A DNA stretch of 64,000 bases from Arthrobacter sp. SLBN-112 (GTDB lineage: Bacteria > Actinomycetota > Actinomycetes > Actinomycetales > Micrococcaceae): positions 1,550,001 through 1,614,000 of the forward strand of contig NZ_JAUSXY010000001.1 in NCBI RefSeq assembly GCF_030944625.1, in the 5' to 3' direction. Shown here in pieces: positions 1 through 64,000 of this stretch. The notes below the pieces were generated by a model. It was not told the origin of the DNA, did no database searches, and saw only the letters and a program-made list of their open reading frames with translations. Made by a program: the position numbers and the translations under genes. How positions within the stretch are numbered: position 1 is the first letter of the stretch; each line of letters opens with the position of its first letter.

Positions 1-80
1 TGCCCGCTGACGTGGTGGAACGCACCCGCAGCCGGTACGTCGAAGCGTACGAGATGATCACCGGAAAGAAATTCTCCTGA
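1..80 (+). CDS. purC: SAICAR synthetase (phosphoribosylaminoimidazole-succinocarboxamide synthase), C-terminal end only
   Basis: Only the last 25 codons are inside the window, reading from base 3 to the TGA at 78-80. The peptide ends in RTRSRYVEAYEMITGKKFS, which I recognise as the usual PurC C-terminal helix. PurC joins aspartate to CAIR in de novo purine synthesis. The gene faces the regulator that ends at 131, and a hairpin separates the two. The identification rests on this short tail, so it is good but not certain. Confidence 0.8.
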   Translation, partial: PADVVERTRSRYVEAYEMITGKKFS

Positions 81-92
81 CCCGAGGCTAAG

Positions 93-125
93 CCAGGTGG
101 ACCCGCCAAGGCGGGTTCCACCTGG
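93..125. terminator. Hairpin between convergent purC and the HTH-TPR regulator
   Basis: Arms CCAGGTGG-A-CCCGCC (93-107) and GGCGGG-TT-CCACCTGG (110-125) pair almost perfectly around a two-base loop. The hairpin lies in the 50-base gap between two convergent stop codons. The T-run is weak on both sides (TTTGG on the plus strand), so a bidirectional terminator is likely by position rather than by textbook sequence. Confidence 0.6.
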
Positions 126-130
126 TTTGG

Positions 131-1396
131 TCAGCTGGCTTTCGCCGCCGCTGCCGCGCGTTTCTGGGCCAGCTTGATTTCAAGGATCGCGTCCAAAGCC
201 TGCTGGACCCGATCCTGGGCGCCTGCCGCGGCGAAGGCCTTCTGGGCTTCCTCCAGGTGCACCAGGGCTTCGTCGGTGTCACCGGCGGCCTTGAGTGACT
301 TGCCCAGGAGGAGTGAGACCTCACCGGCTGTGTGCTTGGCGAGGCTTGCACGCTCGGCGTGGATTTCGCGGAGTTTCTCGACGGCGGCCACAATGTCCCC
401 GGTCAGGTACAGCCAGCGGGCGCGGATGAACGCCACCTCCAGCTCGTCGGACTTGTTTCCACCCACGATCGACAATGCCAACTCGGCACGTTCGATCGCG
501 GACAGGGTTTCCGGCTCGACGATTCCGGAGGACAGCCGCACCGCTGCTGATGCCTTGTTGAACCGGGCCCACAGCCCGATGTCATTGGCGGGGGAGAGCA
601 GCCGGGCTGCCCGTTCGTGGTGCTTCACGCCCTCCGTGTAGTCGTGCCGCATGAAGGCGACGTTTCCCACCACCCAGGCCACCTCGCCGGCGAGCTGGCT
701 CATCGAGAATTCGTCCACATGCTCGATCATGGCCTGGCAATACCCCCAGGCTTCATCAAGCCGTCCGCTTTCGGCCAGCGCACCGATCAGGGCGTGGTGG
801 GCGTTGATGATCAGGGTTGATCCCTTGGGCAGCTGCCTGCACAGGTCCACCGCCTGGATTCCCTGGTCCACGGCGAGGCTCAGCTGGCCTTGCCCCTGGT
901 AGATTCCAGCGAGCATCTGGTGTGCCCGGACGGCAAGCCCTGCCGATTCCCTGGCCATCGGATGCTCCAGCAGGTGCTGCATGATCTTTTGGGCTTCCCG
1001 CCAGTTGCCCTGCTTGATAAGGCACTCGGCCTGCATGTACGTCATGTTCCACCACGCACTGGTGTTCCGCCCCTCGAGGGCGATCTTCGCGGCCGTGGCC
1101 GCGTGGCTTGCCGCCAAGGGGTAATCGCGCAGGTCCCACGCCTGCCGGGCGTAGAGGCCGGCCAGTACGTATTCGGCGTCGCTGACGGAAATGGGTTGGC
1201 TCCAGGCCTCCAAGGCCTTCGGCGCCAGCTCCAGCCTGCGCGCCAGTTCCTCGATAACTTCCGCGGTCGGTTCGCGCCGGCCGGTTTCCAGCAGCGAAAT
1301 ATAGCTTGGTGAGTACAGGTCCTTGCCCAGTTCGGCCTGTGTCAGTCCGCGCTCAAGGCGCTCCGCGCGGAGCTTTTCTCCGAACCCGTTGCCCAC
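131..1396 (-). CDS. HTH-XRE / TPR transcriptional regulator, RRNPP-like peptide receptor candidate
   Basis: This is a 421-residue cytosolic regulator. Residues about 4-60 form an XRE helix-turn-helix (GLTQAELG, then SPSYISLLETGRREP). Residues about 75-410 are helical repeats of TPR type (AAKIALEGR, AECLIKQGNWREAQ, ALIGALAESGRLDEA, LLGKSLKAAGDTDEA). I chose the GTG at 1396 because AAGGAGG sits six bases upstream; a longer ATG frame from 1477 would bury that site. The size and domain order match Firmicute RRNPP receptors such as NprR and PlcR, which bind re-imported pheromones through their TPRs. The divergent gene encodes a small secreted peptide with a duplicated octapeptide, the expected partner. 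Ligand binding is inference. A stand-alone XRE-TPR regulator with an unrelated neighbour is the alternative. Confidence 0.85.
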   Translation of the reverse strand: MGNGFGEKLRAERLERGLTQAELGKDLYSPSYISLLETGRREPTAEVIEELARRLELAPKALEAWSQPISVSDAEYVLAGLYARQAWDLRDYPLAASHAATAAKIALEGRNTSAWWNMTYMQAECLIKQGNWREAQKIMQHLLEHPMARESAGLAVRAHQMLAGIYQGQGQLSLAVDQGIQAVDLCRQLPKGSTLIINAHHALIGALAESGRLDEAWGYCQAMIEHVDEFSMSQLAGEVAWVVGNVAFMRHDYTEGVKHHERAARLLSPANDIGLWARFNKASAAVRLSSGIVEPETLSAIERAELALSIVGGNKSDELEVAFIRARWLYLTGDIVAAVEKLREIHAERASLAKHTAGEVSLLLGKSLKAAGDTDEALVHLEEAQKAFAAAGAQDRVQQALDAILEIKLAQKRAAAAAKAS

Positions 1397-1434
1397 GCGT
1401 ATCCTCCTTTTGGACAAGTGGGGCTGCTGGATGC

Positions 1435-1474
1435 TTGACAGCCCCTGTGGAAAATATTTTACAATGTGTGTCAA
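1435..1474. promoter_or_regulatory. Symmetrical divergent control region between regulator and peptide gene
   Basis: TTGACA (1435-1440) and its inverted copy TGTCAA (1469-1474) flank 28 bases that include the palindrome AAAATATTTT (1451-1460), nearly co-centred with the outer pair. On the plus strand TTGACA is followed after 19 bases by TACAAT (1460-1465), a plausible though long-spaced promoter for the peptide gene. The inverted TTGACA faces the regulator gene, but I see no well-spaced -10 for it. The symmetry would suit an operator for the regulator itself. Confidence 0.5.
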
Positions 1475-1525
1475 CAAGGACAGTGCTGGCTTTGTAACGA
1501 ATCCGACTCGTATTGAGGAACTTAT

Positions 1526-1756
1526 ATGTTCAAGAAGATCGCAACCGCGGCCGTCCTGGCCGGGGCCCTGGCTTTTTCCGCGGCAGCTCCGGCTGTCCTG
1601 GCCTCAGGCTCCGTCGCCGATAATTCGAGTGTGTCGGTAGCAGTAGGCAACTGGCCTGACCCCGCCTCCGCAAAGGTGAAGAAGGACAAGAGCACCAGCA
1701 CGACTACTACTACTACTGTCACCACGTACGTGGGCAACTGGCCTGATCCTGCATAA
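1526..1756 (+). CDS. Small secreted pro-peptide with duplicated VGNWPDPA, putative signalling peptide precursor
   Basis: This is a 76-residue protein. Residues 1-26 are a Sec signal peptide: MFKK, a hydrophobic Ala/Leu core, and a V-L-A cleavage box before Ser27. The mature part of about 50 residues has the octapeptide VGNWPDPA at 40-47 and again at 69-76, the exact C-terminus. Between them lie a lysine-rich stretch (KVKKDK) and a threonine run. GAGGAA (1515-1520) precedes the ATG by five bases, and a strong terminator follows, so this is a compact monocistronic unit. Precursors with a Sec signal and a short repeated or C-terminal peptide are the hallmark of Phr/NprX/PapR-type pheromones. Neighbour and architecture suggest an extracellular signal read by the divergent HTH-TPR protein. 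I do not recognise the peptide; a secreted structural peptide remains possible. Confidence 0.85.
   Translation: MFKKIATAAVLAGALAFSAAAPAVLASGSVADNSSVSVAVGNWPDPASAKVKKDKSTSTTTTTTVTTYVGNWPDPA
1643..1753 (+). repeat. Two copies of the VGNWPDPA-encoding sequence plus an ACT microsatellite
   Basis: The copies are 1643-1666 and 1730-1753. Thirteen central bases (GGCAACTGGCCTGA) are shared exactly and the other differences are silent third positions. Between them five in-frame ACT codons (1703-1717) encode threonine and could expand or contract by slippage without changing frame. Confidence 0.9.
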
Positions 1757-1781
1757 ACAGCTTCCTCACCAGGAGGCGAGG

Positions 1782-1811
1782 ATGGCCCCGGAGCAGTTGC
1801 TCCGGGGCCAT
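1782..1811 (+). terminator. Rho-independent terminator of the peptide gene
   Basis: A perfect 13-base-pair stem (1782-1794 with 1799-1811) around the tetraloop AGTT is followed by TCCTTTT. It lies 26 bases after the peptide stop codon. Confidence 0.9.
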
Positions 1812-1879
1812 TCCTTTTAAGGAACGGTACCTTTCTGGTGGCGGTTTCCGGTGGGGGCCGTAACCAAATAGAGATACGG

Positions 1880-1909
1880 AAAGAGGGCCTCCAATGGAGA
1901 CCCTCTTTT
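1880..1909 (-). terminator. Terminator downstream of tRNA-Pro
   Basis: AAAGAGGG (1880-1887) pairs with CCCTCTTT (1901-1908), with an inner CTCCA/TGGAG stem. On the minus strand it begins nine bases after the tRNA 3' end. T-runs on both sides could make it bidirectional. Confidence 0.7.
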
Positions 1910-1917
1910 CGTTATGG

Positions 1918-1991
<74 letters not shown>

Positions 1992-2074
1992 ATCCGCTGC
2001 AAAAGCAACTTTACAAGGATAGCCGATGGCGGGGCCCGATGCGAAATCCGGATGCCCCGGGCGTGGCCGGGGGC

Positions 2075-3901
2075 TTAGACCAGGGAATCCTTCCATGCCC
2101 CGTGCAGGTCCGCGAAGCGGCCGCCGCCGCCGATCAGTTCCTCGGGCGTGCCGTCCTCCACGATCCGGCCGTCGTGCACCACCAGCACCCTGTCGGCCGT
2201 TTCAACCGTGGACAACCGGTGCGCGATGATCAGCGCCGTCCTGCGCGCAGCCTCCGTCCCGGCGAGCAGGCGGGCCAGCCCGGCCTGCACCAGCCGTTCC
2301 GACGGGATGTCCAGGGACGACGTGGCCTCGTCCAGGATCAGCACAGCCGGCCGCGCCAGGAACGCCCGGGCGAAGCTGATCAGCTGCCGCTGCCCGGAGG
2401 AAACCCTGCCGCCGCGTTTGTTGACGTCGGTGTCGTAGCCTTCGGGGAGTTCCAGGATGAAGTCGTGCGCCCCGACGGCCTTCGCGGCTTCCTCGATCTC
2501 GGCACGCGTTGCTTCCGGCCGGCCGAGTGCGATGTTGTCGGCCACCGAGCCGCTGAACAGGAAAGCTTCCTGGGTGACCATGACGATGTTCCTGCGCAGG
2601 TCGGTGGTGGCCAGGTCGCGGAGGTCCACGCCGTCCAAGGTCAGGTTTCCCGACGTGACGTCGTAGAACCGGGCGATGAGTTTGGCCAGGGTGGACTTGC
2701 CGGCACCGGTCTGTCCCACCAGGGCAACTGTTTGCCCGGCCGGGATACGCAGGTTCAGCAGGGGTACCACCACGGGCCCGTCGCCGTAGCGGAATTCCAC
2801 GTCCTTGAAGTCGATGCGCCCGGTGGCTTCGGGAAGCGGGACCGGGTTCTTCGGCGGCCGGACCGTGGGTACCTCTTCGAGGAGCCCGGACACCTTTTCA
2901 AGGGCGGCCTGCGCGCTCTGGAACGAGTTGTAGAACATGGCCATCTGGTCCACGGGCTGGAAGAACCGCTTGGTGGAGAGGATGAGGCCTAGGAGCACGC
3001 CCACTGCCAGGTCTCCGCCCAGTACCCGGAATCCGCCGAACAGCAGCACCACAGCCACGCAAACGTTGCCGATCAGCACCAGGCCCGGCTGGAAGATGCC
3101 GTTGAGGTTGATGGACCGGACGGTGACCAGGCGGTAGTTTTCGGCGAGGTCTCCGTAGGTCTGGGAGTTTTCCTTCTCCTTGCGGAAGGCCTTGACCGCG
3201 CGGATGCCGGTCATGGTTTCCACGAAGTGCACGATCAGCCGTGCCGAAACCACCCTTGATTCGCGGAAGGCGATCTGGGAATGCTTCTGGTACCAGCGGG
3301 CCAGGAAGAACATGGGCACGCCGGCGGCCAGGACCAGCAGGCCGCTGCGCCAGTCCAGGGCAAAGATGGTGGCGGCGGTGAACGCCATGAAGAGCATCCC
3401 CGAGGCCAGCGAACTGACGCCGGAATCGAGGAGCTCGCGCAACGCCTCCAGGTCCGAGGTCTGGCGGGCAATGATCCGGCCGGACGTGTACTTCTCGTGG
3501 AACTCCAGGCTGAGCCGCTGGGTATGCCGGAAGACACGGACGCGCAGGTCCAGCAGCATGGCCTGGCTCAGCCGCGCCGTGGAGGTGACATACAGGGCGG
3601 TGAGGCCTGCCGTCGCGATGGCCGCCAGAAGGTAGGCGACGCCGGTAAACACCAGCGGGAGGTTGTCCCCGGACCGGAGGGCCGGGAGTGCATGGTCGAT
3701 CCCGAAAGCGATCAGTGCCGGGCCGGCCACCCGGGCTGCCTGGGAAAGGACCACCATGGCGATGGTCAGCCAGAACCGTACCCGCACCGGCCGGATCAGC
3801 GACCCCAGCAAGGCGAGCGACCGTCGTCGAACCGCCCTGCTGTCACTCTTGCTCAGGTGGGCGTTGTCCTCGTTGGCGGTGCCGAACGTTGCCGTGCTCA
3901 T
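2075..3901 (-). CDS. ABC exporter half-transporter with catalytically normal ATPase site (subunit B)
   Basis: This 608-residue membrane protein has six transmembrane helices (about 35-330) followed by a nucleotide-binding domain. Walker A is GQTGAGKS with Lys402, the Q-loop is MVTQEAFLF, and Walker B is LILDE with the catalytic Glu525. The switch histidine lies in [10 protein letters not shown]. The signature motif is VSSGQ instead of LSGGQ. Its ATG overlaps the stop of the upstream half-transporter in an ATGA, so the two are translationally coupled and very probably form a heterodimer. An altered signature here, paired with the altered Walker B of the partner, builds one degenerate ATP site, as in TM287/288- and BmrCD-type exporters. 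The substrate is unknown; lipids, drugs or peptides are all possible. Confidence 0.92.
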
Positions 3902-5706
3902 CGGGTCACTTCCTCTGCCTGGTCCTCAAGCGCGGACAGTTCGGAGTCAAGGTCCCGCGGCTCACGGTCCAGGCTGGCGATGACGTACCGGTAGTGCTGG
4001 TTGCGGGCCAGCAGTTCCGTGTGCGTGCCGACGGCGGTGATACGGCCGTCCTCCAGCAGTGCCACCCGGTCGGCCAGGGCCACCGTGGACGGCCGGTGGG
4101 CCACGATCAGGGTGGTGGTGTCCTTGAGCACCTCGCGGAGGCGGGCTTCCACCAGTTCCTCGGTGTGGACGTCCAGGGCGGAGAGGGGATCATCCAGGAC
4201 CAGGACACGTGGACGGGCGGCGATGGCGCGTGCCAGGGCAATGCGCTGGCGCTGGCCGCCGGACAAGCTCAGGCCTTCCTCGCCGATCAGCGTGTCCACG
4301 CCCTGTGGCAGGGAATGGGAGAAATGCGCCTGCGCCACGTCCAAGGCCTCCTCCAGGACCTCGTCGCTGCGTACCGGCGCGCCGAGCAGGACGTTGTCCC
4401 GCACGGAATTGGAGAAGAGCGTAGTGTCCTCGAACGCCACCCCGACGATCCTGCGCAGTTCCTCGACGTCGAAGTCGCGGATGTCCACTCCATCGATGCT
4501 GATGGTACCGTCCGTGACGTCGTAGAGGCGGGGGACCAGCTGGATGAGCGCGCTCTTGCCGCTGCCGGTGATGCCCACCAGGGCCATGGTTTCGCCGGGC
4601 CGCACCTCAAGGTTGATGTCCTTGAGGATCGGTTTGTCCGGCGCGTCCTCAAAGGCGAACGTTGCGTTTTCGAAGCGCAGCGCGCCTGCCAGTTCGCCCG
4701 GGCGGCGGGGTTCGGCGGGGCTGGCGATGGTGTTCTGCGTATCCATCACTTCGTAGTGGCGGTCGACGGCGGTCTTGGCCGTGAGTGCCATGGCGAGCAG
4801 CATGCCGGAGAATTCCACGGGCGAGGCGATGACGGCGGCCGTTGCGAAGAACGCCACCAGGGAGCCGATGCTCAGCTGGCCGCTGGCGCACAGCATGACG
4901 CCCACCACCAGGCCGGATCCCAGCGCGAGTTCGGGGAGCAGGGTGACCACCATGGTGAACGTGGCCTGGTGGCGTGCCTTCTCGATTTCCGTCTGGCGCA
5001 GTTCCTCGGCTTGTTCGTTGAAATTCTCGAGGGCTTCACGGCTGCGGCCAAACGCCTTGAGCACGCGGATGCCGTGGACCGATTCCTCCACCGTGGTGGC
5101 GAGGTCGCCTGCCTGGTCCTGGCTGCGCCGCGCCACTTTGCTGAACCGGGTGCGGAACCGGAAGCTGTTGATCGTGATGGGCACGGCGGCGGCCAGGAAA
5201 ATCAGCGCCAGCTGCCAGCTCATGGCGAACATGGCCACGATCCCGATAATCACGGTGAGGGTAGTGACCACCAGCATGATGGCGCCGAAGGCCATCCACC
5301 GGCGGAGGAAGTTCAAGTCCGTCATGGCCCTGGACAGCAGCTGGCCCGAACCCCAGCGGTCGTGGAAGGAGACGGTCAATTCCTGCAGGTGGTCGTAGAG
5401 CGAGACCCGCATCCTGGTTTCCACCGTGGTGGCGGGGTTGATGACAAACTGCCGGCGGAGCGCCACCAGCCCGGCCTCGGCGATGCCCAGCAGCAGGATG
5501 ACGCCGGCGGAAATCCACACCCCGTCCGTGGTAGCCCCCGGCTGCAATGCCGTATTGACCAGGACCCGCAGTACCTGGGGGATGGTCAGGGCAACGATAC
5601 TTGCCGCCAGCGCACAGAGAAGCCCCAGCAAAAGCCGGGGGATGATGGGCCGGACGTGCGGATAAAGACGGCTGATTGATCTGAAAAATGGAGTCTGCTT
5701 GGCCAT
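3898..5706 (-). CDS. ABC exporter half-transporter with degenerate ATPase site (subunit A)
   Basis: This 602-residue type IV ABC exporter subunit has six transmembrane helices in the N-terminal half. Walker A is GITGSGKS with Lys384, and the signature LSGGQRQR is canonical. Walker B reads [11 protein letters not shown], so the catalytic glutamate is Asp506, and the Q-loop glutamine is replaced (VAFEDTTLF). The partner gene overlaps it by four bases and supplies the normal catalytic residue. The pair would export a substrate outward across the membrane using one active and one degenerate site. GAGAAG lies upstream of the ATG. No regulator or resistance gene beside the pair hints at the cargo. 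Confidence 0.92.
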
Positions 5707-5838
5707 GCCCGCTTCTCAAGCTCTAAAACGAATGTAGTTTCCTCTAGCAACTACCCTATGCCATGGGGTGAGACGATTCACAGGGGTCGCCGCCCGGCCG
5801 GCCGGCTTGCCCAGTTATTGCAGTCCGTAATGGGCTGG

Positions 5839-6783
5839 TCAGCCTCGGGAGGTCAACGTCAGCAGGACTGCCTCCGGCTTGCAGGCGATCCTTACCGGGG
5901 CGAAGCGCGAGGTGCCGATGCCGCCGGAGACGTTGACCGGCGTCGTGCGCCCGTTGTTTGACCAGTCGTTGAGGCCTTTCGCGCGCCAGGTGGGCAGGTC
6001 GCAGTTGGCGACGACGGCGCCGTACCCCGGGATGCACAACTGGCCGCCATGCGTGTGGCCCGCGAGCAGGAGGTCCGCGCCGGCTTCCGTGAAGTGGTCC
6101 AGCACCCGCTGGTACGGGGCGTGGATGACCGCGACCTTGAGGTGGTCGTTGGCGTCCTGGTTGACCGTTCCGCGGGGCCAGCCGGCGTACCGCTCGCGGT
6201 TCAGGTGCGGATCGTCAACGCCGGAGAAGTCGAAGCGCATGCCGTTCAGGATCAGGGACTGGTGGCGGTTGGTCAGGTCCACCCAGCCGCCCATGCCGAA
6301 CCCGGACCGGAGACGCGGCCAATCCAGTGCCGTCGGCTTCGGCGCGGCCTTGGAGGGTCCCAGCAGGTAGGACGCGGGGTTCTTGAGCGTGGGAGCGAAG
6401 TAGTCGTTGGAGCCCGGAACAAAGACGCCCGGAAACTGCAGCAGCGGCTTCAACGCAGAAAGGAGCGGGTCCACGGCTTTCACATGGCTGAGGTTGTCGC
6501 CGGTATTCACCACCAGGTCGGGCTCCAGGTCTGCCAAGGAGGCGAGCCACTGGGCCTTCTTCTGCTGCCCCGGCACAAAGTGGATGTCGCTCACGTGCAG
6601 GACGCGGAACGGGTTGCGCCCGGGCGGGAGGATGGCCAAGCTCTCCTCGCGGACGACGAACTGGTTCTTCTCCCACAAACCGTAGCCGAAGGCCGCCATC
6701 CCGGCCGCCGTTCCGGCACCTGCAGCAACGGCAAAGCCGCGCCCGATAGAACGGGCCCGGCTTGCCAGGCTATCGATGCTCAT
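5839..6783 (-). CDS. Membrane-anchored metallophosphoesterase (YkuE/YaeI type)
   Basis: This is a 314-residue calcineurin-like phosphoesterase with an N-terminal hydrophobic anchor (about 17-36). All metal-binding motifs are present: DIH (66-68), GDN (95-97), GSND (124-127, in place of the common GNHD) and GHTHGG (242-247). Members of this group are dinuclear-metal hydrolases of phosphodiesters at the membrane; the true substrate here cannot be read from sequence. It starts six bases after the end of the penicillin-binding protein gene and is probably co-transcribed with it. From memory, mycobacteria also keep a metallophosphoesterase next to ponA2. Confidence 0.88.
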   Translation of the reverse strand: MSIDSLASRARSIGRGFAVAAGAGTAAGMAAFGYGLWEKNQFVVREESLAILPPGRNPFRVLHVSDIHFVPGQQKKAQWLASLADLEPDLVVNTGDNLSHVKAVDPLLSALKPLLQFPGVFVPGSNDYFAPTLKNPASYLLGPSKAAPKPTALDWPRLRSGFGMGGWVDLTNRHQSLILNGMRFDFSGVDDPHLNRERYAGWPRGTVNQDANDHLKVAVIHAPYQRVLDHFTEAGADLLLAGHTHGGQLCIPGYGAVVANCDLPTWRAKGLNDWSNNGRTTPVNVSGGIGTSRFAPVRIACKPEAVLLTLTSRG

Positions 6784-6788
6784 GCGTG

Positions 6789-9101
6789 CTAGCCCTTGCC
6801 ATTGTTGCCGTTCTTGCTCGGGGCCGGGGCCGGTGCCGGGGTGGCGGGAGCCTGGGTTGCAGGGGCTGTAGGCGCCTGCGTGGCCTGCGGGCTGCTCTGG
6901 GCGGGGGCCGAGTTGGGAGTTGTTCCGTTGACCATGTTGCTCGGCGGTGCCGGGAACGGGTTGGTGCCGTAGCCCGGCGCGATCTTCGTCATGAAGTTCG
7001 AGAACATGGGACCGGCAATCATGTAACCGTCAATGCCTGGGTAGAACTTTCCGTTGACGGTGATGTTCTGGCCGGCACGGCCCTGGTTACCCAAGGGGTC
7101 ACCGAACCATGCAGCCGTAGCCAGGCCCGTGGTGTGGCCCACAACCCAGGTGGAACCGTTGTTGTTCGACGTACCGGTCTTGGCGCCGATCGGGAAGCTT
7201 GTCTTGGTCGAAAGGCGCGGCTGGATCAACGAGCCCGAACCCCTGTTCATGACTTCCTGCAGTGCATAGTTCACACCGCGGGCAACCTCGGGCTTGACAG
7301 CGTCGCGGCAGTTGCTCGACTGGGCCGGCAGCTGCTTGCCCGTGGCATCGGTGACCGAGGTGATCGCGATCGGTTCGCAGTACTTGCCGTCGTTCGCGAA
7401 CGTGGCGAACGCGCTGGCCATGGTGAGCGGCGACGTCTGCGTGGACCCCAGCAGGTTGCCCAGTGTCATCATGTTCACCTTGGGGTTCGGCTCGCTGCCA
7501 TCCGTTGACGGGAGGCCGCTGTGCAGGCCAACGGCGTCGACCATCTTTTGGATGCCGCAGAAGTCCAGCTGTGCGGCGGACGCAAACGTCACCGTGTTGA
7601 TGGAGTTGTAGAGCCCCTCGAGGACGGTGAGCGGGCGGTACCACTGGGGCTCGGCGTTCTGGAGGTCATCAGTCGCATCCAGGCCTGCGTTCTTCTGCGC
7701 CGTGCTGTAGGCGCCCTGGACCTTCCCGCAAGTGTTCTTCCACGGGTAGCCGATGGGGTAGACGCGCTGGGCGGCATTAACCACGGTGTTCATGGTTTTG
7801 CCCTCATTGAGCCACTCGGCAAAGGTGAACGGCTTCATGGTGGATCCCGGCTGGAACCCGCCGACGCCGTTGAGGTCGTTTCCGTCCTTGTCCAGCTGAT
7901 CGACGTTGAAGTTCAACTGCGAGTTAAAGCCTCCCGCGCCGGCCAGGAACGACGTGTTCTGGGCCATGGAAATGATCTTGCCCGTGCCGGGCTGCACCGA
8001 CACCATCGACGCGCCCCATTTATCAGGGTTGGCGCCGGCAGCGGCATCGGACTGTTCCTGGGCCGTGGCCTGCGCCTTGGGGTCCAGGGTTGTGGTGATC
8101 GTCAGGCCGCCACCGTAAATGAGTCGCTGGCGGTCCTTGACTTCCGCACCATAGGCCGGGTTGTTCTCCAGCAGGTGCAGGACGTAGTCGCAGAAATACG
8201 GCGCGGTGACCGCATAGGCGCAGCCCTGCTTGGGCTGGGTTACCTTCGGTTCAACCGGAGTGGCAACGGCGGCCTGGTATTCGTCCGCGGTGATCTTGCC
8301 CTGGTCCTTCATCAGTCCCAGCACCAGGTCGCGGCGCTGCTTGGACTTCTCCGGGTTGGTGATGGGATCGAAGGCGGACGGGCTGTTCACCAGGCCGGCC
8401 AGGAGCGCTGCCTGCGGCAGGGTCAGGTCCTTGGCCGTGGTGCTGAAGAAGTAGCGGGAGGCGGCCTCGATGCCGTACGCATCCCGGTTGAAGAAGACGA
8501 TGTTCAGGTAGCCCTCAAGGATCTGGTCCTTGGTGAACTCCTTCTCGAGGGCGATGGAGAGCTTCATCTCGCGGAGCTTGTCGCCCACGCCCTTGTTGAC
8601 GCCGTTGAGCTTGATTTGCTCCTCTTCGCCGGCCGCTGCGAGGTTCGCATTGAGCACGTTGTTGACGTACTGCTGGGTGATGGTGGACGCACCCTGCTTG
8701 TTGCCGCGGGCGGTGGCGACCAGCGCGCGCAGGATGCCGGTGGTGTCCACACCGCCGTGCTCGTAGAACCTGCTGTCCTCCACCGCGATGATGGCGTTCT
8801 TCATGTTCGGGGAAATCTGGTCCAGCGGAACCTTGGTGCGGTTCTCCGTGAACACGCTGGCGATCTCACTGCCGTCCGCAGCCAGAATCCTGGTGGTCTG
8901 GTTGGGCGGATCAACCTTCAGTTCCGCAGGGAGGGAATCGAAGAAGTTGATGGAACCGCTTGCCGCGCTGCCGGAGACGGCAGCGGCAGGGACCAGAAGG
9001 CCCGCCACCAGGACACCGCAAATCGCGCTCACACCGAGGAAAAGAAGGATCTTACCCAGTGTGGTGGCAGTGTCGAATAAGGGGTTGTTGCGAGTCGCCA
9101 T
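6789..9101 (-). CDS. Class A penicillin-binding protein (bifunctional transglycosylase/transpeptidase)
   Basis: This 770-residue peptidoglycan synthase acts outside the membrane. It has a short cytoplasmic N-terminus and one membrane anchor (about 17-40). The GT51 glycosyltransferase domain carries EDSRFYEHGGVD and GASTITQQYVNN. The transpeptidase domain carries the serine motif GSTMKPF, the SIN motif and KTGTSNNNG. The tail of about 45 residues is Pro/Ala rich. I start at the ATG at 9101 rather than the longer frame from 9173, which would cross the divergent gene. It resembles mycobacterial PonA2, and the neighbours (metallophosphoesterase, DUF4177, RidA, Crp) match that locus from memory. 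No whiB gene is present between it and DUF4177. Confidence 0.95.
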   Translation of the reverse strand: MATRNNPLFDTATTLGKILLFLGVSAICGVLVAGLLVPAAAVSGSAASGSINFFDSLPAELKVDPPNQTTRILAADGSEIASVFTENRTKVPLDQISPNMKNAIIAVEDSRFYEHGGVDTTGILRALVATARGNKQGASTITQQYVNNVLNANLAAAGEEEQIKLNGVNKGVGDKLREMKLSIALEKEFTKDQILEGYLNIVFFNRDAYGIEAASRYFFSTTAKDLTLPQAALLAGLVNSPSAFDPITNPEKSKQRRDLVLGLMKDQGKITADEYQAAVATPVEPKVTQPKQGCAYAVTAPYFCDYVLHLLENNPAYGAEVKDRQRLIYGGGLTITTTLDPKAQATAQEQSDAAAGANPDKWGASMVSVQPGTGKIISMAQNTSFLAGAGGFNSQLNFNVDQLDKDGNDLNGVGGFQPGSTMKPFTFAEWLNEGKTMNTVVNAAQRVYPIGYPWKNTCGKVQGAYSTAQKNAGLDATDDLQNAEPQWYRPLTVLEGLYNSINTVTFASAAQLDFCGIQKMVDAVGLHSGLPSTDGSEPNPKVNMMTLGNLLGSTQTSPLTMASAFATFANDGKYCEPIAITSVTDATGKQLPAQSSNCRDAVKPEVARGVNYALQEVMNRGSGSLIQPRLSTKTSFPIGAKTGTSNNNGSTWVVGHTTGLATAAWFGDPLGNQGRAGQNITVNGKFYPGIDGYMIAGPMFSNFMTKIAPGYGTNPFPAPPSNMVNGTTPNSAPAQSSPQATQAPTAPATQAPATPAPAPAPSKNGNNGKG

Positions 9102-9125
9102 GTTTTCCACTTTACCGTCAAGGGC

Positions 9126-9131
9126 TACGCT
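9126..9131 (+). promoter_or_regulatory. Leaderless -10 box of the DUF4177 gene
   Basis: TACGCT ends exactly seven bases before the ATG at 9139, which puts the expected transcription start on the start codon. There is no Shine-Dalgarno sequence. Confidence 0.6.
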
Positions 9132-9138
9132 TTCTGTC

Positions 9139-9294
9139 ATGACCAAATGGGAGTACGCGACGATTCCGCTCATTATTCACGCCACCAAACAGATCCTCGA
9201 CCAGTGGGGGGAGGACGGCTGGGAGCTTGTCCAGGTGGTGCCCGGACCTGACGGGAACGGCCTTGTCGCCTACCTGAAGAGGGAGAAGCAGTAG
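9139..9294 (+). CDS. DUF4177 family small protein
   Basis: This 51-residue protein begins MTKWEYATIPL and carries the typical QWGEDGWELVQV core and a YLKREKQ end. It has no signal peptide or membrane segment. The function of the family is unknown. The next gene (RidA) starts one base after its stop codon, so the two are co-transcribed. In mycobacteria, from memory, a 51-residue DUF4177 protein also sits between ponA2 and a RidA-family gene, so this is an old actinobacterial gene pair. The mRNA is probably leaderless. Confidence 0.85.
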   Translation: MTKWEYATIPLIIHATKQILDQWGEDGWELVQVVPGPDGNGLVAYLKREKQ

Positions 9295-9295
9295 C

Positions 9296-9829
9296 ATGTG
9301 CATCCCCGCAGAAGCCCTGTCCGGCGCCGCAACGGCGCCCGCATCCGCCGTCGAACAGCGCCTGGCGGAACTTGGCATCACCCTTCCGGAGGTCGCCGCT
9401 CCCGTGGCGTCCTACGTCCCCGCCATTGTCTCCGGCAACCATGTCTACACTTCAGGCCAGCTGCCGTTTATTAACGGCAAACTCGAAGCTACGGGCAAGG
9501 TATCCGCCGGTACCGAAGGGTTCGCCGACGAGCCCACGGTGTCCCCCGAAGACGCGCAGAAGTATGCCGCCGTGTGTGCCGTGAACGCCTTGGCCGCGGT
9601 CAAGAGCGTCATCGGCGACCTGGACCGGATCACCCGCATCGTCAAGGTGGTGGGATTCGTTTCCTCCGATCCGTCGTTCACGGGCCAGCCCGCCGTCATC
9701 AACGGTGCTTCGGAACTGCTGGGCCGCGTCCTGGGAGACGCCGGGCAGCACGCGCGTTCCGCCGTCGGCGTTTCCGTTCTTCCGCTCGACTCTCCCGTAG
9801 AAGTCGAACTGATCGCCGAATTCAGCTAG
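9296..9829 (+). CDS. RidA/YjgF-family imine deaminase
   Basis: This 177-residue cytosolic protein has the chorismate-mutase-like RidA fold: VSGNHVYTSGQLPF near the N-terminus, then AAVKSVIGDLDRI and the C-terminal PVEVELIAEF. Typical RidA proteins deaminate reactive enamines and imines released by PLP enzymes; this longer subgroup is less well characterised. The first 25 residues are an extension before the core. It is translationally adjacent to the DUF4177 gene (one-base gap) and is followed 15 bases later by a Nudix gene, so the three form one transcription unit. Confidence 0.88.
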   Translation: MCIPAEALSGAATAPASAVEQRLAELGITLPEVAAPVASYVPAIVSGNHVYTSGQLPFINGKLEATGKVSAGTEGFADEPTVSPEDAQKYAAVCAVNALAAVKSVIGDLDRITRIVKVVGFVSSDPSFTGQPAVINGASELLGRVLGDAGQHARSAVGVSVLPLDSPVEVELIAEFS

Positions 9830-9844
9830 GACCGGTCGCTTCCC

Positions 9845-10756
9845 TTGCCTCACCTCGCACGACGCCTTTTTGCGCTTCCCCAGGACCTTGAAGGGGCGGC
9901 TCAGAGCTGGCTCGAACACGGCGAGCGGACTCCCCGGGCCGCGCGCTACGCCTCTTCTGTTGTCCTCCTGCGTGATTCCCCCACCGGCCTGGAAACGTGG
10001 CTGGGTTACCGGCCCGGCTCCTCCCCGTTGGGTGTCCTCGCCTTCCCCGGCGGTTCCCTTGACCCGGCCGACGACGACGCCATGGGTTGGCTGGGCCCCT
10101 CACCGCAGCATTGGGCTGAGCAGATGGGAACGGCCGACGTCGGGCTGGCGCGTCGCCACGTGGTGGGTGCCATCCGGGAGCTCTTCGAAGAGACGGGCAT
10201 CCTGCTGGCCGGTCCGGACATGTCCAACACCGTGGAAGCCACGTCCTCAATTGAGTGGATGCGTGCCCGCATCGCCGTCGCGGACCAGGAGAAGACGCTG
10301 GCGCAGGTCCTGGGTAAGCGTGGCCTTTCCCTGCGAACCGATCTGCTCAAATCCCTCGTGAACTGGCGCAGCCCCGACTTTGCCCACCGCCGGTTCGACA
10401 CCCGGTACTTTGCCGCCACTGTGCCGCTGGGCCAGGAACCCTCGCTGCTTGAGGGCAAGGGCGTGTGGGGAAGATGGGTCAACGCGGCGCAGGTGGTGCA
10501 GGAACGGAGCAGCACAGCGCTTGGCGACGAAGCCGGCCAGGAAAACACCGTGGGCCGGCCCCTGGGTGAGCTGCTGGTTCCCGGCTCGGTGATCATGATC
10601 GAAAAGATGGCAGCGGCCAACGGCTGCATCGCCTACCTGAGCTATAAGCGCAAACCGCACGTTTACCAGCCGGTCCTGGTCGAAGAAGACGGCAAGCTCA
10701 TGCTTGAGGTCGAGGCCGCCAAGACCGTGGCAGGGGACCACCAGCGCGAACGCTGA
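9845..10756 (+). CDS. Nudix hydrolase with insertion before the Nudix box (NUDT19-like)
   Basis: This 303-residue protein opens its Nudix domain with LAFPGGSLDPAD and completes the Nudix helix only after an insert of about 40 residues, at GAIRELFEETGIL. That split arrangement is typical of the NUDT19/RP2-like group, some members of which cleave CoA and acyl-CoA. The substrate here is unknown. A TTG start at 9845 gives the best length, but the start is not secure because no strong ribosome-binding site is visible. It closes the DUF4177-RidA-Nudix unit and is followed by a repeat and a bidirectional terminator. Confidence 0.82.
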   Translation: MPHLARRLFALPQDLEGAAQSWLEHGERTPRAARYASSVVLLRDSPTGLETWLGYRPGSSPLGVLAFPGGSLDPADDDAMGWLGPSPQHWAEQMGTADVGLARRHVVGAIRELFEETGILLAGPDMSNTVEATSSIEWMRARIAVADQEKTLAQVLGKRGLSLRTDLLKSLVNWRSPDFAHRRFDTRYFAATVPLGQEPSLLEGKGVWGRWVNAAQVVQERSSTALGDEAGQENTVGRPLGELLVPGSVIMIEKMAAANGCIAYLSYKRKPHVYQPVLVEEDGKLMLEVEAAKTVAGDHQRER

Positions 10757-10763
10757 AGCCCAA

Positions 10764-10807
10764 TGGTTGAGCCCGTCGATCCCGGCTGGGTTTCGACAGG
10801 CTCAACC
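10764..10807. repeat. Palindromic intergenic repeat, copy 1
   Basis: TGGTTGAGCCCGTCGA (10764-10779) pairs with TCGACAGGCTCAACCA (10792-10807) with one mismatch. The same core, GGTTGAGC-YY-GTCGA, occurs at 48812-48857 and 51407-51453. All three copies begin within 10 bases of the stop codon of a plus-strand gene. Confidence 0.85.
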
Positions 10808-10826
10808 ACCGGGCTCTGCTTCCGGG

Positions 10827-10864
10827 CACGAAAAAGGCCGCCCCTCGGGGCGGCCTTTTTCGTG
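10827..10864. terminator. Bidirectional terminator between Nudix and crp genes
   Basis: A perfect 18-base-pair stem (10827-10844 with 10847-10864) closes on two bases. AAAAAGGCC and GGCCTTTTT form the base of the GC-rich part, so each strand reads a GC stem followed by five T. It serves the convergent genes on both sides. Confidence 0.92.
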
Positions 10865-10868
10865 TGTC

Positions 10869-11546
10869 CTAGCGGGAACGCTGACGCAGGCGCTGCATGT
10901 CCAGGATGACCACGGCACGGGCTTCGAGGCGGAGCCAACCACGCTGGACGAACTCGGCGAGGGCCTTGTTGACCGTCTCGCGGGAAGCGCCCACCAGCTG
11001 GGCCAGTTCCTCCTGCGTCAGCTCGTGGGCCACCAGGACGCCGTCGGTTGCCGGCCGGCCGAAGCGGTCCGCGAGGTCCAGCAGGGCCTTGGCCACGCGG
11101 CCCGGAACATCGGAGAAGACCAGGTCGGAGAGGGAGTCGTTGGTGCGGCGCAGGCGGCGGGCCAGGGCCTGCAGCAGCTGGGCGGAGACCTCGGGGCGGG
11201 TGCGCAGCAGGGCGTTCAGGCTCTCGTTCTTCAGCCCGGCAAGCCGGGTTTCGGAGACGGCCGTGGCGGTGGCGGTGCGGGGGCTGGGATCGAACAGGGC
11301 CATTTCGCCGAAGAGTTCGCCCGGGCCGAGGATGGCGAGGAGGGATTCGCGGCCATCGGGGGAGGTGCGGCCGAGCTTCACCTTGCCGGAGACGATGAAG
11401 TAGAGCTGGTCGCCCTGGTCACCCTCGCGGAACACGGATGCGCCGCGGGAAAGGTCCACCTCGGTGAGCTCGTCCGTCAGCAGACGGAATGCGTCGTCGT
11501 CTAGCGTGGCGAAAAGGGGTGCTCGGCGCAGTACCTCGATGTCCAT
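10869..11546 (-). CDS. Crp/Fnr-family cyclic-nucleotide regulator (GlxR/Crp-like)
   Basis: This 225-residue global regulator starts MDIEVLRRAPLF. The cAMP-binding fold (about 20-115) has GDQLYFIVSGKVKLG, then LFGEMALFDPSPRTATATA with the conserved Arg of the phosphate-binding cassette. The C-terminal winged helix (about 150-215) has LTQEELAQLVGASRETVNKAL. I place the start at 11546 because AGGAGA lies six bases upstream. It matches actinobacterial Crp (Rv3676) and GlxR in length and sequence style. These proteins bind TGTGA-N6-TCACA, and two such sites in this window precede carbon-use genes (25792 and 28138). Those links are inference from site sequence. Confidence 0.93.
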   Translation of the reverse strand: MDIEVLRRAPLFATLDDDAFRLLTDELTEVDLSRGASVFREGDQGDQLYFIVSGKVKLGRTSPDGRESLLAILGPGELFGEMALFDPSPRTATATAVSETRLAGLKNESLNALLRTRPEVSAQLLQALARRLRRTNDSLSDLVFSDVPGRVAKALLDLADRFGRPATDGVLVAHELTQEELAQLVGASRETVNKALAEFVQRGWLRLEARAVVILDMQRLRQRSR

Positions 11547-11742
11547 GAAATCTCCTGAGTAAAAGTATCGGCTGTGGCGCTTGTGCCATTGTTTCAGAAT
11601 TTTCAAGGTTCTGTGACGAACTTGGCAGCCGAAACGCCCCGCAACACCCGGATCCGGGTCCGCCGGTGGGCGTTGAACCCCACAGAAGTTTGTCAGTGTC
11701 CGCTACTAGAATGGGGATTCAACTGTTTAATAAGGAGCCTTT

Positions 11743-12927
11743 GTGGTCGGCTTGACTGTCCTGGACCTCGTCCTGATCCTGGCGTTGCTGTCGTACCTGA
11801 TTTACGGCCTTCGCAATGGGTTCCTGGTCACCGTCGGCGGCCTGGCCGGTTTCGCGGCCGGCGCCGTCGCGGCGTTCTTTGCCGTTCCCCTGGTCAGCAC
11901 CTTCGTTGCGGACTCCGGGTGGAGGCTGACCGCCATCATCGCCGCCGCCGTCGTGCTTATGGCCCTGGGACATGGGCTAGGCACCATGGTGGGCCGGCAA
12001 ATCCGCGGCGCCATGCGGATCCGGCCACTACGCGTCGTGGACCGGCTGGTGGGCGGTGCGCTGAACCTGGTGGTGTCCGCGCTGGTGATGTCCATGCTGG
12101 CCTTCAGTGTCAGCTCCCTCGGCGTGCCCGTCGTGTCGCAGCAGTTGGCCGAATCCAAGGTGATCCGGTTCATCGACGGCCTCACCCCCACCCCGGTCAA
12201 GACGACCATGGCGGAGCTGCGTTCGACGGTGATCGGCAACGGAATACCGACGTTGTTCGAAGGCCTCGACCAGGGTCAGCCGGTCCAGGTGCCCAATGCC
12301 AGTACCAATACTCCCGCCTTGAACAAGGCCGCCCAGTCAGTCCTGAGGATTGCCGGCACGGCCTACGAATGCGGCCAGAACCAGACCGGCACCGGATTCG
12401 TGGTGTCCCAGGGCCGCGTGGTCACCAACGCGCATGTGGTGGCGGGCGTGTCGCAGCCGGTCGTGGAGATGCCCGACGGCGCCGCGATGCCGGGGCGCGT
12501 GGTCTACTTCGACACCAAGCGGGACCTGGCAGTCCTGGCGGTGGACAACCTGCCGTCCCAGCCGCTGCCGCTGAGCCGCGACCTGCCCGGCGGCAGCCAG
12601 GCCGCCTTCGCCGGGTACCCCCACGGCGGGCCGTTCCAGTCGAAACCGGCCACCGTGCAGGACATCGCCACCGTGCTGGTGCCGGACATCTACGGAAACA
12701 ATCCGTCGCCGGAAGACATCTACCGCCTTGCGGGGGATGTGCAGCCGGGGAACTCGGGTGGCCCGCTGCTGACCACCGACGGCCAGGTGGCCGGCGTGAT
12801 CTTCGCCAAGGCAACCTCGGACGCGGAAGTGGGATTCGCCATCACCATGAGCGATCTGAACCCGGTGGCGCAGCAGGCGCCCGCCCTGTCCACACCCGTC
12901 TCCTCCGGGCAGTGCATCCAGAAGTAG
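11743..12927 (+). CDS. marP: Membrane serine protease of the MarP family (CvpA plus trypsin-like domain)
   Basis: This is a 394-residue protein. Residues about 1-160 are a CvpA-like membrane domain with four hydrophobic helices. A short linker leads to a trypsin-like protease domain outside the membrane. The catalytic triad is visible: His in VVTNAHVVAG, Asp in KRDLAVLAV and Ser in GNSGGPLL. Length and layout match mycobacterial MarP (Rv3671c), which protects the cell against acid and oxidative stress by activating a peptidoglycan hydrolase. The GTG start at 11743 has GGAG seven to ten bases upstream. It sits between crp and aroQ, and from memory crp and marP are also close neighbours in mycobacteria. 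Confidence 0.9.
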   Translation: MVGLTVLDLVLILALLSYLIYGLRNGFLVTVGGLAGFAAGAVAAFFAVPLVSTFVADSGWRLTAIIAAAVVLMALGHGLGTMVGRQIRGAMRIRPLRVVDRLVGGALNLVVSALVMSMLAFSVSSLGVPVVSQQLAESKVIRFIDGLTPTPVKTTMAELRSTVIGNGIPTLFEGLDQGQPVQVPNASTNTPALNKAAQSVLRIAGTAYECGQNQTGTGFVVSQGRVVTNAHVVAGVSQPVVEMPDGAAMPGRVVYFDTKRDLAVLAVDNLPSQPLPLSRDLPGGSQAAFAGYPHGGPFQSKPATVQDIATVLVPDIYGNNPSPEDIYRLAGDVQPGNSGGPLLTTDGQVAGVIFAKATSDAEVGFAITMSDLNPVAQQAPALSTPVSSGQCIQK

Positions 12928-12937
12928 GGGCTGCGGG

Positions 12938-13402
12938 CTACAGGACCTCGGCCAGGTAGTCGATGGCGAGCTTGTAACCGAACACGCCGGCGCCCACGAT
13001 CACCGCTGCGCACACCGGCGACAGGTAAGAATGGTGCCGGAATTCCTCCCGCTGGTGCACGTTGGTGATGTGCACCTCGACGGCGGGCAGCTGCACCGCC
13101 GCCAGGGCGTCACGGATCGCCACGGAGGTGTGCGTGAAGGCGCCGGCGTTGAGGACAATGCCGACGGCGTTCTGCCGGGCGGCGTGGATGGTGTCCAGCA
13201 GGACGCCTTCGTGGTTGGACTGGACGCACTCCACCGCGAAACCGTGCTTGGCAGCGGCGGAGGCTGCCAACTGCTCCACATCGGCAAGGGTTGACGTGCC
13301 GTACTTCTCCGGCTCCCGCGTGCCCAGCAAGTTCAGATTGGGGCCGTTGATAACGAGGATGGTGCCGCGGCCGGCTTCGACGGTGGAGGAGGCTTCAGTC
13401 AT
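12938..13402 (-). CDS. aroQ: 3-dehydroquinate dehydratase, type II
   Basis: This 154-residue enzyme of the shikimate pathway converts 3-dehydroquinate to 3-dehydroshikimate. Recognition features are [18 protein letters not shown] with the catalytic tyrosine and loop arginine, QSNHEG, and [36 protein letters not shown] supplies the catalytic histidine. It is the usual AroQ length, with an extra dozen residues at the N-terminus. TAGATT lies seven bases before the ATG, so the mRNA is probably leaderless. It is convergent with marP, 10 bases apart. Confidence 0.95.
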
Positions 13403-13409
13403 GCCTGCA

Positions 13410-13415
13410 AATCTA
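13410..13415 (-). promoter_or_regulatory. Leaderless -10 box of aroQ
   Basis: TAGATT on the minus strand is separated from the aroQ ATG by exactly seven bases, with no Shine-Dalgarno sequence between. Confidence 0.6.
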
Positions 13416-13454
13416 TCGGTTGGCGCTGCCCGCCGCGCATTCTTACATTCCCCA

Positions 13455-13577
13455 ACCCATCGACTGCTCCGTACTTGTCGTTTTGGGCGGTCTAAACGAC
13501 AGGTGGGGGCCCACGCTGGCGAGGGCCCCGGCCTGAGCTTGCGAAGGCTGGGAGCCGGTGGGGAGCAATCGATGGGT
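13455..13577. repeat. Nested inverted-repeat element, possible MITE-like unit
   Basis: Outer arms ACCCATCGACTGCTCC (13455-13470) and GGAGCAATCGATGGGT (13562-13577) match at 15 of 16 positions. An inner pair TGTCGTTT (13476-13483) and AAACGACA (13494-13501) is perfect. The element fills most of the gap between aroQ and the alpha-galactosidase gene and contains no credible gene. Confidence 0.7.
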
Positions 13578-13579
13578 GT

Positions 13580-15769
13580 TTAGAGGGCCGTGACCTTGAG
13601 CAGCAACGCGTGCTCGGGGTTCAACATAGGCATGGGCAGCCCCACTTCAGCGAGGAACCGGCCGTTGGCAACCGCCCCGCCTGCAAGCCAGGCCGGGGGC
13701 TGGACCTGCATGAAGGTATGGGCGTAGTCGGCGTCCACCGGTGTGGGGAAGACGGCTTCGACCCGGTAGCTGCGCTCCGCGTCCAACCCGGGAATGCCCA
13801 TCCGGCCCGGCGTCTCGGACGCCGAGGTGCGCATGCTCACGACCGCGAACAGGGCCGCCGTCGTGCCTGCAACGGGCGTGGGATCGAGTACGCCGTAAAG
13901 CTGGAACGTGTCGTCGGCGATGTCCGCGTGGACCGGGCTGCCGCTGTGGATCAGGTCCCGGTGCTCCTTGTACAACCCCACCAGGCGCCGAAGCTCTTCC
14001 CGCTCCGTGCCCTGGACGCCGCGGACGTCCCATTCCATCCCGAAGTGGCCGAAGAGGGCGGTGATGGCCCGGAAAGAGAGGTCGTGGGTGCGGGCCGTGG
14101 TGTGCGAGGCGGTGGGGCCGATGTGGCTGCCCACCAGCTCGGGCGGCACCACGAGGCCGGTCCAGCGCTGGATGGTCTGCCGCTCCAGTGCGTCGTTGCA
14201 GTCGGACGCCCAGATGCGGTCGGTCCGCTCCAGGATGCCCAGGTCCACGCGGGCGCCCCCGGAGGAGCAGCTCTCGATTTCGACTCCGGGATGGGCTTTG
14301 CGGAGTTCATCGAACAGCCGGTACGCGGCCAGGGTCTGCGCATGGACGGAGGAGCCTCCGGCGTGACCGTGTTCCAGCAGGTCCCGGTTCTGGTCCCATT
14401 TCAGGTAGCTGATGTTGTTGCCGGACAGGAGCGCGGAAATCCGGTCGAACACGTACTGCCAGGCCTCCGGGTTCACCAGGTCGATGACATGCTGGTTGCG
14501 CCACTCAAGGGGCAGCCGGCCGCCGTCCTTGTGCGCCGCGGCGGACGGTCCCACGATCCAGTCCGGGTGCGCGCGGGCCGCGTCCGAATCCAGGTTGACC
14601 ATTTCCGGCTCCACCCACAGGCCGAACTCCATGCCACGGGAGGTCACGGCGTCGATCAGTGGGGTCAGGCCGTCCGGCCACACGGTCTCGTCGACGTACC
14701 AGTCGCCCAGTCCGGCGTGATCGTCGCGGCGCCCGCGGAACCAGCCGTCGTCGAGCACGAAGCGCTCCACGCCAAGGTCCGCCGCGGAATCAGCCAACTC
14801 GATCAGCGTGTCCAGGTTGTGGTCGAAATAGACGGCCTCCCAGGTGTTCAGCACCACCGGGCGCGGCTTTCCGGCCGGCAGTCCGGTAGAGGCGGCGGGC
14901 AGCACATGGTGCGGCCGGGAACGGAACCAGCTGTAGAAGGCCTCGCTGATGCCGTCCAGGCCGCGGTCCGAGTACGCGGCGAAGAAAGCCGGGGTGGTGT
15001 AGCCGGCACCCGGTTCGAGGATGATCTCGGCCGGCCCCAGCAGCTCCGAGCCGCCGATCACGGTGCGGCCATCGCCAATGGTGTCCGCGAACTGTTCGTG
15101 GTTGCCGCTCCAGGCCAGGTGCGTCGCCCACACCTTGCCGTGGCGGTTGCCGAAGCCCTCGGTGCCTGCGGCGAAGATCAATGACGCGTCGTGTCCGGTG
15201 CGGCCGTGCCGGCCGGTGCGGACCCAGGTGCCCTGCTGGATGCGTTGCCGTTGCGGGTGGCGTTCCCGGCACCAGCGGCCGGTGAGGTCCAGGAGTTCGA
15301 CGGCGTCCGGGGCCACGGGGAGGACGGTGGCCAGTTCGTCCACCTGGAACGGGGTGGTGCCGTCATTGGTGACGGTGTGGCGCAGTTCCAGCAGGCCGCC
15401 GTCGTGGAGCGTGAGGGAGGTGGAGACGCTGATGCCGGCGTCGGCGTCGGACTGGCCAATCGTGGCCGTGCGGCCCTCAGCGCTGACGGACATGACGCGG
15501 AGGCGGGTCGAGAAGTCGAAGCCGGAGCCGTCGCCGGTGATGCGGTGCCCGCGCAGGGCCGGACGGCCCCGCCACGAGGAGGATGCCTGGGGGAGGAGGC
15601 TTGCGGGTACGCGGGCGTCGACCGAAGAGGGCCCGATGGGTCCGGCCAGGAAGCCCAGGTCCGGCAGCCCCGCGCCCAGGTCGGCGCCCCAATGGATGAC
15701 CTCGGCCTCCCCGCTGTCGAAGCTGATCAGCAGGCTGGTGCCGGCGGAACGGAGATACAGGGGATCCAT
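13580..15769 (-). CDS. Alpha-galactosidase, glycoside hydrolase family 36
   Basis: This 729-residue cytosolic enzyme removes terminal alpha-galactose from sugars such as melibiose and raffinose. The family's catalytic signatures are present: the nucleophile in YLKWDQNRDL and the acid/base in WASDCNDALERQ, with ESCSSGGARVDLG between them. Residues about 1-310 are the beta-supersandwich domain and the (beta/alpha)8 barrel follows. It has no signal peptide, so substrate must be imported, and the ABC importer genes lie directly upstream on the same strand. A strong hairpin separates it from the binding-protein gene. It is the last gene of the operon, which LacI-type operators at 19259-19349 probably control. 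Confidence 0.93.
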   Translation of the reverse strand: MDPLYLRSAGTSLLISFDSGEAEVIHWGADLGAGLPDLGFLAGPIGPSSVDARVPASLLPQASSSWRGRPALRGHRITGDGSGFDFSTRLRVMSVSAEGRTATIGQSDADAGISVSTSLTLHDGGLLELRHTVTNDGTTPFQVDELATVLPVAPDAVELLDLTGRWCRERHPQRQRIQQGTWVRTGRHGRTGHDASLIFAAGTEGFGNRHGKVWATHLAWSGNHEQFADTIGDGRTVIGGSELLGPAEIILEPGAGYTTPAFFAAYSDRGLDGISEAFYSWFRSRPHHVLPAASTGLPAGKPRPVVLNTWEAVYFDHNLDTLIELADSAADLGVERFVLDDGWFRGRRDDHAGLGDWYVDETVWPDGLTPLIDAVTSRGMEFGLWVEPEMVNLDSDAARAHPDWIVGPSAAAHKDGGRLPLEWRNQHVIDLVNPEAWQYVFDRISALLSGNNISYLKWDQNRDLLEHGHAGGSSVHAQTLAAYRLFDELRKAHPGVEIESCSSGGARVDLGILERTDRIWASDCNDALERQTIQRWTGLVVPPELVGSHIGPTASHTTARTHDLSFRAITALFGHFGMEWDVRGVQGTEREELRRLVGLYKEHRDLIHSGSPVHADIADDTFQLYGVLDPTPVAGTTAALFAVVSMRTSASETPGRMGIPGLDAERSYRVEAVFPTPVDADYAHTFMQVQPPAWLAGGAVANGRFLAEVGLPMPMLNPEHALLLKVTAL

Positions 15770-15837
15770 AGGAGGTCTCTTTCAGTGTTCAGCGTTGCGT
15801 CTTAAGTTACGCACAGGAGGGAAATCCGGGAAGGGGT

Positions 15838-15882
15838 GGCCGGGAGCCGCCGCCGCGAGGAGGAGGACGGCGGCGCCCGGCC
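15838..15882 (-). other. Intercistronic hairpin between binding protein and alpha-galactosidase genes
   Basis: GGCCGGG-A-GCCGCC (15838-15851) pairs with GGCGGC-G-CCCGGCC (15869-15882). It has no T-run, so it is more likely an mRNA-stabilising or partially terminating element that sets binding-protein expression above the downstream enzyme. Confidence 0.6.
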
Positions 15883-15919
15883 GGTGGCTGCGACCACATA
15901 CGCAGCCACGCTCGGGGGC

Positions 15920-17260
15920 TTACTTGAACAGGGCGTTGACCTGGTCGTTGGCCTGGGTCAGCGAGCTGGCCTTGGCCTTGCCGGACACCACGGCGTCCAT
16001 GGCCGGCTTCATGATGCCGTCAACCTTGGCGGCATTGTCCGCGATCGGGTACAGGAAAGTGGTCCCGTCCTTGACCTGCTGGCTGAACGGGGTCACATCC
16101 ACGCCCTTGGCCTTGAACGCTTCCACAGCTTTGTCCGCCGAGGTCTTGATGGCCGGGAAGACGATTGCCTTGGCAGCCACCACGTCCTGGCATGCCGCCG
16201 AGCCCAGGTATTCCACCCACTTGATGGCGGCCTCCGGCTTCTTGGTGCCGGCGTAGATGGAGTCCGCCAGGCCGTTGTACATGCTGGCGCGCTTGCCGTC
16301 GACTCCCGTGGGCGTCGGGGCGATCCCCACCTTGACGTCCTTGTAGCCGGTGTACTGGCCGATCATCCACGAACCGTTGGCGTTGATCACGGACTTGCCG
16401 GCGGCAAAGGTGTCCGCCATGCTGGCGCCCACCGTGGTTTCAAGTTTCGGCATGTATCCCTTGTCCACCAGCCCGGCGAACCAGTCGATGCTTTCCTGGA
16501 ACTTGGGGTCGTCGTAGTTGAAGTGCTTGCCCCACGGGTTCTTGTCCGTGTGCGTCCAGCCGGTGGTGCCGGTCAGGTAGCTCCACTCGGTCTGGCCCTG
16601 GCCGGAGCCGGAGCCGTTGAGGCCGAGCCCGTAGACGGCCACGTTGTTCTTGTCGAAGCCTGGCTCGTCGCCGCGCTTGCCGTTCTTGTCCACGGTCAGG
16701 TGTGCGATCGTCTTTTCGTACGTGCCGCCGTCCTGTGGATTCCAGGTCAGGTTGGCCATCTGTTCGGGGGTGACGCCGGCGTCGGCGGCGAGCTTGGTGT
16801 TGTAGAACAGGGCGATGGTGTCCCAGTCCTTGGGGAGGCCGTAGCGCTTGCCGTCCTGGCCCACCCAGAGGTCCGCGAGCCCGGAGTTGTAGGCGCTGGT
16901 GTCGATGTTGTCCTTCTTTACGGCGTCATCGAGGGCGAGCAGCTGCTTGTTCTTGATGAATTCGGGGTATTTGCCCAGGTGGTCCGTGAAGACGTCCGGG
17001 GCGGTGCCGGCCACGAAGCCGTTGGTGAGGGTGCCCCAGTAGTCGTCCCAGCCGCGCTGGGTGACCGTGACGGTGATATCCGGGTTGGCCTTGTGGAAGT
17101 CGTCGGCGCACTGCTTGTACGCGGGGAGCTGGTTGGCGTCCCACAGCCAGTAGTTGATTTCGCCCTTGCCGGCCTCGGCGGATCCGCCGCCTCCGCAGGC
17201 CGAGAGTGCCAGGACTGCGGCCGCCGCTGCGGCGAGGGAGGTGAGTGCTTTCTTTTTCAT
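15920..17260 (-). CDS. Sugar ABC transporter substrate-binding lipoprotein
   Basis: This 446-residue extracellular lipoprotein belongs to the family-1 (MalE-like) binding proteins. The signal peptide begins MKKKALTS and ends in the lipobox LSAC with Cys22, followed by a GGGGS linker. INYWLWDANQLPAYKQC opens the mature fold, and PDVFTDHLGKYPEF and VINANGSWMIGQY are typical. I start at 17260, where AAGGA lies six bases upstream. It is encoded after its two permeases and before the alpha-galactosidase, so its ligand is probably an alpha-galactoside. No ATPase gene is in the operon, which is common in actinobacteria where a shared MsiK ATPase serves many importers. Confidence 0.93.
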   Translation of the reverse strand: MKKKALTSLAAAAAAVLALSACGGGGSAEAGKGEINYWLWDANQLPAYKQCADDFHKANPDITVTVTQRGWDDYWGTLTNGFVAGTAPDVFTDHLGKYPEFIKNKQLLALDDAVKKDNIDTSAYNSGLADLWVGQDGKRYGLPKDWDTIALFYNTKLAADAGVTPEQMANLTWNPQDGGTYEKTIAHLTVDKNGKRGDEPGFDKNNVAVYGLGLNGSGSGQGQTEWSYLTGTTGWTHTDKNPWGKHFNYDDPKFQESIDWFAGLVDKGYMPKLETTVGASMADTFAAGKSVINANGSWMIGQYTGYKDVKVGIAPTPTGVDGKRASMYNGLADSIYAGTKKPEAAIKWVEYLGSAACQDVVAAKAIVFPAIKTSADKAVEAFKAKGVDVTPFSQQVKDGTTFLYPIADNAAKVDGIMKPAMDAVVSGKAKASSLTQANDQVNALFK

Positions 17261-17344
17261 GGGTGTTCCTTTCACAGTGCTTCCGGGCAGGCCGCCATGG
17301 CCCGGCGCCGGGGATGGGACGGGTGGGTTACGCGGGAAGGTGTG

Positions 17345-18268
17345 TTACTTGATGCCGGAGAAGCCGATGGAGTTGACGATTTTCTTGCCGAAGACGGCGA
17401 ACAGGATCAGGACCGGCAGGGCCGAGACCAGGGTGGCTGCCATCAGCCCCGACCAGTCCGGCGCGCCCTGCGGAGACTGGGATTTGAAGACGCCCAGGCC
17501 TACCGTGAGGACGCGGATGGATTCTTCCTGGCCCACCAGCAAGGGCCAGAAGTACTCGTTCCACTGCCCGATGAAGGTGAGCAGGGCAAGCGTGGCGATG
17601 GGGGCTGCGGCGTTGGGCAGGATGATCTGGAAGAAGATCCGGACGTGCTTGGCGCCGTCGAGCATGGCCGCTTCCTCCACCTCGCGGGACATGTTCAGGA
17701 AGAACTGGCGGAGGAAGAAGATGGCGAACGGCGTCATGAAGATGTAGGGGAGCACCAGGCCCGCCAGGGTGTTGAGCAGGCCCAGGTTCTTGATGAGCAG
17801 GAAGTTGGGCAGTGCGGTGAAGATCGGCGGCACCATCATGGTGGCCAGGAACAGGCTGAACACCAGGTTCCGTCCCCGCCACCGCAGCCGGGCGAACGCG
17901 TAGGCTGCCATGGCGCTGAAGAACACGGCCCCGATGGTGGTGATGGTGGCGAAGAGTGCGGAGTTGCGGAGGTAGATCCAGAAGTCGATCTGGGCGCCGG
18001 AGCCGCCCTCGGCGACGGCTTCCTCCGGTGACTGCAGGCCGAAGACGCGCTTAAAGGCGCCCAGGTTGAAGTCTGCCGGGAGCAGGTTGGTGGCGTTCCC
18101 GGCAAGGGATCCGTTGGTGGACAGCGCCGTCCGCAGGATCCAGTAGAACGGGAGGACTGAGACGGCGACGGCGAGGACGACGAGGGCCCAGGCGCCGGCA
18201 CGGCGCCAGTTGAACGGACGACGGCGGGCGGCGGCGCGGGCAGGGGCGGGAACTTTTGCGGTGGTCAT
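17345..18268 (-). CDS. Carbohydrate ABC transporter permease, MalG type
   Basis: This 307-residue inner permease has six hydrophobic segments. The cytoplasmic EAA loop reads EEAAMLDGAKHVRIFFQIILP and would dock the ATPase. The C-terminal ending VFGKKIVNSIGFSGIK is typical of MalG-like subunits. The N-terminal 20 residues are Arg/Ala rich and cytosolic. It starts 10 bases after the partner permease ends. With that partner and the lipoprotein it forms the importer that feeds the alpha-galactosidase. Confidence 0.93.
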   Translation of the reverse strand: MTTAKVPAPARAAARRRPFNWRRAGAWALVVLAVAVSVLPFYWILRTALSTNGSLAGNATNLLPADFNLGAFKRVFGLQSPEEAVAEGGSGAQIDFWIYLRNSALFATITTIGAVFFSAMAAYAFARLRWRGRNLVFSLFLATMMVPPIFTALPNFLLIKNLGLLNTLAGLVLPYIFMTPFAIFFLRQFFLNMSREVEEAAMLDGAKHVRIFFQIILPNAAAPIATLALLTFIGQWNEYFWPLLVGQEESIRVLTVGLGVFKSQSPQGAPDWSGLMAATLVSALPVLILFAVFGKKIVNSIGFSGIK

Positions 18269-18278
18269 GGAAGTGTCC

Positions 18279-19211
18279 TTAGTCCAGGTCCGATTCGTTG
18301 CCCTTGAGGAACTTCATCTGGATGAAGGCCACCAGGGCGAGGATGACGAAGAGGATGACTGCCAGTGCGGAGCCATATCCGAAGTCCGATTCCGTGAAGG
18401 CCTTTTGGTAGATGTAGAACTGCAGAACCCGGCTGGCGTTTACCGGGCCGCCAAGGGTGGTCACGGCCACGGTGTCGAACACCTGGAATGAGCCGATGAC
18501 GGTGACGATCAGGACCAGGACCAGCACGGGACGCAGGAGCGGCACGGTGATTTTGCGGAAGGTCTGCCAGGGGGAGGCGCCGTCCAGGTTGGCCACCTCG
18601 TAGACGTGGTGGGGGATGGACTGCAGGCCGGCGAAGAGCAGGAGCGCGGTGTATCCCATGTGCCGCCACGTGTTGATGAGCGCCTGGGTGGGGATGGCCC
18701 ATTCTTCGCTGCCGAAAAATGCCACCTTGGGCAGGCCGATGGACTCGATGAAGTAGTTGACGATGCCGATCTGGTAGTCCAGCAGCCAGAACCACAGGAG
18801 GGCGGCGATCACGTTGGCCATCAGGTACGGCAGCAGGAGTGCGCCGCGGATCCAGGTTGACTTGGCCACCCGGTGCATCAGCAGGGCCAGCCCCAGGGCG
18901 AGTGCCGTCTGCAGGACGATGTTGATCAGGACGTACTGCGAGGTGACCGCCAGGGCGTTCCAGAACAGGGGGTCCTTGGCGATTGCCTCGTAGTTGGCGG
19001 TGCCGATCCACGTCGGGTCCCCGAGGATGCTGTATTCGGTGAAGCTGAGGTAGATGCCGCGAAGCGTTGGCACCAGGTAGAAGACGATAAATCCGATCAT
19101 TGCGGGAGCGATGAAGAACAGTGCGATCTTCAGGTCACTTTGTCCCCGGCGCTTCAGTGGCCGGCGCACTGCGTGCTCTGCCGGGCTGGCGTTCCTGGTA
19201 AGGGTGGTCAT
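18279..19211 (-). CDS. Carbohydrate ABC transporter permease, MalF type
   Basis: This 310-residue permease has six membrane segments, starting KIALFFIAPAMIGFIVFYLV. The EAA loop is YEVANLDGASPWQTFRKITVP. It is the first gene of the minus-strand operon permease-permease-binding protein-alpha-galactosidase. Its promoter region contains an inverted repeat at 19259-19272 that overlaps the probable -10 box. The divergent gene is an oxidoreductase followed by a LacI regulator, so control by that LacI protein is likely. Confidence 0.93.
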   Translation of the reverse strand: MTTLTRNASPAEHAVRRPLKRRGQSDLKIALFFIAPAMIGFIVFYLVPTLRGIYLSFTEYSILGDPTWIGTANYEAIAKDPLFWNALAVTSQYVLINIVLQTALALGLALLMHRVAKSTWIRGALLLPYLMANVIAALLWFWLLDYQIGIVNYFIESIGLPKVAFFGSEEWAIPTQALINTWRHMGYTALLLFAGLQSIPHHVYEVANLDGASPWQTFRKITVPLLRPVLVLVLIVTVIGSFQVFDTVAVTTLGGPVNASRVLQFYIYQKAFTESDFGYGSALAVILFVILALVAFIQMKFLKGNESDLD

Positions 19212-19256
19212 CGTCGACCCTTTCCTGATTGTGATGGAAGTAACAAGCTGCGGAAC

Positions 19257-19286
19257 AATCTACACGAGTAGATAAGAGGGGTGCAA
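19257..19286 (-). promoter_or_regulatory. Probable promoter of the alpha-galactoside operon
   Basis: On the minus strand TTGCAC (19286-19281) is followed after 18 bases by TAGATT (19262-19257). The -10 box is covered by the palindrome at 19259-19272. Confidence 0.45.
19259..19272. promoter_or_regulatory. LacI-type operator 1
   Basis: TCTACACGAGTAGA has inverted arms TCTAC/GTAGA. It shares CGAGTAGA with the second site at 19336-19349, 77 bases away, and sits on the probable -10 of the importer operon. The LacI protein encoded at 20611-21630 is the obvious candidate to bind. Confidence 0.6.
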
Positions 19287-19335
19287 GAGGTTAATTTCTG
19301 CTTGATTCGCAAGCTTTTCATCCATTTGTGAGATA

Positions 19336-19349
19336 TTGACTCGAGTAGA
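19336..19349. promoter_or_regulatory. LacI-type operator 2
   Basis: TTGACTCGAGTAGA carries the palindromic core ACTCGAGT and the shared CGAGTAGA. It lies 45 bases before the oxidoreductase start. Two sites with one shared half fit looping repression of the divergent genes. Confidence 0.6.
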
Positions 19350-19393
19350 AACGGATGCAAGACTCAGGTATCCTCCTGACGAAAGGCATGACA

Positions 19394-20596
19394 ATGACGT
19401 TCTCGATCGGCATCGTGGGCGCGGGCCAGTTCGGCTCCCAGTTCGCGCACCTGTTCAACCTGCACCCCGGTGTCCACGCCGTCTACGTGGCCGATGAGCG
19501 CCCCGAGCGGGCGGCCGAGGCCGTCGAACGGTACAACCTGGCGGGGCAGGAACCGGACTTCGACGCCCTGCTGGCCTCCGACGTCGACGCCGTTGCCATC
19601 TTCACCCAGCGCTGGACCCACGGCCCCCTGGTGGAACGGGCGCTCCGCGCCGGCAAGCACGTCTACTCCGCTGTTCCCATGGCCGTCTCGGAGGCTGAAA
19701 TCGCCCGCATCATCGACGCCGTCCGGGAGACCGGAAACGTCTACATGATGGGCGAGACCAGCTACTACAATCCCGCCACGGTCTATGCCCGGGAGCAGCA
19801 CGCTGCCGGCAAATTCGGCAGGGTCTTCTACTCCGAGGGTGATTACGTCCATGACATGGACCTGGGGTTCTACGACGCCTACCAGTACAGCGGCGGCGAG
19901 CGGTGGAAAGAGACCGCCAGCTACCCGCCCATGCTCTACCCCACGCACGCGATTGGCGGCGTGCTCGGGGCCCTTCCGGCACACGCCGTCAGCGTCAGCT
20001 GCGTCGGGGTCAGGGACCAGCGGAGCGACGGCGTCTTCGACAAGGACGTCAGCATGTTCGGCAACGACCTTTCCAACGCCACCGCGCTCTTCGAACTGAA
20101 CGACGGCGGCGCCATGCGCACCAACGAAATGCGGCGGGTGGGCTACCCGTCCCACATCCGCGAATCCCGGTTCCGGTTCTTCGGTACCGAGGCCAGCTTT
20201 GAACAACTCGCCAAGGTCACGGTGTGGCAGGACAAGCAGGACGTCCACGACATCTCCGAACAGATGGAAACCCGGCCCAGCATTCCCCTGGACGATCCGT
20301 CGCTGGCCAACGTCGCCCCCGAACTCCGGGACGCCTTCGTGTCAGGACTCGCCCCGGTGCACGACGCAGCGCGGCTGCCCGCGGAGTTCCACGGCGCACC
20401 CAACGGGCATGAAGGCAGCCACCATTTCCTGGTGGACGACTTCGTCACCGCGGTGAACAACCGCACGCTGCCGCCCGTCAATGCCTGGGTTGCAGCCCGG
20501 TTCACGCTTCCCGGGATCGTGGCCCACGAATCGGCACAGCAAAACGGCGCGCGGCTGCCCATCCGTGACTTCGGCGACGCGCCCGCCACCTGGTAG
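19394..20596 (+). CDS. Gfo/Idh/MocA-family oxidoreductase lacking the EKP motif
   Basis: This 400-residue NAD(P)-dependent sugar oxidoreductase opens with a Rossmann motif (IGIVGAGQFGSQF). At the place where the family normally has EKP, whose lysine is catalytic, it reads SAVPMAV. The later GETSYYNP and YSEGDYVHDM are preserved in this subgroup. I place the start at the ATG at 19394, because GAAAGG lies seven bases upstream and only one base before the alternative ATG at 19388. It is divergent from the alpha-galactoside importer and is followed directly by LacI. It may modify the imported sugar, but the missing lysine makes the reaction uncertain. Confidence 0.85.
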   Translation: MTFSIGIVGAGQFGSQFAHLFNLHPGVHAVYVADERPERAAEAVERYNLAGQEPDFDALLASDVDAVAIFTQRWTHGPLVERALRAGKHVYSAVPMAVSEAEIARIIDAVRETGNVYMMGETSYYNPATVYAREQHAAGKFGRVFYSEGDYVHDMDLGFYDAYQYSGGERWKETASYPPMLYPTHAIGGVLGALPAHAVSVSCVGVRDQRSDGVFDKDVSMFGNDLSNATALFELNDGGAMRTNEMRRVGYPSHIRESRFRFFGTEASFEQLAKVTVWQDKQDVHDISEQMETRPSIPLDDPSLANVAPELRDAFVSGLAPVHDAARLPAEFHGAPNGHEGSHHFLVDDFVTAVNNRTLPPVNAWVAARFTLPGIVAHESAQQNGARLPIRDFGDAPATW

Positions 20597-20597
20597 C

Positions 20598-20603
20598 TAG
20601 CAT
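20598..20603 (+). promoter_or_regulatory. Leaderless -10 box of the LacI gene
   Basis: TAGCAT lies seven bases before the ATG at 20611 and overlaps the end of the oxidoreductase gene. It supports 20611 over the earlier ATG at 20602. Confidence 0.5.
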
Positions 20604-20610
20604 GTACTCC

Positions 20611-21630
20611 ATGACCACTTCGGCTGTGCCGTCCCCGCGCGGGCCGGTGACGCGCAAGGATGTTGCCCGCTTCGCGGGCGTCAGCACCGCCGTCGTCAGC
20701 TATGTGGTCAACGGAGGTCCCAAGAAGGTGGCCCCTGCCACCGAAGCTAAAGTCCAGGACGCCATCCGCGTGCTCGGCTACCGGCCCAACGCCGCTGCCC
20801 GGGCGCTCAAGCTGGGGTCAAGCGAGACGCTGGGGCTCATTGTCCCGGACATCTCCAACCCCTTCTTCTCACTGTTCTCCCACGCAGTGGAGGACGCGGC
20901 CGCCGCCCTTGGCTACGCCCTGGTCCTGAGCAACTCGGACGGGAACCTTGCCAAGGAGCGCCGGAACGTCCGCAACCTCGCAGCCCGGCAGGTGGACGGG
21001 GTGCTGCTCGCCAGCGTCCTGTTCGAACCGGACCTGGAGGTCCTGGAGACGGCAGACATTCCAGCGGTGCTGTTGAACCAGGAACGCGATGCGCCCGGCT
21101 TCAACAGTGTTGGCGTGGATCTGGCAACGGGAGCCAGGATCGCGGTGGAGCACCTCATCGGCCACGGGCACACCAATATCGGGCTGGCGATGGGCACCAA
21201 CGTCTCCGGCTCCACCGATGGCCGCGAGTTGGGCTGGCGCGAGGCGCTCCAGGAGGCGGGCCTGCCGGAGGGGCCCATCGCCTACAGCGCCTTCACCAGG
21301 CCCGGCGGTTACGCCGCCGGGCAGCGCCTGCTGGCATCGGTGAACCGTCCCACGGCTGTCTTTGCAACCTCCGACATGCAGGGCATCGGACTACTCCGCG
21401 CCATCCACGAGGCGGGCCTTTCGGTGCCGGGCGATATCGCAGTCGCGTCCTTTGACGGATCAGCGGACTCGGAATACTCCTGGCCTCCGCTGACCACCGT
21501 GGAGCAGCCGGTGGTCGCCATGGCGGAAGCCGCCGTCGGGGCGCTGGTGGGAGCCGGTCGAGGCGAAAAGCCGCGGCACCGGATCTTCCCCACCACGCTG
21601 CACGTCCGCCAGTCCTGCGGCTGCCCGTAG
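20611..21630 (+). CDS. LacI-family transcriptional regulator
   Basis: This is a 339-residue repressor. The DNA-binding helix-turn-helix is VTRKDVARFAGVSTAVVSYVVNGG with the hinge helix NAAARALKLG, followed by a periplasmic-binding-protein-like effector domain (LIVPDISNPFFSLFSHAVEDA). The tail LHVRQSCGCP is typical of actinobacterial LacI proteins. It follows the oxidoreductase gene closely and probably represses it and the divergent alpha-galactoside operon through the paired sites at 19259 and 19336. It also has its own leaderless promoter-like box. Confidence 0.92.
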   Translation: MTTSAVPSPRGPVTRKDVARFAGVSTAVVSYVVNGGPKKVAPATEAKVQDAIRVLGYRPNAAARALKLGSSETLGLIVPDISNPFFSLFSHAVEDAAAALGYALVLSNSDGNLAKERRNVRNLAARQVDGVLLASVLFEPDLEVLETADIPAVLLNQERDAPGFNSVGVDLATGARIAVEHLIGHGHTNIGLAMGTNVSGSTDGRELGWREALQEAGLPEGPIAYSAFTRPGGYAAGQRLLASVNRPTAVFATSDMQGIGLLRAIHEAGLSVPGDIAVASFDGSADSEYSWPPLTTVEQPVVAMAEAAVGALVGAGRGEKPRHRIFPTTLHVRQSCGCP

Positions 21631-21633
21631 GAC

Positions 21634-22425
21634 TCAGGCCGGGGCTGCGATCCGCAGCCGGCTGACGCTCTCCTGCAGGATCCGGCGGGCATCCGCGCTG
21701 AGGCCGGCATCGCTGATGACCTCGTCCGCTTCCTCGAGCGCGGCGATGGTGCTCATGCCCTGCGTGCCCCATTTGGTGTGGTCCGCCACCACCACCAGCT
21801 TGCGGGATGCCGCCACGAATGCGCGGTCAGTCTCCGCCTCCAACAAGTTGGGGGTGGTGAACCCGGCTTCGGGATCCATGCCGTGCACTCCCAGGAACAG
21901 CAGGTCCAGGTGCAGCTGCTTCAGCGCCGCGGTGGCGATTGGCCCCACCAGGGCGTCCGACGGCGTGCGTTCGCCGCCGATCAGGATCACGGTGGAACCA
22001 TAGCGGGCAGCCCCGGACGCCGCCCCGTGGTGGAACAGGTCCGCGATGCGCACGGAATTGGTCACCACCGTGATCCGGGGACCCTTGGCCAGCTCCTGGG
22101 CCAACGCCCAGGTGGTGGTTCCTGCGCTGAGGCCCACCGCCATGCCTTCATGCACCATCCTCGCTGCCTCGGCGGCGATGGCGCGCTTCTCGGCCGGCAG
22201 TTGGGTTGACTTCAGTTCAAAGCCGGGCTCATGGGTGGTTGCCCCGCCGGGGAGCTTGGCGCCGCCGTGGATCCGCTCCACCCGGCCGCCCTCCTCCAGC
22301 AGCTCAATGTCCCGCCGGACCGTCATGAGCGAGACACCCAGCTGGTGGGCGAGGTCCGACACACGGACCACCCTTTCCCGCTGGACGGCGTCCACGATGG
22401 CCTGGTGACGTGCTGCGGGGAGCAT
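21634..22425 (-). CDS. DeoR-family transcriptional regulator
   Basis: This is a 263-residue sugar-phosphate-responsive regulator. The N-terminal HTH is VRVSDLAHQLGVSLMTVRRDIELLEEGG with the family-typical RIHGGAKL. The sensor domain has GLSAGTTTWALAQ, TNSVRIADLF and LIGGERTPSDALVGP. GAAAGG lies upstream of the ATG. It is the last gene of a minus-strand series after the second sugar importer (55-base gap) and is convergent with LacI, four bases apart. It probably responds to a phosphorylated sugar supplied by that importer. Confidence 0.9.
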   Translation of the reverse strand: MLPAARHQAIVDAVQRERVVRVSDLAHQLGVSLMTVRRDIELLEEGGRVERIHGGAKLPGGATTHEPGFELKSTQLPAEKRAIAAEAARMVHEGMAVGLSAGTTTWALAQELAKGPRITVVTNSVRIADLFHHGAASGAARYGSTVILIGGERTPSDALVGPIATAALKQLHLDLLFLGVHGMDPEAGFTTPNLLEAETDRAFVAASRKLVVVADHTKWGTQGMSTIAALEEADEVISDAGLSADARRILQESVSRLRIAAPA

Positions 22426-22480
22426 GGAGTTCCTTTCGGGCGGCTAAGGGAGGAGTGTCCCGTTCAGGTTCCATCTTTGC

Positions 22481-23395
22481 CTACCCCTTGCTGGAACCAA
22501 GAGTCAGCCCCGCCACAAACTGGCGCTGCAGGAGCAGGTAGATGATCAGGGTGGGGATGACGGTGATGACGGCACCCGCCGCCAGGAGGTTGTAGTTGTT
22601 CAGGAACTGTCCCTGGAGGTTGTTGATGGCGGTGGTGATGGGGAGCCGGTTGCCGCTCTGGATGAAGAGCAGGGGCCAGAAGTAGTCGTTGTAGATGAAG
22701 ATGACTTCCAGCGTGCCCAAGGCGGCGAACGCCGGCCGGCACAGCGGCAGGATGATTTCCCGGTATTGCCGCCAGATGCCCGCCCCGTCCACCAGGGCTG
22801 CTTCGGTCAGGTCTGCGGACAGCGCTTTCATGTAGTTGGACAGCACGAAGGTGCAGAACCCCATCTGGAAGGCCGTGTCCACCGCGATCACGATGATGTA
22901 GGTGTTGAGCATGTTCCCGGAATCGCTGAACGAGTAGGGCACCGTGAGGTGCTTGGCCATCTCGAACAGGGGCGCGGCGAGGACCTGCGGTGGAAGGAGG
23001 TTGCCCGCCGTAAACATGATGAGCAGCGTGATGTTGAACTTCCAGTTGACCCGGCTCACTGCGAAGGCCATGAGTGAGGCCAGGAGCAGCGTCAGCAGCA
23101 CGGCCGGGACGGTGATGATCACCGAATTCCAGAAGTACGTGGAAAACCCGCCTTGGGTCCAGGCCTGGATGAAGTTGTCGAAGTTGAACGCGCCGGCCAG
23201 GCTGAAGTACCCGTACTGGTTGGTGGAGGCCACCGGCCTGAGCGCGGTGAAAACGGACCAGCCGAGCGGTACCAGCCACACGATGGCCATGATGGTGAGG
23301 AAGATGTGGGTTCCGTAGTGCCGCTTGGGGCGGCTCCCGGACCGGGTTCCGGCGTCTGCGGAAACCTGCCGGGGGCGGGCTGCAACATTGCTCAT
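22481..23395 (-). CDS. Carbohydrate ABC transporter permease, MalG type (second importer)
   Basis: This 304-residue permease has six membrane segments. The EAA loop is LTEAALVDGAGIWRQYREIILP and the C-terminus is FVAGLTLGSSKG, typical of MalG-like subunits. Its ATG overlaps the stop of the partner permease in an ATGA, so the two are translationally coupled. No ATPase gene accompanies the set. Confidence 0.93.
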   Translation of the reverse strand: MSNVAARPRQVSADAGTRSGSRPKRHYGTHIFLTIMAIVWLVPLGWSVFTALRPVASTNQYGYFSLAGAFNFDNFIQAWTQGGFSTYFWNSVIITVPAVLLTLLLASLMAFAVSRVNWKFNITLLIMFTAGNLLPPQVLAAPLFEMAKHLTVPYSFSDSGNMLNTYIIVIAVDTAFQMGFCTFVLSNYMKALSADLTEAALVDGAGIWRQYREIILPLCRPAFAALGTLEVIFIYNDYFWPLLFIQSGNRLPITTAINNLQGQFLNNYNLLAAGAVITVIPTLIIYLLLQRQFVAGLTLGSSKG

Positions 23396-24366
23396 GCTCT
23401 GTTCTCCTTGCCAAAGGTGCGGCTGAGGTAGAAAACGATGGGGACAAGGGAAATCACCAGGAGCACCACGGCCAGCGCGGAGCCGACGCCGATCACCTGG
23501 CCTTCGCCCACGAGGTTCTGGATGACCAGTGCGCTGAGCATCTCCAGGCCGTTGGTGCCGCGGTTGATCACGTAGACAACGTCGAACGCGCGCAGGGACT
23601 CGATGATGGTGATGACTACGATGACGATGTTGATCGGCCGCATGGCCGGGAAGACCACCCGGAAGAAGGTCTGCGTCGCGGAGGCGCCGTCGATGGCGGC
23701 CGCTTCCTTCAGGCTGGGGTCCACGCCCTTGAGGCCGGCCAGGTAGAGCAGCATGACGTAGCCGGCATGGCGCCAGGTGGCAGCGATCATGGCAGCCCAG
23801 ATGTTGATGGACGAATCGCCGAACCAGTCCACTGCCTGCGGCGTCCCGGCCGTTCCCAGGATGAAGTTCAGCAGGCCATTGTCACGCTGGTAGAACAGCT
23901 GCCAGATGATGCCGATCAGGGCGAGGGACAGCATGACGGGGGCGAAGAAGATGCTTTGGTAGATCTTGCTGCCGCGGATGTTCTGGTCCAGGAGTACGGC
24001 AAGGAGCAGGCCCAGCGGGGTGGCGATGAGGGCGAGGAACAACAGCCACAGCATGTTGTGCTGTACCGCGGGCCAGAATGGCGGGTAGTCCTGCGTGATG
24101 AACTGGTAGTTGTCGGTGCCGGCCGGGCGGAGGTCAGCCAGGTCCAGGCCATTCCAGCGGCTGAAGCTCAGCCCGACGGACATCAGCATGGGCAGCCAGA
24201 CCAGCATCAGTTCTATCAGGGTGGGGATCCCCACCATGAGGGCCAGGACCAGCTTGTCCCGGCTGGACAGGCGGCGTACCCGGCCACGTCCGGGCCGCCT
24301 CTTCGAGGGCGCGCCGGCCGGGTCCCTGGACTCCGGCGGGATCAATTCTTGTGCGGTGCTGCTCAT
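23392..24366 (-). CDS. Carbohydrate ABC transporter permease, MalF type (second importer)
   Basis: This is a 324-residue permease with an Arg/Lys-rich cytosolic N-terminus and six membrane segments. The EAA loop is LKEAAAIDGASATQTFFRVVFP. I start at the ATG at 24366, preceded by GGGGAAG; a longer frame from 24492 would run through the strong hairpin at 24403-24444. It follows the binding-protein gene and overlaps the partner permease by four bases. Confidence 0.92.
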   Translation of the reverse strand: MSSTAQELIPPESRDPAGAPSKRRPGRGRVRRLSSRDKLVLALMVGIPTLIELMLVWLPMLMSVGLSFSRWNGLDLADLRPAGTDNYQFITQDYPPFWPAVQHNMLWLLFLALIATPLGLLLAVLLDQNIRGSKIYQSIFFAPVMLSLALIGIIWQLFYQRDNGLLNFILGTAGTPQAVDWFGDSSINIWAAMIAATWRHAGYVMLLYLAGLKGVDPSLKEAAAIDGASATQTFFRVVFPAMRPINIVIVVITIIESLRAFDVVYVINRGTNGLEMLSALVIQNLVGEGQVIGVGSALAVVLLVISLVPIVFYLSRTFGKENRA

Positions 24367-24402
24367 GGGATTCTTCCCCTTGCTTGGTCCGGATGCAGGA
24401 GG

Positions 24403-24444
24403 GGAACGACGACGGCGCACGCCAAGTGCCGCCGTCGTCGTTCC
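24403..24444 (-). other. Intercistronic hairpin between binding protein and permease genes
   Basis: An 18-base arm (24403-24420) pairs with 24426-24444 with a single bulge around a five-base loop; the core is GGAACGACGACGGC. No T-run follows. As at 15838, the stable hairpin stands right after a binding-protein gene, which fits transcript protection and unequal expression within the operon. Confidence 0.65.
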
Positions 24445-24454
24445 TTGGGCGGAG

Positions 24455-25765
24455 CTACTGTGCTGCGTACAGGGTCTTGGCCTGGGCCTCAAGGTTCTTG
24501 ACGTCCATGGTGCCGTCCTTGATGAAGGTCTGCAGCGCCGGAATCATCACGTTGTTCGCCATGGCCGGCAGCGCATCGCGGTCAAAGAACTGGCTGATGT
24601 TCTTCGCGCCCGCGATGGTGTCAGCGCATTTCTTGTTCAGGGGCGTGAACGACGAGGTGTCCGCGCCCTTGGCGGTGGCGATGTTTGATGAGTCCACCTT
24701 GGCGTAGGCATTCTGCGCCTCCGGTGTGCCGAGGAACGCCAGGAAGTCGCGGGCGGCCTTGTTGTCTCCGCCCTTCTTGGACAGCAGCAGTCCGTCGATG
24801 GGGGCTTCTACCGAGTCCCTGCCCTCCATGGCGATCTCGGGGAAGGCGAAGAAGTCGATGTCGGCCAGGACGGTGGGGTCGGTGAACTGTTGGGTGACGA
24901 ACGAACCAAGCAGGTACATTCCAGTCTTCTTCGCCTCCAGGGCCTTCGCGGCGTCCTGCCAGGTCTGGCCCAGGGCTGCCGGGTCCTGGAAGGGCAGGAG
25001 TGCCTTCCAGGTGTCGAAGACGGCGCTGACTTTCTGCTGGTCCCAAGACTCCTTGTGGGCGCAGAGGTCCACGTGGAACTGGTAGCCGTTGAGCCGCATG
25101 TTGATGTAGTCGAACGTGCCCATGGCCGGCCAGCCGTCCTTGTCGGCAAAACCGATGGGAATCAGGCCGTCAGCCTTCATCTTCGTGGCCAGGGCCTTGA
25201 GGTCATCGAACGTTGCGGGGACCTGGTAGCCCTTTTCCGTCCAAAGGCTCTTCCGGTAGAAGAACCCCCACGGGTAGTTGTAGTTGGGAATGAAGTACAT
25301 CTTCCCGTCAGGACCGGTGGACGCCTTCTTCAGCGCATCCGAATAGTTGGCGCCCACTGTCTGCCAGACGTCGTCAATAGGTGCCAGCAGTCCCTTGCCC
25401 GCGTAGTACTGCATCCGGTATCCGGCGAACCAGGTGAACGTATCGTCGGGGGAGCCTTGGAGGTAGGAGTTGATCTTGTTCTGGAAATCGTTGTGGGGTA
25501 CCACGTTGGTGGTGACGGTCTTGCCTGTCTTGGCGGTGAAAGCGTCCGTAACGGCCTGGTAGGCGCGCTTGGGCACGTCGTCCGAGGCCCCGGAACCGAA
25601 GGTGAGGCCGGAGGATTCCGACCCCGTTGCCGACGGTGCGCTGCCGCCGGTGCAGGCCGCGAGGAACGGGATGCCGGCCAGGCCAACCGCTCCTACGCCG
25701 ACCGTCTTGAGGATGGTCCGCCTGCTCGGAAATGCGTTGGCAGACGCATCAAACTGTGAAGCCAT
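24455..25765 (-). CDS. Sugar ABC transporter substrate-binding lipoprotein with twin-arginine signal
   Basis: This 436-residue extracellular binding protein carries SRRTILK (Arg15-Arg16) ahead of a hydrophobic stretch and the lipobox LAAC (Cys38). The precursor therefore looks like a Tat-exported lipoprotein rather than a Sec one. The mature part is MalE-like: FTWFAGYRMQYYAGKGL, YNYPWGFFYRKSLW and TGMYLLGSFV. AAGGGAGAG lies upstream of the ATG at 25765; a much longer frame upstream is not supported. It is the first gene of the second importer operon, and a perfect Crp-type site lies 27-42 bases before the start. The ligand is unknown. Confidence 0.92.
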   Translation of the reverse strand: MASQFDASANAFPSRRTILKTVGVGAVGLAGIPFLAACTGGSAPSATGSESSGLTFGSGASDDVPKRAYQAVTDAFTAKTGKTVTTNVVPHNDFQNKINSYLQGSPDDTFTWFAGYRMQYYAGKGLLAPIDDVWQTVGANYSDALKKASTGPDGKMYFIPNYNYPWGFFYRKSLWTEKGYQVPATFDDLKALATKMKADGLIPIGFADKDGWPAMGTFDYINMRLNGYQFHVDLCAHKESWDQQKVSAVFDTWKALLPFQDPAALGQTWQDAAKALEAKKTGMYLLGSFVTQQFTDPTVLADIDFFAFPEIAMEGRDSVEAPIDGLLLSKKGGDNKAARDFLAFLGTPEAQNAYAKVDSSNIATAKGADTSSFTPLNKKCADTIAGAKNISQFFDRDALPAMANNVMIPALQTFIKDGTMDVKNLEAQAKTLYAAQ

Positions 25766-25791
25766 GTTCTCTCCCTTGAAAAATAGCCGCG

Positions 25792-25807
25792 TGTGAGGCA
25801 CCTCACA
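25792..25807. promoter_or_regulatory. Perfect Crp/GlxR binding site
   Basis: TGTGA-GGCACC-TCACA matches the TGTGA-N6-TCACA consensus at all ten defined positions, and the palindrome extends to seven bases per arm. It precedes the second sugar importer. The nearest -10-like box on the minus strand, TATAGT (25820-25815), would place the site around +8, a position that favours repression; the promoter assignment is uncertain. Confidence 0.75.
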
Positions 25808-25894
25808 TATGTTGACTATAACCTCGCAAAAGCGAACAGGGAAGAACGCTAAATAACATTTTGCGTGTTGATTTTTTTGAATCGTCACAAACGG

Positions 25895-25940
25895 GAATGA
25901 CCCCGTATTCCCCGTGATGACGGGAGATACGGGGCCATTC
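25895..25940 (-). terminator. Hairpin downstream of acs
   Basis: CCCCGTAT and ATACGGGG form the outer stem, with an inner CCCGT/ACGGG stem and flanking GAATG/CATTC. It begins about 30 bases after the acs stop codon on the minus strand. The following sequence is only mildly T-rich, so termination is probable but not certain. Confidence 0.5.
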
Positions 25941-25970
25941 GGCGGTTGAAGACCTGATACTAAGCCAGTG

Positions 25971-27992
25971 TTACTTTCTGAGCGACTGGGCGATCTGCTG
26001 CATGATCGTGGGATCGGAGAGCGTGGTGGCGTCGCCGGGGTCGCGTCCTTCCGCGACGTCCTTGAGGAGGCGGCGCATGATCTTCCCGGAGCGGGTCTTG
26101 GGCAGCTCCGGGACCACCAGGATGTTCTTGGGCTTGGCGATCGGGCCGATTTCCTTGCCCACATGGTTGCGCAGTTCCTGGACGGTGGCGTCGCCGTTGT
26201 TCACGGCATCGCCGCGGAGGATGACGAAAGCGACGACGGCCTGGCCCGTGGTCTCATCCGAGGCGCCCACGACGGCGGCCTCCGCCACGGCGGGGTGGGA
26301 CACCAGGGCGGATTCGATCTCCGTGGTGGAGAGCCGGTGCCCGGAGACGTTCATGACGTCGTCCACCCGGCCCAGGAGCCAGATGTCACCGTCTTCGTCC
26401 TTCTTGGCACCGTCGCCGGCGAAGTACATGTTTTCGAACCGGGACCAGTAGGTGTCCTTAAACCGTTCGGGGTCGCCCCAGATGCCGCGCAGCATGGCCG
26501 GCCAGGGCTCGCGGATCACCAGGAAGCCGCCGTGGCCGTCGGGAACGGACTGGCCCGTTTCGTCCACCACGTCCACGGCGATGCCGGGCAGCGGAACCTG
26601 GGCCGAGCCCGGCTTGGTGGCGGTGACGCCCGGCAGCGGCGCGATCATCTGGGCGCCGGTTTCGGTCTGCCACCAGGTGTCCACGATGGGGGTCTTGTTG
26701 CCGCCGATGACGTCCCGGTACCACATCCAGGCTTCGGGGTTGATGGATTCGCCCACGGAGCCAAGGACGCGGAGGGAGGTGAGGTCGTACTTGTCCGGGA
26801 TCTCCCGGCCCCACTTCATGAAGGTGCGGATGGCGGTGGGGGCGGTGTAGAGGATGGAGACTTTGTATTTCTCCACGATCTCCCACCAACGGCCCTGGTG
26901 CGGGGAGTCCGGGGTGCCCTCGTACATGACCTGGGTGGCGCCGTTGATGAGCGGGGCGTAGGCGACGTAGGAGTGGCCGGTGACCCAGCCGACGTCGGCC
27001 GTGCACCAGTAGACGTCCGTTTCCGGGTGCAGGTCGAAGACCGCCTTGTGCGTGTATGCGCCCTGGGTGAGGTACCCGCCGGTCGTGTGCAGGATCCCCT
27101 TGGGCTTGCCGGTGGTCCCGGAGGTGTAGAGGATGAACAGCGGGTGCTCGGAATCGTGGCCCACCGCGGTGTGTTCCGCGGACGCAGCGCCCACGGTGTC
27201 CGCCCACCAGTGGTCCCGGCCCTCGTGCCAGTCAACGTCCTGCCCGTTGCGCTTGACCACCACCACGTTCTGTACGGTGTGGCCGTCGTGGGCCAGGGCG
27301 TCGTCCACGGCCGGCTTCAACGGGCTCGGCTTGCCGCGCCGGTAGGTGCCGTCCGCGGTCACCACCAGCTTTGCCTCGGCGTCGTCGATCCGGGACCGGA
27401 GCGCCTCCGCGGAGAACCCGCCGAACACCACGGAGTGGACCGCGCCGATCCGGGCACAGGCCAGCAACGTGATCACGGCCTCCGGGATCATCGGCAGGTA
27501 CACGGCTACCCGGTCACCCTTGGCCACGCCCAGGGACTCGAACGCGTTGGCCGCCTTCTTGACCTCTTCGGTCAACTGCGCATAGGTGAAGGTGCGGGTG
27601 TCACCGGGCTCGCCCTCGAAATAGATCGCCACACGGTCGCCGTTGCCGGCCTCCACGTGACGGTCCAGCGCGTTGTACGCTGCGTTGACTTCACCGCCAA
27701 CAAACCATTTCGCGAACGGCGGATCAGACCAGTCCAACGCCTGCGTAAAGTCCTTGGACCACGTCAGCAGCTCCCGGGCCTTCTTGGCCCAAAAGGCCGG
27801 CCGGTCAGCGTTCGCATCGTCGTACTCGGCCGCCGTGGCGACGGCACCCGCCGCAAACTCGGCGCTGGGAGGAAAAGCCCGGGTCTCATGCAACAGGTTC
27901 GCGAAGGCGTCGCCCTGCTGGCCGTGCTGACCTGCGGCCGGGGCGGAATCGGACGGAACCGTGGCCGTGGTGCTGGGGGTGTCCTGGGACAT
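25971..27992 (-). CDS. acs: Acetyl-CoA synthetase
   Basis: This 673-residue AMP-forming ligase activates acetate to acetyl-CoA through acetyl-AMP. The P-loop is [12 protein letters not shown], and [16 protein letters not shown] and [10 protein letters not shown] are ACS signatures. The C-terminal [12 protein letters not shown] contains the lysine that acetylation inactivates in this family. I use the ATG at 27992, which has GAGG five bases upstream. The gene is monocistronic, with a hairpin after it and the divergent membrane-protein gene before it. A Crp-type site at 28138-28153 lies near the class II activation position of a plausible promoter, which suggests cAMP-Crp control of acetate use. 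Confidence 0.97.
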
Positions 27993-28400
27993 ATGAACCT
28001 CATCATTCATCGATCGTCGCCGCGCGGGACGCCATCACCGCAGGGCCCGCCGTTCGCGCGGCACTGGGCTCCAGCCGGGACGGTCATACCGCAAAGAGCT
28101 GTTCCGCATCCAAGCCTAATGCTTGCCGTGCATCCGATGTGCCCGCCGTCACAGATGCGGCAGCGAACGGCATTTGTTAAGCGGTGAATGGTCCGCCGGT
28201 CACCTTCCAGCCACTCCGGCGGCCCCGTGCCAGCTAGTGATCAGCTTGGCTGTTGACTAGGCTGAGATGGAATTGTGACTTCACTTCGGACCGTCGCCGG
28301 CCAGGCATGAACCGCGCCCGGCCGGCGCCGGACCGCATGTCAAGACGGCACAGTTTTCGGGTCCGTACGGTCCCGGTGCCGCCACGCTAAGGAGAGCAGA
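27993..28400. other. Divergent intergenic region between acs and the unknown membrane protein gene
   Basis: These 408 bases hold no credible gene. On the minus strand TAGGCT (28118-28113) is a possible acs -10 box with the Crp-type site just upstream. On the plus side AAGGAGAG lies just before the ATG at 28401. The rest shows no clear repeats or strong hairpins. Confidence 0.5.
28138..28153. promoter_or_regulatory. Crp/GlxR-type site upstream of acs
   Basis: TGTGC-CCGCCG-TCACA fits TGTGA-N6-TCACA with one mismatch. Its centre is about 30 bases upstream of the centre of the TAGGCT box, near the -41.5 spacing of class II Crp activation. Confidence 0.5.
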
Positions 28401-29792
28401 ATGAACCAGCAGAGCTTCGGCCAGCGAACGGCCCCGCAAACGCAAGCGGGACCTGGCGGCTCCGAACCGGCCGGGGGGCCAGGCCACCAAACCCCTGCCG
28501 GCAGTGCCGCTCCAGGGCAGAAGGCAGGCTCGGGAAAGATTGACCCGAACGCCAACCAGGCCGTGCTCGGTCCGTTTACCGTGCGCGACCTCGCGGTTTT
28601 TGCCGGCACCCTGATCCTCTTCGTCGCGTCCCTGCTGCCCCTGTTCGGCGCCCGGTACAACCTGTGGAACCTCAACAACCTGTTCTTCCTGGGACTGGGT
28701 ATCATCCTGCCGCTGATCGCCAGCGCACTGTTCGCCGCACGCCGCCTGGCGCCCGGCACCAAAATCCGGGTGGGGTCGCTGTCGATCGACCAGTTCGCCT
28801 CGGTGGTGGCCTCCTTCGCCGTTGCCTTTTTCTTCCTGTCGATTGCGGGCGGCTATGTCACCAGCCTGCTGGTGGGCCTGATCGGCTCGCTGGTCCTTTT
28901 CGCCGCAACGGTCCTGGGCCGCTTCATCCCCTATCTCGCCGGTGATTTCAAGGGCCGTGCCGATGCTCCGGCCCATATCGTGGCACGAGAAGCCGCAGTG
29001 CCGGCGCGGAAGCCCCGCGCCCCCAAGGCGCCCAAGCCGGAGTCCGGCTCCGGCCAGTCCAAGTCCGGTTTCGGTATCAAGGGCGCAGGCGTCTTTGGCG
29101 GCGGAGGTGCCGGGTCTTCCGTGGTCCAGCCGGGATCCGCCAGCCACGAGCCGGTCCGCTCCGCCCACTCACCCGCCACGGCCGCTGTGCCTGCAGCCTC
29201 CCCCGCAGCGCCTGCACCCTCCGCCGCGGCGCCCGCCCCTGTTTCTTCCACCGCGGCACCGTCCGCGGCCGCACCGTCCACTCCCGTTTCCACCGCCCCC
29301 GAGGTCTCGGACCGGACCCCTGAGGTGGAGGCCGGCCCGCCAACCCAGGCCGCCGACGTCGTCCGCCCGGCACCTACGCCCGCGGCGGAGGAAACCCAGG
29401 CAGCCGACGTCGTCCGCCCGGCACCTACGCCCGCGGCGGAGGAAACCCAGCATGGCGATGTGCCGGCAGCGGGTGCCCCGCAGCCGGCATGGGAGCCGCC
29501 GGCCGCCACCGCCGTGCACCAGCAGGTCCGAACGGAAGAGGCCATTGGCGCAACCGTGGACCCCGCTGCCCGCCATGAAGAGACTGACGGACAGCCGGCC
29601 CACGAGGCCTTCTGGTTCGCCGTCGCACAGCACCGCACCGCCTTTGATCCGCGCACCGGGGCACCCGCCTTCGTGATTGAACCCGGCGGGTGGGTCCTGG
29701 CACTTGAGGACCGGGGACACGAATTCCTGGTCCAGCACACTGACGGCCGGCTGGGCATCCTGCGGGACCTCAGCAACATCGAGCGCGGCTGA
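28401..29792 (+). CDS. Membrane protein of unknown function with long Ala/Pro-rich region
   Basis: This is a 463-residue protein I do not recognise. Residues 1-58 are Gln/Gly/Pro rich and disordered. Four hydrophobic helices follow in about 60-180 (beginning [19 protein letters not shown]). Residues about 190-400 are low-complexity Ala/Pro/Glu sequence with lysine clusters, including a perfect tandem repeat of 17 residues. The last 65 residues are ordered ([18 protein letters not shown], then [16 protein letters not shown]) and look like a small soluble domain. AAGGAGAG precedes the ATG. The endonuclease III gene starts five bases after the stop codon, so the two may be co-transcribed, but that does not suggest a function. 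Confidence 0.8.
29346..29447 (+). repeat. 51-base tandem duplication inside the membrane protein gene
   Basis: Units 29346-29396 and 29397-29447 differ at a single silent base. Each encodes [17 protein letters not shown]. The near-identity points to a recent in-frame duplication. Confidence 0.93.
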
Positions 29793-29797
29793 CGTCC

Positions 29798-30670
29798 ATG
29801 GCCGGGCTCCGGGCGGCCAAGCCCGGCGGGAATGACCCCGCCGGGCAAGCCGCGAACGTCGGCCAGGCTCCCGGCATGCCGGTGGTCTCATCCGAATCCG
29901 TGCTGGCGCTGAAGCGCCGGGCGCGGCGCATCAACAAAGCGCTGGCCGATAAATACCCCTACGCCCACGCGGAGCTCGACTTCCGCAACCCTTTCGAATT
30001 GCTCGTGGCAACCGTGCTGTCCGCCCAGACCACCGACGTCACCGTCAACCAGGTCAGCAAAGTGCTGTTTGCTCGCTGGCCTGACGCCCGCTCGCTGGCG
30101 GAAGCGGACCCGGTCGAGCTTGAAACCATCCTCAAGCCCACGGGATTCTTCCGGGCCAAAGCCAGGAATGTCCTCGCGCTGTGCACGCGGCTCGTGGACG
30201 ACTTCGACGGCGAGGTTCCGGGCCGGATGAAGGACCTGGTCACGTTGCCCGGCGTCGGGCGCAAGACAGCCAACGTGGTGCTGGGCAACGCCTTTGGCGT
30301 CCCGGGCATCTCCGTGGACACCCACTTCGCCCGGCTGGCAAAGCGGTTCGGCTGGACACAGTCCGAGGACCCCGTACAGATCGAACAGGACGTAGCCGGG
30401 CTCTTTGAGCGCAGGGACTGGACCATGCTGTCCCACCGCGTCATCTTCCATGGCCGCCGCGTGTGCCATGCCCGCAAGCCCGCCTGCGGTGCCTGCCCCC
30501 TAGCCAACTGGTGCCCCTCCTACGGCCTGGGGGAGACGGATCCGGACAAGGCCGCCAGGCTCCTGAAATATGAGCTTGCACCCGGCAGTGAAGCCCTCCT
30601 GGAGCAGTATCTGTCCGAGCAGCACCGGGCTGCGGAGATCCGGATGGCTTCCCAGCTGAGGGCACCGTGA
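29798..30670 (+). CDS. nth: Endonuclease III, DNA glycosylase/AP lyase
   Basis: This 290-residue base-excision repair enzyme removes oxidised pyrimidines and cleaves abasic sites. The helix-hairpin-helix is [12 protein letters not shown] with catalytic Lys156, and the second catalytic residue is Asp174 in SVDTHFARL. The iron-sulfur cluster ligands are Cys223, Cys230, Cys233 and Cys239 with the canonical 6-2-5 spacing. The first 26 residues are a variable extension, and translation may instead begin at Met27 (29876). Its end overlaps the next gene in GTGA. In mycobacteria, from memory, nth is likewise followed by a CoA-type Nudix gene. Confidence 0.95.
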
Positions 30671-31344
30671 GCGCGCGCGAAGACCTGGCCCGGCTGGTCC
30701 GGGGGGCCGAGTCGGGGACGGACGGCCCCCCTGACCCGCGCTGGGCCGCGCTGACCGTGGATATTGAGCGCGCCCGCAGGGCCGCGGTCCTCATGCTTTT
30801 CGGCGTGCTCGACGACGTCCCGGCCGCGTCCGGTAAACCGCTGGCCCCGGCAGACCTGGACGTCCTGCTTCTGGAACGGGCCCACACCCTGGGGTCGCAC
30901 CCGGGGCAGGTGGCGTTCCCGGGCGGCAGCATCGACCGGGACGAGACCGCCGTGGCGGCCGCGCTCCGGGAAGCCGAGGAGGAAACCGGACTGGATTCGG
31001 CCGGTGTCGAGGTCCTGGGCACCCTCCAGGAGCTGGGCCTGGCGCACAGCAACTTCCTGGTGACGCCGGTCCTTGGGTGGTGGCACGCACCGTCACCGGT
31101 CAGGGTGGTGGACTACGGAGAATCGGCCCAGGTGTTCCGTGTCCCGGTCCGGGACCTGCTGGACCCGGACAACCGGGTGATGGCCACCGTCCACCGGGCA
31201 GGCCGCACCTTCGACAGCCCGGCCTTCACCGTCAACGGCGTGGTGGTGTGGGGTTTCACCGGCATCGTGCTGAGCGGGCTGTTCGACCAGCTCGGCTGGT
31301 CCGTCCCCTGGGACCGGAACCGGCTGCACCCGGTGCGGGTTTAG
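30667..31344 (+). CDS. Nudix hydrolase, CoA pyrophosphatase type (NudL-like)
   Basis: This 225-residue hydrolase has a perfect Nudix box ([23 protein letters not shown]). It is preceded by the NudL/PCD1 signature [20 protein letters not shown], which points to coenzyme A or its derivatives as substrate. The GTG start overlaps the nth stop in GTGA. The CDS ends four bases before the convergent DUF1508 gene. Confidence 0.88.
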
Positions 31345-31347
31345 GCG

Positions 31348-31536
31348 TCAGGCCTGCCGGCGCAAGTCCACCACGATGCCCGTGGCGGCATTTTCCCGCA
31401 CGGCCTTGATTCCGTCGCGCAGCATGGTCAAGGACGGGAAGGTCGGAGAAACCGCAACGATGTTCCCTTCGGCGTCGGTGAGCTGAAGCCGGTAGGACTC
31501 GTCCCCAACACGGTGTATTTCAAATCTTCCCGCCAT
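31348..31536 (-). CDS. DUF1508 (YegP-like) small protein
   Basis: This 62-residue single-domain protein begins MAGRFEIHRVGDESYRLQL and continues DAEGNIVAVSPTF and GIKAVRENA, the DUF1508/YegP pattern. The function of the family is not established. GGGAGG lies nine bases before the ATG at 31536, and a longer frame from 31569 has no such support. It is convergent with the Nudix gene. The 155 bases between it and the next gene on the same strand show no credible gene. Confidence 0.85.
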   Translation of the reverse strand: MAGRFEIHRVGDESYRLQLTDAEGNIVAVSPTFPSLTMLRDGIKAVRENAATGIVVDLRRQA

Positions 31537-31691
31537 GGACGGGGACCTCCCTGGTATGCGTCGTTGCATCAGTGACCGGATCTGCTTCAGCCTTTTTGAC
31601 TGTAGCCGCCGTCACGGCACCCGTCGACCTACTGCTGGGTAGATTACTTTGCGTCTCGAAGGCGTGTTTTCTTGCCGACCCTCCGGCATGC

Positions 31692-33422
31692 TTATTTGGC
31701 GAGGTCATAAGAGTCGACAACGGCAACGCTTACCGGAAACTCCACCGGAATCGGGCCGAACAACAGCTCCTTGGCCGCGCTGGCCGCCTCCTCGATTGCG
31801 GCGATGCACGCCGGCACCCCCTCAACCGGTGCGTGCACCATCACTTCGTCGTGCAGGAAGAAGACAAGTTCCGGCCTGCCTGCCGCACCTGCCGCACCTG
31901 CCGCCCGAAGGGTGCGCAGCCGTCGTCGTAATTCCGCCAGCCAGCATGCCGCCCAGTCCGCCGCCGAGCCCTGGACCACGAAGTTCCGCGTGAAGCGGCC
32001 CCGTGACCGGGCGATCGACTCCGCCCGCCGCTGCTCCTCAGCCGTTGCCGAGCGCTGGCTCAGGAACCAGTGCTCGGACGGGGGAGGACTGCTGCGGCCC
32101 AGCCTGGTAGTTACCGTTCCACCGGCTTCGCCTGCCCGTGCCGCCCGCTCAACGAAGTCGACGGCGCGTGGATAGGTACGCGCCAGCTGTGGCATCAGCC
32201 GGCCTGCTTCACCGGATGTTGCCCCGTACATCGCGCCCAGCAGCGCCATCTTCGCCTTGGCCCGGTCCCCGCCGAAGCCCTTGGCGGCGATGCCGGCGTA
32301 GAGGTCCTGGTCCCGGGCCGCTTCCGCCATGGAAGAATCCTGCGCGAGGGCCACGAGGACCCGGGGTTCGAGCTGGGACGCGTCCGCGACGATCAGTTTG
32401 TGGCCGGGATCGGCATGCACGGCACCGCGGACCTGGCGCGGAATCTGCAGTGCGCCGCCGCCGCGGGAAGCCCAGCGGCCCGAGACCACGCCGCCCACTA
32501 CGTACTCGGGGCGGAACCGGCCGCCGTCCACCCAGGCATCCAGCCATGACCAGCCGTTGGCGGTGTGCAGCCGGGAAAGGCTCTTGTACTCCAGCAGAGG
32601 CTCAATGACCGGGTGGCTGGACTCCCTCAGCTCCCACTTCCGCGTGCTCTTCACCTCGATCCCGTTGCGGTGCAGGGCGCGCATCAGGTCCTGCGGCGAG
32701 TCCGGATTCAGCCCCGGGGAATTGAGCAGGGTACGCAGTTCCGCGGCCAGCGTCTCCAGCCTTTGCGGACGCTGTCCGGTGGCGGGTCGGGGACCCAAAT
32801 GCTTTGCCAGTATTTGTTCGTGCAGGTCTTCCCGCCACGGAACGCCTGCGTGCTGCATCTCAGCTGCCACCATGGCGCCCGCGGACTCCGCCGCGAGCAG
32901 CAGCTGGAGCCGGTTCCGGCGGTTTTCCGCCGCGTCCACGGCAGTCACTGCGGCCTGCTGCGCGGCGTATTCGGCACGGAGTTCCTCCAGCGACCAGCCG
33001 GACGCGGCCCCGACGCCGGGGTCATCGAACAACGCACCCTGGTCCGCCGGGGGACGCGGCGGCTGCAGCGTTTTCGGGGGCAGCAGCGGATCCTCAACGG
33101 GGACCCTGTCCGTGTGCCGGGCGTACTCCGTGTGCGCACTGAACTGCGAGAAGGCCAGGATGTTGCCGCAGAGGCTGACGTCGTAGCAGCGCTCCACCTC
33201 CACTCCGGATGCGAGCAGGGCGGGGTACCAGTCCTGCGTGCGGTGCCAGATCCAGCGGGGCGGCTGCCCGCCGGGGCGCCGGGCTTCCATGTCGCGGACG
33301 ACGGCGGCAAGGTCCGTCAGTGCCACCGGCCGGGGTTCGGGGTTGGCCGGCTCCGGATGTCCCGCCTGGTTCACTTGCTGGAGGGCCGCTCCGCGAGGAT
33401 GGGCGGCGAGCAGCAGGTACAT
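31692..33422 (-). CDS. Bifunctional 3'-5' exonuclease / family A DNA polymerase (actinobacterial stand-alone type)
   Basis: This 576-residue protein has an N-terminal exonuclease-like fold (about 1-170) fused to a polymerase I-type domain. Polymerase motif A is DASQLEPRV (normally DYSQIELR; the key Asp and Glu are kept). Motif B is RAKAKMALLGAMYGATSG with the finger Arg, Lys and Tyr. Motif C is HDEVMVHAP. It lacks the 5'-nuclease domain and is much shorter than the main PolA. Members are common in actinobacteria beside the Tad locus; a DNA repair role is assumed but not shown. I use the ATG at 33422. It is divergent from the Tad operon, 102 bases apart. Confidence 0.88.
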   Translation of the reverse strand: MYLLLAAHPRGAALQQVNQAGHPEPANPEPRPVALTDLAAVVRDMEARRPGGQPPRWIWHRTQDWYPALLASGVEVERCYDVSLCGNILAFSQFSAHTEYARHTDRVPVEDPLLPPKTLQPPRPPADQGALFDDPGVGAASGWSLEELRAEYAAQQAAVTAVDAAENRRNRLQLLLAAESAGAMVAAEMQHAGVPWREDLHEQILAKHLGPRPATGQRPQRLETLAAELRTLLNSPGLNPDSPQDLMRALHRNGIEVKSTRKWELRESSHPVIEPLLEYKSLSRLHTANGWSWLDAWVDGGRFRPEYVVGGVVSGRWASRGGGALQIPRQVRGAVHADPGHKLIVADASQLEPRVLVALAQDSSMAEAARDQDLYAGIAAKGFGGDRAKAKMALLGAMYGATSGEAGRLMPQLARTYPRAVDFVERAARAGEAGGTVTTRLGRSSPPPSEHWFLSQRSATAEEQRRAESIARSRGRFTRNFVVQGSAADWAACWLAELRRRLRTLRAAGAAGAAGRPELVFFLHDEVMVHAPVEGVPACIAAIEEAASAAKELLFGPIPVEFPVSVAVVDSYDLAK

Positions 33423-33524
33423 GCTCCAATTCTGCCTTGTCTGCCGGGCTGGCCCCGACGCGGGTTGTCCACATAGAGGATGTGCTCCCTTATCCGGGAC
33501 GCGGGACGTGGGCAGAGTGGCTCC

Positions 33525-34724
33525 ATGAGCAGGCACCAGCTGAACGCATCCCAATCCGGGCCGGGACATTCCGGGACACCTTCGTGGCGCCCGCCGGACG
33601 TGGCATCAGCCGCCGCAGGGCCTGCGGCTGATGGCGCTGGGTTACGAGGTGCTGCCTGGTTGCCGGACGGGTCCGGTGAGGTGCTGCTGGTCACCTCCTC
33701 CGATGTTCTCCGTTCCGAGGTGGAGCGCATTGTGGCGGCCGCCGGTGCGCACTTGCGTGTTGTCCCGGACGCCGTCGAGGCTGGGCGGTATTGGGACGCT
33801 GCGGCAGCCGTTCTGGTGGGCAGTGACGTGCACGAACTGCCACCGCGCCGGCGCACGCCGGCGGTCATGGTTGGCTTGGACGGCGAGGGGGACAGCCTCT
33901 GGCACCTCGCTGCTGCCCTCGGTGCCGAACGGGTTGCCGTGCTTCCGGACGCCGCCGCCTGGCTGGCAGACCACCTCAGCCGGTCCCGTTCGCCCGGCCC
34001 GGGCGGCGTGACCCTGGGGATCACGGGTGGTTGCGGCGGGGCCGGGGCCACCACGGCAGCCGTATGGATTGCACAGGCAGCTGCGCGGCTGGGGGTGCGC
34101 GTCCTGCTGGTCGATGGGGATCCCTGGGGCGGGGGACTGGAGCTTGCGCTCGCCGCGGAGGATACCCCGGGTCTCCGCTGGCCGGACCTCGCCGAGGCCA
34201 GGGGCAGCATCGACCCCCTGCAACTGGTGGATTCCCTGCCAACGGCGGGCGGCCTCTCCTTCCTCTCGTGGCCTGCCACCCGGGATCAACCGCTCCCGGT
34301 CCCCGCCGTTGCCACCGCGGGTGTCCTCGACGCCGCCCGCCGTGGCTACGAACTGGTGGTCATCGACGTGGGTCGGGGTACCGGGCCGCTGCACACTGTG
34401 GCCTGGGACTGCGACCGGATCATGGTGGTGGTCCCGGCACAACTCAAGGCAACAGTGGCAGCCGTACGCCTGCTGCAGGAGCTTCCGCCGGTGGAGGCAG
34501 CACTGCTGGTCCGCGGGCGTCCCGGCGCCGCGTTGGACAGTTCGCTGATCGCCGACGCCGTCGGGCTGCCGGTGCAGGGCCGGATCCCCGAACTGAGCGC
34601 CGTACCAGGTGCCACGGAAACGGGGCGCCTCCTGGACCTGGGGAAACGGCGGAACATCCGCCGCTTCGCCGCTGCGGTCCTCGATTGGCTCGGCGACGAC
34701 CTGCAGGCGGGGGAGGTGGCATGA
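33525..34724 (+). CDS. CpaE/Ssd-like ATPase of the Tad pilus locus
   Basis: This is a 399-residue MinD/ParA-superfamily protein. Residues about 60-140 are a receiver-like domain, followed by a deviant Walker A (GGCGGAGATTAA) and VLLVDGDPWGGGLEL. Proteins of this type place the Tad pilus machine at the cell envelope (CpaE/TadZ); the mycobacterial relative Rv3660c (Ssd) affects septum placement. The ATG at 33525 has GAGTGG upstream. Its stop overlaps the start of the ATPase gene that follows (ATGATG), and it is the first gene of the pilus operon. Confidence 0.88.
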   Translation: MSRHQLNASQSGPGHSGTPSWRPPDVASAAAGPAADGAGLRGAAWLPDGSGEVLLVTSSDVLRSEVERIVAAAGAHLRVVPDAVEAGRYWDAAAAVLVGSDVHELPPRRRTPAVMVGLDGEGDSLWHLAAALGAERVAVLPDAAAWLADHLSRSRSPGPGGVTLGITGGCGGAGATTAAVWIAQAAARLGVRVLLVDGDPWGGGLELALAAEDTPGLRWPDLAEARGSIDPLQLVDSLPTAGGLSFLSWPATRDQPLPVPAVATAGVLDAARRGYELVVIDVGRGTGPLHTVAWDCDRIMVVVPAQLKATVAAVRLLQELPPVEAALLVRGRPGAALDSSLIADAVGLPVQGRIPELSAVPGATETGRLLDLGKRRNIRRFAAAVLDWLGDDLQAGEVA

Positions 34725-36022
34725 TGCGGCCGCCGGGAACTCCCGGATTCCCGGCCCGGGAAACGGGCAGCGCGCCAGTGGCAGGAAGCGTCGGCGCACG
34801 GCGGAGCGCCCGGATCCTGGAAGCCAACCAGGCCGGCCGCACCGCGCGGGCGAAGGAGGCAGGCGGGGGAAGGCCAGTAGACGCCGGGCTGCTGGAATCG
34901 GTCCGCGAGTCGATGATGGCCGAGGCAGGGGCCGTGACGCCCTCACGGGTGGCTGCAGCGGTCCAGGCCACCGGCAAACTGCTGGGGACCGCCGGTTCGC
35001 TGGCCGCCGTGGAGCGGATCAGCGCCGAGCTCAACGGTCTGGGGCCGCTTCAGGAGCTCACCCGGGACCCGGCCGTCACGGATATCTTCGTCAACGCGCC
35101 CGGCTCCGTCTGGGTGGACCGGGGACGGGGCATCGAGCGCGTTTCCGTCCGGTTCGACGGTGAAGCCCAACTGCGGGCACTGGCCGGCAGGCTCGTGGCT
35201 GCCGGGGGCCGGCGCCTGGACGACGGCTCACCGTGCGTTGATGTAAGGCTTGCCGGCGGCTACCGTGTCCACGCCGTGTTGCCGCCGGTTTCCACGTCCG
35301 GGACGCTGTTGAGCATCCGCATCCGCCGGGAGCGGGTCTTCACCATGGGCGAGCTGCGTTCCGCCGGAATGTTCGGCCCGCAGGTGCAGGCAGTGCTGGA
35401 GGCAGTGGTGGCCAGGAGGTTGAGCTTCCTGGTCAGCGGGGCCACCGGTTCCGGCAAGACGACGCTGCTGTCCACCCTGTTGGGGCTGTGTGCGCCGGTT
35501 GAACGCCTCGTCCTGATCGAGGATGCGTCCGAGCTGAACCCCGTCCACCCGCACGTGGTGGCCCTTGAATCGCGCCACGGAAACCTTGAGGGCGGTGGGG
35601 CGGTGGACCTGGGGGAACTCGTCCGGCAGGCGCTGCGCATGCGCCCGGACCGGCTGGTGGTGGGTGAGTGCCGGGGTTCCGAAGTGCGCGAGCTCCTCAC
35701 CGCGATGAACACCGGCCACAGCGGTGGCGGCGGAACCATCCACGCCAACACCGCAACAGCGGTCCCGGCCAGGCTCACGGCACTCGGTGCCCTCGCCGGA
35801 TTGGGACCCGAGGCCGTGCGGCTCCAGGCGGCCAGCGCCCTGGACGTGGTCATCCATCTCGGCCGGACGCCCCGGGGCAGGGAAGTCCTCTGCGTGGGAC
35901 TTCTCAGCGACGGCCCCGAGGGCTTCCGCGTTGTGCCGGCCATCGAGGAAGCCGGAAAGCCAGGCCCGGCGTGGCTTGCGTTGGCCATCCGGTTGGGGAT
36001 GGACCCCGGGGAAGCCCTGTGA
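34721..36022 (+). CDS. tadA: TadA/CpaF secretion ATPase
   Basis: This 433-residue type II/IV secretion-family ATPase drives Flp pilus assembly. Visible motifs are Walker A (SGATGSGKTTLLS), the Asp box (IEDASELNP), Walker B (RMRPDRLVVGECRG) and the His box (GGGGTIHANT). The first 60 residues are a variable cytosolic extension. It is coupled to the upstream CpaE-like gene by overlap and to the downstream TadB gene through GTGA. A longer frame beginning at 34031 lies inside the upstream gene and is not used. Confidence 0.94.
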   Translation: MMRPPGTPGFPARETGSAPVAGSVGARRSARILEANQAGRTARAKEAGGGRPVDAGLLESVRESMMAEAGAVTPSRVAAAVQATGKLLGTAGSLAAVERISAELNGLGPLQELTRDPAVTDIFVNAPGSVWVDRGRGIERVSVRFDGEAQLRALAGRLVAAGGRRLDDGSPCVDVRLAGGYRVHAVLPPVSTSGTLLSIRIRRERVFTMGELRSAGMFGPQVQAVLEAVVARRLSFLVSGATGSGKTTLLSTLLGLCAPVERLVLIEDASELNPVHPHVVALESRHGNLEGGGAVDLGELVRQALRMRPDRLVVGECRGSEVRELLTAMNTGHSGGGGTIHANTATAVPARLTALGALAGLGPEAVRLQAASALDVVIHLGRTPRGREVLCVGLLSDGPEGFRVVPAIEEAGKPGPAWLALAIRLGMDPGEAL

Positions 36023-36816
36023 CGCTCATCCTTGCGGTGGTCCTGGGCGCCGCTGTGCTGCTCCTCAGGCCGCCGCGGCATGCGGCGACGAGGCTGCGCT
36101 CCGTGGTGCGCAATTCCCCGGGAACACAACGTTCCCCACGGCGCCGAATGTTGCCGTGGCTTCGGCGGGCGGCCCGCGGTTCGGGCGGTAAGGGCGGGTT
36201 GGGCCTGACCCTGGTGGTGCAGCAGTTGGCGGCGCTGCTCAGGGGCGGACGGACGCCCGGGCGGCTGTGGGACGAACTGTGGACCGTGTACGGCGTCCCC
36301 GGCGAACAGGCGCAGCGGCTCCAGGATGCCGCACGTCCCTCCGGGCCCGTGCTGTCGACGGGGTCAACCACAATCCTGGCGTCAGCGCGTGCAGCTGCGG
36401 CTACCGGAGCTCCGGTGTCGGCGGCTATCCGGCGGGTGCTTCCCACGGCATTCCCGGTCCGTGATCGTGAGGCCGGAACATGGACTGAGCTGGCGGCCTG
36501 CCTTGATATCGCTGAAGCCAGCGGATGCCCGCTCGCTGACGTGCTGACCAGGTTCGCGGCACAGCTGGAGGCAGCGGACGACGCCGATGCCGCCAGGCAA
36601 ACGGCCCTCGCGGGTCCCAAAGCCACGGTCCGCCTGCTGACCTGGCTTCCATTGATGGGACTTGGACTGGGTGCAGCCCTGGGCGTTGATCCGTTGGCCA
36701 CACTGCTGGGCACTCCCCTGGGACTGGCAGCACTGGTGGGCGGCGTAGTCCTCACCGTGGCGGGTCGGGCGTGGTCCGCCCGGCTCGTTTCGGCGGCCGC
36801 GGAGGCCGGGCCGTGA
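36019..36816 (+). CDS. tadB: TadB-like pilus assembly membrane protein
   Basis: This 265-residue protein has an N-terminal membrane segment (TLILAVVLGAAVLLL), a central GspF-type domain (LALLRGGRTP, then ACLDIAEASGCPLADVL) and two C-terminal hydrophobic helices. It would form part of the inner-membrane platform for the TadA motor. The GTG start overlaps the tadA stop in GTGA, and its own stop overlaps tadC in the same way. It is shorter than proteobacterial TadB, as expected for actinobacterial loci. Confidence 0.88.
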   Translation: MTLILAVVLGAAVLLLRPPRHAATRLRSVVRNSPGTQRSPRRRMLPWLRRAARGSGGKGGLGLTLVVQQLAALLRGGRTPGRLWDELWTVYGVPGEQAQRLQDAARPSGPVLSTGSTTILASARAAAATGAPVSAAIRRVLPTAFPVRDREAGTWTELAACLDIAEASGCPLADVLTRFAAQLEAADDADAARQTALAGPKATVRLLTWLPLMGLGLGAALGVDPLATLLGTPLGLAALVGGVVLTVAGRAWSARLVSAAAEAGP

Positions 36817-37421
36817 CGCCGGGATGGACCCCGGGGCTGGCGCTGTTCCTGCTCCTCACGGTGGCTGCATGGCTGGCATGTTCCGGCAGCGAACGGTCGC
36901 GCCAACGCCTGCGGCACCTGCGCCTGGACGCCGCGGGGGAGAAGCGCAGTGTTGTGGCTGCGGGGACCGAGGTCCGCCGCGGTACCGGGTTGAAGGACAC
37001 GGCCATGATGCTCGAACTTGTGGCGGCGATGCTGGATGCCGGGGCCGGAATTGGTCGCTCCCTGGAACTGGTGGCCGCTTCGGCCGCACCCCAGTACAGG
37101 GACTCACTGCGCCCGGTGGTCTCCGCACTGGCCATCGGCGCCGACTGGGAGACGGCGTGGCGCAGCTCTGCCGTTCGGCTCCCTGAGGTCCTGGAGCTCC
37201 GGGACGCATTGGGGTTTGCCGCGCTGACCGGCGCACCCTCATCCGCGATCCTTTACGCGCAGGCGGCAAGACTCCGGCGGGAGCGGTTCCGTGCCGCCGA
37301 AAAACGGGCCGCTTCGCTCGGCGTGAAGCTGGTGGTCCCGCTGGGCCTGTGCTCGCTCCCGGCATTCATCTGCCTGGGCGTCGTGCCGGTGCTGCTCGCC
37401 TTGGTTCCGTCGGGATCCTAG
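36813..37421 (+). CDS. tadC: TadC-like pilus assembly membrane protein
   Basis: This 202-residue protein has an N-terminal hydrophobic helix, a GspF-type core (MMLELVAAMLDAGAGIGRSLEL, with LRDALGFAALTGAP) and C-terminal membrane helices ending VLLALVPSGS. It pairs with TadB to form the platform. Start by GTG overlapping tadB. A 177-base gap with no gene follows before the pilin. Confidence 0.86.
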   Translation: MTPGWTPGLALFLLLTVAAWLACSGSERSRQRLRHLRLDAAGEKRSVVAAGTEVRRGTGLKDTAMMLELVAAMLDAGAGIGRSLELVAASAAPQYRDSLRPVVSALAIGADWETAWRSSAVRLPEVLELRDALGFAALTGAPSSAILYAQAARLRRERFRAAEKRAASLGVKLVVPLGLCSLPAFICLGVVPVLLALVPSGS

Positions 37422-37598
37422 GCCGCAGCCGACATTACCGGCGCCGTGCTCCTGGATTCCACAAGCCGTGGTCCTTTCCTCCACAAGGGGGCGGCGGCCC
37501 GGCTTTTCCACTTAGCAGACCCCATCCCTTACCGGCTGCAGCGCCGCCGGGAAGAGTCGAGGCAGCCGGGAATCACCGGCACCAACGAAAGGAAAAAC

Positions 37599-37982
37599 AT
37601 GTCAGTCACCCAGCACCGCCACTACTCCGCCGGAACGTCTGCGCTCGCCGAATCCGCGAAGGCCGGCACCGGACCTGGCGGACAAGGATTCGCCACCGAC
37701 GGCACCGAGCACGCTTCTGCGCCAGCCGGTTCTGTCCGGCACGGCTCCCCGGCCGCACCAGGCAATGTCGTGGAGCTCTACCCGGGATCGGGCCGCACCC
37801 GCCAGGGGAGCAGGCGCCGGGCCAGGCTGCTGGGCTCTGAAGCAGGCATGGCAACGGCGGAATATGCCATCGCCACCCTGGCGGCCGTCGGCTTCGCGGG
37901 GCTGCTCGTGTTCATCCTTCGCAGCGATGAAGTACGCGGCTTCCTGCTGAACCTGATCCGGACCGCGCTGGCCTTGCCGTGA
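37599..37982 (+). CDS. DUF4244 Flp-type pilin with an unusually long leader
   Basis: This 127-residue protein has only about 44 pilin-like residues at its end. The processing motif G83/M-A-T-A-E88-Y fits the Flp rule of Gly at the cut, Glu at +5 and Tyr at +6, followed by a hydrophobic helix (AIATLAAVGFAGLLVFIL). The 83 residues before the cut are Gly/Ala/Arg rich, far longer than usual Flp leaders. GAAAGG lies upstream of the ATG. The major pilin subunit of the Tad locus is its likely role. No prepilin peptidase gene is in the window. Its stop overlaps the tadE-like start in GTGA. Confidence 0.85.
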   Translation: MSVTQHRHYSAGTSALAESAKAGTGPGGQGFATDGTEHASAPAGSVRHGSPAAPGNVVELYPGSGRTRQGSRRRARLLGSEAGMATAEYAIATLAAVGFAGLLVFILRSDEVRGFLLNLIRTALALP

Positions 37983-38497
37983 CACGTCTGCTGCGGGCGC
38001 GGCGCCGTCGCAGCCCACGGAGGACCGAGCCAGCCCCGATGGCCAACCCGGTGGTGAGTTGGAGAAAGCCGGACACGGCCGATGCGCTGGCCCTGGGGAG
38101 TGCCAGGGGCGCGGTTACAGCCGAGTTCGCCGTGGCTCTGCCGGCCGTCCTGGCACTGCTTGCCATGCTGCTGGCAGGGGCCGCCGCAGGCATGACGCAA
38201 CTGCGGATCGAAGAAGGAGCCCGCGCCGGTGCCCGGGCCCTGGCCCGGGGCGAAGACCCCGGCGCTGTGGAACGGACGGTCAGGACCCTTGCCGGCGGAT
38301 CGGCAGCCGCGTCCATTGCGGCTGACGGCGAGTGGTTCAGCATCACCGTCACCGACCGCGTGTCGGGGCCCCTCGGAGCGTCCATTCCGTGGACTCTCAC
38401 CGCCCGAGCATCCACGCGGAGTGAGGCGCCGGGAACCGGAGCCGCAGGCGGGACCGCTCACGGCAGCGGCCTGACCGATGGCAAGGGCAACCGGTGA
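37979..38497 (+). CDS. tadE: TadE-like pseudopilin
   Basis: This 172-residue protein has a basic N-terminus and a prepilin-like site G44/AVTAE49F followed by a hydrophobic helix (VALPAVLALLAMLLAG). The extracellular part contains RIEEGARAGARALARGE. TadE-family pseudopilins prime or tune Flp pilus assembly. The GTG at 37979 overlaps the pilin stop; the ATG at 38039 is an alternative start that still keeps the processing site. Confidence 0.86.
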   Translation: MTRLLRARRRRSPRRTEPAPMANPVVSWRKPDTADALALGSARGAVTAEFAVALPAVLALLAMLLAGAAAGMTQLRIEEGARAGARALARGEDPGAVERTVRTLAGGSAAASIAADGEWFSITVTDRVSGPLGASIPWTLTARASTRSEAPGTGAAGGTAHGSGLTDGKGNR

Positions 38498-38958
38498 CGG
38501 GGGTGGGAACGGGCCACCCAGCTGCCGCCGGAGCGTGCCGCTGGGCCGTAGGGCAGCGCCACCCAGCTGCCGGTCCGGGGAACTGGCGAAGCGCGTCCTG
38601 CTGGCGGGGTGTGCACGATGGCCGCGAGCGTGGTTCAGGGACGGTCCTGGCTGCAGGGCTGGCGCTGGTGGTCATGACAGCCATGGCCGTCATGCTGTTG
38701 CTGGCCCAGTCAGCCGTGTTGGCCAGCAGGGCAGCTACGGCCGCGGACTTGGCGGCCCTGGCCGCGGCCGACGCCCTCCGCGGCATCACCACGGGGGAGC
38801 CCTGCACCATTGCGTCGGACGTGTCGGCCCGCCATGCGGCAACGCTGATCAGTTGCGTGGAGGGTGTGGGGCAGACGGTTGACGTGCGGACCGAGCTTAA
38901 CGAACGGTCGCTCTTGGGCGCCGCCACCGGCCATGCACGGGCCGGCCCTCCTCCGTAA
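38494..38958 (+). CDS. TadE/TadG-like (Rv3654c-type) secreted protein of the pilus locus
   Basis: This 154-residue protein has a polar N-terminus of about 45 residues, then GSGTVLAAGLALVVMTAMAV as a membrane or signal helix, then AATAADLAALAAADAL, typical of the Rv3654c-like group. Two cysteines (CTIAS and LISCVEG) may form a disulfide outside. It is the last gene of the Tad operon, coupled by GTGA to TadE. The following 80 bases before the convergent helicase show no clear terminator. Confidence 0.8.
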   Translation: MTGVGTGHPAAAGACRWAVGQRHPAAGPGNWRSASCWRGVHDGRERGSGTVLAAGLALVVMTAMAVMLLLAQSAVLASRAATAADLAALAAADALRGITTGEPCTIASDVSARHAATLISCVEGVGQTVDVRTELNERSLLGAATGHARAGPPP

Positions 38959-39038
38959 GATGCCGTCCTTGGGACGCCGGCGCGTGGCGTGTCGGTCCAG
39001 ACCCTCCCAGCACAATCCTTCAGCCCGGCACGTCCCGG

Positions 39039-41414
39039 TCAGCTCTTGGCGTGCTGCTCCACTCGGGTGGCTTCGGTGGCGTCTTTGAGCAGGACGTCCA
39101 GCAGGGTTACCGCCGCGGCCTTATCCAACGGGTTGTTCTTGTTGCCACACTTGGGCGACTGGACACACGATGGGCAACCGGTGTCACACTCGCAGGCCTG
39201 GATGGCACCCCGGGTGGCCGACAGCCACACCATGGCCTTGTCGAACCCCCGTTCGGCGAACCCGGCGCCCCCGGGGTGCCCGTCATACACGAAAATGGTG
39301 GGCACCCCGGTGTCGGCGTGCAGTGCCGTTGAGACTCCGCCGATGTCCCACCGGTCGCTGGACGCCACCAGGGGCAGGAGCCCAATCGCCGCGTGTTCGG
39401 CCGCATGGAGGGCGCCCGGGAACTGCGCCTCGATCAGGCCGGCCCCCGTCAGGGAACGGTTTTCCACCACGAACCACACCGCTTTGGTGAAAAGGTCCCG
39501 GGCGCCCAGCTCAAGCGGTTCCTCGCCCAGCACCTCGTTGGAAATCAGTGCCTTGCGCTGGAAGGAGACAACCTGGGTGGTGACCTTCACGTCGCCGAAG
39601 TGGACCGTCACGTCACCCCACTGCATGGTTCTCTGGGTCTCCAGCACCTCAATCTGTGTTACGTCCCGGGCGGTCGTGTAGTAGTCCGGGTTGGCCCGCC
39701 GCACCATGACGCAGTGGTCGTCTTCATTCAGGTCCTCCACCACGTAGGTATCGCCCTGGTGGACGTACACCGCGCCGGTGTGGGCCTGGTAGTGGGTCTG
39801 GGGTGAATCCATGGTTCCCAGGAGCGAACCGGTTTCGGCGTCAACGATGCTGACCGGGCCCCCTCCGTCGGCCCGGAGGTTGACCATGGCGGCGGCGCTC
39901 TGCGAATGGGTCCAGAACCAGCCGGCAGGTCGTCGCCGGAGGTAGCCTTGGGCTACCAGCCGGTCCAGGAGCATTTCCGCGGTATCGCCGAAGAGATCGA
40001 GTTCGGCCGGTCCCAGTGGAAGTTCCGCCGCCGCAGCACACAGGTGCGGTCCCAGGACATAGGGATTGGACGGGTCAAAGACCGTTGCTTCCACCGATAC
40101 GTCGAAGATAGCCTCGGGGTGGTTCACCAGGTACGTATCCAAGGGATCATCACTTGCCACGAAGGCGGCGATCGCGTCCTGGCCGGCCCGGCCCGCCCTG
40201 CCAATCTGCTGGAACAGGGAGGCCCGCGTCCCGGGCCATCCGGCCACCAGGACGGCATCGAGGCCGGAAATGTCGATTCCAAGCTCCAGGGCCGACGTAC
40301 TGGAAACACCCAGCAACTGGCCGGAACGCAGGGACCTCTCGACCGCCCGGCGTTCCTCCGGCAGGTACCCCGAACGGTACGCAGCCACCCGCTGCGGGAG
40401 GCTGGGATCCACTTCGTCGAGGAGCCGTTTGGTAATGGCGGAGATGGTCTCCGCGCCGCGTCGTGACTTGATGAACGCGATGGTGCGCACCTGCGCGGAG
40501 ACCAGGTTGGCCAGGAGGTCAGAGGTCTCGGCCACGGCCGTCCGCCGCTCCTTGGCACCGTTCTCGCCGCGGACGTCCGTCAGCGCCGGTTCCCAGAGGG
40601 CCACCGTCGTAGCACCGTGGGGCGAACAGTCGCGGGACACCGCCGTGACGGGGGCGCCAATCAGGCGCGAGAAGGAGACGTCGGGCTCCGAAGCCGTGGC
40701 GGACGCTGCAATGAACACCGGCTCCGGGAACGACGTTCCCGCCCCGTAGTAGGCGCAGATCCGGCGCAGCCGCCGCATCAGGTTGGCCACATGGGACCCG
40801 AACACGCCGCGGTAACTGTGGGCCTCATCCACGATGACATAGCGCAACCGGCGGAAGAACGCAGCCCACCACGCATGGTTGGGGAGGATGCCGAAGTGCA
40901 GCATGTCGGGGTTGGCAAGGATGAAATTCGCGTGGTCCCGGATCCAGCGGCGGGCAGATGGATCTGTATCCCCGTCATAGGTTTCCGCCCGGACCGTGGG
41001 CAGTTTCAAGGCGCGGATGGCATTCAACTGGTCCGCGGCCAGCGCCTTGGTGGGGGAGAGATACAGCGTCACGGCGCCATCGTCGTGGATCTTTCCGGGA
41101 TCCGCCAGCACCCTCAACTCGGACCGGTGGATCGCGTCCAGCGCCGGCAACTGGTACGCCAGCGATTTCCCGGACGCTGTTCCGGTGGCCACCACAACGT
41201 GCTGTCCCGCATGGGCTGCATTGGCCGCGTCCACCTGGTGCCGGTACGGCTCCCGGATGCCCAGCGACCCGTACGCCTCAACCAGGTCCGGGTGCATCCA
41301 CTCCGGCCAGGGCTCGTGAACCGCCTCGCGCGCCGGGATGGTGCGGACATGACGGAGCTGTTCCGGTTCCGGGCCGCGGCCCAGCAGGGGAATCAGGGAG
41401 TCATGGGGGGTCAC
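39039..41414 (-). CDS. DEAD/DEAH-box helicase with DUF1998 zinc-binding C-terminus (Hrq1/YprA-like)
   Basis: This is a 791-residue superfamily 2 helicase. Motif I is ATGTASGKSLAYQLPA, motif II DEAH lies in VIVDEAHSYRG, motif III is SATAS, and motif VI is QIGRAGRAGQ. The C-terminal DUF1998-type region ends with a four-cysteine cluster (CECDTGC, then CVQSPKC), which probably binds zinc. Hrq1-family proteins unwind DNA 3' to 5' and have been linked to crosslink repair. GTG start at 41414. In mycobacteria, from memory, an equivalent helicase gene (Rv3649) also stands beside the Tad/Ssd locus. Confidence 0.92.
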   Translation of the reverse strand: MTPHDSLIPLLGRGPEPEQLRHVRTIPAREAVHEPWPEWMHPDLVEAYGSLGIREPYRHQVDAANAAHAGQHVVVATGTASGKSLAYQLPALDAIHRSELRVLADPGKIHDDGAVTLYLSPTKALAADQLNAIRALKLPTVRAETYDGDTDPSARRWIRDHANFILANPDMLHFGILPNHAWWAAFFRRLRYVIVDEAHSYRGVFGSHVANLMRRLRRICAYYGAGTSFPEPVFIAASATASEPDVSFSRLIGAPVTAVSRDCSPHGATTVALWEPALTDVRGENGAKERRTAVAETSDLLANLVSAQVRTIAFIKSRRGAETISAITKRLLDEVDPSLPQRVAAYRSGYLPEERRAVERSLRSGQLLGVSSTSALELGIDISGLDAVLVAGWPGTRASLFQQIGRAGRAGQDAIAAFVASDDPLDTYLVNHPEAIFDVSVEATVFDPSNPYVLGPHLCAAAAELPLGPAELDLFGDTAEMLLDRLVAQGYLRRRPAGWFWTHSQSAAAMVNLRADGGGPVSIVDAETGSLLGTMDSPQTHYQAHTGAVYVHQGDTYVVEDLNEDDHCVMVRRANPDYYTTARDVTQIEVLETQRTMQWGDVTVHFGDVKVTTQVVSFQRKALISNEVLGEEPLELGARDLFTKAVWFVVENRSLTGAGLIEAQFPGALHAAEHAAIGLLPLVASSDRWDIGGVSTALHADTGVPTIFVYDGHPGGAGFAERGFDKAMVWLSATRGAIQACECDTGCPSCVQSPKCGNKNNPLDKAAAVTLLDVLLKDATEATRVEQHAKS

Positions 41415-41487
41415 CCCACCATTCTTTCACCCGGGACCAAGCCGGACCGCCGCGGTTCGCCAAACGCACAACCGGGCCCGCGGCAAT

Positions 41488-42180
41488 TCAGCTGAGCGAA
41501 AGATCCGCCCCGTCATGGGACGCCGAGATCATCAGGACACGGGCAACCGTGGTCCAGCCAAGGTGCGAGTACAGTTTTTGCCCGTCCGCGGACGCCAGCA
41601 GGAGTCCGGTGCGCACATCATGGCCGAAGGCCTGAGCCGCCAGGGCGCGCATGATGAAGCTGCCCAGGCCCCTGCGCTGGAATGCAGGCTCTGTGATGAT
41701 CTTGTCGAAGACCGCGGTGTCGCCCACGACGAACACCCTGCCGCTGGCCGCGATGTCATCCCCGGAGCGGACCTCTGCGTAGTGCACACCATCCTGCTCG
41801 AATGTGGACAGGCTCAGGTCGTCGTCGGAAAGCCAGGGATCCTCGGCGTCCTGGGTCTCCATGTCCACGATCATCATCGTCTGCGAATCCGAGGTGACGT
41901 TCAGCCCGTGCTTGGCCGCCAAAGCAGTGAACCGGGCGGGATCGTGCGTGAGGACGGTCAGTACCCGCGCGGGGGCTTCTGCCGTCTTGGCGGCCAGCTC
42001 GGCGAATTCTTCGGGGGTCGGTTCGGACGCAAAAACTTCCCAGTCCCCGCTGGTATCAGCCCGGAGCACGGCAGGGAACCGGCCCTCCGTTGAGGTCCGG
42101 TAGCCGCGACATCCGGCCCAGCCCGCAACCCACACTTGAAACAGGCCAGTGATGTCTTCAACCAGGGTTTCCTGACTCAT
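41488..42180 (-). CDS. GNAT-family N-acetyltransferase
   Basis: This is a 230-residue acetyltransferase. The acetyl-CoA-binding motif A is [18 protein letters not shown], followed by [18 protein letters not shown]. The N-terminal 100 residues are variable. The substrate is unknown. TAGTCT stands seven bases before the ATG at 42180, which supports this start over the longer frame from 42228 and suggests a leaderless transcript. It is divergent from trhO, 104 bases apart. Confidence 0.87.
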
Positions 42181-42187
42181 GGCATGA

Positions 42188-42193
42188 AGACTA
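42188..42193 (-). promoter_or_regulatory. Leaderless -10 box of the GNAT gene
   Basis: TAGTCT on the minus strand, then seven bases, then ATG. Confidence 0.55.
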
Positions 42194-42271
42194 TTCCAGC
42201 CCGATCGCCAGCAACAGGGGGTGGCCAAGTGCTTATGGAATTGTGATACGCGCCCGCCTCCAGCCCGGCGG

Positions 42272-42277
42272 TACCCT
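42272..42277 (+). promoter_or_regulatory. Leaderless -10 box of trhO
   Basis: TACCCT, then seven bases, then GTG at 42285. No ribosome-binding site precedes this start. Confidence 0.55.
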
Positions 42278-42284
42278 TAAATAC

Positions 42285-43181
42285 GTGGCTTTGAACCGAA
42301 TTGTGCTTTTTTACGGCTTTACCCCGATCGCGGATCCGGACGCTGTGCGGCTTTGGCAGCGCGCCCTCTGCGAGAAGCTCGGCCTGACCGGCCGCATCCT
42401 CATTTCCAAGGACGGGATCAACGCCACGGTGGGCGGGGAAATCGGCGCCGTCAAGCAATACGTCAAGACCACCCGCGAGTACCCCGGATTCCGTGGCATT
42501 GACGTGAAGTGGTCCGACGGCGGCGCGGAGGACTTTCCCAGGCTCAGCGTCAAGGTGCGGGACGAGATCGTCTCCTTCGGTGCGCCCGGCGAACTTACGG
42601 TGGACGCCAACGGCGTGGTGGGAGGCGGCAAGCACCTCAAACCCGAAGAACTGCACGAACTCGTGGACGCCAAGAAGCAGGGCGGCGAGGACGTGGTGTT
42701 CTTCGACGGCCGGAACGCCTTCGAAGCACAGATAGGCCGGTTCAAGGACGCCGTGGTCCCCGACGTCGCCACCACGCACGACTTCATCAAGGAACTCGAC
42801 TCCGGCAAGTACGACGCCCTCAAGGACAAGCCGGTGGTCACCTACTGCACCGGCGGCATCCGCTGCGAGGTGCTCTCCAGCCTGATGGTGAACCGCGGCT
42901 TCAAAGAGGTCTACCAGCTCGACGGCGGCATTGTCCGCTACGGTGAGGCGTTCAAGGACCAGGGGCTCTGGGAGGGCTCCCTCTACGTCTTCGACAAGCG
43001 CATGCACCTGGAGTTCAGCGAGGACGCCAAGACCATCGGCCAATGCGTCCGCTGCTCCGCACCCACCAGCAAATTCGAGAACTGCTCCAATCCCAGCTGC
43101 CGCACCTTGACGCTGTACTGCGCCGAGTGCGCCTCAAACCCGGAGACACTGCGTTGCCCCGAAGGCTGCGCGGCAGCCTGA
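42285..43181 (+). CDS. trhO: tRNA uridine-34 hydroxylase, rhodanese-like (TrhO/YceA family)
   Basis: This 298-residue protein of the UPF0176 family catalyses 5-hydroxyuridine formation at wobble U34 in characterised relatives. The N-terminal acylphosphatase-like domain has [13 protein letters not shown]. The rhodanese domain carries the active-site loop CTGGIRCE with the catalytic cysteine. The C-terminal Cys cluster ([18 protein letters not shown] and CAEC) likely binds zinc. I choose the GTG at 42285 because a -10 box lies seven bases ahead and earlier in-frame codons are not conserved-looking. Confidence 0.92.
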
Positions 43182-43189
43182 GCCGCGCT

Positions 43190-43750
43190 TTAAAGCTTGC
43201 GCAGCCGGAACGCATAATTCGCGGCACTGCCGGCTTCCAGCCGCACCGTCAGGACGCTCTTCGTGGACAAATAGAAGACGTTTTCGCGGTTGATGCCGCA
43301 CCGAAGGCCAAGATCCACCAGCGTCAGGGTCTCGGTGCTCACCGTGAACGTCACCCTGCGCTGGCTCCGGCAGGCAAGCGACAGGGTGTAGGTCCCGGTC
43401 TCCAGGACCGGTGATGCCACGGTCCGCACCTCGCCGGAACCCAGCAACCCGGCATCCGCCTGGACATTGGGTGCGGTGCTGTCCGGAAGCACCCGGGACA
43501 CCCAATCACCGAGGTCGGCGCCGCTGACCGGGTCCTGCTGCAGCGGATCGCGGGTGAAGGCCGGAACCGGGGCAACGGTGGCGCCCTGCACCGCGCCGGC
43601 CCGGCCGTCGTCGTACGTATATTCGCAGCCCGCCAGGGCACCTGCCGCAAGTACCAGTCCAAGGGCGACGGCGGCCGCCGGCCTCGGTGCCTTGGCCGCC
43701 CGTGCTGTCCCTTGGGGACGGAGCGCGGAGATCCTCCGCACGCTGGGCAT
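43190..43750 (-). CDS. Lipoprotein of unknown function, tandem paralogue A
   Basis: This 186-residue exported lipoprotein has a basic N-terminus, then a hydrophobic segment and the lipobox LAGC (Cys42). The mature domain has TGTYTLSLACRSQRRVTFTV and ends YAFRLRKL, resembling the neighbouring lipoprotein (GSYTLTAVCAGTGKAFFAV, ending YAYQLAPAQ). I do not recognise the family. TACAGT six bases before the ATG at 43750 supports this start over 43786. Stop codons of this gene and trhO are eight bases apart. Confidence 0.75.
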   Translation of the reverse strand: MPSVRRISALRPQGTARAAKAPRPAAAVALGLVLAAGALAGCEYTYDDGRAGAVQGATVAPVPAFTRDPLQQDPVSGADLGDWVSRVLPDSTAPNVQADAGLLGSGEVRTVASPVLETGTYTLSLACRSQRRVTFTVSTETLTLVDLGLRCGINRENVFYLSTKSVLTVRLEAGSAANYAFRLRKL

Positions 43751-43756
43751 AGTCCG

Positions 43757-43762
43757 ACTGTA
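43757..43762 (-). promoter_or_regulatory. Leaderless -10 box of lipoprotein A
   Basis: TACAGT, then six bases, then ATG on the minus strand. Confidence 0.45.
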
Positions 43763-43801
43763 TGCCCGCAACAGGCGGCGGGCCATAGCCGGAACCCGGC
43801 G

Positions 43802-44272
43802 TTACTGCGCCGGCGCCAGCTGGTACGCGTAGAGCAGCGGTGCGTCCACGCTGGAGCTGCTGATTTGGACCCGGCCGGTGGCTGGCAGTGTGATTTTGGT
43901 GGTCTCGGCACGGCCGTTGCAGGCCGCCCCGGCTTCGGTGACCGCCTTGCCGTCCAGGGACACCGCGAAGAAGGCCTTGCCGGTGCCGGCACACACTGCC
44001 GTGAGCGTGTAGCTGCCGGCAGGTACGGAGGCTGCTTCCTGCACCAGGTGGTCCCGGTTGAGGATCTTCCCCGAATCCTGAAGCACAGTGCCCGCCGGGG
44101 CAGTGGGCAGCGCCGCGGCGCGCCACTGGGGAACGTCCGCGCCCTCCACCGAACCCGCCGGCGAACACCCTGCGACGGCGAGGCCAAGAACTGCGGCGAC
44201 CATTGCCGCCGGCAGCGAACGGCGGACCGCGGCGGTGCGGGCGCGCGGAAGGAAGGAGAGGCGGGAAGGCAT
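43802..44272 (-). CDS. Lipoprotein of unknown function, tandem paralogue B
   Basis: This 156-residue exported lipoprotein has an Arg-rich N-terminus, a hydrophobic core and the lipobox VAGC (Cys36). The mature part shares with paralogue A a beta-rich domain with two cysteines (TAVCAG and AACNGR) that could form a disulfide. The function is unknown. TACGGT lies six bases before the ATG. It is divergent from the methyltransferase gene with 43 bases between the start codons. Confidence 0.75.
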   Translation of the reverse strand: MPSRLSFLPRARTAAVRRSLPAAMVAAVLGLAVAGCSPAGSVEGADVPQWRAAALPTAPAGTVLQDSGKILNRDHLVQEAASVPAGSYTLTAVCAGTGKAFFAVSLDGKAVTEAGAACNGRAETTKITLPATGRVQISSSSVDAPLLYAYQLAPAQ

Positions 44273-44278
44273 GGTTCC

Positions 44279-44284
44279 ACCGTA
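44279..44284 (-). promoter_or_regulatory. Leaderless -10 box of lipoprotein B
   Basis: TACGGT, then six bases, then ATG on the minus strand. Confidence 0.45.
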
Positions 44285-44303
44285 CCCCGCAGCCGGGCCG
44301 GAC

Positions 44304-44309
44304 TAAACT
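44304..44309 (+). promoter_or_regulatory. Leaderless -10 box of the methyltransferase gene
   Basis: TAAACT, then six bases, then ATG at 44316. Confidence 0.5.
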
Positions 44310-44315
44310 TGAGCG

Positions 44316-45953
44316 ATGCCCAGATCCCCGTACGAATTCACCGCCGGCAACACTTCTGACGCCCCCCGCAGCGACCTGCCCGGGCTGCTGTCCGCGCTCG
44401 CCGCGGACCTGCGCGGACTGGACTACACGCTCGACGGCGTCGCACGGCTGCTGGGGCCGACGGCCTCTGCGGCGCTGAACCGGGACCAGGTCATCCCTGC
44501 GATGCTTGCAACCGAGCAGGCAGTGCAGCTCAGCGAAGCGGCGGCGCCGCTCGCCGCCGTCGTCCGGCTGTGGCTCCTGGCCGAGCCCCAGGAACGGGAA
44601 ACGCTCGACGCCGCCCTGCCGGCTACCGGCGTGGAAGGGCTCCTCGAGCTGGGGCTGCTGCAGCCCGTCCCCGGCGCGTCCCGCTTCACGGCAAAGGCAG
44701 ACCTGCGGCCCTACGGCTGGGATGCCAACCCGGACGGCAGCGGCGGCGCCGAACTGTGGGTGGCCAGCGATCTCGCGGCCCACCAGCAGGCCGGGGTGCT
44801 GCGGCACGACCACGTCCTGGGCATCGGGCAGGCGTCCACCACCCTGGTGCAGACCACCATTCGGCAGCACACCGAACGCGCCCTTGACCTGGGCACGGGC
44901 TGCGGCATCCAGGCCTTCCACCTGCTGCACCACTGCCAGCACGTGACCGCCACCGACATCTCCGAACGGGCCCTGGCCTATTCCCGCTTCAACATCCTGC
45001 TCAACGCCGAGCCGCTCTCCGTGGACCCGGACCGCCTCGAGGACCGGGTGAGCCTGCGCCTGGGCTCGCTGCTGGAGCCGGTGGCCGGCGAGGAGTTCGG
45101 CCTGGTGGTATCCAACCCGCCGTTCGTGATCACCCCGCGCAGTGCCGGCGAAGTGCCGGCCGGCCAGTTCACCTACCGCGACGGCGGCCTGCCGGGCGAT
45201 GAGATCGTCGCCTCCCTGGTGGCGGACTTGCCCGGCATCCTGGCGCCGGGCGGCGCCGCCCAGATGCTGGGAAACTGGGAAGTCCCCGCCGGCGCCCACT
45301 GGGATGAGCGGCCAAGATCCTGGGTGCGGCCGGGCACCGATGCCTGGTTCATCCAGCGCGAGCAGGTCAGCCCGGAACAATACGCCGAAACCTGGCTCCA
45401 GGACGCCTCCGAATCCCGCGACCGGCAGCACTACCGGGACGCCTACGCCGCGTACCTTGCGGATTTCGCGTCCCGGGATGTGGCGGGCATCGGCTTCGGG
45501 ATGGTGTGGCTGCGGCGCCCCGCTGCCGGCAGGCAGGCTGCCATCAACCGCTTCGAGGAAATCACGTACCCCATCGAGCAGCCCGTCGGACCCCACCTGG
45601 GCGCCGCCGTCGAACGCAGCGACTGGCTGGCCGGGCACCATCTTGCCGGCACCCACCTGCTCGTGGCCGACGACGTGACAGAGGAGCGCCACCAGCGCCC
45701 CGGCGCTGAACACCCGGGCGTGATCCTGCTCCGGCAGGGCGCTGGGCTGCGCCGCACCAACCTGATGAGCACCGAGCTGGCAGGGTTCGTATCCGCGTGC
45801 GACGGCGACCTGGCCGCCGGGCAGATCGCCGCCGCTTTGGAGGCCCTCCTGGGCGGAGAAGCCGGGTCCTTCCAGCGTTCGCTGCTTGCCGACGTGGCCA
45901 ACCTGGTGCAGGACGGGTTCCTTATTCCGGCCGCGTTTACAGCCGGACAGTAA
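44316..45953 (+). CDS. SAM-dependent class I methyltransferase, HemK/RlmG-like
   Basis: This is a 545-residue protein. Residues about 1-150 are a helical N-terminal domain specific to this actinobacterial group. The methyltransferase core has motif I ALDLGTGCGIQA (189-200), TATDISERAL, and the NPPF motif (267-270) found in enzymes that methylate amide or exocyclic amino nitrogens (release-factor glutamine or rRNA guanine). About 150 further residues form a C-terminal domain with a winged-helix look. The substrate is not determined by sequence; RNA or a protein glutamine are the leading options. Confidence 0.85.
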   Translation: MPRSPYEFTAGNTSDAPRSDLPGLLSALAADLRGLDYTLDGVARLLGPTASAALNRDQVIPAMLATEQAVQLSEAAAPLAAVVRLWLLAEPQERETLDAALPATGVEGLLELGLLQPVPGASRFTAKADLRPYGWDANPDGSGGAELWVASDLAAHQQAGVLRHDHVLGIGQASTTLVQTTIRQHTERALDLGTGCGIQAFHLLHHCQHVTATDISERALAYSRFNILLNAEPLSVDPDRLEDRVSLRLGSLLEPVAGEEFGLVVSNPPFVITPRSAGEVPAGQFTYRDGGLPGDEIVASLVADLPGILAPGGAAQMLGNWEVPAGAHWDERPRSWVRPGTDAWFIQREQVSPEQYAETWLQDASESRDRQHYRDAYAAYLADFASRDVAGIGFGMVWLRRPAAGRQAAINRFEEITYPIEQPVGPHLGAAVERSDWLAGHHLAGTHLLVADDVTEERHQRPGAEHPGVILLRQGAGLRRTNLMSTELAGFVSACDGDLAAGQIAAALEALLGGEAGSFQRSLLADVANLVQDGFLIPAAFTAGQ

Positions 45954-46076
45954 GGCCCCTTATGCCCCCGGCCGGGCCCCGTCTTTTCCACATGAATGCG
46001 CACGATTCCCCAAAATATGGTGAACTAGGCGAACATGGGCTCATCTGCCCCAGCAACCTTTTTCTGTAGGAGCACC

Positions 46077-48803
46077 GTGCCAAGCAAGGCCAAAACCGGC
46101 AAGAAACTCGTGATTGTGGAGTCTCCGGCCAAGAGCAAGACCATCGCCAAGTACCTCGGCGAGGGCTTCATCGTAGAGGCCTCCATCGGTCACATCCGCG
46201 ACCTGCCGCAACCGTCCGAACTCCCCGCCGAGCTGAAGAAAACGTCGGTCGGCAAGTTCGCCGTCGATATCGACAACGACTTCAAGCCCTACTACGTGGT
46301 GTCCGCGGACAAGAAGAAAAAGGTGACTGAGCTCAAAGCTGCGCTCAAGGACGCCGACGAACTCTATCTCGCAACCGATGGGGACCGCGAGGGTGAAGCC
46401 ATCGCGTGGCACCTGCTGGAAGTGCTCAAGCCCAAGGTCCCGGTCTACCGGATGACGTTCGGCGAAATCACCAAGGAGGCCATCCAGCGCGCCATGGGCA
46501 ACCTGCGCGATGTTGACCAGGACCTGGTGGATGCCCAGGAAACCCGCCGCGTGCTGGACCGCCTCTACGGCTACGAGATCTCGCCCGTGTTGTGGCGCAA
46601 GGTGGCACGCGGCCTGTCCGCCGGCCGCGTGCAGTCCGTGGTGACCCGCATGGTGGTGGACCGCGAACGCGAACGCATGGCTTTTAAGGCTGCCTCGTAC
46701 TGGGACCTGACCGGCCAGTTCGGCGCGGACTCCGGCTCGTTCAAGGCCAAGCTCGCCGCCGTTAATGGCGCCAAGGTGGCCAGCGGCCGCGACTTCAACG
46801 ACAATGGCGAACTCACCGCCAAAAACGTGGCCCACCTCAACGAAGAGCTTGCAACGTCCCTGGCCGCCGGGCTCCAGGATGCGGACTTCCGCGTCCGTTC
46901 CGTGGACACCAAGCCGTACACCCGCCGCCCGGCCGCGCCGTTCACCACCTCCACGCTGCAGCAGGAGGCAGGCCGCAAGCTGCGCTTCTCCTCCAAGAGC
47001 ACCATGCAGGTGGCCCAGCGGCTCTACGAAAACGGCTACATCACCTATATGCGTACGGACTCTTCGGCGCTGAGCGACGAGGCCATCACGGCCGCGCGCC
47101 GCCAGGCCTCGGAGCTCTACGGGCCGGAATACATTCCGCAATCCCCGCGTGTCTACTCCAACAAGGCCGCCAATGCGCAGGAAGCGCACGAGGCCATCCG
47201 TCCCGCAGGTGACTCCTTCCGCACGCCGGCCCAGGTTGCCAAGCAGCTCTCCGGGGACGAGTTCCGCCTGTATGAGCTCATTTGGAAGCGCACCGTGGCT
47301 TCCCAGATGGGCGATGCCAAGGGCTCGACGGCGACCATCCGCCTGGGTGCCGTAGCCACCGACGGACGGGACGCCGAGTTCTCCGCCTCCGGCACCGTCA
47401 TCACCTTCCCCGGCTTCCTGGCCGCCTATGAAGAAGGCAAGGACGAGACCCGGGGCGACGACGAGTCCGACGAAGCACGCCGGCTGCCGAACGTGGCCAA
47501 GGATGACTCCCTCACGGCCTCTGACATCCAGGCGGTAGGCCACGAAACCTCGCCGCCGCCGCGTTTCACGGAGGCGTCCTTGACCGCCGAACTGGAGAAG
47601 AAGGGCATCGGCCGCCCGTCCACCTACGCGTCCACCATCTCCACCATCCAGGACCGCGGCTACGTCCGGAAGCAGGGCTCCGCCCTGGTGCCCAGCTGGA
47701 TCGCGTTCTCGGTGATCCGGCTGCTGGAGCAGCACTTCAGCGACTACGTGGACTACGAGTTCACCGCCGACATGGAAGGCGACCTGGACAAGATCGCCAA
47801 CGGCCAGGAGGCGGGCGCTTCCTGGCTCCGGCACTTCTACTTCGGCGAGGACTCCGAACCCGGCCTGCTCAGCATCGTCAACAACCTGGGCGAGATCGAT
47901 GCCCGTGAGATCAACTCCATCCCGATCACCGACGACATCACGTTGCGGGTGGGCAAGTTCGGCCCGTACCTGGAAAGCTCGGCCGCCGTCGTTGATCCGA
48001 AGACCGGTGAGATCGTGGAGTCGGCCCGTGCCAACGTGCCCGAGGACCTGGCGCCGGACGAACTGACCGCGGCCAAAGCCATTGAGCTGATGGAGACGGC
48101 GGCGCCGGAGGAACGCGTGCTCGGTGCCGACCCGCACACGGGACACACGGTGGTGGCCAAGAACGGCCGCTACGGCGCCTACGTCACCGAAATCATCCCG
48201 GAGATGACCGACGAAGACCTGGCCAAGCAGCCGGTGGAGTACTACAAGAACGGCAAGCCCAAGCCGGCCAAGAAGCCGGTCAAGGCCAAGCCGCGCACGG
48301 GCTCTTTGTTCAAGTCCATGACCGTGGATTCCGTGACGCTGGATGAGGCACTGCAGCTCATGAGCCTGCCCCGCGCGCTGGGCGAGGACGCCGAGGGCAA
48401 CCTCATCACGGTCCAGAACGGCAGGTTCGGTCCCTACCTGAAGAAGGGCACGGATTCCCGCTCGATCGGGTCCGAAGAGGAAATCTTCACCATCACCCTG
48501 GAGCAGGCGCTGGAGATCTATTCGCAGCCCAAGCAGCGTGGCGCCCGTGCCGCGGTGCCGCCGCTGGCCGAGTTCGGTCCGGACCCGGTGTCGGAGAAGA
48601 ACATCGTGGTGAAGGAAGGCCGGTTCGGCCCCTACATCACCGACGGCATCACCAACATCACGGTTCCGCGTGCCACCTCCCTCGAGGAGCTCACCCGCGA
48701 ACAGGCCGTGGAACTGTTGGCCGAGAAGCGCGCCAAGGGACCGGTCAAACGGACGGCCACCCGCAAGGCACCAGCGAAGAAGAAGGCAACAGCCAAGAAG
48801 TAG
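46077..48803 (+). CDS. topA: DNA topoisomerase I
   Basis: This 908-residue type IA topoisomerase relaxes negative supercoils. The Toprim domain begins KKLVIVESPAKSKTIAKYL and includes TDGDREGEAIAW. The active-site tyrosine is in GYITYMRTDS. As in other actinobacteria the C-terminus replaces zinc fingers with repeats (GRFGPYLKKGTDSRSI, GRFGPYITDGITN) and ends in a Lys/Ala-rich tail. The GTG at 46077 has TAGGAGC upstream. In mycobacteria topA also lies near the Tad and helicase genes, from memory. A palindromic repeat follows the stop codon directly. Confidence 0.97.
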   Translation: MPSKAKTGKKLVIVESPAKSKTIAKYLGEGFIVEASIGHIRDLPQPSELPAELKKTSVGKFAVDIDNDFKPYYVVSADKKKKVTELKAALKDADELYLATDGDREGEAIAWHLLEVLKPKVPVYRMTFGEITKEAIQRAMGNLRDVDQDLVDAQETRRVLDRLYGYEISPVLWRKVARGLSAGRVQSVVTRMVVDRERERMAFKAASYWDLTGQFGADSGSFKAKLAAVNGAKVASGRDFNDNGELTAKNVAHLNEELATSLAAGLQDADFRVRSVDTKPYTRRPAAPFTTSTLQQEAGRKLRFSSKSTMQVAQRLYENGYITYMRTDSSALSDEAITAARRQASELYGPEYIPQSPRVYSNKAANAQEAHEAIRPAGDSFRTPAQVAKQLSGDEFRLYELIWKRTVASQMGDAKGSTATIRLGAVATDGRDAEFSASGTVITFPGFLAAYEEGKDETRGDDESDEARRLPNVAKDDSLTASDIQAVGHETSPPPRFTEASLTAELEKKGIGRPSTYASTISTIQDRGYVRKQGSALVPSWIAFSVIRLLEQHFSDYVDYEFTADMEGDLDKIANGQEAGASWLRHFYFGEDSEPGLLSIVNNLGEIDAREINSIPITDDITLRVGKFGPYLESSAAVVDPKTGEIVESARANVPEDLAPDELTAAKAIELMETAAPEERVLGADPHTGHTVVAKNGRYGAYVTEIIPEMTDEDLAKQPVEYYKNGKPKPAKKPVKAKPRTGSLFKSMTVDSVTLDEALQLMSLPRALGEDAEGNLITVQNGRFGPYLKKGTDSRSIGSEEEIFTITLEQALEIYSQPKQRGARAAVPPLAEFGPDPVSEKNIVVKEGRFGPYITDGITNITVPRATSLEELTREQAVELLAEKRAKGPVKRTATRKAPAKKKATAKK

Positions 48804-48811
48804 CTGCCGGT

Positions 48812-48857
48812 GGTTGAGCTTGTCGAAACCGTGTCATGGGTTTCGACAAGCTCAACC
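48812..48857. repeat. Palindromic intergenic repeat, copy 2
   Basis: GGTTGAGCTTGTCGAAACC (48812-48830) and its exact inverse (48839-48857) form a perfect 19-base-pair stem with an eight-base loop, starting nine bases after the topA stop. Confidence 0.93.
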
Positions 48858-48900
48858 AACGGGGTTTGCATGCGCTTCCCAATCGTGATCGGCTGGTTCC

Positions 48901-49320
48901 ATGACTGAACAGCCCGCGCACACGGATCTCCAGCCGCTCAACGACCTTGAGGAGAAGCTCGCCACCGGCGGGCAGGAAGACGCCAATCCTGTGGACGTCA
49001 TCCTGTCCTTCCTGAACAGCGAGGTCTACATCATCAGCTCGGACACCGTCGAGGGCGTGGACTCCCAGGTTGAACCGCTGGTCCTTGCCAACGCCGACGG
49101 ACGCCCCGTCCTTGCCGTTTTCTCGCACCCCACGCGGGTGGACCAGCAGTACCTGGAAGCTGCACCCAACGTGCTGGGCACCCAGGGCGCGGCCATCATC
49201 GCCAACCTTGGCGACGAACTGGGAATGGTAATCAACCCCGGCGCCGCCTACGGTTTCGAGATCGACCCTGAAGGTGTTGCGAACATCCGGCGCGACTTCA
49301 AGCGCGCCGACGAGCAATAA
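48901..49320 (+). CDS. SseB-family protein
   Basis: This 139-residue soluble protein has the SseB N-terminal fold: LNDLEEKLATG, SEVYIISSDTV, PLVLANADGRPVLAVFSHP and NPGAAYGFEIDPEGVANIRR. In actinobacteria such proteins are usually uncharacterised. Neither a signal peptide nor a membrane segment is visible. The Ppx/GppA gene starts seven bases after it ends. Confidence 0.82.
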   Translation: MTEQPAHTDLQPLNDLEEKLATGGQEDANPVDVILSFLNSEVYIISSDTVEGVDSQVEPLVLANADGRPVLAVFSHPTRVDQQYLEAAPNVLGTQGAAIIANLGDELGMVINPGAAYGFEIDPEGVANIRRDFKRADEQ

Positions 49321-49327
49321 TGTCCCC

Positions 49328-50317
49328 ATGCGTCTAGGCGTCCTCGACATCGGGTCCAATACTGTCCACCTGCTCCTGGTGGACGCCCACCCCGGTGCAC
49401 AGCCGGTCCCGTTTGCGTCCCACAAGCGTCCGCTGTCCCTGGTCCAATACCTTGAACCGGACGGCAGCATCAGCGACGAAGGCCAGCACGAGCTGACCGA
49501 ATTCGTCCTGGAAGCCTGGGAATTCGCCGCCCGGCACAAGGCCGAAGACCTGCTGGCGTTCTGTACGTCGGCCATCCGCGAGGCCACCAACGGCCCCGCC
49601 GTGCTGGCCCGGGTCAAGCACGAGACCACGGTGACCCTCCAGGAACTCACCGGGAGCGAAGAAGCGTCCATGACGTTCTTCGCGGTGCGGCGCTGGCATG
49701 GATGGGGTGCCGGTCCCATCCTGAACCTGGACATCGGCGGTGGCTCCTTTGAAATGGCCTTCGGCCAGGACGAGCTTCCAGAGGTGGCCACTTCTGTGCC
49801 GCTTGGGGCCAGCAGGCTCACCCGGGACTGGTTCCCCGAGGACCCGCCGTCGGCCAAGAGCGTCAAGGAGCTCCGGCGCTACATCAGGGCCACCCTCAAA
49901 CCTGCTGTCCGGGAATTCGACGGCCTGGGCCGGGCGAACGTGGTGGCAGGCACCTCCAAGACCTTCCGGTCCCTTGCCCGGATCGCCGGGGCTGCGCCCA
50001 GCGCGGAGGGCCCCTACGTCAAGCGTGAATTGCACGCCTCCGACCTGGGCATCTGGACCCAGCGGATCTCGGCCATGAGCTCAGAGGACAGGCTGCATCT
50101 TCCCGGTGTTTCCGAAGCGCGGGCGCATCAGCTCCTTGCCGGCGCCCTGGTGGCCGAGGCCGCCCTGGAGATGTTCAAGTTCAAGAAGCTGCGCATCTGC
50201 CCGTGGGCCCTGCGCGAAGGGCTCATCCTGCGCCGCCTGGACCAGCTCGTCTTCGCCGGGCCACTGGAGCCTGCACCCCACGTGGCGGCGTCCCGCCCGG
50301 TGGCAGCGGCCAGCTAG
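49328..50317 (+). CDS. Exopolyphosphatase / pppGpp phosphatase (Ppx/GppA family)
   Basis: This 329-residue enzyme of the actin-like ATPase fold hydrolyses polyphosphate or guanosine pentaphosphate. It begins MRLGVLDIGSNTVHLLLVD (phosphate 1 loop) and has LNLDIGGGSFEMAFG (phosphate 2 loop) and the conserved CTSAIREATNG. I start at 49328; an earlier frame would overlap the SseB gene end. Actinobacteria often have two such paralogues with different preferences, so I give no symbol. proC follows after a structured 255-base gap. Confidence 0.92.
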   Translation: MRLGVLDIGSNTVHLLLVDAHPGAQPVPFASHKRPLSLVQYLEPDGSISDEGQHELTEFVLEAWEFAARHKAEDLLAFCTSAIREATNGPAVLARVKHETTVTLQELTGSEEASMTFFAVRRWHGWGAGPILNLDIGGGSFEMAFGQDELPEVATSVPLGASRLTRDWFPEDPPSAKSVKELRRYIRATLKPAVREFDGLGRANVVAGTSKTFRSLARIAGAAPSAEGPYVKRELHASDLGIWTQRISAMSSEDRLHLPGVSEARAHQLLAGALVAEAALEMFKFKKLRICPWALREGLILRRLDQLVFAGPLEPAPHVAASRPVAAAS

Positions 50318-50377
50318 GAACCAAGGGTTCGGCCGTACAAGGCAGGGCCTGACGCAGCAGAGCGCTTAAAAGCGGAA

Positions 50378-50458
50378 GCACCGGGGCCGGCAACAGGAAA
50401 ATGGGGGAAAACCTGTTGCCGAGCCACCGGTGCCCTGGCAGGCATCCCCATGCCTGCC
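50378..50458. other. Two adjacent hairpins with complementary loops upstream of proC
   Basis: Hairpin 1 (50378-50433) pairs GCACCGG with CCGGTGC and GGCAACAGG with CCTGTTGCC, with an internal bulge and a 14-base loop containing TGGGGG. Hairpin 2 (50437-50458) is a perfect nine-base-pair stem (GGCAGGCAT/ATGCCTGCC) with loop CCCC. The loops can pair (TGGGG with CCCCA) as a kissing interaction. It lies 115 bases before proC and 60 after ppx. I do not recognise it as a known riboswitch; it could be a structured leader, a small RNA on either strand, or a terminator region. Confidence 0.5.
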
Positions 50459-50572
50459 GCATCACTCGCACCCTCAATGAGGTAATAACTACGTTAGGAC
50501 CCCAAGTTGTGCGCCGCCTGCACCGAAGATGGGAGTTGCCTGTGAATGCGTGCGAACTGCAATGATGGAGGC

Positions 50573-51406
50573 ATGAGCAACCGAATCGCATTCCTTGGCT
50601 GTGGATCCATGAACGAAGCCATTCTTGGCGGCCTGCTGGAGGCCGGGACGGACCCGGGGGATGTGGTGGCCACTGTCCGCCGCGCAGAGCGCGCCTCGGA
50701 ACTGGCGGAACGGTACCCCGGCATCACTGCGATCGCCGGCGAGGAAGAACCGGACAACAACAAACAGGCCACCAAGGGATCCGCCGTCGTGATCCTCGGC
50801 GTCAAACCGGTGGGAATTGCGGACCTGGCACGGGAAATCAGCCCTGCCCTTTCGCCGGACGCGGTGGTGGTCAGCGTGGCCGCGGCAGTGTCCATAGCCC
50901 AGCTGGAAGCCGCGCTTCCCGACGGCCAGCCGGTCATCCGGACCATGCCCAACACCCCGGCAAAGCTGGGCCGCGGCGTCGTGTCCGTCTCGCCGGGCAC
51001 CCACTGCACGCCTGAACAGCTCGGAAAGGTCAAGGACATCCTCCAAGGCGCCGGGACGATTGTTGAAGTGCCCGAGGAGCAGGTGGATGCGCTGTCAGCC
51101 ATCAGCGGGTCGGGCCCGGCCTACGCTTTCTACCTGGCCGAGGCCATGGCGTCGGCGGGGGAGGAGTTGGGCCTGGACCGCGAACTGTCCTTGCTCCTGG
51201 CACGCGAAACGGTGGCCGGTGCAGGCTTCATGCTCGCTGAGCCCGGGGCGGACCCTTCCGCGCTGCGCAAGGCCGTCACCAGCCCCAACGGCACCACGGA
51301 GCGGGCCATTGCCACGTTCGACGAACAAGGCATCCCGGCCATCATCGCCGCCGGCGCCAAGGCAGCAGCGGACCGGGCAGCGGAAATCACCAAGCAACTC
51401 GGGTAA
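50573..51406 (+). CDS. proC: Pyrroline-5-carboxylate reductase
   Basis: This 277-residue enzyme performs the last step of proline synthesis. The Rossmann motif is IAFLGCGSMNEAILGGLL. The C-terminal signature is ALSAISGSGPAYAFYLAEAM, with DPSALRKAVTSPNGTT forming the substrate site. The ATG at 50573 is preceded by GGAGG at an unusually short distance. It is probably expressed from its own promoter after the structured intergenic region. A palindromic repeat begins immediately after its stop. Confidence 0.96.
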   Translation: MSNRIAFLGCGSMNEAILGGLLEAGTDPGDVVATVRRAERASELAERYPGITAIAGEEEPDNNKQATKGSAVVILGVKPVGIADLAREISPALSPDAVVVSVAAAVSIAQLEAALPDGQPVIRTMPNTPAKLGRGVVSVSPGTHCTPEQLGKVKDILQGAGTIVEVPEEQVDALSAISGSGPAYAFYLAEAMASAGEELGLDRELSLLLARETVAGAGFMLAEPGADPSALRKAVTSPNGTTERAIATFDEQGIPAIIAAGAKAAADRAAEITKQLG

Positions 51407-51453
51407 CGGTGGTTGAGCTTGTCGAAACCCGGTTTCGACAAGCTCAACCACCG
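51407..51453. repeat. Palindromic intergenic repeat, copy 3
   Basis: Arms at 51407-51429 and 51431-51453 form a perfect 23-base-pair palindrome around one base. The core GGTTGAGCTTGTCGAAACC is identical to copy 2. It lies between the convergent proC and trkA stop codons, so it can serve as a terminator for both. Confidence 0.95.
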
Positions 51454-51460
51454 GGGGACT

Positions 51461-52147
51461 TTACGGCCGGGCGGCGAACCGTTCCAGCAGGTCAACGTGC
51501 CCGGAGACAATGAGCATGTCCCGCGAGGACACCTTGGTCTCGGGCCGGGCGTAGGTGAAGTCCTCGCCCGGGGACTTCACGCCCACAATGGTCACACCGT
51601 ACTTGGAGCGCACCTTCGACTCGTCCAGGGTGAACCCCACGGTTTCGCGCGGCGGGTACATCTTGACGATGGCGAAGTCGTCGTCGAACTCGATGAAGTC
51701 CAGCATCCGCCCTGACACCAGGTGGGCGGCGCGGACGCCTGCGTCTGCCTCAGGGTAGATCACGTGGTTGGCCCCGATCCGCGTCAGGATCTTGCCATGC
51801 GATGGTGTGATGGCCTTGACCCAGAGGTGTTCGATTCCCAGGTCCACCAGGTTGACGGTGATCAGCACGGAGGACTCGATGGACGTACCAACCCCCACCA
51901 CCGCTGAACTGAATTCCTGCGCGCCGAGCTGGCGCAGGGCATCAATGTTGGTAGCGTCAGCCTCCACCACGTGGGTCAGCAGCGGGGCCCATTTCTGCAC
52001 CAGGTTCCGGTCCCGTTCGATCGCGAGCACTTCCCGGCCCTGTTTGACCAGCTGCTCAGCGGTGGATGATCCGAAGCGGCCCAGCCCGATCACCAGCACC
52101 GGGGCGTTGTGGGCGGGGCGCCGCGGGGCGTCTGTGGAACTAGCCAA
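51461..52147 (-). CDS. Potassium uptake regulatory subunit, TrkA/KtrA (RCK domains)
   Basis: This 228-residue cytosolic gating ring subunit has an N-terminal RCK domain with the dinucleotide motif LVIGLGRFGSSTAEQL and the acidic strand end VLAIERD. A C-terminal RCK_C domain follows (about 150-225). It binds nucleotides or c-di-AMP in relatives and controls the membrane channel. Its start overlaps the end of the TrkH-type gene by eight bases, so the pair is translationally coupled and forms a complete Ktr/Trk system. Confidence 0.93.
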   Translation of the reverse strand: MASSTDAPRRPAHNAPVLVIGLGRFGSSTAEQLVKQGREVLAIERDRNLVQKWAPLLTHVVEADATNIDALRQLGAQEFSSAVVGVGTSIESSVLITVNLVDLGIEHLWVKAITPSHGKILTRIGANHVIYPEADAGVRAAHLVSGRMLDFIEFDDDFAIVKMYPPRETVGFTLDESKVRSKYGVTIVGVKSPGEDFTYARPETKVSSRDMLIVSGHVDLLERFAARP

Positions 52148-53573
52148 TGATGGGCCTCTCTTCGGGGTAGTGGTACAACTGGCTGCGCTGGCGCAGGGCC
52201 AGGGCGGCTGCGAGGGTAACGGTCCCCACGCGGCCCGCGAACATCAGGGCCGCGAGGACGTAGACGCCGGCAGGGGGCATCTCGGCGCTGAGGTTGGTGC
52301 TCAGGCCCACCGTGGCGAACGCGGAAATGGTTTCGAACAGCACCCGGTCCAGTGACTGGCCGCTGATCGCCAGGAGCAGGAAAGCTGACACGGACACCAG
52401 GGTGGCGCCGGCGACGATCACCGAAATAGCCACCCGCATGCTTCCTTGCGGGATAGTCCTGCCGTAGACCTTGACGTCCGCGTCACCGCGGGCCTCGGCG
52501 ACGATGGCCAGGAACATGACAGCGATGGTGGTGACCTTGATGCCGCCGGCCGTGGACGCAGAGCCGCCACCGGCGAACATCAGGGCGTCGCTCAGCAGCA
52601 TCGTGGTGGAATCCATCTGGTTCTGGTCCACCAGGTTGAACCCGCCGGACCGCGTCATGACGGAGGCGAACAGCGCGTGGGTGATCTTGTCGCCCACATC
52701 CATGGTGCCGATGGTCCGGACGTTGTCCCACTCCATCAGCGCCCAGAGGAACGCCCCGGCCACCAGGAGGATCAGCGACACCTGGATGGTCAGCTTGGTG
52801 TGCAGGTTCCACTTTTTCCAGTTCAAGCCGTTCTGCTGCAGGACCATCACCACGGGGAAGCCCAGGCTTCCCAGGAACACCCCCACCATCAGGGGGATAA
52901 GGATCCACAGATCCGTCTCGTAGGGCACGATGCCGTCCGAGTGCGGTGTGAAACCGGCGTTGTTGAACGACGAGATGGCATAGAAGATGCCGTGCCACAC
53001 GGATTGCCAGAAGGGCTCGCCCAGGGTCAGGAACCGCGGGACGAGGGCCAGGGCCAGGGCGCCCTCGATGACGACGGACGTGGTGATGACGATCCGGAGC
53101 AGCGTGCCCACCTCACCGAGGCGGCCCGCGTTGTTCATGGACTCAGCCGCAATGATCTTCCCGCGCACACCCAGCCGCTTGCTCACCATCAGTGCCAGCA
53201 GCGAGGCCAGCGTCAACGTGCCCAAGCCGCCGATAAAGATGCCCACCAGGATCACCAGCTGGCCGAAGAAGGACCAGTGCGCCGCTGTGGACACCACCGT
53301 AAGTCCCGTGACGCAGACGGCCGAGACGGCGGTGAACAGGGCCTCGTGGATGGGGGTTGCGATTCCGTCGGCCGACGAGACCGGCAGGGACAGCAGGAAC
53401 GTAAACACTACGCAGACGGAGGCGAACGCAGTCAGGGCAAGCCTGGCGGGGGAGGTGTTGGCGATGTCGTCGATGAAGTCGCGGAGACGCGTGAAGATCC
53501 AGAGGCCCTCCCGTTCCTGCGCTGGGGGGTGCCAGCTGGCCGGGGTCTGGGGCCTCGACTGGCTCTGCGTCAT
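52140..53573 (-). CDS. Potassium transporter membrane subunit, TrkH/KtrB family
   Basis: This is a 477-residue channel-like protein with eight or more hydrophobic segments and four pore loops. The filter glycines appear in VTGLTVV, NNAGFTP, TRSGGFN and TVGLSTN. It moves K+ inward, driven by the membrane potential and gated by the RCK subunit encoded downstream. I start at the ATG at 53573; a much longer frame upstream runs through the AcuC gene in antisense and is not real. It is divergent from acuC, 105 bases apart. Confidence 0.94.
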   Translation of the reverse strand: MTQSQSRPQTPASWHPPAQEREGLWIFTRLRDFIDDIANTSPARLALTAFASVCVVFTFLLSLPVSSADGIATPIHEALFTAVSAVCVTGLTVVSTAAHWSFFGQLVILVGIFIGGLGTLTLASLLALMVSKRLGVRGKIIAAESMNNAGRLGEVGTLLRIVITTSVVIEGALALALVPRFLTLGEPFWQSVWHGIFYAISSFNNAGFTPHSDGIVPYETDLWILIPLMVGVFLGSLGFPVVMVLQQNGLNWKKWNLHTKLTIQVSLILLVAGAFLWALMEWDNVRTIGTMDVGDKITHALFASVMTRSGGFNLVDQNQMDSTTMLLSDALMFAGGGSASTAGGIKVTTIAVMFLAIVAEARGDADVKVYGRTIPQGSMRVAISVIVAGATLVSVSAFLLLAISGQSLDRVLFETISAFATVGLSTNLSAEMPPAGVYVLAALMFAGRVGTVTLAAALALRQRSQLYHYPEERPIIG

Positions 53574-53665
53574 GTGTGGCTTTTCCTCGGTCGAAACTGC
53601 TTCCCCCAGTAGTAAACCACTAAAGCCCCGCTTCATGGCCTGGCTGGGAGGCCGGCGGCCTCGGG

Positions 53666-53671
53666 TAGCCT
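53666..53671 (+). promoter_or_regulatory. Leaderless -10 box of the AcuC-like gene
   Basis: TAGCCT, then seven bases, then ATG at 53679. Confidence 0.55.
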
Positions 53672-53678
53672 GTGATTG

Positions 53679-54890
53679 ATGACATATCTGCCCGGTCTTA
53701 GCCAGCCCGCGCCGCCGACGATGGTGGCGTGGAGTCCTGACATGACTGCCTACAATTTTGGTCCCGGCCACCCCATGGCGCCGGAACGGATGGACCTGAC
53801 GGCCCGCCTGGCACGCAGCCTGGGGCTGTTCGACCTGGACCATGTGGACGTGCAGGCGCCGGAGCTGGCATCCGACGCAGAGCTGGAAGCGGTGCATTCG
53901 GCGGATTACGTCGCGGCGGTACGGAGGGTCAGTGCGGACCCCACCCGCCCGGAGGAATCCCGTGGCCTGGGAACCGAGGATGACCCCGCTTTCGCCGGAA
54001 TGCATGACGCCGCGGCCCGGCTGGCCGGCGGATCCCTCATGGCAGCCCAGGGCGTGCTCGAGGGTTGGGCTGTGCACGCGGTCAACTTCGGCGGCGGCAT
54101 GCACCACGCCTCCCGGGACCGCGCCAGCGGCTTCTGCATCTACAACGACGCCGCCCTCGCCGTACAGCGGCTCCTCGACGGCGGCGTCGGAAAAGTGGCC
54201 TACATCGACGTCGACGCCCACCACGGCGACGGCACGCAGAACATCTTCTGGGACGACCCCCGGGTCCTGACGCTCTCGCTGCACGAAACGGGACTGACCC
54301 TCTTCCCCGGAACCGGGTTCGCCAACGAGATTGGCGGCCCCGCTGCTGAGGGGACAGCCGTCAATGTTGCGCTGCCCGCCGGCACCGGGGACGCCGGCTG
54401 GCTGCGCGCCTTCTACGCCATCGTGCCGCAGCTGACAGGCGCATTCGAACCGGAGGTGATCGTGAGCCAGCACGGCTGCGATTCGCACCGCAGCGACCCC
54501 CTTACGCACCTTAACCTCAGTGTCGACGGGCAGCGCGAGGCCGCGAACGCCGTCGCGAACCTCGCCGAACGGTATTGCGGGGGCCGATGGATCGCCACGG
54601 GGGGCGGCGGCTACAACGTCCTGGACGTGGTGCCGCGTGCCTGGAGCCACTTGGTGGCCATCGCCGCCGGCAGGCCCGTGCCACTGCGCACCGCCGTGCC
54701 CGCGGACTGGCGGCAGTATGTGGCAGAGAAATTCGGGACTGTCGCACCCACGCTGATGGGGGACGACGTGGAGTTGTGGTGGCGCTCCTGGGAAGTGGGC
54801 TTCGACCCCAACGACGCCGTGGACCGCACCGTGATGGCCACCCGCAAGGCGGTATTCCCGCTGCACGGCCTGGACCCCTGGTTCGACTAG
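53679..54890 (+). CDS. AcuC-like deacetylase (class I/II histone deacetylase fold)
   Basis: This is a 403-residue zinc hydrolase. Conserved pieces are GGGMHHASRDRASGFCIYND (general-base histidines), YIDVDAHHGDGTQ (zinc ligands), and GGGGYN near the C-terminus. The bacterial AcuC subgroup deacetylates acetyl-CoA synthetase in Bacillus, so it may regulate the Acs encoded in this window; that is inference, because the genes are 26 kb apart. The ATG at 53679 is chosen over the TTG one codon earlier, because a TANNNT box lies seven bases before it. Confidence 0.9.
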   Translation: MTYLPGLSQPAPPTMVAWSPDMTAYNFGPGHPMAPERMDLTARLARSLGLFDLDHVDVQAPELASDAELEAVHSADYVAAVRRVSADPTRPEESRGLGTEDDPAFAGMHDAAARLAGGSLMAAQGVLEGWAVHAVNFGGGMHHASRDRASGFCIYNDAALAVQRLLDGGVGKVAYIDVDAHHGDGTQNIFWDDPRVLTLSLHETGLTLFPGTGFANEIGGPAAEGTAVNVALPAGTGDAGWLRAFYAIVPQLTGAFEPEVIVSQHGCDSHRSDPLTHLNLSVDGQREAANAVANLAERYCGGRWIATGGGGYNVLDVVPRAWSHLVAIAAGRPVPLRTAVPADWRQYVAEKFGTVAPTLMGDDVELWWRSWEVGFDPNDAVDRTVMATRKAVFPLHGLDPWFD

Positions 54891-54958
54891 CAGGACCCGG
54901 CTCCGCGCCGGGACACGGGGACGCCGAAATAGTTGATGCCTTTCGGCGTATATGTCGC

Positions 54959-54964
54959 TAGGGT
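54959..54964 (+). promoter_or_regulatory. Leaderless -10 box of the ArsR gene
   Basis: TAGGGT, then seven bases, then ATG at 54972. Confidence 0.45.
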
Positions 54965-54971
54965 GGGAGGC

Positions 54972-55643
54972 ATGGTGACAGACGACGTATTTGCCGTCAT
55001 AGCGGAATCCACCCGGCGGGACATCCTGGTGGCGCTCCGGACGGGGGACAAAGCCGTGGGGGAGTTGGTGGAGGAACTGGCCGCGAGCCAGCCGACCATT
55101 TCCAAGCACCTTAAAGTCCTGCGGGAAGCGCAACTGGTCAGCATGCGCGCGCAGGGCCAAAAGCGCTATTACGCCTTGAACCGGGGCCCGCTGGAGGGCA
55201 TCGCGAGCTGGCTGGAGACGTTCGACGTCGGCCCGGTCGCCAAGGCTGCCGCCTCACCAAGTAACGCAACACCAAAAAGCGCGTCAGCAAGCAGCGCATC
55301 AGCGACGAAGGGCCGGTCCGCGGCAGGAACCGCCTCACCGGGCCTGCCGGAAGCACCCGCCGCCGTCGAGCCGGGCCTTATTCAGCCAGGCCAGGAGGAA
55401 GCCGCGGCGGCCGTCCTGGTGCGGGAGGGGGCCGAACTGAGCCCCGCCGTCGTCATTCCCGGCGGAACCGCCGCCCCGCTGAGTGATGACAGTGTTCCGC
55501 AGCAGATCGGACGCAGCGTTGGGGCCGGGCGGCCACCAAAGCCGCCGACCTGCTGGCAAGCCTCCCCAACCTGCCGAAGTTTGGCCGGAAGAAATAGCTC
55601 AGTTCGTGCCCAGCAGCCGCACGTGGTCCGGCGTGAGCCCTGA
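54972..55643 (+). CDS. ArsR-family regulator with probable frameshift near its 3' end
   Basis: This is a 223-residue protein as read. Residues 1-80 are a winged helix: [17 protein letters not shown], then [22 protein letters not shown]. No metal-binding cysteines are visible. A Ser/Ala-rich linker follows. From about 55490 the annotated frame degrades to a tail that overlaps the convergent lldD gene by 45 bases. In the -1 frame the sequence reads [18 protein letters not shown] and FGRKK and stops at 55597, two bases before lldD ends. That looks like the true C-terminus, so one base is probably missing between about 55490 and 55520, either from mutation or a sequencing error. The regulator's target is unknown. 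Confidence 0.75.
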
Positions 55644-56939
55644 AACGGAGCTGACGCCCAGGAGTGCCATGGTCCGTGCCATGTCCTTTTCCAGGATCTG
55701 CAGGGCGCGGTCCACACCGGCGCGGCCGCCGGCCATCAGGCCGTAGAGGTATGCGCGGCCAATCAGGGTGAAGTCCGCGCCGAGGGCCAGCGCCGCCACG
55801 ATGTCCGCGCCGCTCATGATGCCGGTATCCAGCATGATGGCCGCGTCCGTGTTGTCCTTGGTAAATGCCTGCCTGACCGCGGGGAGCAGGTGGAAGGGAA
55901 TGGGTGCCCGGTCCAGCTGGCGGCCGCCGTGGTTGGACAGGACCACGCCGTCCGCGCCGTGGTCCGCTACCCGGCGGGCATCCTCCACAGTCTGGATGCC
56001 CTTGACCACCAGGTTGCCCTTCCAGGTTTCGCGGAGCCAGTCCAGGTCCTCGAAGGTGAGCGTGGGATCGAACATGGAGTTGATCAGGTCCGCCACGGTA
56101 CCGGTGTAGCGGGAGAGCGAGGCGAAGGTCAGAGGTTCGTGGGTGAGGAAGTTGAACCACCAGGCCGGCCGGTAGGAGGCGTCCACGACGGTCTTCAAGG
56201 TCAGTGCCGGCGGGATGGTCATGCCGTTGCGGACGTCGCGGAGGCGGGCGCCGGCCACCGCCGTGTCCACGGTGACCATGAGGGTGTCATTGCCGGCCTT
56301 GGCGGCGCGCTCGATCAGTTCCAGCGAACGTTCGCGGTCCGTCCACAGGTACAGCTGGAACCAGTTCCGGCCGTTGGGAGCGGCGGCGGCCACGTCCTCG
56401 ATGGACGCGGTGCCCATGGTGGAGAGTGTGTAGGGGATGCCTGCGGCCTCGGCTGCCCGGGACCCGGCATATTCGCCCTCGGACTGCATCATCCGGGTGA
56501 AGCCGGTGGGGGCGATGCCCAGGGGAAGCCGGGACGGTTTGCCGAGGATCTCGGTACTGAGGTCGATGGCGGACACGTTCCGCAGGATCCCGGGGCGGAA
56601 CTCGATGTCCAGGAAGGCCTGGCGGGCGCGGCGGAGAGTGATTTCCTCCTCGGCGGCGCCGTCCGTGTAGTCGAAGGGTGCCTGCGGGGTGCGTCGCTTG
56701 GCGATGTCCCGGAGTTCCCAGATGGTGTTGGCCCGTTTGAGCCGCGCGTCCTTGCTGAACTCCGGCTTCTTGAACTGCATCAGCGGAGCGAGGTCTGAGT
56801 ACTTGGGCACGCGGCGCTTCAAGGCAGGGGGCAGCGCGGACGACGCCGGAGCCTTGGCGGGTGCCGGCGCTGCGGGAATGTCGGTCGCGTCCGGGGCCGG
56901 GGTGGCCTCCGGGTTGCCGGGCTGGATGATGTGGGTCAT
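55599..56939 (-). CDS. lldD: FMN-dependent L-lactate dehydrogenase (LldD-like alpha-hydroxy-acid oxidoreductase)
   Basis: This 446-residue flavoprotein oxidises L-lactate to pyruvate. The N-terminal 60 residues are a Pro/Ala-rich extension. The FMN-binding barrel includes [23 protein letters not shown] and [14 protein letters not shown], and the catalytic histidine is in [12 protein letters not shown]. The ATG at 56939 has AGGAGGA upstream. The divergent gene is a GntR-type regulator, and two palindromes in the 68-base gap are clear operators. Related alpha-hydroxy-acid oxidases cannot be fully excluded, but context and length favour lactate. Confidence 0.92.
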
Positions 56940-56950
56940 GGCGTCCTCCT

Positions 56951-56963
56951 GTGGTCCAACCAC
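56951..56963. promoter_or_regulatory. LldR operator 1
   Basis: GTGGTCCAACCAC is a near-perfect palindrome of the TGGTC-N-ACCA type bound by FCD-subfamily GntR repressors. It lies just after the probable lldD -10 box (TAGAGT, 56969-56964), over the transcription start. Confidence 0.85.
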
Positions 56964-56975
56964 ACTCTAGGCCAT

Positions 56976-56988
56976 GTGGTCCGACCAC
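56976..56988. promoter_or_regulatory. LldR operator 2
   Basis: GTGGTCCGACCAC has the same arms as operator 1, centred 25 bases away. It sits between the probable -35 (TTGATG, 56993-56988) and -10 boxes of lldD and just upstream of the lldR -10 box, so binding could control both genes. Confidence 0.85.
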
Positions 56989-56994
56989 ATCAAC

Positions 56995-57000
56995 TACCAT
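56995..57000 (+). promoter_or_regulatory. Leaderless -10 box of lldR
   Basis: TACCAT, then seven bases, then ATG at 57008. Confidence 0.6.
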
Positions 57001-57007
57001 TGGCCGT

Positions 57008-57712
57008 ATGCGTACCCATCAGTTGGTCCTTGCGTGGATCGAGGACCAACTCTCTGCCGGCCGGCTGGCCGTAGGCGGCAGGCTGCCGGCCGAACGCACC
57101 CTGGCCGAACAGCTCAAGGTGTCCCGGACGTCAGTGCGGGAGGCCATTCGGATCCTCGAGGCGATGGGGGTGGTCCGTGCAGGTGTCGGGTCCGGCCCCG
57201 AATCCGGGACGGTGGTCATCTCGGACCCCACCTCGGCGCTGGGCTCGGCCCTCCGCCTGCACGTTGCCACCCAGCACCTGCCCGTGGCGGACATCGTGGA
57301 AACCCGCATCCTGCTGGAGTCCTGGGCTGCGGGCAGGGCGCGCCGGGACGCCCCGGAACTCGACGAGGCCGCTGCCCTGCTGGCCGGTATGGACGACGCG
57401 GACGGCCTTTCGGTCAGCGACTTCCTGGCCCTTGATGTGCGCTTCCATCTCGCGCTGGCCAACGCGGCCGGCAATGCGGTGGTCAGCGCCATGATGGGCT
57501 CCCTCCGGGAAGCAATCCAAAGGTACGCTGCCGAACTGACCTCGAACCTGCCCGACTGGAACGCCACGGCATGCCGTTTGCGCGACGAGCACCACGCCAT
57601 CCTTGCGGCCGTCAGGAAGGGCGACGGCGGCCGGGCGGCGGAACTGGTGGCCGCCCATATTCAGGGGTACTACAAAGAAGCAGGCCTGGGCGCGGGGCGC
57701 CGGGACGGCTAG
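57008..57712 (+). CDS. lldR: GntR-family (FadR/FCD) regulator, probable lactate regulator LldR
   Basis: This is a 234-residue regulator. The winged helix has LAVGGRLPAERTLAEQLKVS and RTSVREAIRILEAMG. The C-terminal FCD domain carries the metal/effector residues in LALDVRFHLALANAAGN and the last helices. FCD repressors are released by carboxylic acids such as lactate. Placement divergent from lldD with two GTGGTC-ACCAC palindromes between them makes lactate the likely effector. Its stop codon TAG overlaps the stop codon of the convergent LacI gene within the shared bases CTAG. Confidence 0.92.
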   Translation: MRTHQLVLAWIEDQLSAGRLAVGGRLPAERTLAEQLKVSRTSVREAIRILEAMGVVRAGVGSGPESGTVVISDPTSALGSALRLHVATQHLPVADIVETRILLESWAAGRARRDAPELDEAAALLAGMDDADGLSVSDFLALDVRFHLALANAAGNAVVSAMMGSLREAIQRYAAELTSNLPDWNATACRLRDEHHAILAAVRKGDGGRAAELVAAHIQGYYKEAGLGAGRRDG

Positions 57713-58743
57713 CCGTGGACGGCGCTCCGTGGCGCCTTGGCCGGGCCGCTGCTGGCCCGGACTTCCAACCGGGGCTGGAAGCGGCTGCCGGGCACTTCAT
57801 TCCCTTCCTTGCGGATCAATGCCCGGAGCTGGTGCCACGCCTGCTCGCCCAGTTCGGTGATGGGGACGGCCGCGGTGGTGAGTGCCGGCGTCGTGTACTT
57901 GGCGAACGGGATGTCGTCGAAACCGGTGACGGAGATGTCCCCCGGCACTTCCAGGCCCCGTTCGTGCAGGCCGCTCATCAGTCCCATGGCTACGAGGTCG
58001 TTGAAGGCGAGGATGCCGGTGGCGCCGCTCGCCAGGACCGCATCCACGGCTTCATGCCCGGTGTCGAAGTCCGAGCCGCCCTCGAGCATGGTCACCTCCA
58101 CTTGCGGGTGGGCGGCCTTGAAGGCCTCCAGGCCCTTGAGCCGCATGCCGTTCGAGGCGCTCCGCGGGGGGCCGGCCAGGAAGGCCAGGCGGGTGTGCCC
58201 CAGCTCCACCAGATGCCCGGCGATGTCCTGGACCCCCTGGCCGTAGTCCACCACCAGGCTGGGGACGTCCGGTGCGGCGGTGGTGCGGTTGATCAGTACC
58301 AGCGGGTGCAGCGACGGTGCGATGTCCGTCAGTTCGGCATCGGACATGCGCGGGGCACAGAGAACCAGTCCGTCGCAGCGCCGGCGCGCTTCGCCGGCCA
58401 GGATGGATTCCTCGCTGGAAACCTCGAACGAGTCCGCGATCAGTACCCGGTACCCATCCTCCGCCGCCGCCCGGCTCAGGCCGCGAAGGATCGCCTGGAA
58501 CGTGGGGTTGGCCAGGTCCGGCACCACGATGCCGATGGTGTCGGTCTTTCCCAGCGCCAGGCTGCGACCCACCGGGTTGGGCTGGTACTTCAGTTCGGCG
58601 GCGGCTGCGCGGACCCTCGCGGCGATGTCCGGGTCCACGGTGAAGTTCCCGTTCATCACACGCGAAACCGTGGCGTGTGAGACTCCTGCCTTCACGGCGA
58701 CATCCGCGATGCCGATCCGGCCGCTTGCCGATTTCCTGGCCAT
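57709..58743 (-). CDS. LacI-family regulator of the aldarate/uronate operon
   Basis: This is a 344-residue repressor. The HTH is IGIADVAVKAGVSHATVSRVMNG with the hinge NPVGRSLALG, followed by the sugar-binding-like domain IVVPDLANPTFQAILRGLS. AAGGG lies seven bases before the ATG at 58743. It is divergent from the five-gene sugar-acid operon. Three palindromes of GAAA-RCG-NTTTC type in the 354-base gap are its likely binding sites, one of them close to its own start, so it probably represses both itself and the operon. The inducer may be a uronate or aldarate. Confidence 0.92.
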   Translation of the reverse strand: MARKSASGRIGIADVAVKAGVSHATVSRVMNGNFTVDPDIAARVRAAAAELKYQPNPVGRSLALGKTDTIGIVVPDLANPTFQAILRGLSRAAAEDGYRVLIADSFEVSSEESILAGEARRRCDGLVLCAPRMSDAELTDIAPSLHPLVLINRTTAAPDVPSLVVDYGQGVQDIAGHLVELGHTRLAFLAGPPRSASNGMRLKGLEAFKAAHPQVEVTMLEGGSDFDTGHEAVDAVLASGATGILAFNDLVAMGLMSGLHERGLEVPGDISVTGFDDIPFAKYTTPALTTAAVPITELGEQAWHQLRALIRKEGNEVPGSRFQPRLEVRASSGPAKAPRSAVHG

Positions 58744-58852
58744 AGGGAACCCTTCTTTCGCGCCGCCCGGATGGACACCGCCGGGAGCGGCAGGCGCCCG
58801 GCCATCAAGCCCCGGGTGGCAGGTGCTTTGAGAGACAGCATATACGGGAGCT

Positions 58853-58866
58853 GGAAAGCGATTTCT
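58853..58866. promoter_or_regulatory. LacI-type operator A
   Basis: GGAAAGCGATTTCT matches the shared pattern GAAA-N4-TTTC; it lies nearest the LacI gene. Confidence 0.55.
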
Positions 58867-58922
58867 ACCCTTTTCCCGGGAGTTTTCCCTGACGGACGGC
58901 CAGGGCAGTGTGCCAACCGGTT

Positions 58923-58936
58923 GGAAAACGTTTTCT
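58923..58936. promoter_or_regulatory. LacI-type operator B
   Basis: GGAAAACGTTTTCT has a perfect GAAAACGTTTTC core and lies just upstream of the rightward -35 box. Confidence 0.75.
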
Positions 58937-58953
58937 TTCAGCACTGGAAGTGG

Positions 58954-58983
58954 TTGACGGATGGGCCGGCGGGTTGATACAAC
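58954..58983 (+). promoter_or_regulatory. Promoter of the aldarate/uronate operon
   Basis: TTGACG (58954-58959) and TACAAC (58978-58983) are 18 bases apart. Operators B and C bracket this promoter, 76 bases centre to centre. Confidence 0.6.
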
Positions 58984-58996
58984 TTCTATAGCGAAC

Positions 58997-59014
58997 TGAG
59001 AAAACGCTTTCTCA
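58997..59014. promoter_or_regulatory. LacI-type operator C
   Basis: TGAGAAAACGCTTTCTCA has seven-base perfect arms (TGAGAAA/TTTCTCA). It lies just downstream of the expected transcription start, a classical repressing position. Confidence 0.8.
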
Positions 59015-59097
59015 AGCAGGTGCAGCAGAGTGCCACCGCAGAACCGCAGCGGCCGTCCCGGCGGCCGGGCAAATGAGATTTCGAAAGGGACCCCCAC

Positions 59098-60525
59098 ATG
59101 GTCAACACAGCCGAGACGACGTCGGCCGCAACTGCTCCCCACACGGCTGCGGGCAGCGCCACCCACGACGGCCGCAAGGCGCGCCTTGCCCTGGTCGGCA
59201 CCGGTGGGCGTTCCGAAATGTACATCCGCGCCGTGTTCGGCAAGCACGCCGACACCGCGGAACTGGTCGCGTTCTCGGACGTGAACCCCGGGCGCGTGGA
59301 GTTCTACCAGAACCTCATCCAGGAACTCGGCGCCCCCGGCCCCATTGCCTCGTTTGATCCCGCGGACCTGACAGCCTTCATCCAGGCCAACAACATCGAC
59401 CGCGTCGTGGTGACCACCCCCGACTTCACCCACGCCGACTACATCGTCGAAGCGCTCCGGGCCGGTGCCGACGTCGTGGTGGAGAAGCCCCTCACCATCG
59501 ATGCCGAAGGCTGCCGCCGTATCACCAAGGCGGTCCAGGAGACCGGCCGGAACGTCGTGGTGACGTTCAACTACCGCTACTCGCCCCGCAACAGCGCCCT
59601 CAAGGAAATCATCCAGAGCGGCGTCATCGGCAAGGTCACCTCGATCGACTTCAGCTGGGTGCTGGATACCGTGCACGGCGCGGACTACTTCCGCCGCTGG
59701 CACCGCGAAAAGAAGAACTCCGGCGGCCTGCTCATCCACAAAGCCTCCCACCACTTCGACCTCGTCAACTGGTGGATCGACGACGTCCCGGAGCGCGTCT
59801 TCGCCTCCGGCGGCCTGAAATTCTATGGCGACAAGAACGCAGCCGAACGCGGGCTGGGTCCGCGCCCCGAGCGCGGAACGCCCGACGCCGGTGCCCCCGC
59901 CGGCGACAAGGACCCGTTCGCGCTTGACCTGAGGGAGGACGAACGGCTCAAGGCGCTCTTCCTGGACAACGAGCACTACGACGGCTACCGCCGCGACCAG
60001 GACGTCTTCACGGGCGGCATCACCATCGAGGACAACCTGGCGCTGGTGGTTGAGTACCAGGGCGGCCCCCGCCTGAGCTACTCGCTGAACGCGCACAGCC
60101 CCTGGGAAGGCTACCGGGTGGCCGTCAACGGCACCGAGGGCCGCGCTGAGCTCGAAGTGGTGGAACGCGCCGCCGTCCTTCACAGCACGGACAAGAAGAC
60201 GGTGGTGGACCCCAGCGCTACCCCGGTGGAGGAAGAGGACGCCGTCCGCCGCAACGGCGAACGGCTGGTGGTCCAACGCCACTGGGAAGCCGCGTACGAG
60301 GTGCCGATCATCAACGGCGAAGGCGGCCACGGCGGGGGCGACGAGCTCCTGCTCTCGGACCTCTTCAACGGCCCGGGTGAGGACCCGCTGGGCCGTCCCT
60401 CCGGCTACCTCGACGGGCTGCGCTCGGTATCCGTTGGGATTGCCGGCAACCAGTCGCTCGAAACCTCGCTGCCCATCCGCGTGGCGGACCTGGACCTCGG
60501 CGTCGACCTCCGCCGCGCCAAGTAA
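59098..60525 (+). CDS. Gfo/Idh/MocA-family oxidoreductase, first gene of the sugar-acid operon
   Basis: This 475-residue NAD(P)-dependent oxidoreductase begins its Rossmann fold with RLALVGTGGRSEMYIRAVF. The EKP motif with the catalytic lysine is intact (DVVVEKPLTIDAEG), and HKASHHFDLVNWW supplies the active-site histidine. It has an extra segment of about 60 charged residues (about 245-305). AAAGGG lies before the ATG. Its role in the operon is not clear: it may oxidise a sugar or uronate before the aldarate steps. It is followed 10 bases later by an SDR gene. Confidence 0.88.
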   Translation: MVNTAETTSAATAPHTAAGSATHDGRKARLALVGTGGRSEMYIRAVFGKHADTAELVAFSDVNPGRVEFYQNLIQELGAPGPIASFDPADLTAFIQANNIDRVVVTTPDFTHADYIVEALRAGADVVVEKPLTIDAEGCRRITKAVQETGRNVVVTFNYRYSPRNSALKEIIQSGVIGKVTSIDFSWVLDTVHGADYFRRWHREKKNSGGLLIHKASHHFDLVNWWIDDVPERVFASGGLKFYGDKNAAERGLGPRPERGTPDAGAPAGDKDPFALDLREDERLKALFLDNEHYDGYRRDQDVFTGGITIEDNLALVVEYQGGPRLSYSLNAHSPWEGYRVAVNGTEGRAELEVVERAAVLHSTDKKTVVDPSATPVEEEDAVRRNGERLVVQRHWEAAYEVPIINGEGGHGGGDELLLSDLFNGPGEDPLGRPSGYLDGLRSVSVGIAGNQSLETSLPIRVADLDLGVDLRRAK

Positions 60526-60535
60526 GGAAAAACCC

Positions 60536-61501
60536 ATGAGCAGGATATTCGTTACCGGCGGTTCCGGCCGCCTGGGCCGCAGCGTCGTGGCCGGACTGGC
60601 CCAGGCGGGCCACGAGGTGGTGTCCGTGGACCGCGACGCCGTGCCCGCTGACCAGCTGCCGCCCGGCGTCGTGCAGGAAACCGCCGATCTCCTGGCCCCG
60701 GGGGAGGCGCTGCGCCTCCTCCGGGACGCAAGGCCCGACGCCGTCATCCACCTGGCGGCCATCGCCGTTCCGTTCAGCGCACCCGAGGACGTCATCTTCG
60801 CCACCAACACCCGGCTCGCCTTCGCCGTGATCAGCGCCGCGACGGAACTGGGAATCGGCAAGATTGTCACGGCCAGCAGTCCCACGGTCCTGGGCTACGG
60901 CTCGCCCACGGGGTGGCTGCCGCCGTCGTTCCCGCTCGATGAGCGCACCCCGCCCAAGCCGTGGAACGCCTACGCGCTGTCCAAGCTCATCGCCGAGCAG
61001 ACGGTGCAGATGTTCGCCGCGGCGCAGGGGGAGGGGATCCGGTACGCCGCGTTCCGTCCGTGCTTTGTCATCTCGCCCGAGGAATGGGAAGGCGCTCCCA
61101 CGCAGCAGGGCCACACCCTCGCTGAACGCCTGGCCGACCCCGCCCTGTCCGCACCGGCCCTGTTCAACTACGTTGATGCCCGGGACGTGGCGGACTTCCT
61201 TGACCTGCTGCTGCAGAAAATGACGGACATTCCCAACGGGGAAACCTTTTTTGTGGGCGCGGCCGACGCCTTGGCAACCGTGCCGCTGGCGGAGCTCATG
61301 CCCCGGTTCCTGCCGGGCAGTGAAGCCATCAGTGCGGGCCTGACCGGGACCAGCCCCGCCTTCTCCATTGCCAAAGCACAGGAGCTCCTGGGCTGGCAGC
61401 CCAAGCGCAGCTGGCGCACCGAACTCACGTCCCGCCACACCCTCAACGACGAGGCTTCCGCATTGGTCACTGCCGGCGGCGGAAGCAAGGAGACACCATG
61501 A
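60536..61501 (+). CDS. NAD-dependent epimerase/dehydratase-family SDR, possible uronate dehydrogenase
   Basis: This 321-residue extended short-chain dehydrogenase has the cofactor motif GGSGRLG (8-14) and the catalytic pair Tyr146-Lys150 in NAYALSK. In this operon, which ends with aldarate dehydratase and 2-oxoglutarate semialdehyde enzymes, an uronate dehydrogenase (uronate to aldarolactone) would complete the pathway, and Udh enzymes are SDRs of this fold. This protein is longer than typical Udh (about 265 residues), so the assignment is tentative. It is coupled to the next gene by ATGA. Confidence 0.82.
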   Translation: MSRIFVTGGSGRLGRSVVAGLAQAGHEVVSVDRDAVPADQLPPGVVQETADLLAPGEALRLLRDARPDAVIHLAAIAVPFSAPEDVIFATNTRLAFAVISAATELGIGKIVTASSPTVLGYGSPTGWLPPSFPLDERTPPKPWNAYALSKLIAEQTVQMFAAAQGEGIRYAAFRPCFVISPEEWEGAPTQQGHTLAERLADPALSAPALFNYVDARDVADFLDLLLQKMTDIPNGETFFVGAADALATVPLAELMPRFLPGSEAISAGLTGTSPAFSIAKAQELLGWQPKRSWRTELTSRHTLNDEASALVTAGGGSKETP

Positions 61502-62403
61502 AATTCGACGGCGTACTGTTCTTTCCCGTCACCCCGTTCACGGCCGAAGGAGCCGTTGACGTGGAACTGCTCAAGGAACACATCGGTTCCCGCCTCCCGT
61601 TTGGCCCCGGCGGCGTCTTCCCTGCCTGCGGCACGGGTGAATTCCATGCCCTGAGCATCGATGAGGTCCGCACCGTGGTGTCGGCCGCCGTCGAGGTCGT
61701 TGCCGGGAGGGTTCCCGTGGTGGCCGGGGCGGGTGGACCGCTGGGGCACGCCCTCGCCGCCGCCCGGGTTGCCGAGGAAGCCGGCGCCGACGCCCTCCTG
61801 GTGTTGCCGCCCTACCTGGTGACCGGACCCACCGACGGCCTGGTGGCCTACATCGAGGCCGTCGCCAATGCCAGCAGCCTGCCGGTCATCGTCTACCACC
61901 GTGGCAACGCAAAGTTCACCGCTGCGTCCATGGCGAAGCTGGCCGCCAATCCCAAGGTCATCGGCTTCAAGGACGGCCTGGGCGACGTGGGGCTGGCCCA
62001 GGAAATCGTCACCGCGGTCAAGGCCACCGGCCGGGAGGACTTCGCTTTCTTCAACGGCCTCCTCACCGCCGAACTGACCCAGGGTGCCTACCGCGGCCTG
62101 GGGATCCCGCTGTATTCGTCGGCCGCGTTCGCCATGGCACCGGAGATCGCCAAGGCCTACTACGACGCCTACGTTTCCGGGGACGAGGACCGCCGCAATG
62201 CCCTGCTGGAGGGCTTCTACGCCCCACTGGTCCGCCTGCGCGACCAGACCCCGGGGTTCGGCGTTTCCCTGATCAAGGCCGGCTTGCGCCTTGGCGGCCT
62301 GCCGGTTGGCCCGGTGCGCCCGCCGCTGGTGGATCCCACCGAGGAACAGCTGGTGGAGCTCAAGGCCATCCTCGCCAGGGGCTACGAGCTGGCCGGCCGC
62401 TGA
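61498..62403 (+). CDS. kdgD: 5-dehydro-4-deoxyglucarate dehydratase
   Basis: This 301-residue class I aldolase-fold enzyme converts 5-keto-4-deoxyglucarate to 2,5-dioxopentanoate with loss of water and CO2. The Schiff-base lysine is Lys158 in VIGFKDGLGD, and the partner tyrosine is Tyr133 in IVYHRGN. FPACGTGEFHALS is typical of KdgD rather than dihydrodipicolinate synthase. Start and stop overlap both neighbours (ATGA before, TGATG after). With the dehydratase and aldehyde dehydrogenase it forms the core of the aldarate route. Confidence 0.93.
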   Translation: MKFDGVLFFPVTPFTAEGAVDVELLKEHIGSRLPFGPGGVFPACGTGEFHALSIDEVRTVVSAAVEVVAGRVPVVAGAGGPLGHALAAARVAEEAGADALLVLPPYLVTGPTDGLVAYIEAVANASSLPVIVYHRGNAKFTAASMAKLAANPKVIGFKDGLGDVGLAQEIVTAVKATGREDFAFFNGLLTAELTQGAYRGLGIPLYSSAAFAMAPEIAKAYYDAYVSGDEDRRNALLEGFYAPLVRLRDQTPGFGVSLIKAGLRLGGLPVGPVRPPLVDPTEEQLVELKAILARGYELAGR

Positions 62404-63506
62404 TGGGCGCCCCCGCGACCGCGACCGTCAGTACAGTTCCGCGCATCACGGGCCTGTCCACGCGGCTCATCACGGTGCCGCTGCGCCGGAGCTGGGGGGC
62501 TGAGGCGCCGGAGAACCACGTCATCGCCACCGAGCTCCACACGGATGACGGCGGCACCGGATACGGCTTCTCCTGGACCCCCACCATCGGGCCCCGGGCG
62601 GTCAAGGCCCTGCTGGACTATGACATTGCGCCGTTCATCACCGGGCTGCCGGCCACCCCGGAAACGGTGTGGGACGCGTTGTGGAAGCGGCTGCACGAGG
62701 CCGGTGGCGGGGGACTGACCACCATTGCCATGGCGGGAGCAGACCTTGCACTCTGGGACCTTCAGGCCCGCCGCGCCGGGGCCTCGGTCACCGGTCTTTT
62801 GGGCCAGCGGCAGGAATCCGCGGAGGTGTATGGCTCCGGAGTGAACCTGCACTACACCCTGGAGGAGCTGGTGGCGCAGGCTGAACGCTGGGTTGCCGCA
62901 GGCCATCAGGCCATCAAGATCAAGGTGGGCAAACCGGACCTGCGCGAGGACGCCGAGCGGGTGGCCGCGGTGCGGTCGGTGCTGGGCCCGGACCGGCGCC
63001 TCATGATCGACGCGAACCAGCGCTGGGACCTTCCCACCACGTTCCGGGCGCTGGACGTCCTGGCCGAATTCGGGCTCGAATGGCTGGAGGAACCCATCCG
63101 GGCGGACGACCTCTGGGCCTACCGCCGGCTCCGCAAACACTCCCCGGTGCCCATAGCCCTGGGCGAAAACCTGCACACCATCTACCGTTTCCGCGACTTC
63201 ATTGACGCTGAGGCGGTGGACATCATCCAGCCCAACATCATCCGGGTAGGCGGCATCACCCCGTTCCGGCGGATCGTGGAGCTGGCACGGACCAACAGCA
63301 TCAAGGTGATGCCGCACCTGCTCCCGGAACTGTCCGGCCAGCTGGCATTGACCCTGGCGGAACCCGCCATGGTGGAGGACGTCGAGGAGGCGTCCTTCGA
63401 GCAGCTGGGCATCCTGGACGGGCCATCGCCGGTCCGGTTCAACAACAGCCGGGTGGCCCTGTCAGACCAGCCCGGCCTGGGATTCCGCTTCCGGGACGCA
63501 CCGTAA
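62403..63506 (+). CDS. Enolase-superfamily sugar-acid dehydratase (mandelate racemase subgroup)
   Basis: This is a 367-residue metal-dependent enzyme. Active-site residues of the mandelate racemase group are present: Lys172 and Lys174 (IKIKVGK), metal ligands Asp203 (IDANQRW), Glu229 (LEEP) and Glu255 (LGEN), and catalytic His305 (VMPHL). The likely reaction is dehydration of glucarate or galactarate to the 5-keto-4-deoxy acid consumed by KdgD. Substrate specificity within the group cannot be read from these residues alone. The start overlaps the kdgD stop by one base. Confidence 0.88.
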   Translation: MGAPATATVSTVPRITGLSTRLITVPLRRSWGAEAPENHVIATELHTDDGGTGYGFSWTPTIGPRAVKALLDYDIAPFITGLPATPETVWDALWKRLHEAGGGGLTTIAMAGADLALWDLQARRAGASVTGLLGQRQESAEVYGSGVNLHYTLEELVAQAERWVAAGHQAIKIKVGKPDLREDAERVAAVRSVLGPDRRLMIDANQRWDLPTTFRALDVLAEFGLEWLEEPIRADDLWAYRRLRKHSPVPIALGENLHTIYRFRDFIDAEAVDIIQPNIIRVGGITPFRRIVELARTNSIKVMPHLLPELSGQLALTLAEPAMVEDVEEASFEQLGILDGPSPVRFNNSRVALSDQPGLGFRFRDAP

Positions 63507-63540
63507 CGACGTACGCACATCCACAGAACAGGTACCTGAC

Positions 63541-64000
63541 GTGACAACTGCAACACTTTCCCTGTCCGAGCTCACCGCTGCCGCCACGGAAGCCGCCAGG
63601 ACCGCCGCCGCGGCCACCGATGCCGAGCGCGCCGCCTGGCTCAACGCGGTGGCAGACGCCCTGGACGCCAACGCGGCCGAACTGGTGGAAATCGCGGATG
63701 CCGAGACCAGCCTGGGGGTTCCCCGGCTGACCGGCGAGGTAGCCCGCACCACCGGCCAGCTGCGTCTTTTCGCCACCGTCATCACCGAGGGCTCCTACCT
63801 TGAAGCCATCATCGACCACGCGGATCCCGCCGCCACGCCGCCCAAACCCGACCTTCGCCGCATCCTGCGGCCCATCGGTCCCGTGGCGGTCTTCTCGGCG
63901 TCGAACTTCCCGTTCGCCTTCTCCGTGGCCGGCGGTGACACGGCCTCGGCCCTCGCCGTCGGCTGCTCCGTGATCGTCAAGGCCCACTCAGGGCACCTGC
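63541..64000 (+). CDS. 2-oxoglutarate semialdehyde (2,5-dioxopentanoate) dehydrogenase, N-terminal part
   Basis: 153 complete codons read to the window edge from the GTG at 63541. The sequence enters the aldehyde dehydrogenase fold with ADAETSLGVPRLTGEVARTT and RRILRPIGPVAVFSASNFPF, then SVAGGDTASALAVGCSVIVK, the NADP-type KGSADH pattern. It would oxidise the KdgD product to 2-oxoglutarate, the last step of the pathway. The catalytic cysteine lies beyond the window. It follows the dehydratase by 34 bases on the same strand. Confidence 0.9.
   Translation, partial: MTTATLSLSELTAAATEAARTAAAATDAERAAWLNAVADALDANAAELVEIADAETSLGVPRLTGEVARTTGQLRLFATVITEGSYLEAIIDHADPAATPPKPDLRRILRPIGPVAVFSASNFPFAFSVAGGDTASALAVGCSVIVKAHSGHL

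Follow-up and report, generated by a model that had tools for sequence, protein, structure and literature searches.

Could a divergently transcribed gene pair in Arthrobacter sp. SLBN-112, consisting of an HTH-TPR regulator and a short peptide with an internal repeat, constitute a peptide-pheromone system in an actinobacterium? According to the accessible part of PMC10075063, RRNPP and RRNPPA systems combine an adjacent pro-peptide of 10 to 100 aa, mostly with a Sec signal, and an intracellular TPR receptor of 250 to 500 aa, often of the HTH-TPR type. The same text treats RRNPP as a system of the Bacillota and describes the signals of Actinomycetota as typically small molecules, and the accessible part of PMC4748050 names cyclic or modified peptides and butyrolactones. 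A literature search that left preprints and most subscription papers outside its scope yielded no description of a GxWP peptide or of an actinobacterial RRNPP system, and an earlier sequence-only reading knew of no actinobacterial pheromone of such sequence; matches to the peptide strings were unrelated, judging by title. A word search of the accessible text of PMC9765709 and PMC12700828 gave no mention of Actinobacteria.

The window, meaning the whole 64,000-nucleotide stretch that was analyzed, comprises bases 1550001-1614000 of a 4.39-Mb, single-contig genome. The pair lies near its beginning:

131..1396, minus strand: HTH (XRE) and TPR regulator of 421 aa with a GTG start at 1396, the proposed intracellular peptide receptor
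1435..1474, no strand assigned: promoter/operator-like element TTGACA-N19-TACAAT-N3-TGTCAA containing a TTGACA/TGTCAA inverted repeat, the most conserved intergenic stretch among 80 relatives
1526..1756, plus strand: precursor of 76 aa, divergent to the regulator, with a signal-peptide-like N terminus and two VGNWPDPA copies
1643..1666, plus strand: VGNWPDPA copy 1, precursor residues 40-47
1730..1753, plus strand: VGNWPDPA copy 2, precursor residues 69-76, the exact C terminus
1760..1816, plus strand: a pair of hairpins downstream of the precursor, of which the second is GC-rich and resembles a terminator (z -7.2)

Open reading frames and Pfam matches confirmed the reported 421-residue HTH-XRE/TPR regulator and its divergence from a 76-residue peptide ORF. 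The longest regulator ORF has 448 aa, with a TTG start further upstream. Matches to HTH_31 (1.2e-11), HTH_3 (3.4e-11), and TPR_12 (6.8e-9) all exceeded the cutoff, and the AlphaFold2 model (pLDDT 90) consists of an HTH and a helical TPR superhelix. On Pfam and model evidence the protein thus has the makeup of an RRNPP/RRNPPA receptor, which has 250 to 500 aa, TPRs, and, in most members, an N-terminal HTH. Among named relatives, the nearest come from Pseudarthrobacter and Arthrobacter, where the receptors are 98% identical to it. The A helices, which line the concave side, are more conserved than the B helices (entropy, 1.56 versus 1.97; p 1e-4), and among 40 aligned receptors N245 is kept in 38 and N280 in 39. 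By sequence, the PlcR chain matched the regulator weakly (E 0.082) and in the HTH part alone. A fold comparison matched PlcR, Rap, and NprR alongside unrelated TPR proteins such as LGN; we rejected fold as an argument for RRNPP kinship, as RRNPP folds ranked no higher than those unrelated proteins. Likeness to RRNPP has good computational support as a mode of action, not as common descent.

The precursor begins 129 bp from the regulator start and, at 76 aa, has the size and position of an RRNPP pro-peptide. Its N terminus, MFKKIATAAVLAGALAFSAAAPAVLA, is signal-peptide-like as judged from charge and hydropathy alone, and this leader sets it apart from leaderless communication peptides. Both VGNWPDPA copies are where they had been described, the second at the very end of the protein. 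The precursor belongs to no Pfam family and had no NCBIfam match over the cutoff; the public names of such proteins, where present, are "hypothetical" or "low-complexity protein." Where a strong terminator had been attributed to the pair, there is a strong, GC-rich hairpin: the folding energy of 1755-1825 is -44.5 kcal/mol, compared with -22.1 on average for shuffled sequence (z -7.2). A simple terminator scan did not report it. Beyond the hairpin come a tRNA-Pro gene on the opposite strand and two ABC-transporter genes. These adjacent ABC half-transporters, an exporter pair at window positions 2075-5706 adjoining the tRNA-Pro gene, are neighbors of the pair by position alone.

Close relatives retain the arrangement. 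We compared 80 named loci from Arthrobacter, Pseudarthrobacter, and Paenarthrobacter, which were the 80 best matches among 333 relatives; their receptors are 81 to 98% identical, so these are close relatives. A divergent precursor was present in all 80, with 127 to 149 bases from the receptor start to the end of the precursor ATG. Among the 199 core copies in these loci, 196 read GNWPDP and 3 read GIWPDP, in 60 DNA spellings. Between copies within one precursor (176 pairs), pS was 0.55 and pN was 0.0024, which indicates strong purifying selection on the repeat motif, and the spacers between repeats differ across relatives in both length and sequence. Because all 80 loci keep the pair and the motif is under strong purifying selection, the pair goes beyond chance. 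The expectation that the whole octapeptide would be conserved needs qualification: the core is conserved against variable spacers, but the full VGNWPDPA is not, the final residue being mostly M (M 176, A 18, and V 5 of the 199 copies). Seventy-seven of the 199 copies reach the stop codon one residue after WPDP.

Farther afield, 132 of 295 genomes of the family contained a receptor match at E<=1e-50, and 61 contained the GNWPDP DNA pattern, some of them by chance. From the matches listed, together with nine loci from an order-wide search, we chose 112 receptors in 111 loci. A divergent GxWP ORF lay within -40 to +400 bp of 76 of these 112, including all 48 of loci L039 to L086; L156 is a doubtful positive, and L087 (WIWPDS) was scored as without. 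Scrambled motifs gave 1, 1, 1, and 2 positives, and the opposite strand, over less sequence, gave 1. The 36 receptors that had no adjacent GxWP ORF by the same test are either distant or second paralogs. In L044 a single copy remains ahead of a stop, and L074 has one intact and one degraded copy; overall, the number of copies per precursor starts at 1 and reaches at least 8. What is constant throughout the family is G-x-W-P alone, usually followed by D, N, or H, and the core varies with receptor lineage (GNWPDP, GIWPDS, GDWPH, GNWPDR, GSWPT, and GWWPN), as in the following examples:

Own genus: [VIT]GNWPDP[AM]
g7 (Sinomonas by public names): AIGNWPDPM
g19: VGNWPDP[SATF]
L080: VGIWPNS
L081: GNWPD[SGA]
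g28: VGNWPDAV, VGNWPDAS
L085: GNWPN
L086: PGIWPDS
g17: VGDWPH, with a TTG start
L165: VGEWPHG
g15: PAVGNWPDRFYS

Groups g32 and g10 have leaderless precursors of about 21 and 32 residues, respectively, which end in VGDWPD, VGNWPD, or IGDWPHA[AD]; roughly half of the examined g32 loci have no such linked ORF. An order-wide search of 149 genomes found three receptors in two genomes outside the family, and a GxWP ORF at one of them, L303. There, in a different family of the same order, the receptor matched at 9e-71, and the divergent ORF has a signal-like leader and three GGSWPT copies. Two further ideas were rejected. A mobile-element origin was set aside after searches of viral contigs (no full relative, one weak 61-residue HTH match) and of a plasmid collection (none). 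A search for multicopy WP arrays elsewhere in the class gave the triple pattern in 61 of 345 genomes, with reversed controls also matching many genomes; among the strings listed, and judged as strings only, a GxWP array was recognized in G009 alone, a genome of the own genus.

In the receptor tree, the 11 rows that have no linked precursor are interspersed with rows that have one, so the precursor gene was likely lost several times; the figure of one change obtained for the tree comes from a comparison of just two named groups, with the remaining 30 rows left out. A single clade (100/99) unites seven receptors that seemingly have no HTH: L173, L174 (two), L175, L177, L301, and L307. The labels of the two L174 rows are interchanged in the tree, which leaves this clade unaffected. 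Absence of the HTH was judged from the start of the match, with uncertain start sites, and from a Pfam scan without a hit for L301 alone. A GxWP ORF lies opposite every member except L174 1248-2273, with cores GDWPN, GNWPG, GWWPN, GWWPH, and GYWPF. L174 has two such receptors in tandem (1248-2273 and 2783-3823), with the GNWPG ORF between them, opposite the second. The neighboring gene encodes a GGDEF-EAL protein at L301 and L307, and a histidine kinase gene precedes the receptor at L175 and L307; by eye, the surroundings of L174 and L177 resemble those of the other HTH-less loci.

If the peptide is bound by the TPRs, the variable residue x of GxWP might be expected to vary with the receptor groove, as the sequence-only reading had suggested checking. 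In the three receptors with Ile-type cores (L080, L086, and L087), residue 285 is always Trp, residue 278 is Gln, Gln, and His, and residue 124 is Arg, Asn, and Asn. The 27 Asn-type rows, many of them close relatives, have A 21, S 4, and D 2 at residue 285; R 22, N 2, A 2, and H 1 at residue 278; and E 21, S 4, V 1, and A 1 at residue 124. The receptor tree places L080 in one lineage and L086/L087 in another. All three Ile-type receptors share just two residues that no Asn-type row has, Pro in column 71 and Trp in column 285. The two classes are distinguished by six columns, of which 124 and 285 lie at TPR groove positions (p 0.10); with HTH-TPR receptors only there are seven, three of them in the groove (124, 278, and 285; p 0.02). 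We take the groove positions to be 2, 5, 9, 12, and 13 of each repeat, an assignment that is approximate for some repeats. At L204 the precursor carries GIWPDP three times and GNWPDP once, and the receptor still has Asn-type residues, which argues against a strict peptide-receptor code. What stands is the recurrence of Trp285 with Ile cores in two lineages, a suggestive sign that core residue x and predicted groove residue 285 may covary.

Trp285 was also found in all 10 examined g24 receptors without a linked precursor (L088, L089, L091, L092, L096, L097, and L179 to L182); L183, from another genus, does not have it. Since these receptors keep Trp285, they should sense an Ile-type peptide encoded elsewhere. 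A search of 23 g24 genomes for GIWP[DN] with a restricted next codon gave 20 matches, compared with 5 for the reversed pattern; 2 of the 20 lie in the linked precursor of G239, and most others look like chance frames. Two small ORFs in G192 and G263, L345 (20 aa) and L353 (34 aa), share the stretch SSGIWPDGT and each come with a good ribosome site, and the receptors of these genomes (L097 and L179) carry Trp285. L356, from the same search, is an 11-codon frame ending in GIWPN. The prediction of unlinked Ile-type peptides in g24 was thus borne out partly, and the precursor-less g24 receptors are possible listeners to unlinked peptides such as L345 and L353.

The intergenic consensus of the 80 relatives at the conserved element is CTTGACA...TTTTACAATGTATGTCAAC, and by eye a like element precedes precursors whose receptors are as little as about 48% identical; none similar was seen by eye upstream of the g10, g15, and g32 precursors. 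A spacer of 19 bases would be in keeping with a promoter that is activated. The pair's own promoter was the only strong (perfect or near-perfect) operator-like site found in the source genome. We rejected a wide regulon acting through this operator: a 21-mer with <=3 mismatches had one site genome-wide, and a 17-mer with <=2 mismatches had two (the pair's own and one with 2 mismatches), with one for the reversed control. The receptor may control the pair alone, use weaker sites, or work via protein contacts.

GNWPDP also occurs away from receptors. Of at least 18 unlinked matches in g1 and g7, 17 were read: 11 end one residue past GNWPDP, 5 more end within 5 to 10 residues, and L116 does neither. 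In other genera, one of six matches read ends similarly near the motif. Typical sequences are MSSIGNWPDP[MIV] and MNRIGNWPDPM. Small unlinked ORFs of this kind, mostly leaderless, with GNWPDP at or near the C terminus and some with a repeated motif, are L101 to L108, L114, L115, L117 to L120, L127, and L128; L120 looks signal bearing, and L115 has masked bases. L103 and L127 contain GNWPDPM and GWWP[DN] cores together, and their genomes (G244 and G123) also have receptor matches of the HTH-less type, one of which, L176 in G123, comes with SSIGWWPN. The exact DNA pattern found no unlinked GNWPDP in the source genome. By eye, 11 of the 17 unlinked ORFs follow a low-complexity, exported-looking frame, some of these frames being cut off by the locus edge.

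Short ORFs of this kind bear on the alternative of intracellular self-signaling, in which a cytosolic GxWP peptide, from leaderless ORFs or from retained or degraded precursor, is the main ligand and reports expression of particular operons, not cell density. Unlinked ORFs with no signal peptide, such as MSSIGNWPDPM (L118), their ends just past GNWPDP, their position behind exported-looking frames, and the leaderless linked precursors of g32 and g10 would all fit. Against this, the linked precursors of g1, g7, g15, g17, g19, g28, and others have signal-peptide-like N termini and mostly several copies, and even a leaderless peptide may travel: in RopB-SIP/LCP systems, very short leaderless ORFs lie beside a TPR receptor, preferably divergently, and the Firmicute peptide SIP is secreted and re-imported (accessible part of PMC10518010). 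We regard self-signaling as unlikely.

Two other explanations were considered. Like the multicopy precursors, some RiPP precursors hold several cores with variable spacers, and the product could be a modified, RiPP-like or an antimicrobial peptide whose synthesis the regulator merely controls. However, no modifying-enzyme gene was seen beside the window pair, whose neighbors are the tRNA-Pro gene and the ABC exporter pair, and the cores vary with receptor lineage and recur in the same type beside HTH-less receptors; we give this explanation very little credence. The public names would also suit a structural protein of the cell wall or of low complexity that binds a surface ligand through its WPD repeats; its place next to the regulator would then reflect ordinary autoregulation. 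This is hard to square with copy numbers that fall to 1 and rise to at least 8, with 21-aa precursors holding a single C-terminal motif, and with the same core beside HTH-less receptors, and it seems to us highly improbable.

We consider it probable that the pair is an actinobacterial peptide-pheromone system working like Firmicute RRNPP, a reading that the genomic comparisons support because the tests of gene linkage and of core conservation, two conditions under which the sequence-only reading would have fallen, both favored it. The computed support consists of linkage, extreme amino acid constraint on the repeat relative to variable spacers, a lineage-specific core, the conserved promoter element between the divergent genes, and the recurrence of this type of core beside HTH-less receptors of the same tree. 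We postulate that the precursor would be exported by its Sec-type signal peptide and that extracellular proteases would release a repeat unit, roughly [VI]GNWPDP[AM]. An oligopeptide permease could then return the peptide into the cell; a look for importer genes, which the sequence-only reading had proposed, showed eight SBP_bac_5 (Opp/Dpp-type) binding proteins over the cutoff encoded in the genome. Inside, the peptide would bind the TPR groove of the divergently encoded regulator, which may then alter its activity at the shared TTGACA...TGTCAA element, controlling one or both genes.

Such a system would resemble the RRNPP/RRNPPA systems of Bacillota (Rap, Rgg, NprR, PlcR, PrgX, and AimR) in its adjacent small pro-peptide and intracellular TPR receptor, and some rgg/shp pairs are likewise divergent. 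It differs in belonging to Actinomycetota and in its G-x-W-P core, and the likeness in sequence that was seen concerns the HTH and TPRs. Rap is a TPR receptor without an HTH and NprR is one with it; similarly, HTH-TPR receptors and an HTH-less clade occur in one and the same tree, each accompanied by GxWP peptides. A difference is that GGDEF-EAL genes adjoin two of the HTH-less receptors and histidine kinase genes precede two. Tandem Phr pro-peptides combine conserved pheromone copies, 1 to 4 in number, with an unconserved remainder (accessible part of PMC11343458). Phr-3T and Phr-105 thus share with GxWP precursors several identical or near-identical copies, whereas some of the latter have at least 8, and the peptide and phylum are different. 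The 21-aa and 32-aa ORFs of g32 and g10 and the unlinked MSSIGNWPDPM recall RopB-SIP/LCP; putative LCPs are mostly 8 to 10 residues long, whereas the GxWP system has leadered and leaderless forms with one core type and one receptor tree.

Taken jointly, the observations could describe a large, old G-x-W-P peptide language of Micrococcaceae, a picture that we hold tentatively and rate slightly below an even chance. Receptors with and without a DNA-binding domain would let it address both transcription and c-di-GMP enzymes, and leadered, leaderless, and unlinked genes would feed the same receptors. Some receptors, their own peptide gene having disappeared, would respond to unlinked genes instead, and certain unlinked precursors that combine two different cores would address two receptors at once. 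As RRNPP-type intracellular peptide signaling is described for Bacillota, a conserved, chromosomal, lineage-specific GxWP family in common soil genera would widen the mechanism to include a second phylum and would supply defined synthetic peptides for immediate tests. It would also offer a candidate natural specificity code, with N, I, D, and W at one peptide position set against groove residues such as 285, and through its HTH-less branch, with the neighboring GGDEF-EAL genes, peptide signals would be connected with c-di-GMP.

The low-complexity frames ahead of unlinked ORFs have a feature of their own, in that 9 of the 11 end in an octapeptide like FDPGSSPD. Five of these frames gave one collagen match, below the cutoff, in Pfam, and five unlinked loci gave nothing at gathering score in Rfam. 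Low-complexity, probably exported proteins that end exactly in FDPGSSPD or FDPGSTPD were found in 30 of 41 genus genomes (reversed control, 0), with open frames of 286 to 459 codons in L314 to L343; the source genome has two such sites, at G000:C1 620766-620792 and 3963670-3963696. An unlinked GNWPDPM ORF lies downstream of an FDPGSSPD-type protein in 5 of 30 loci read.
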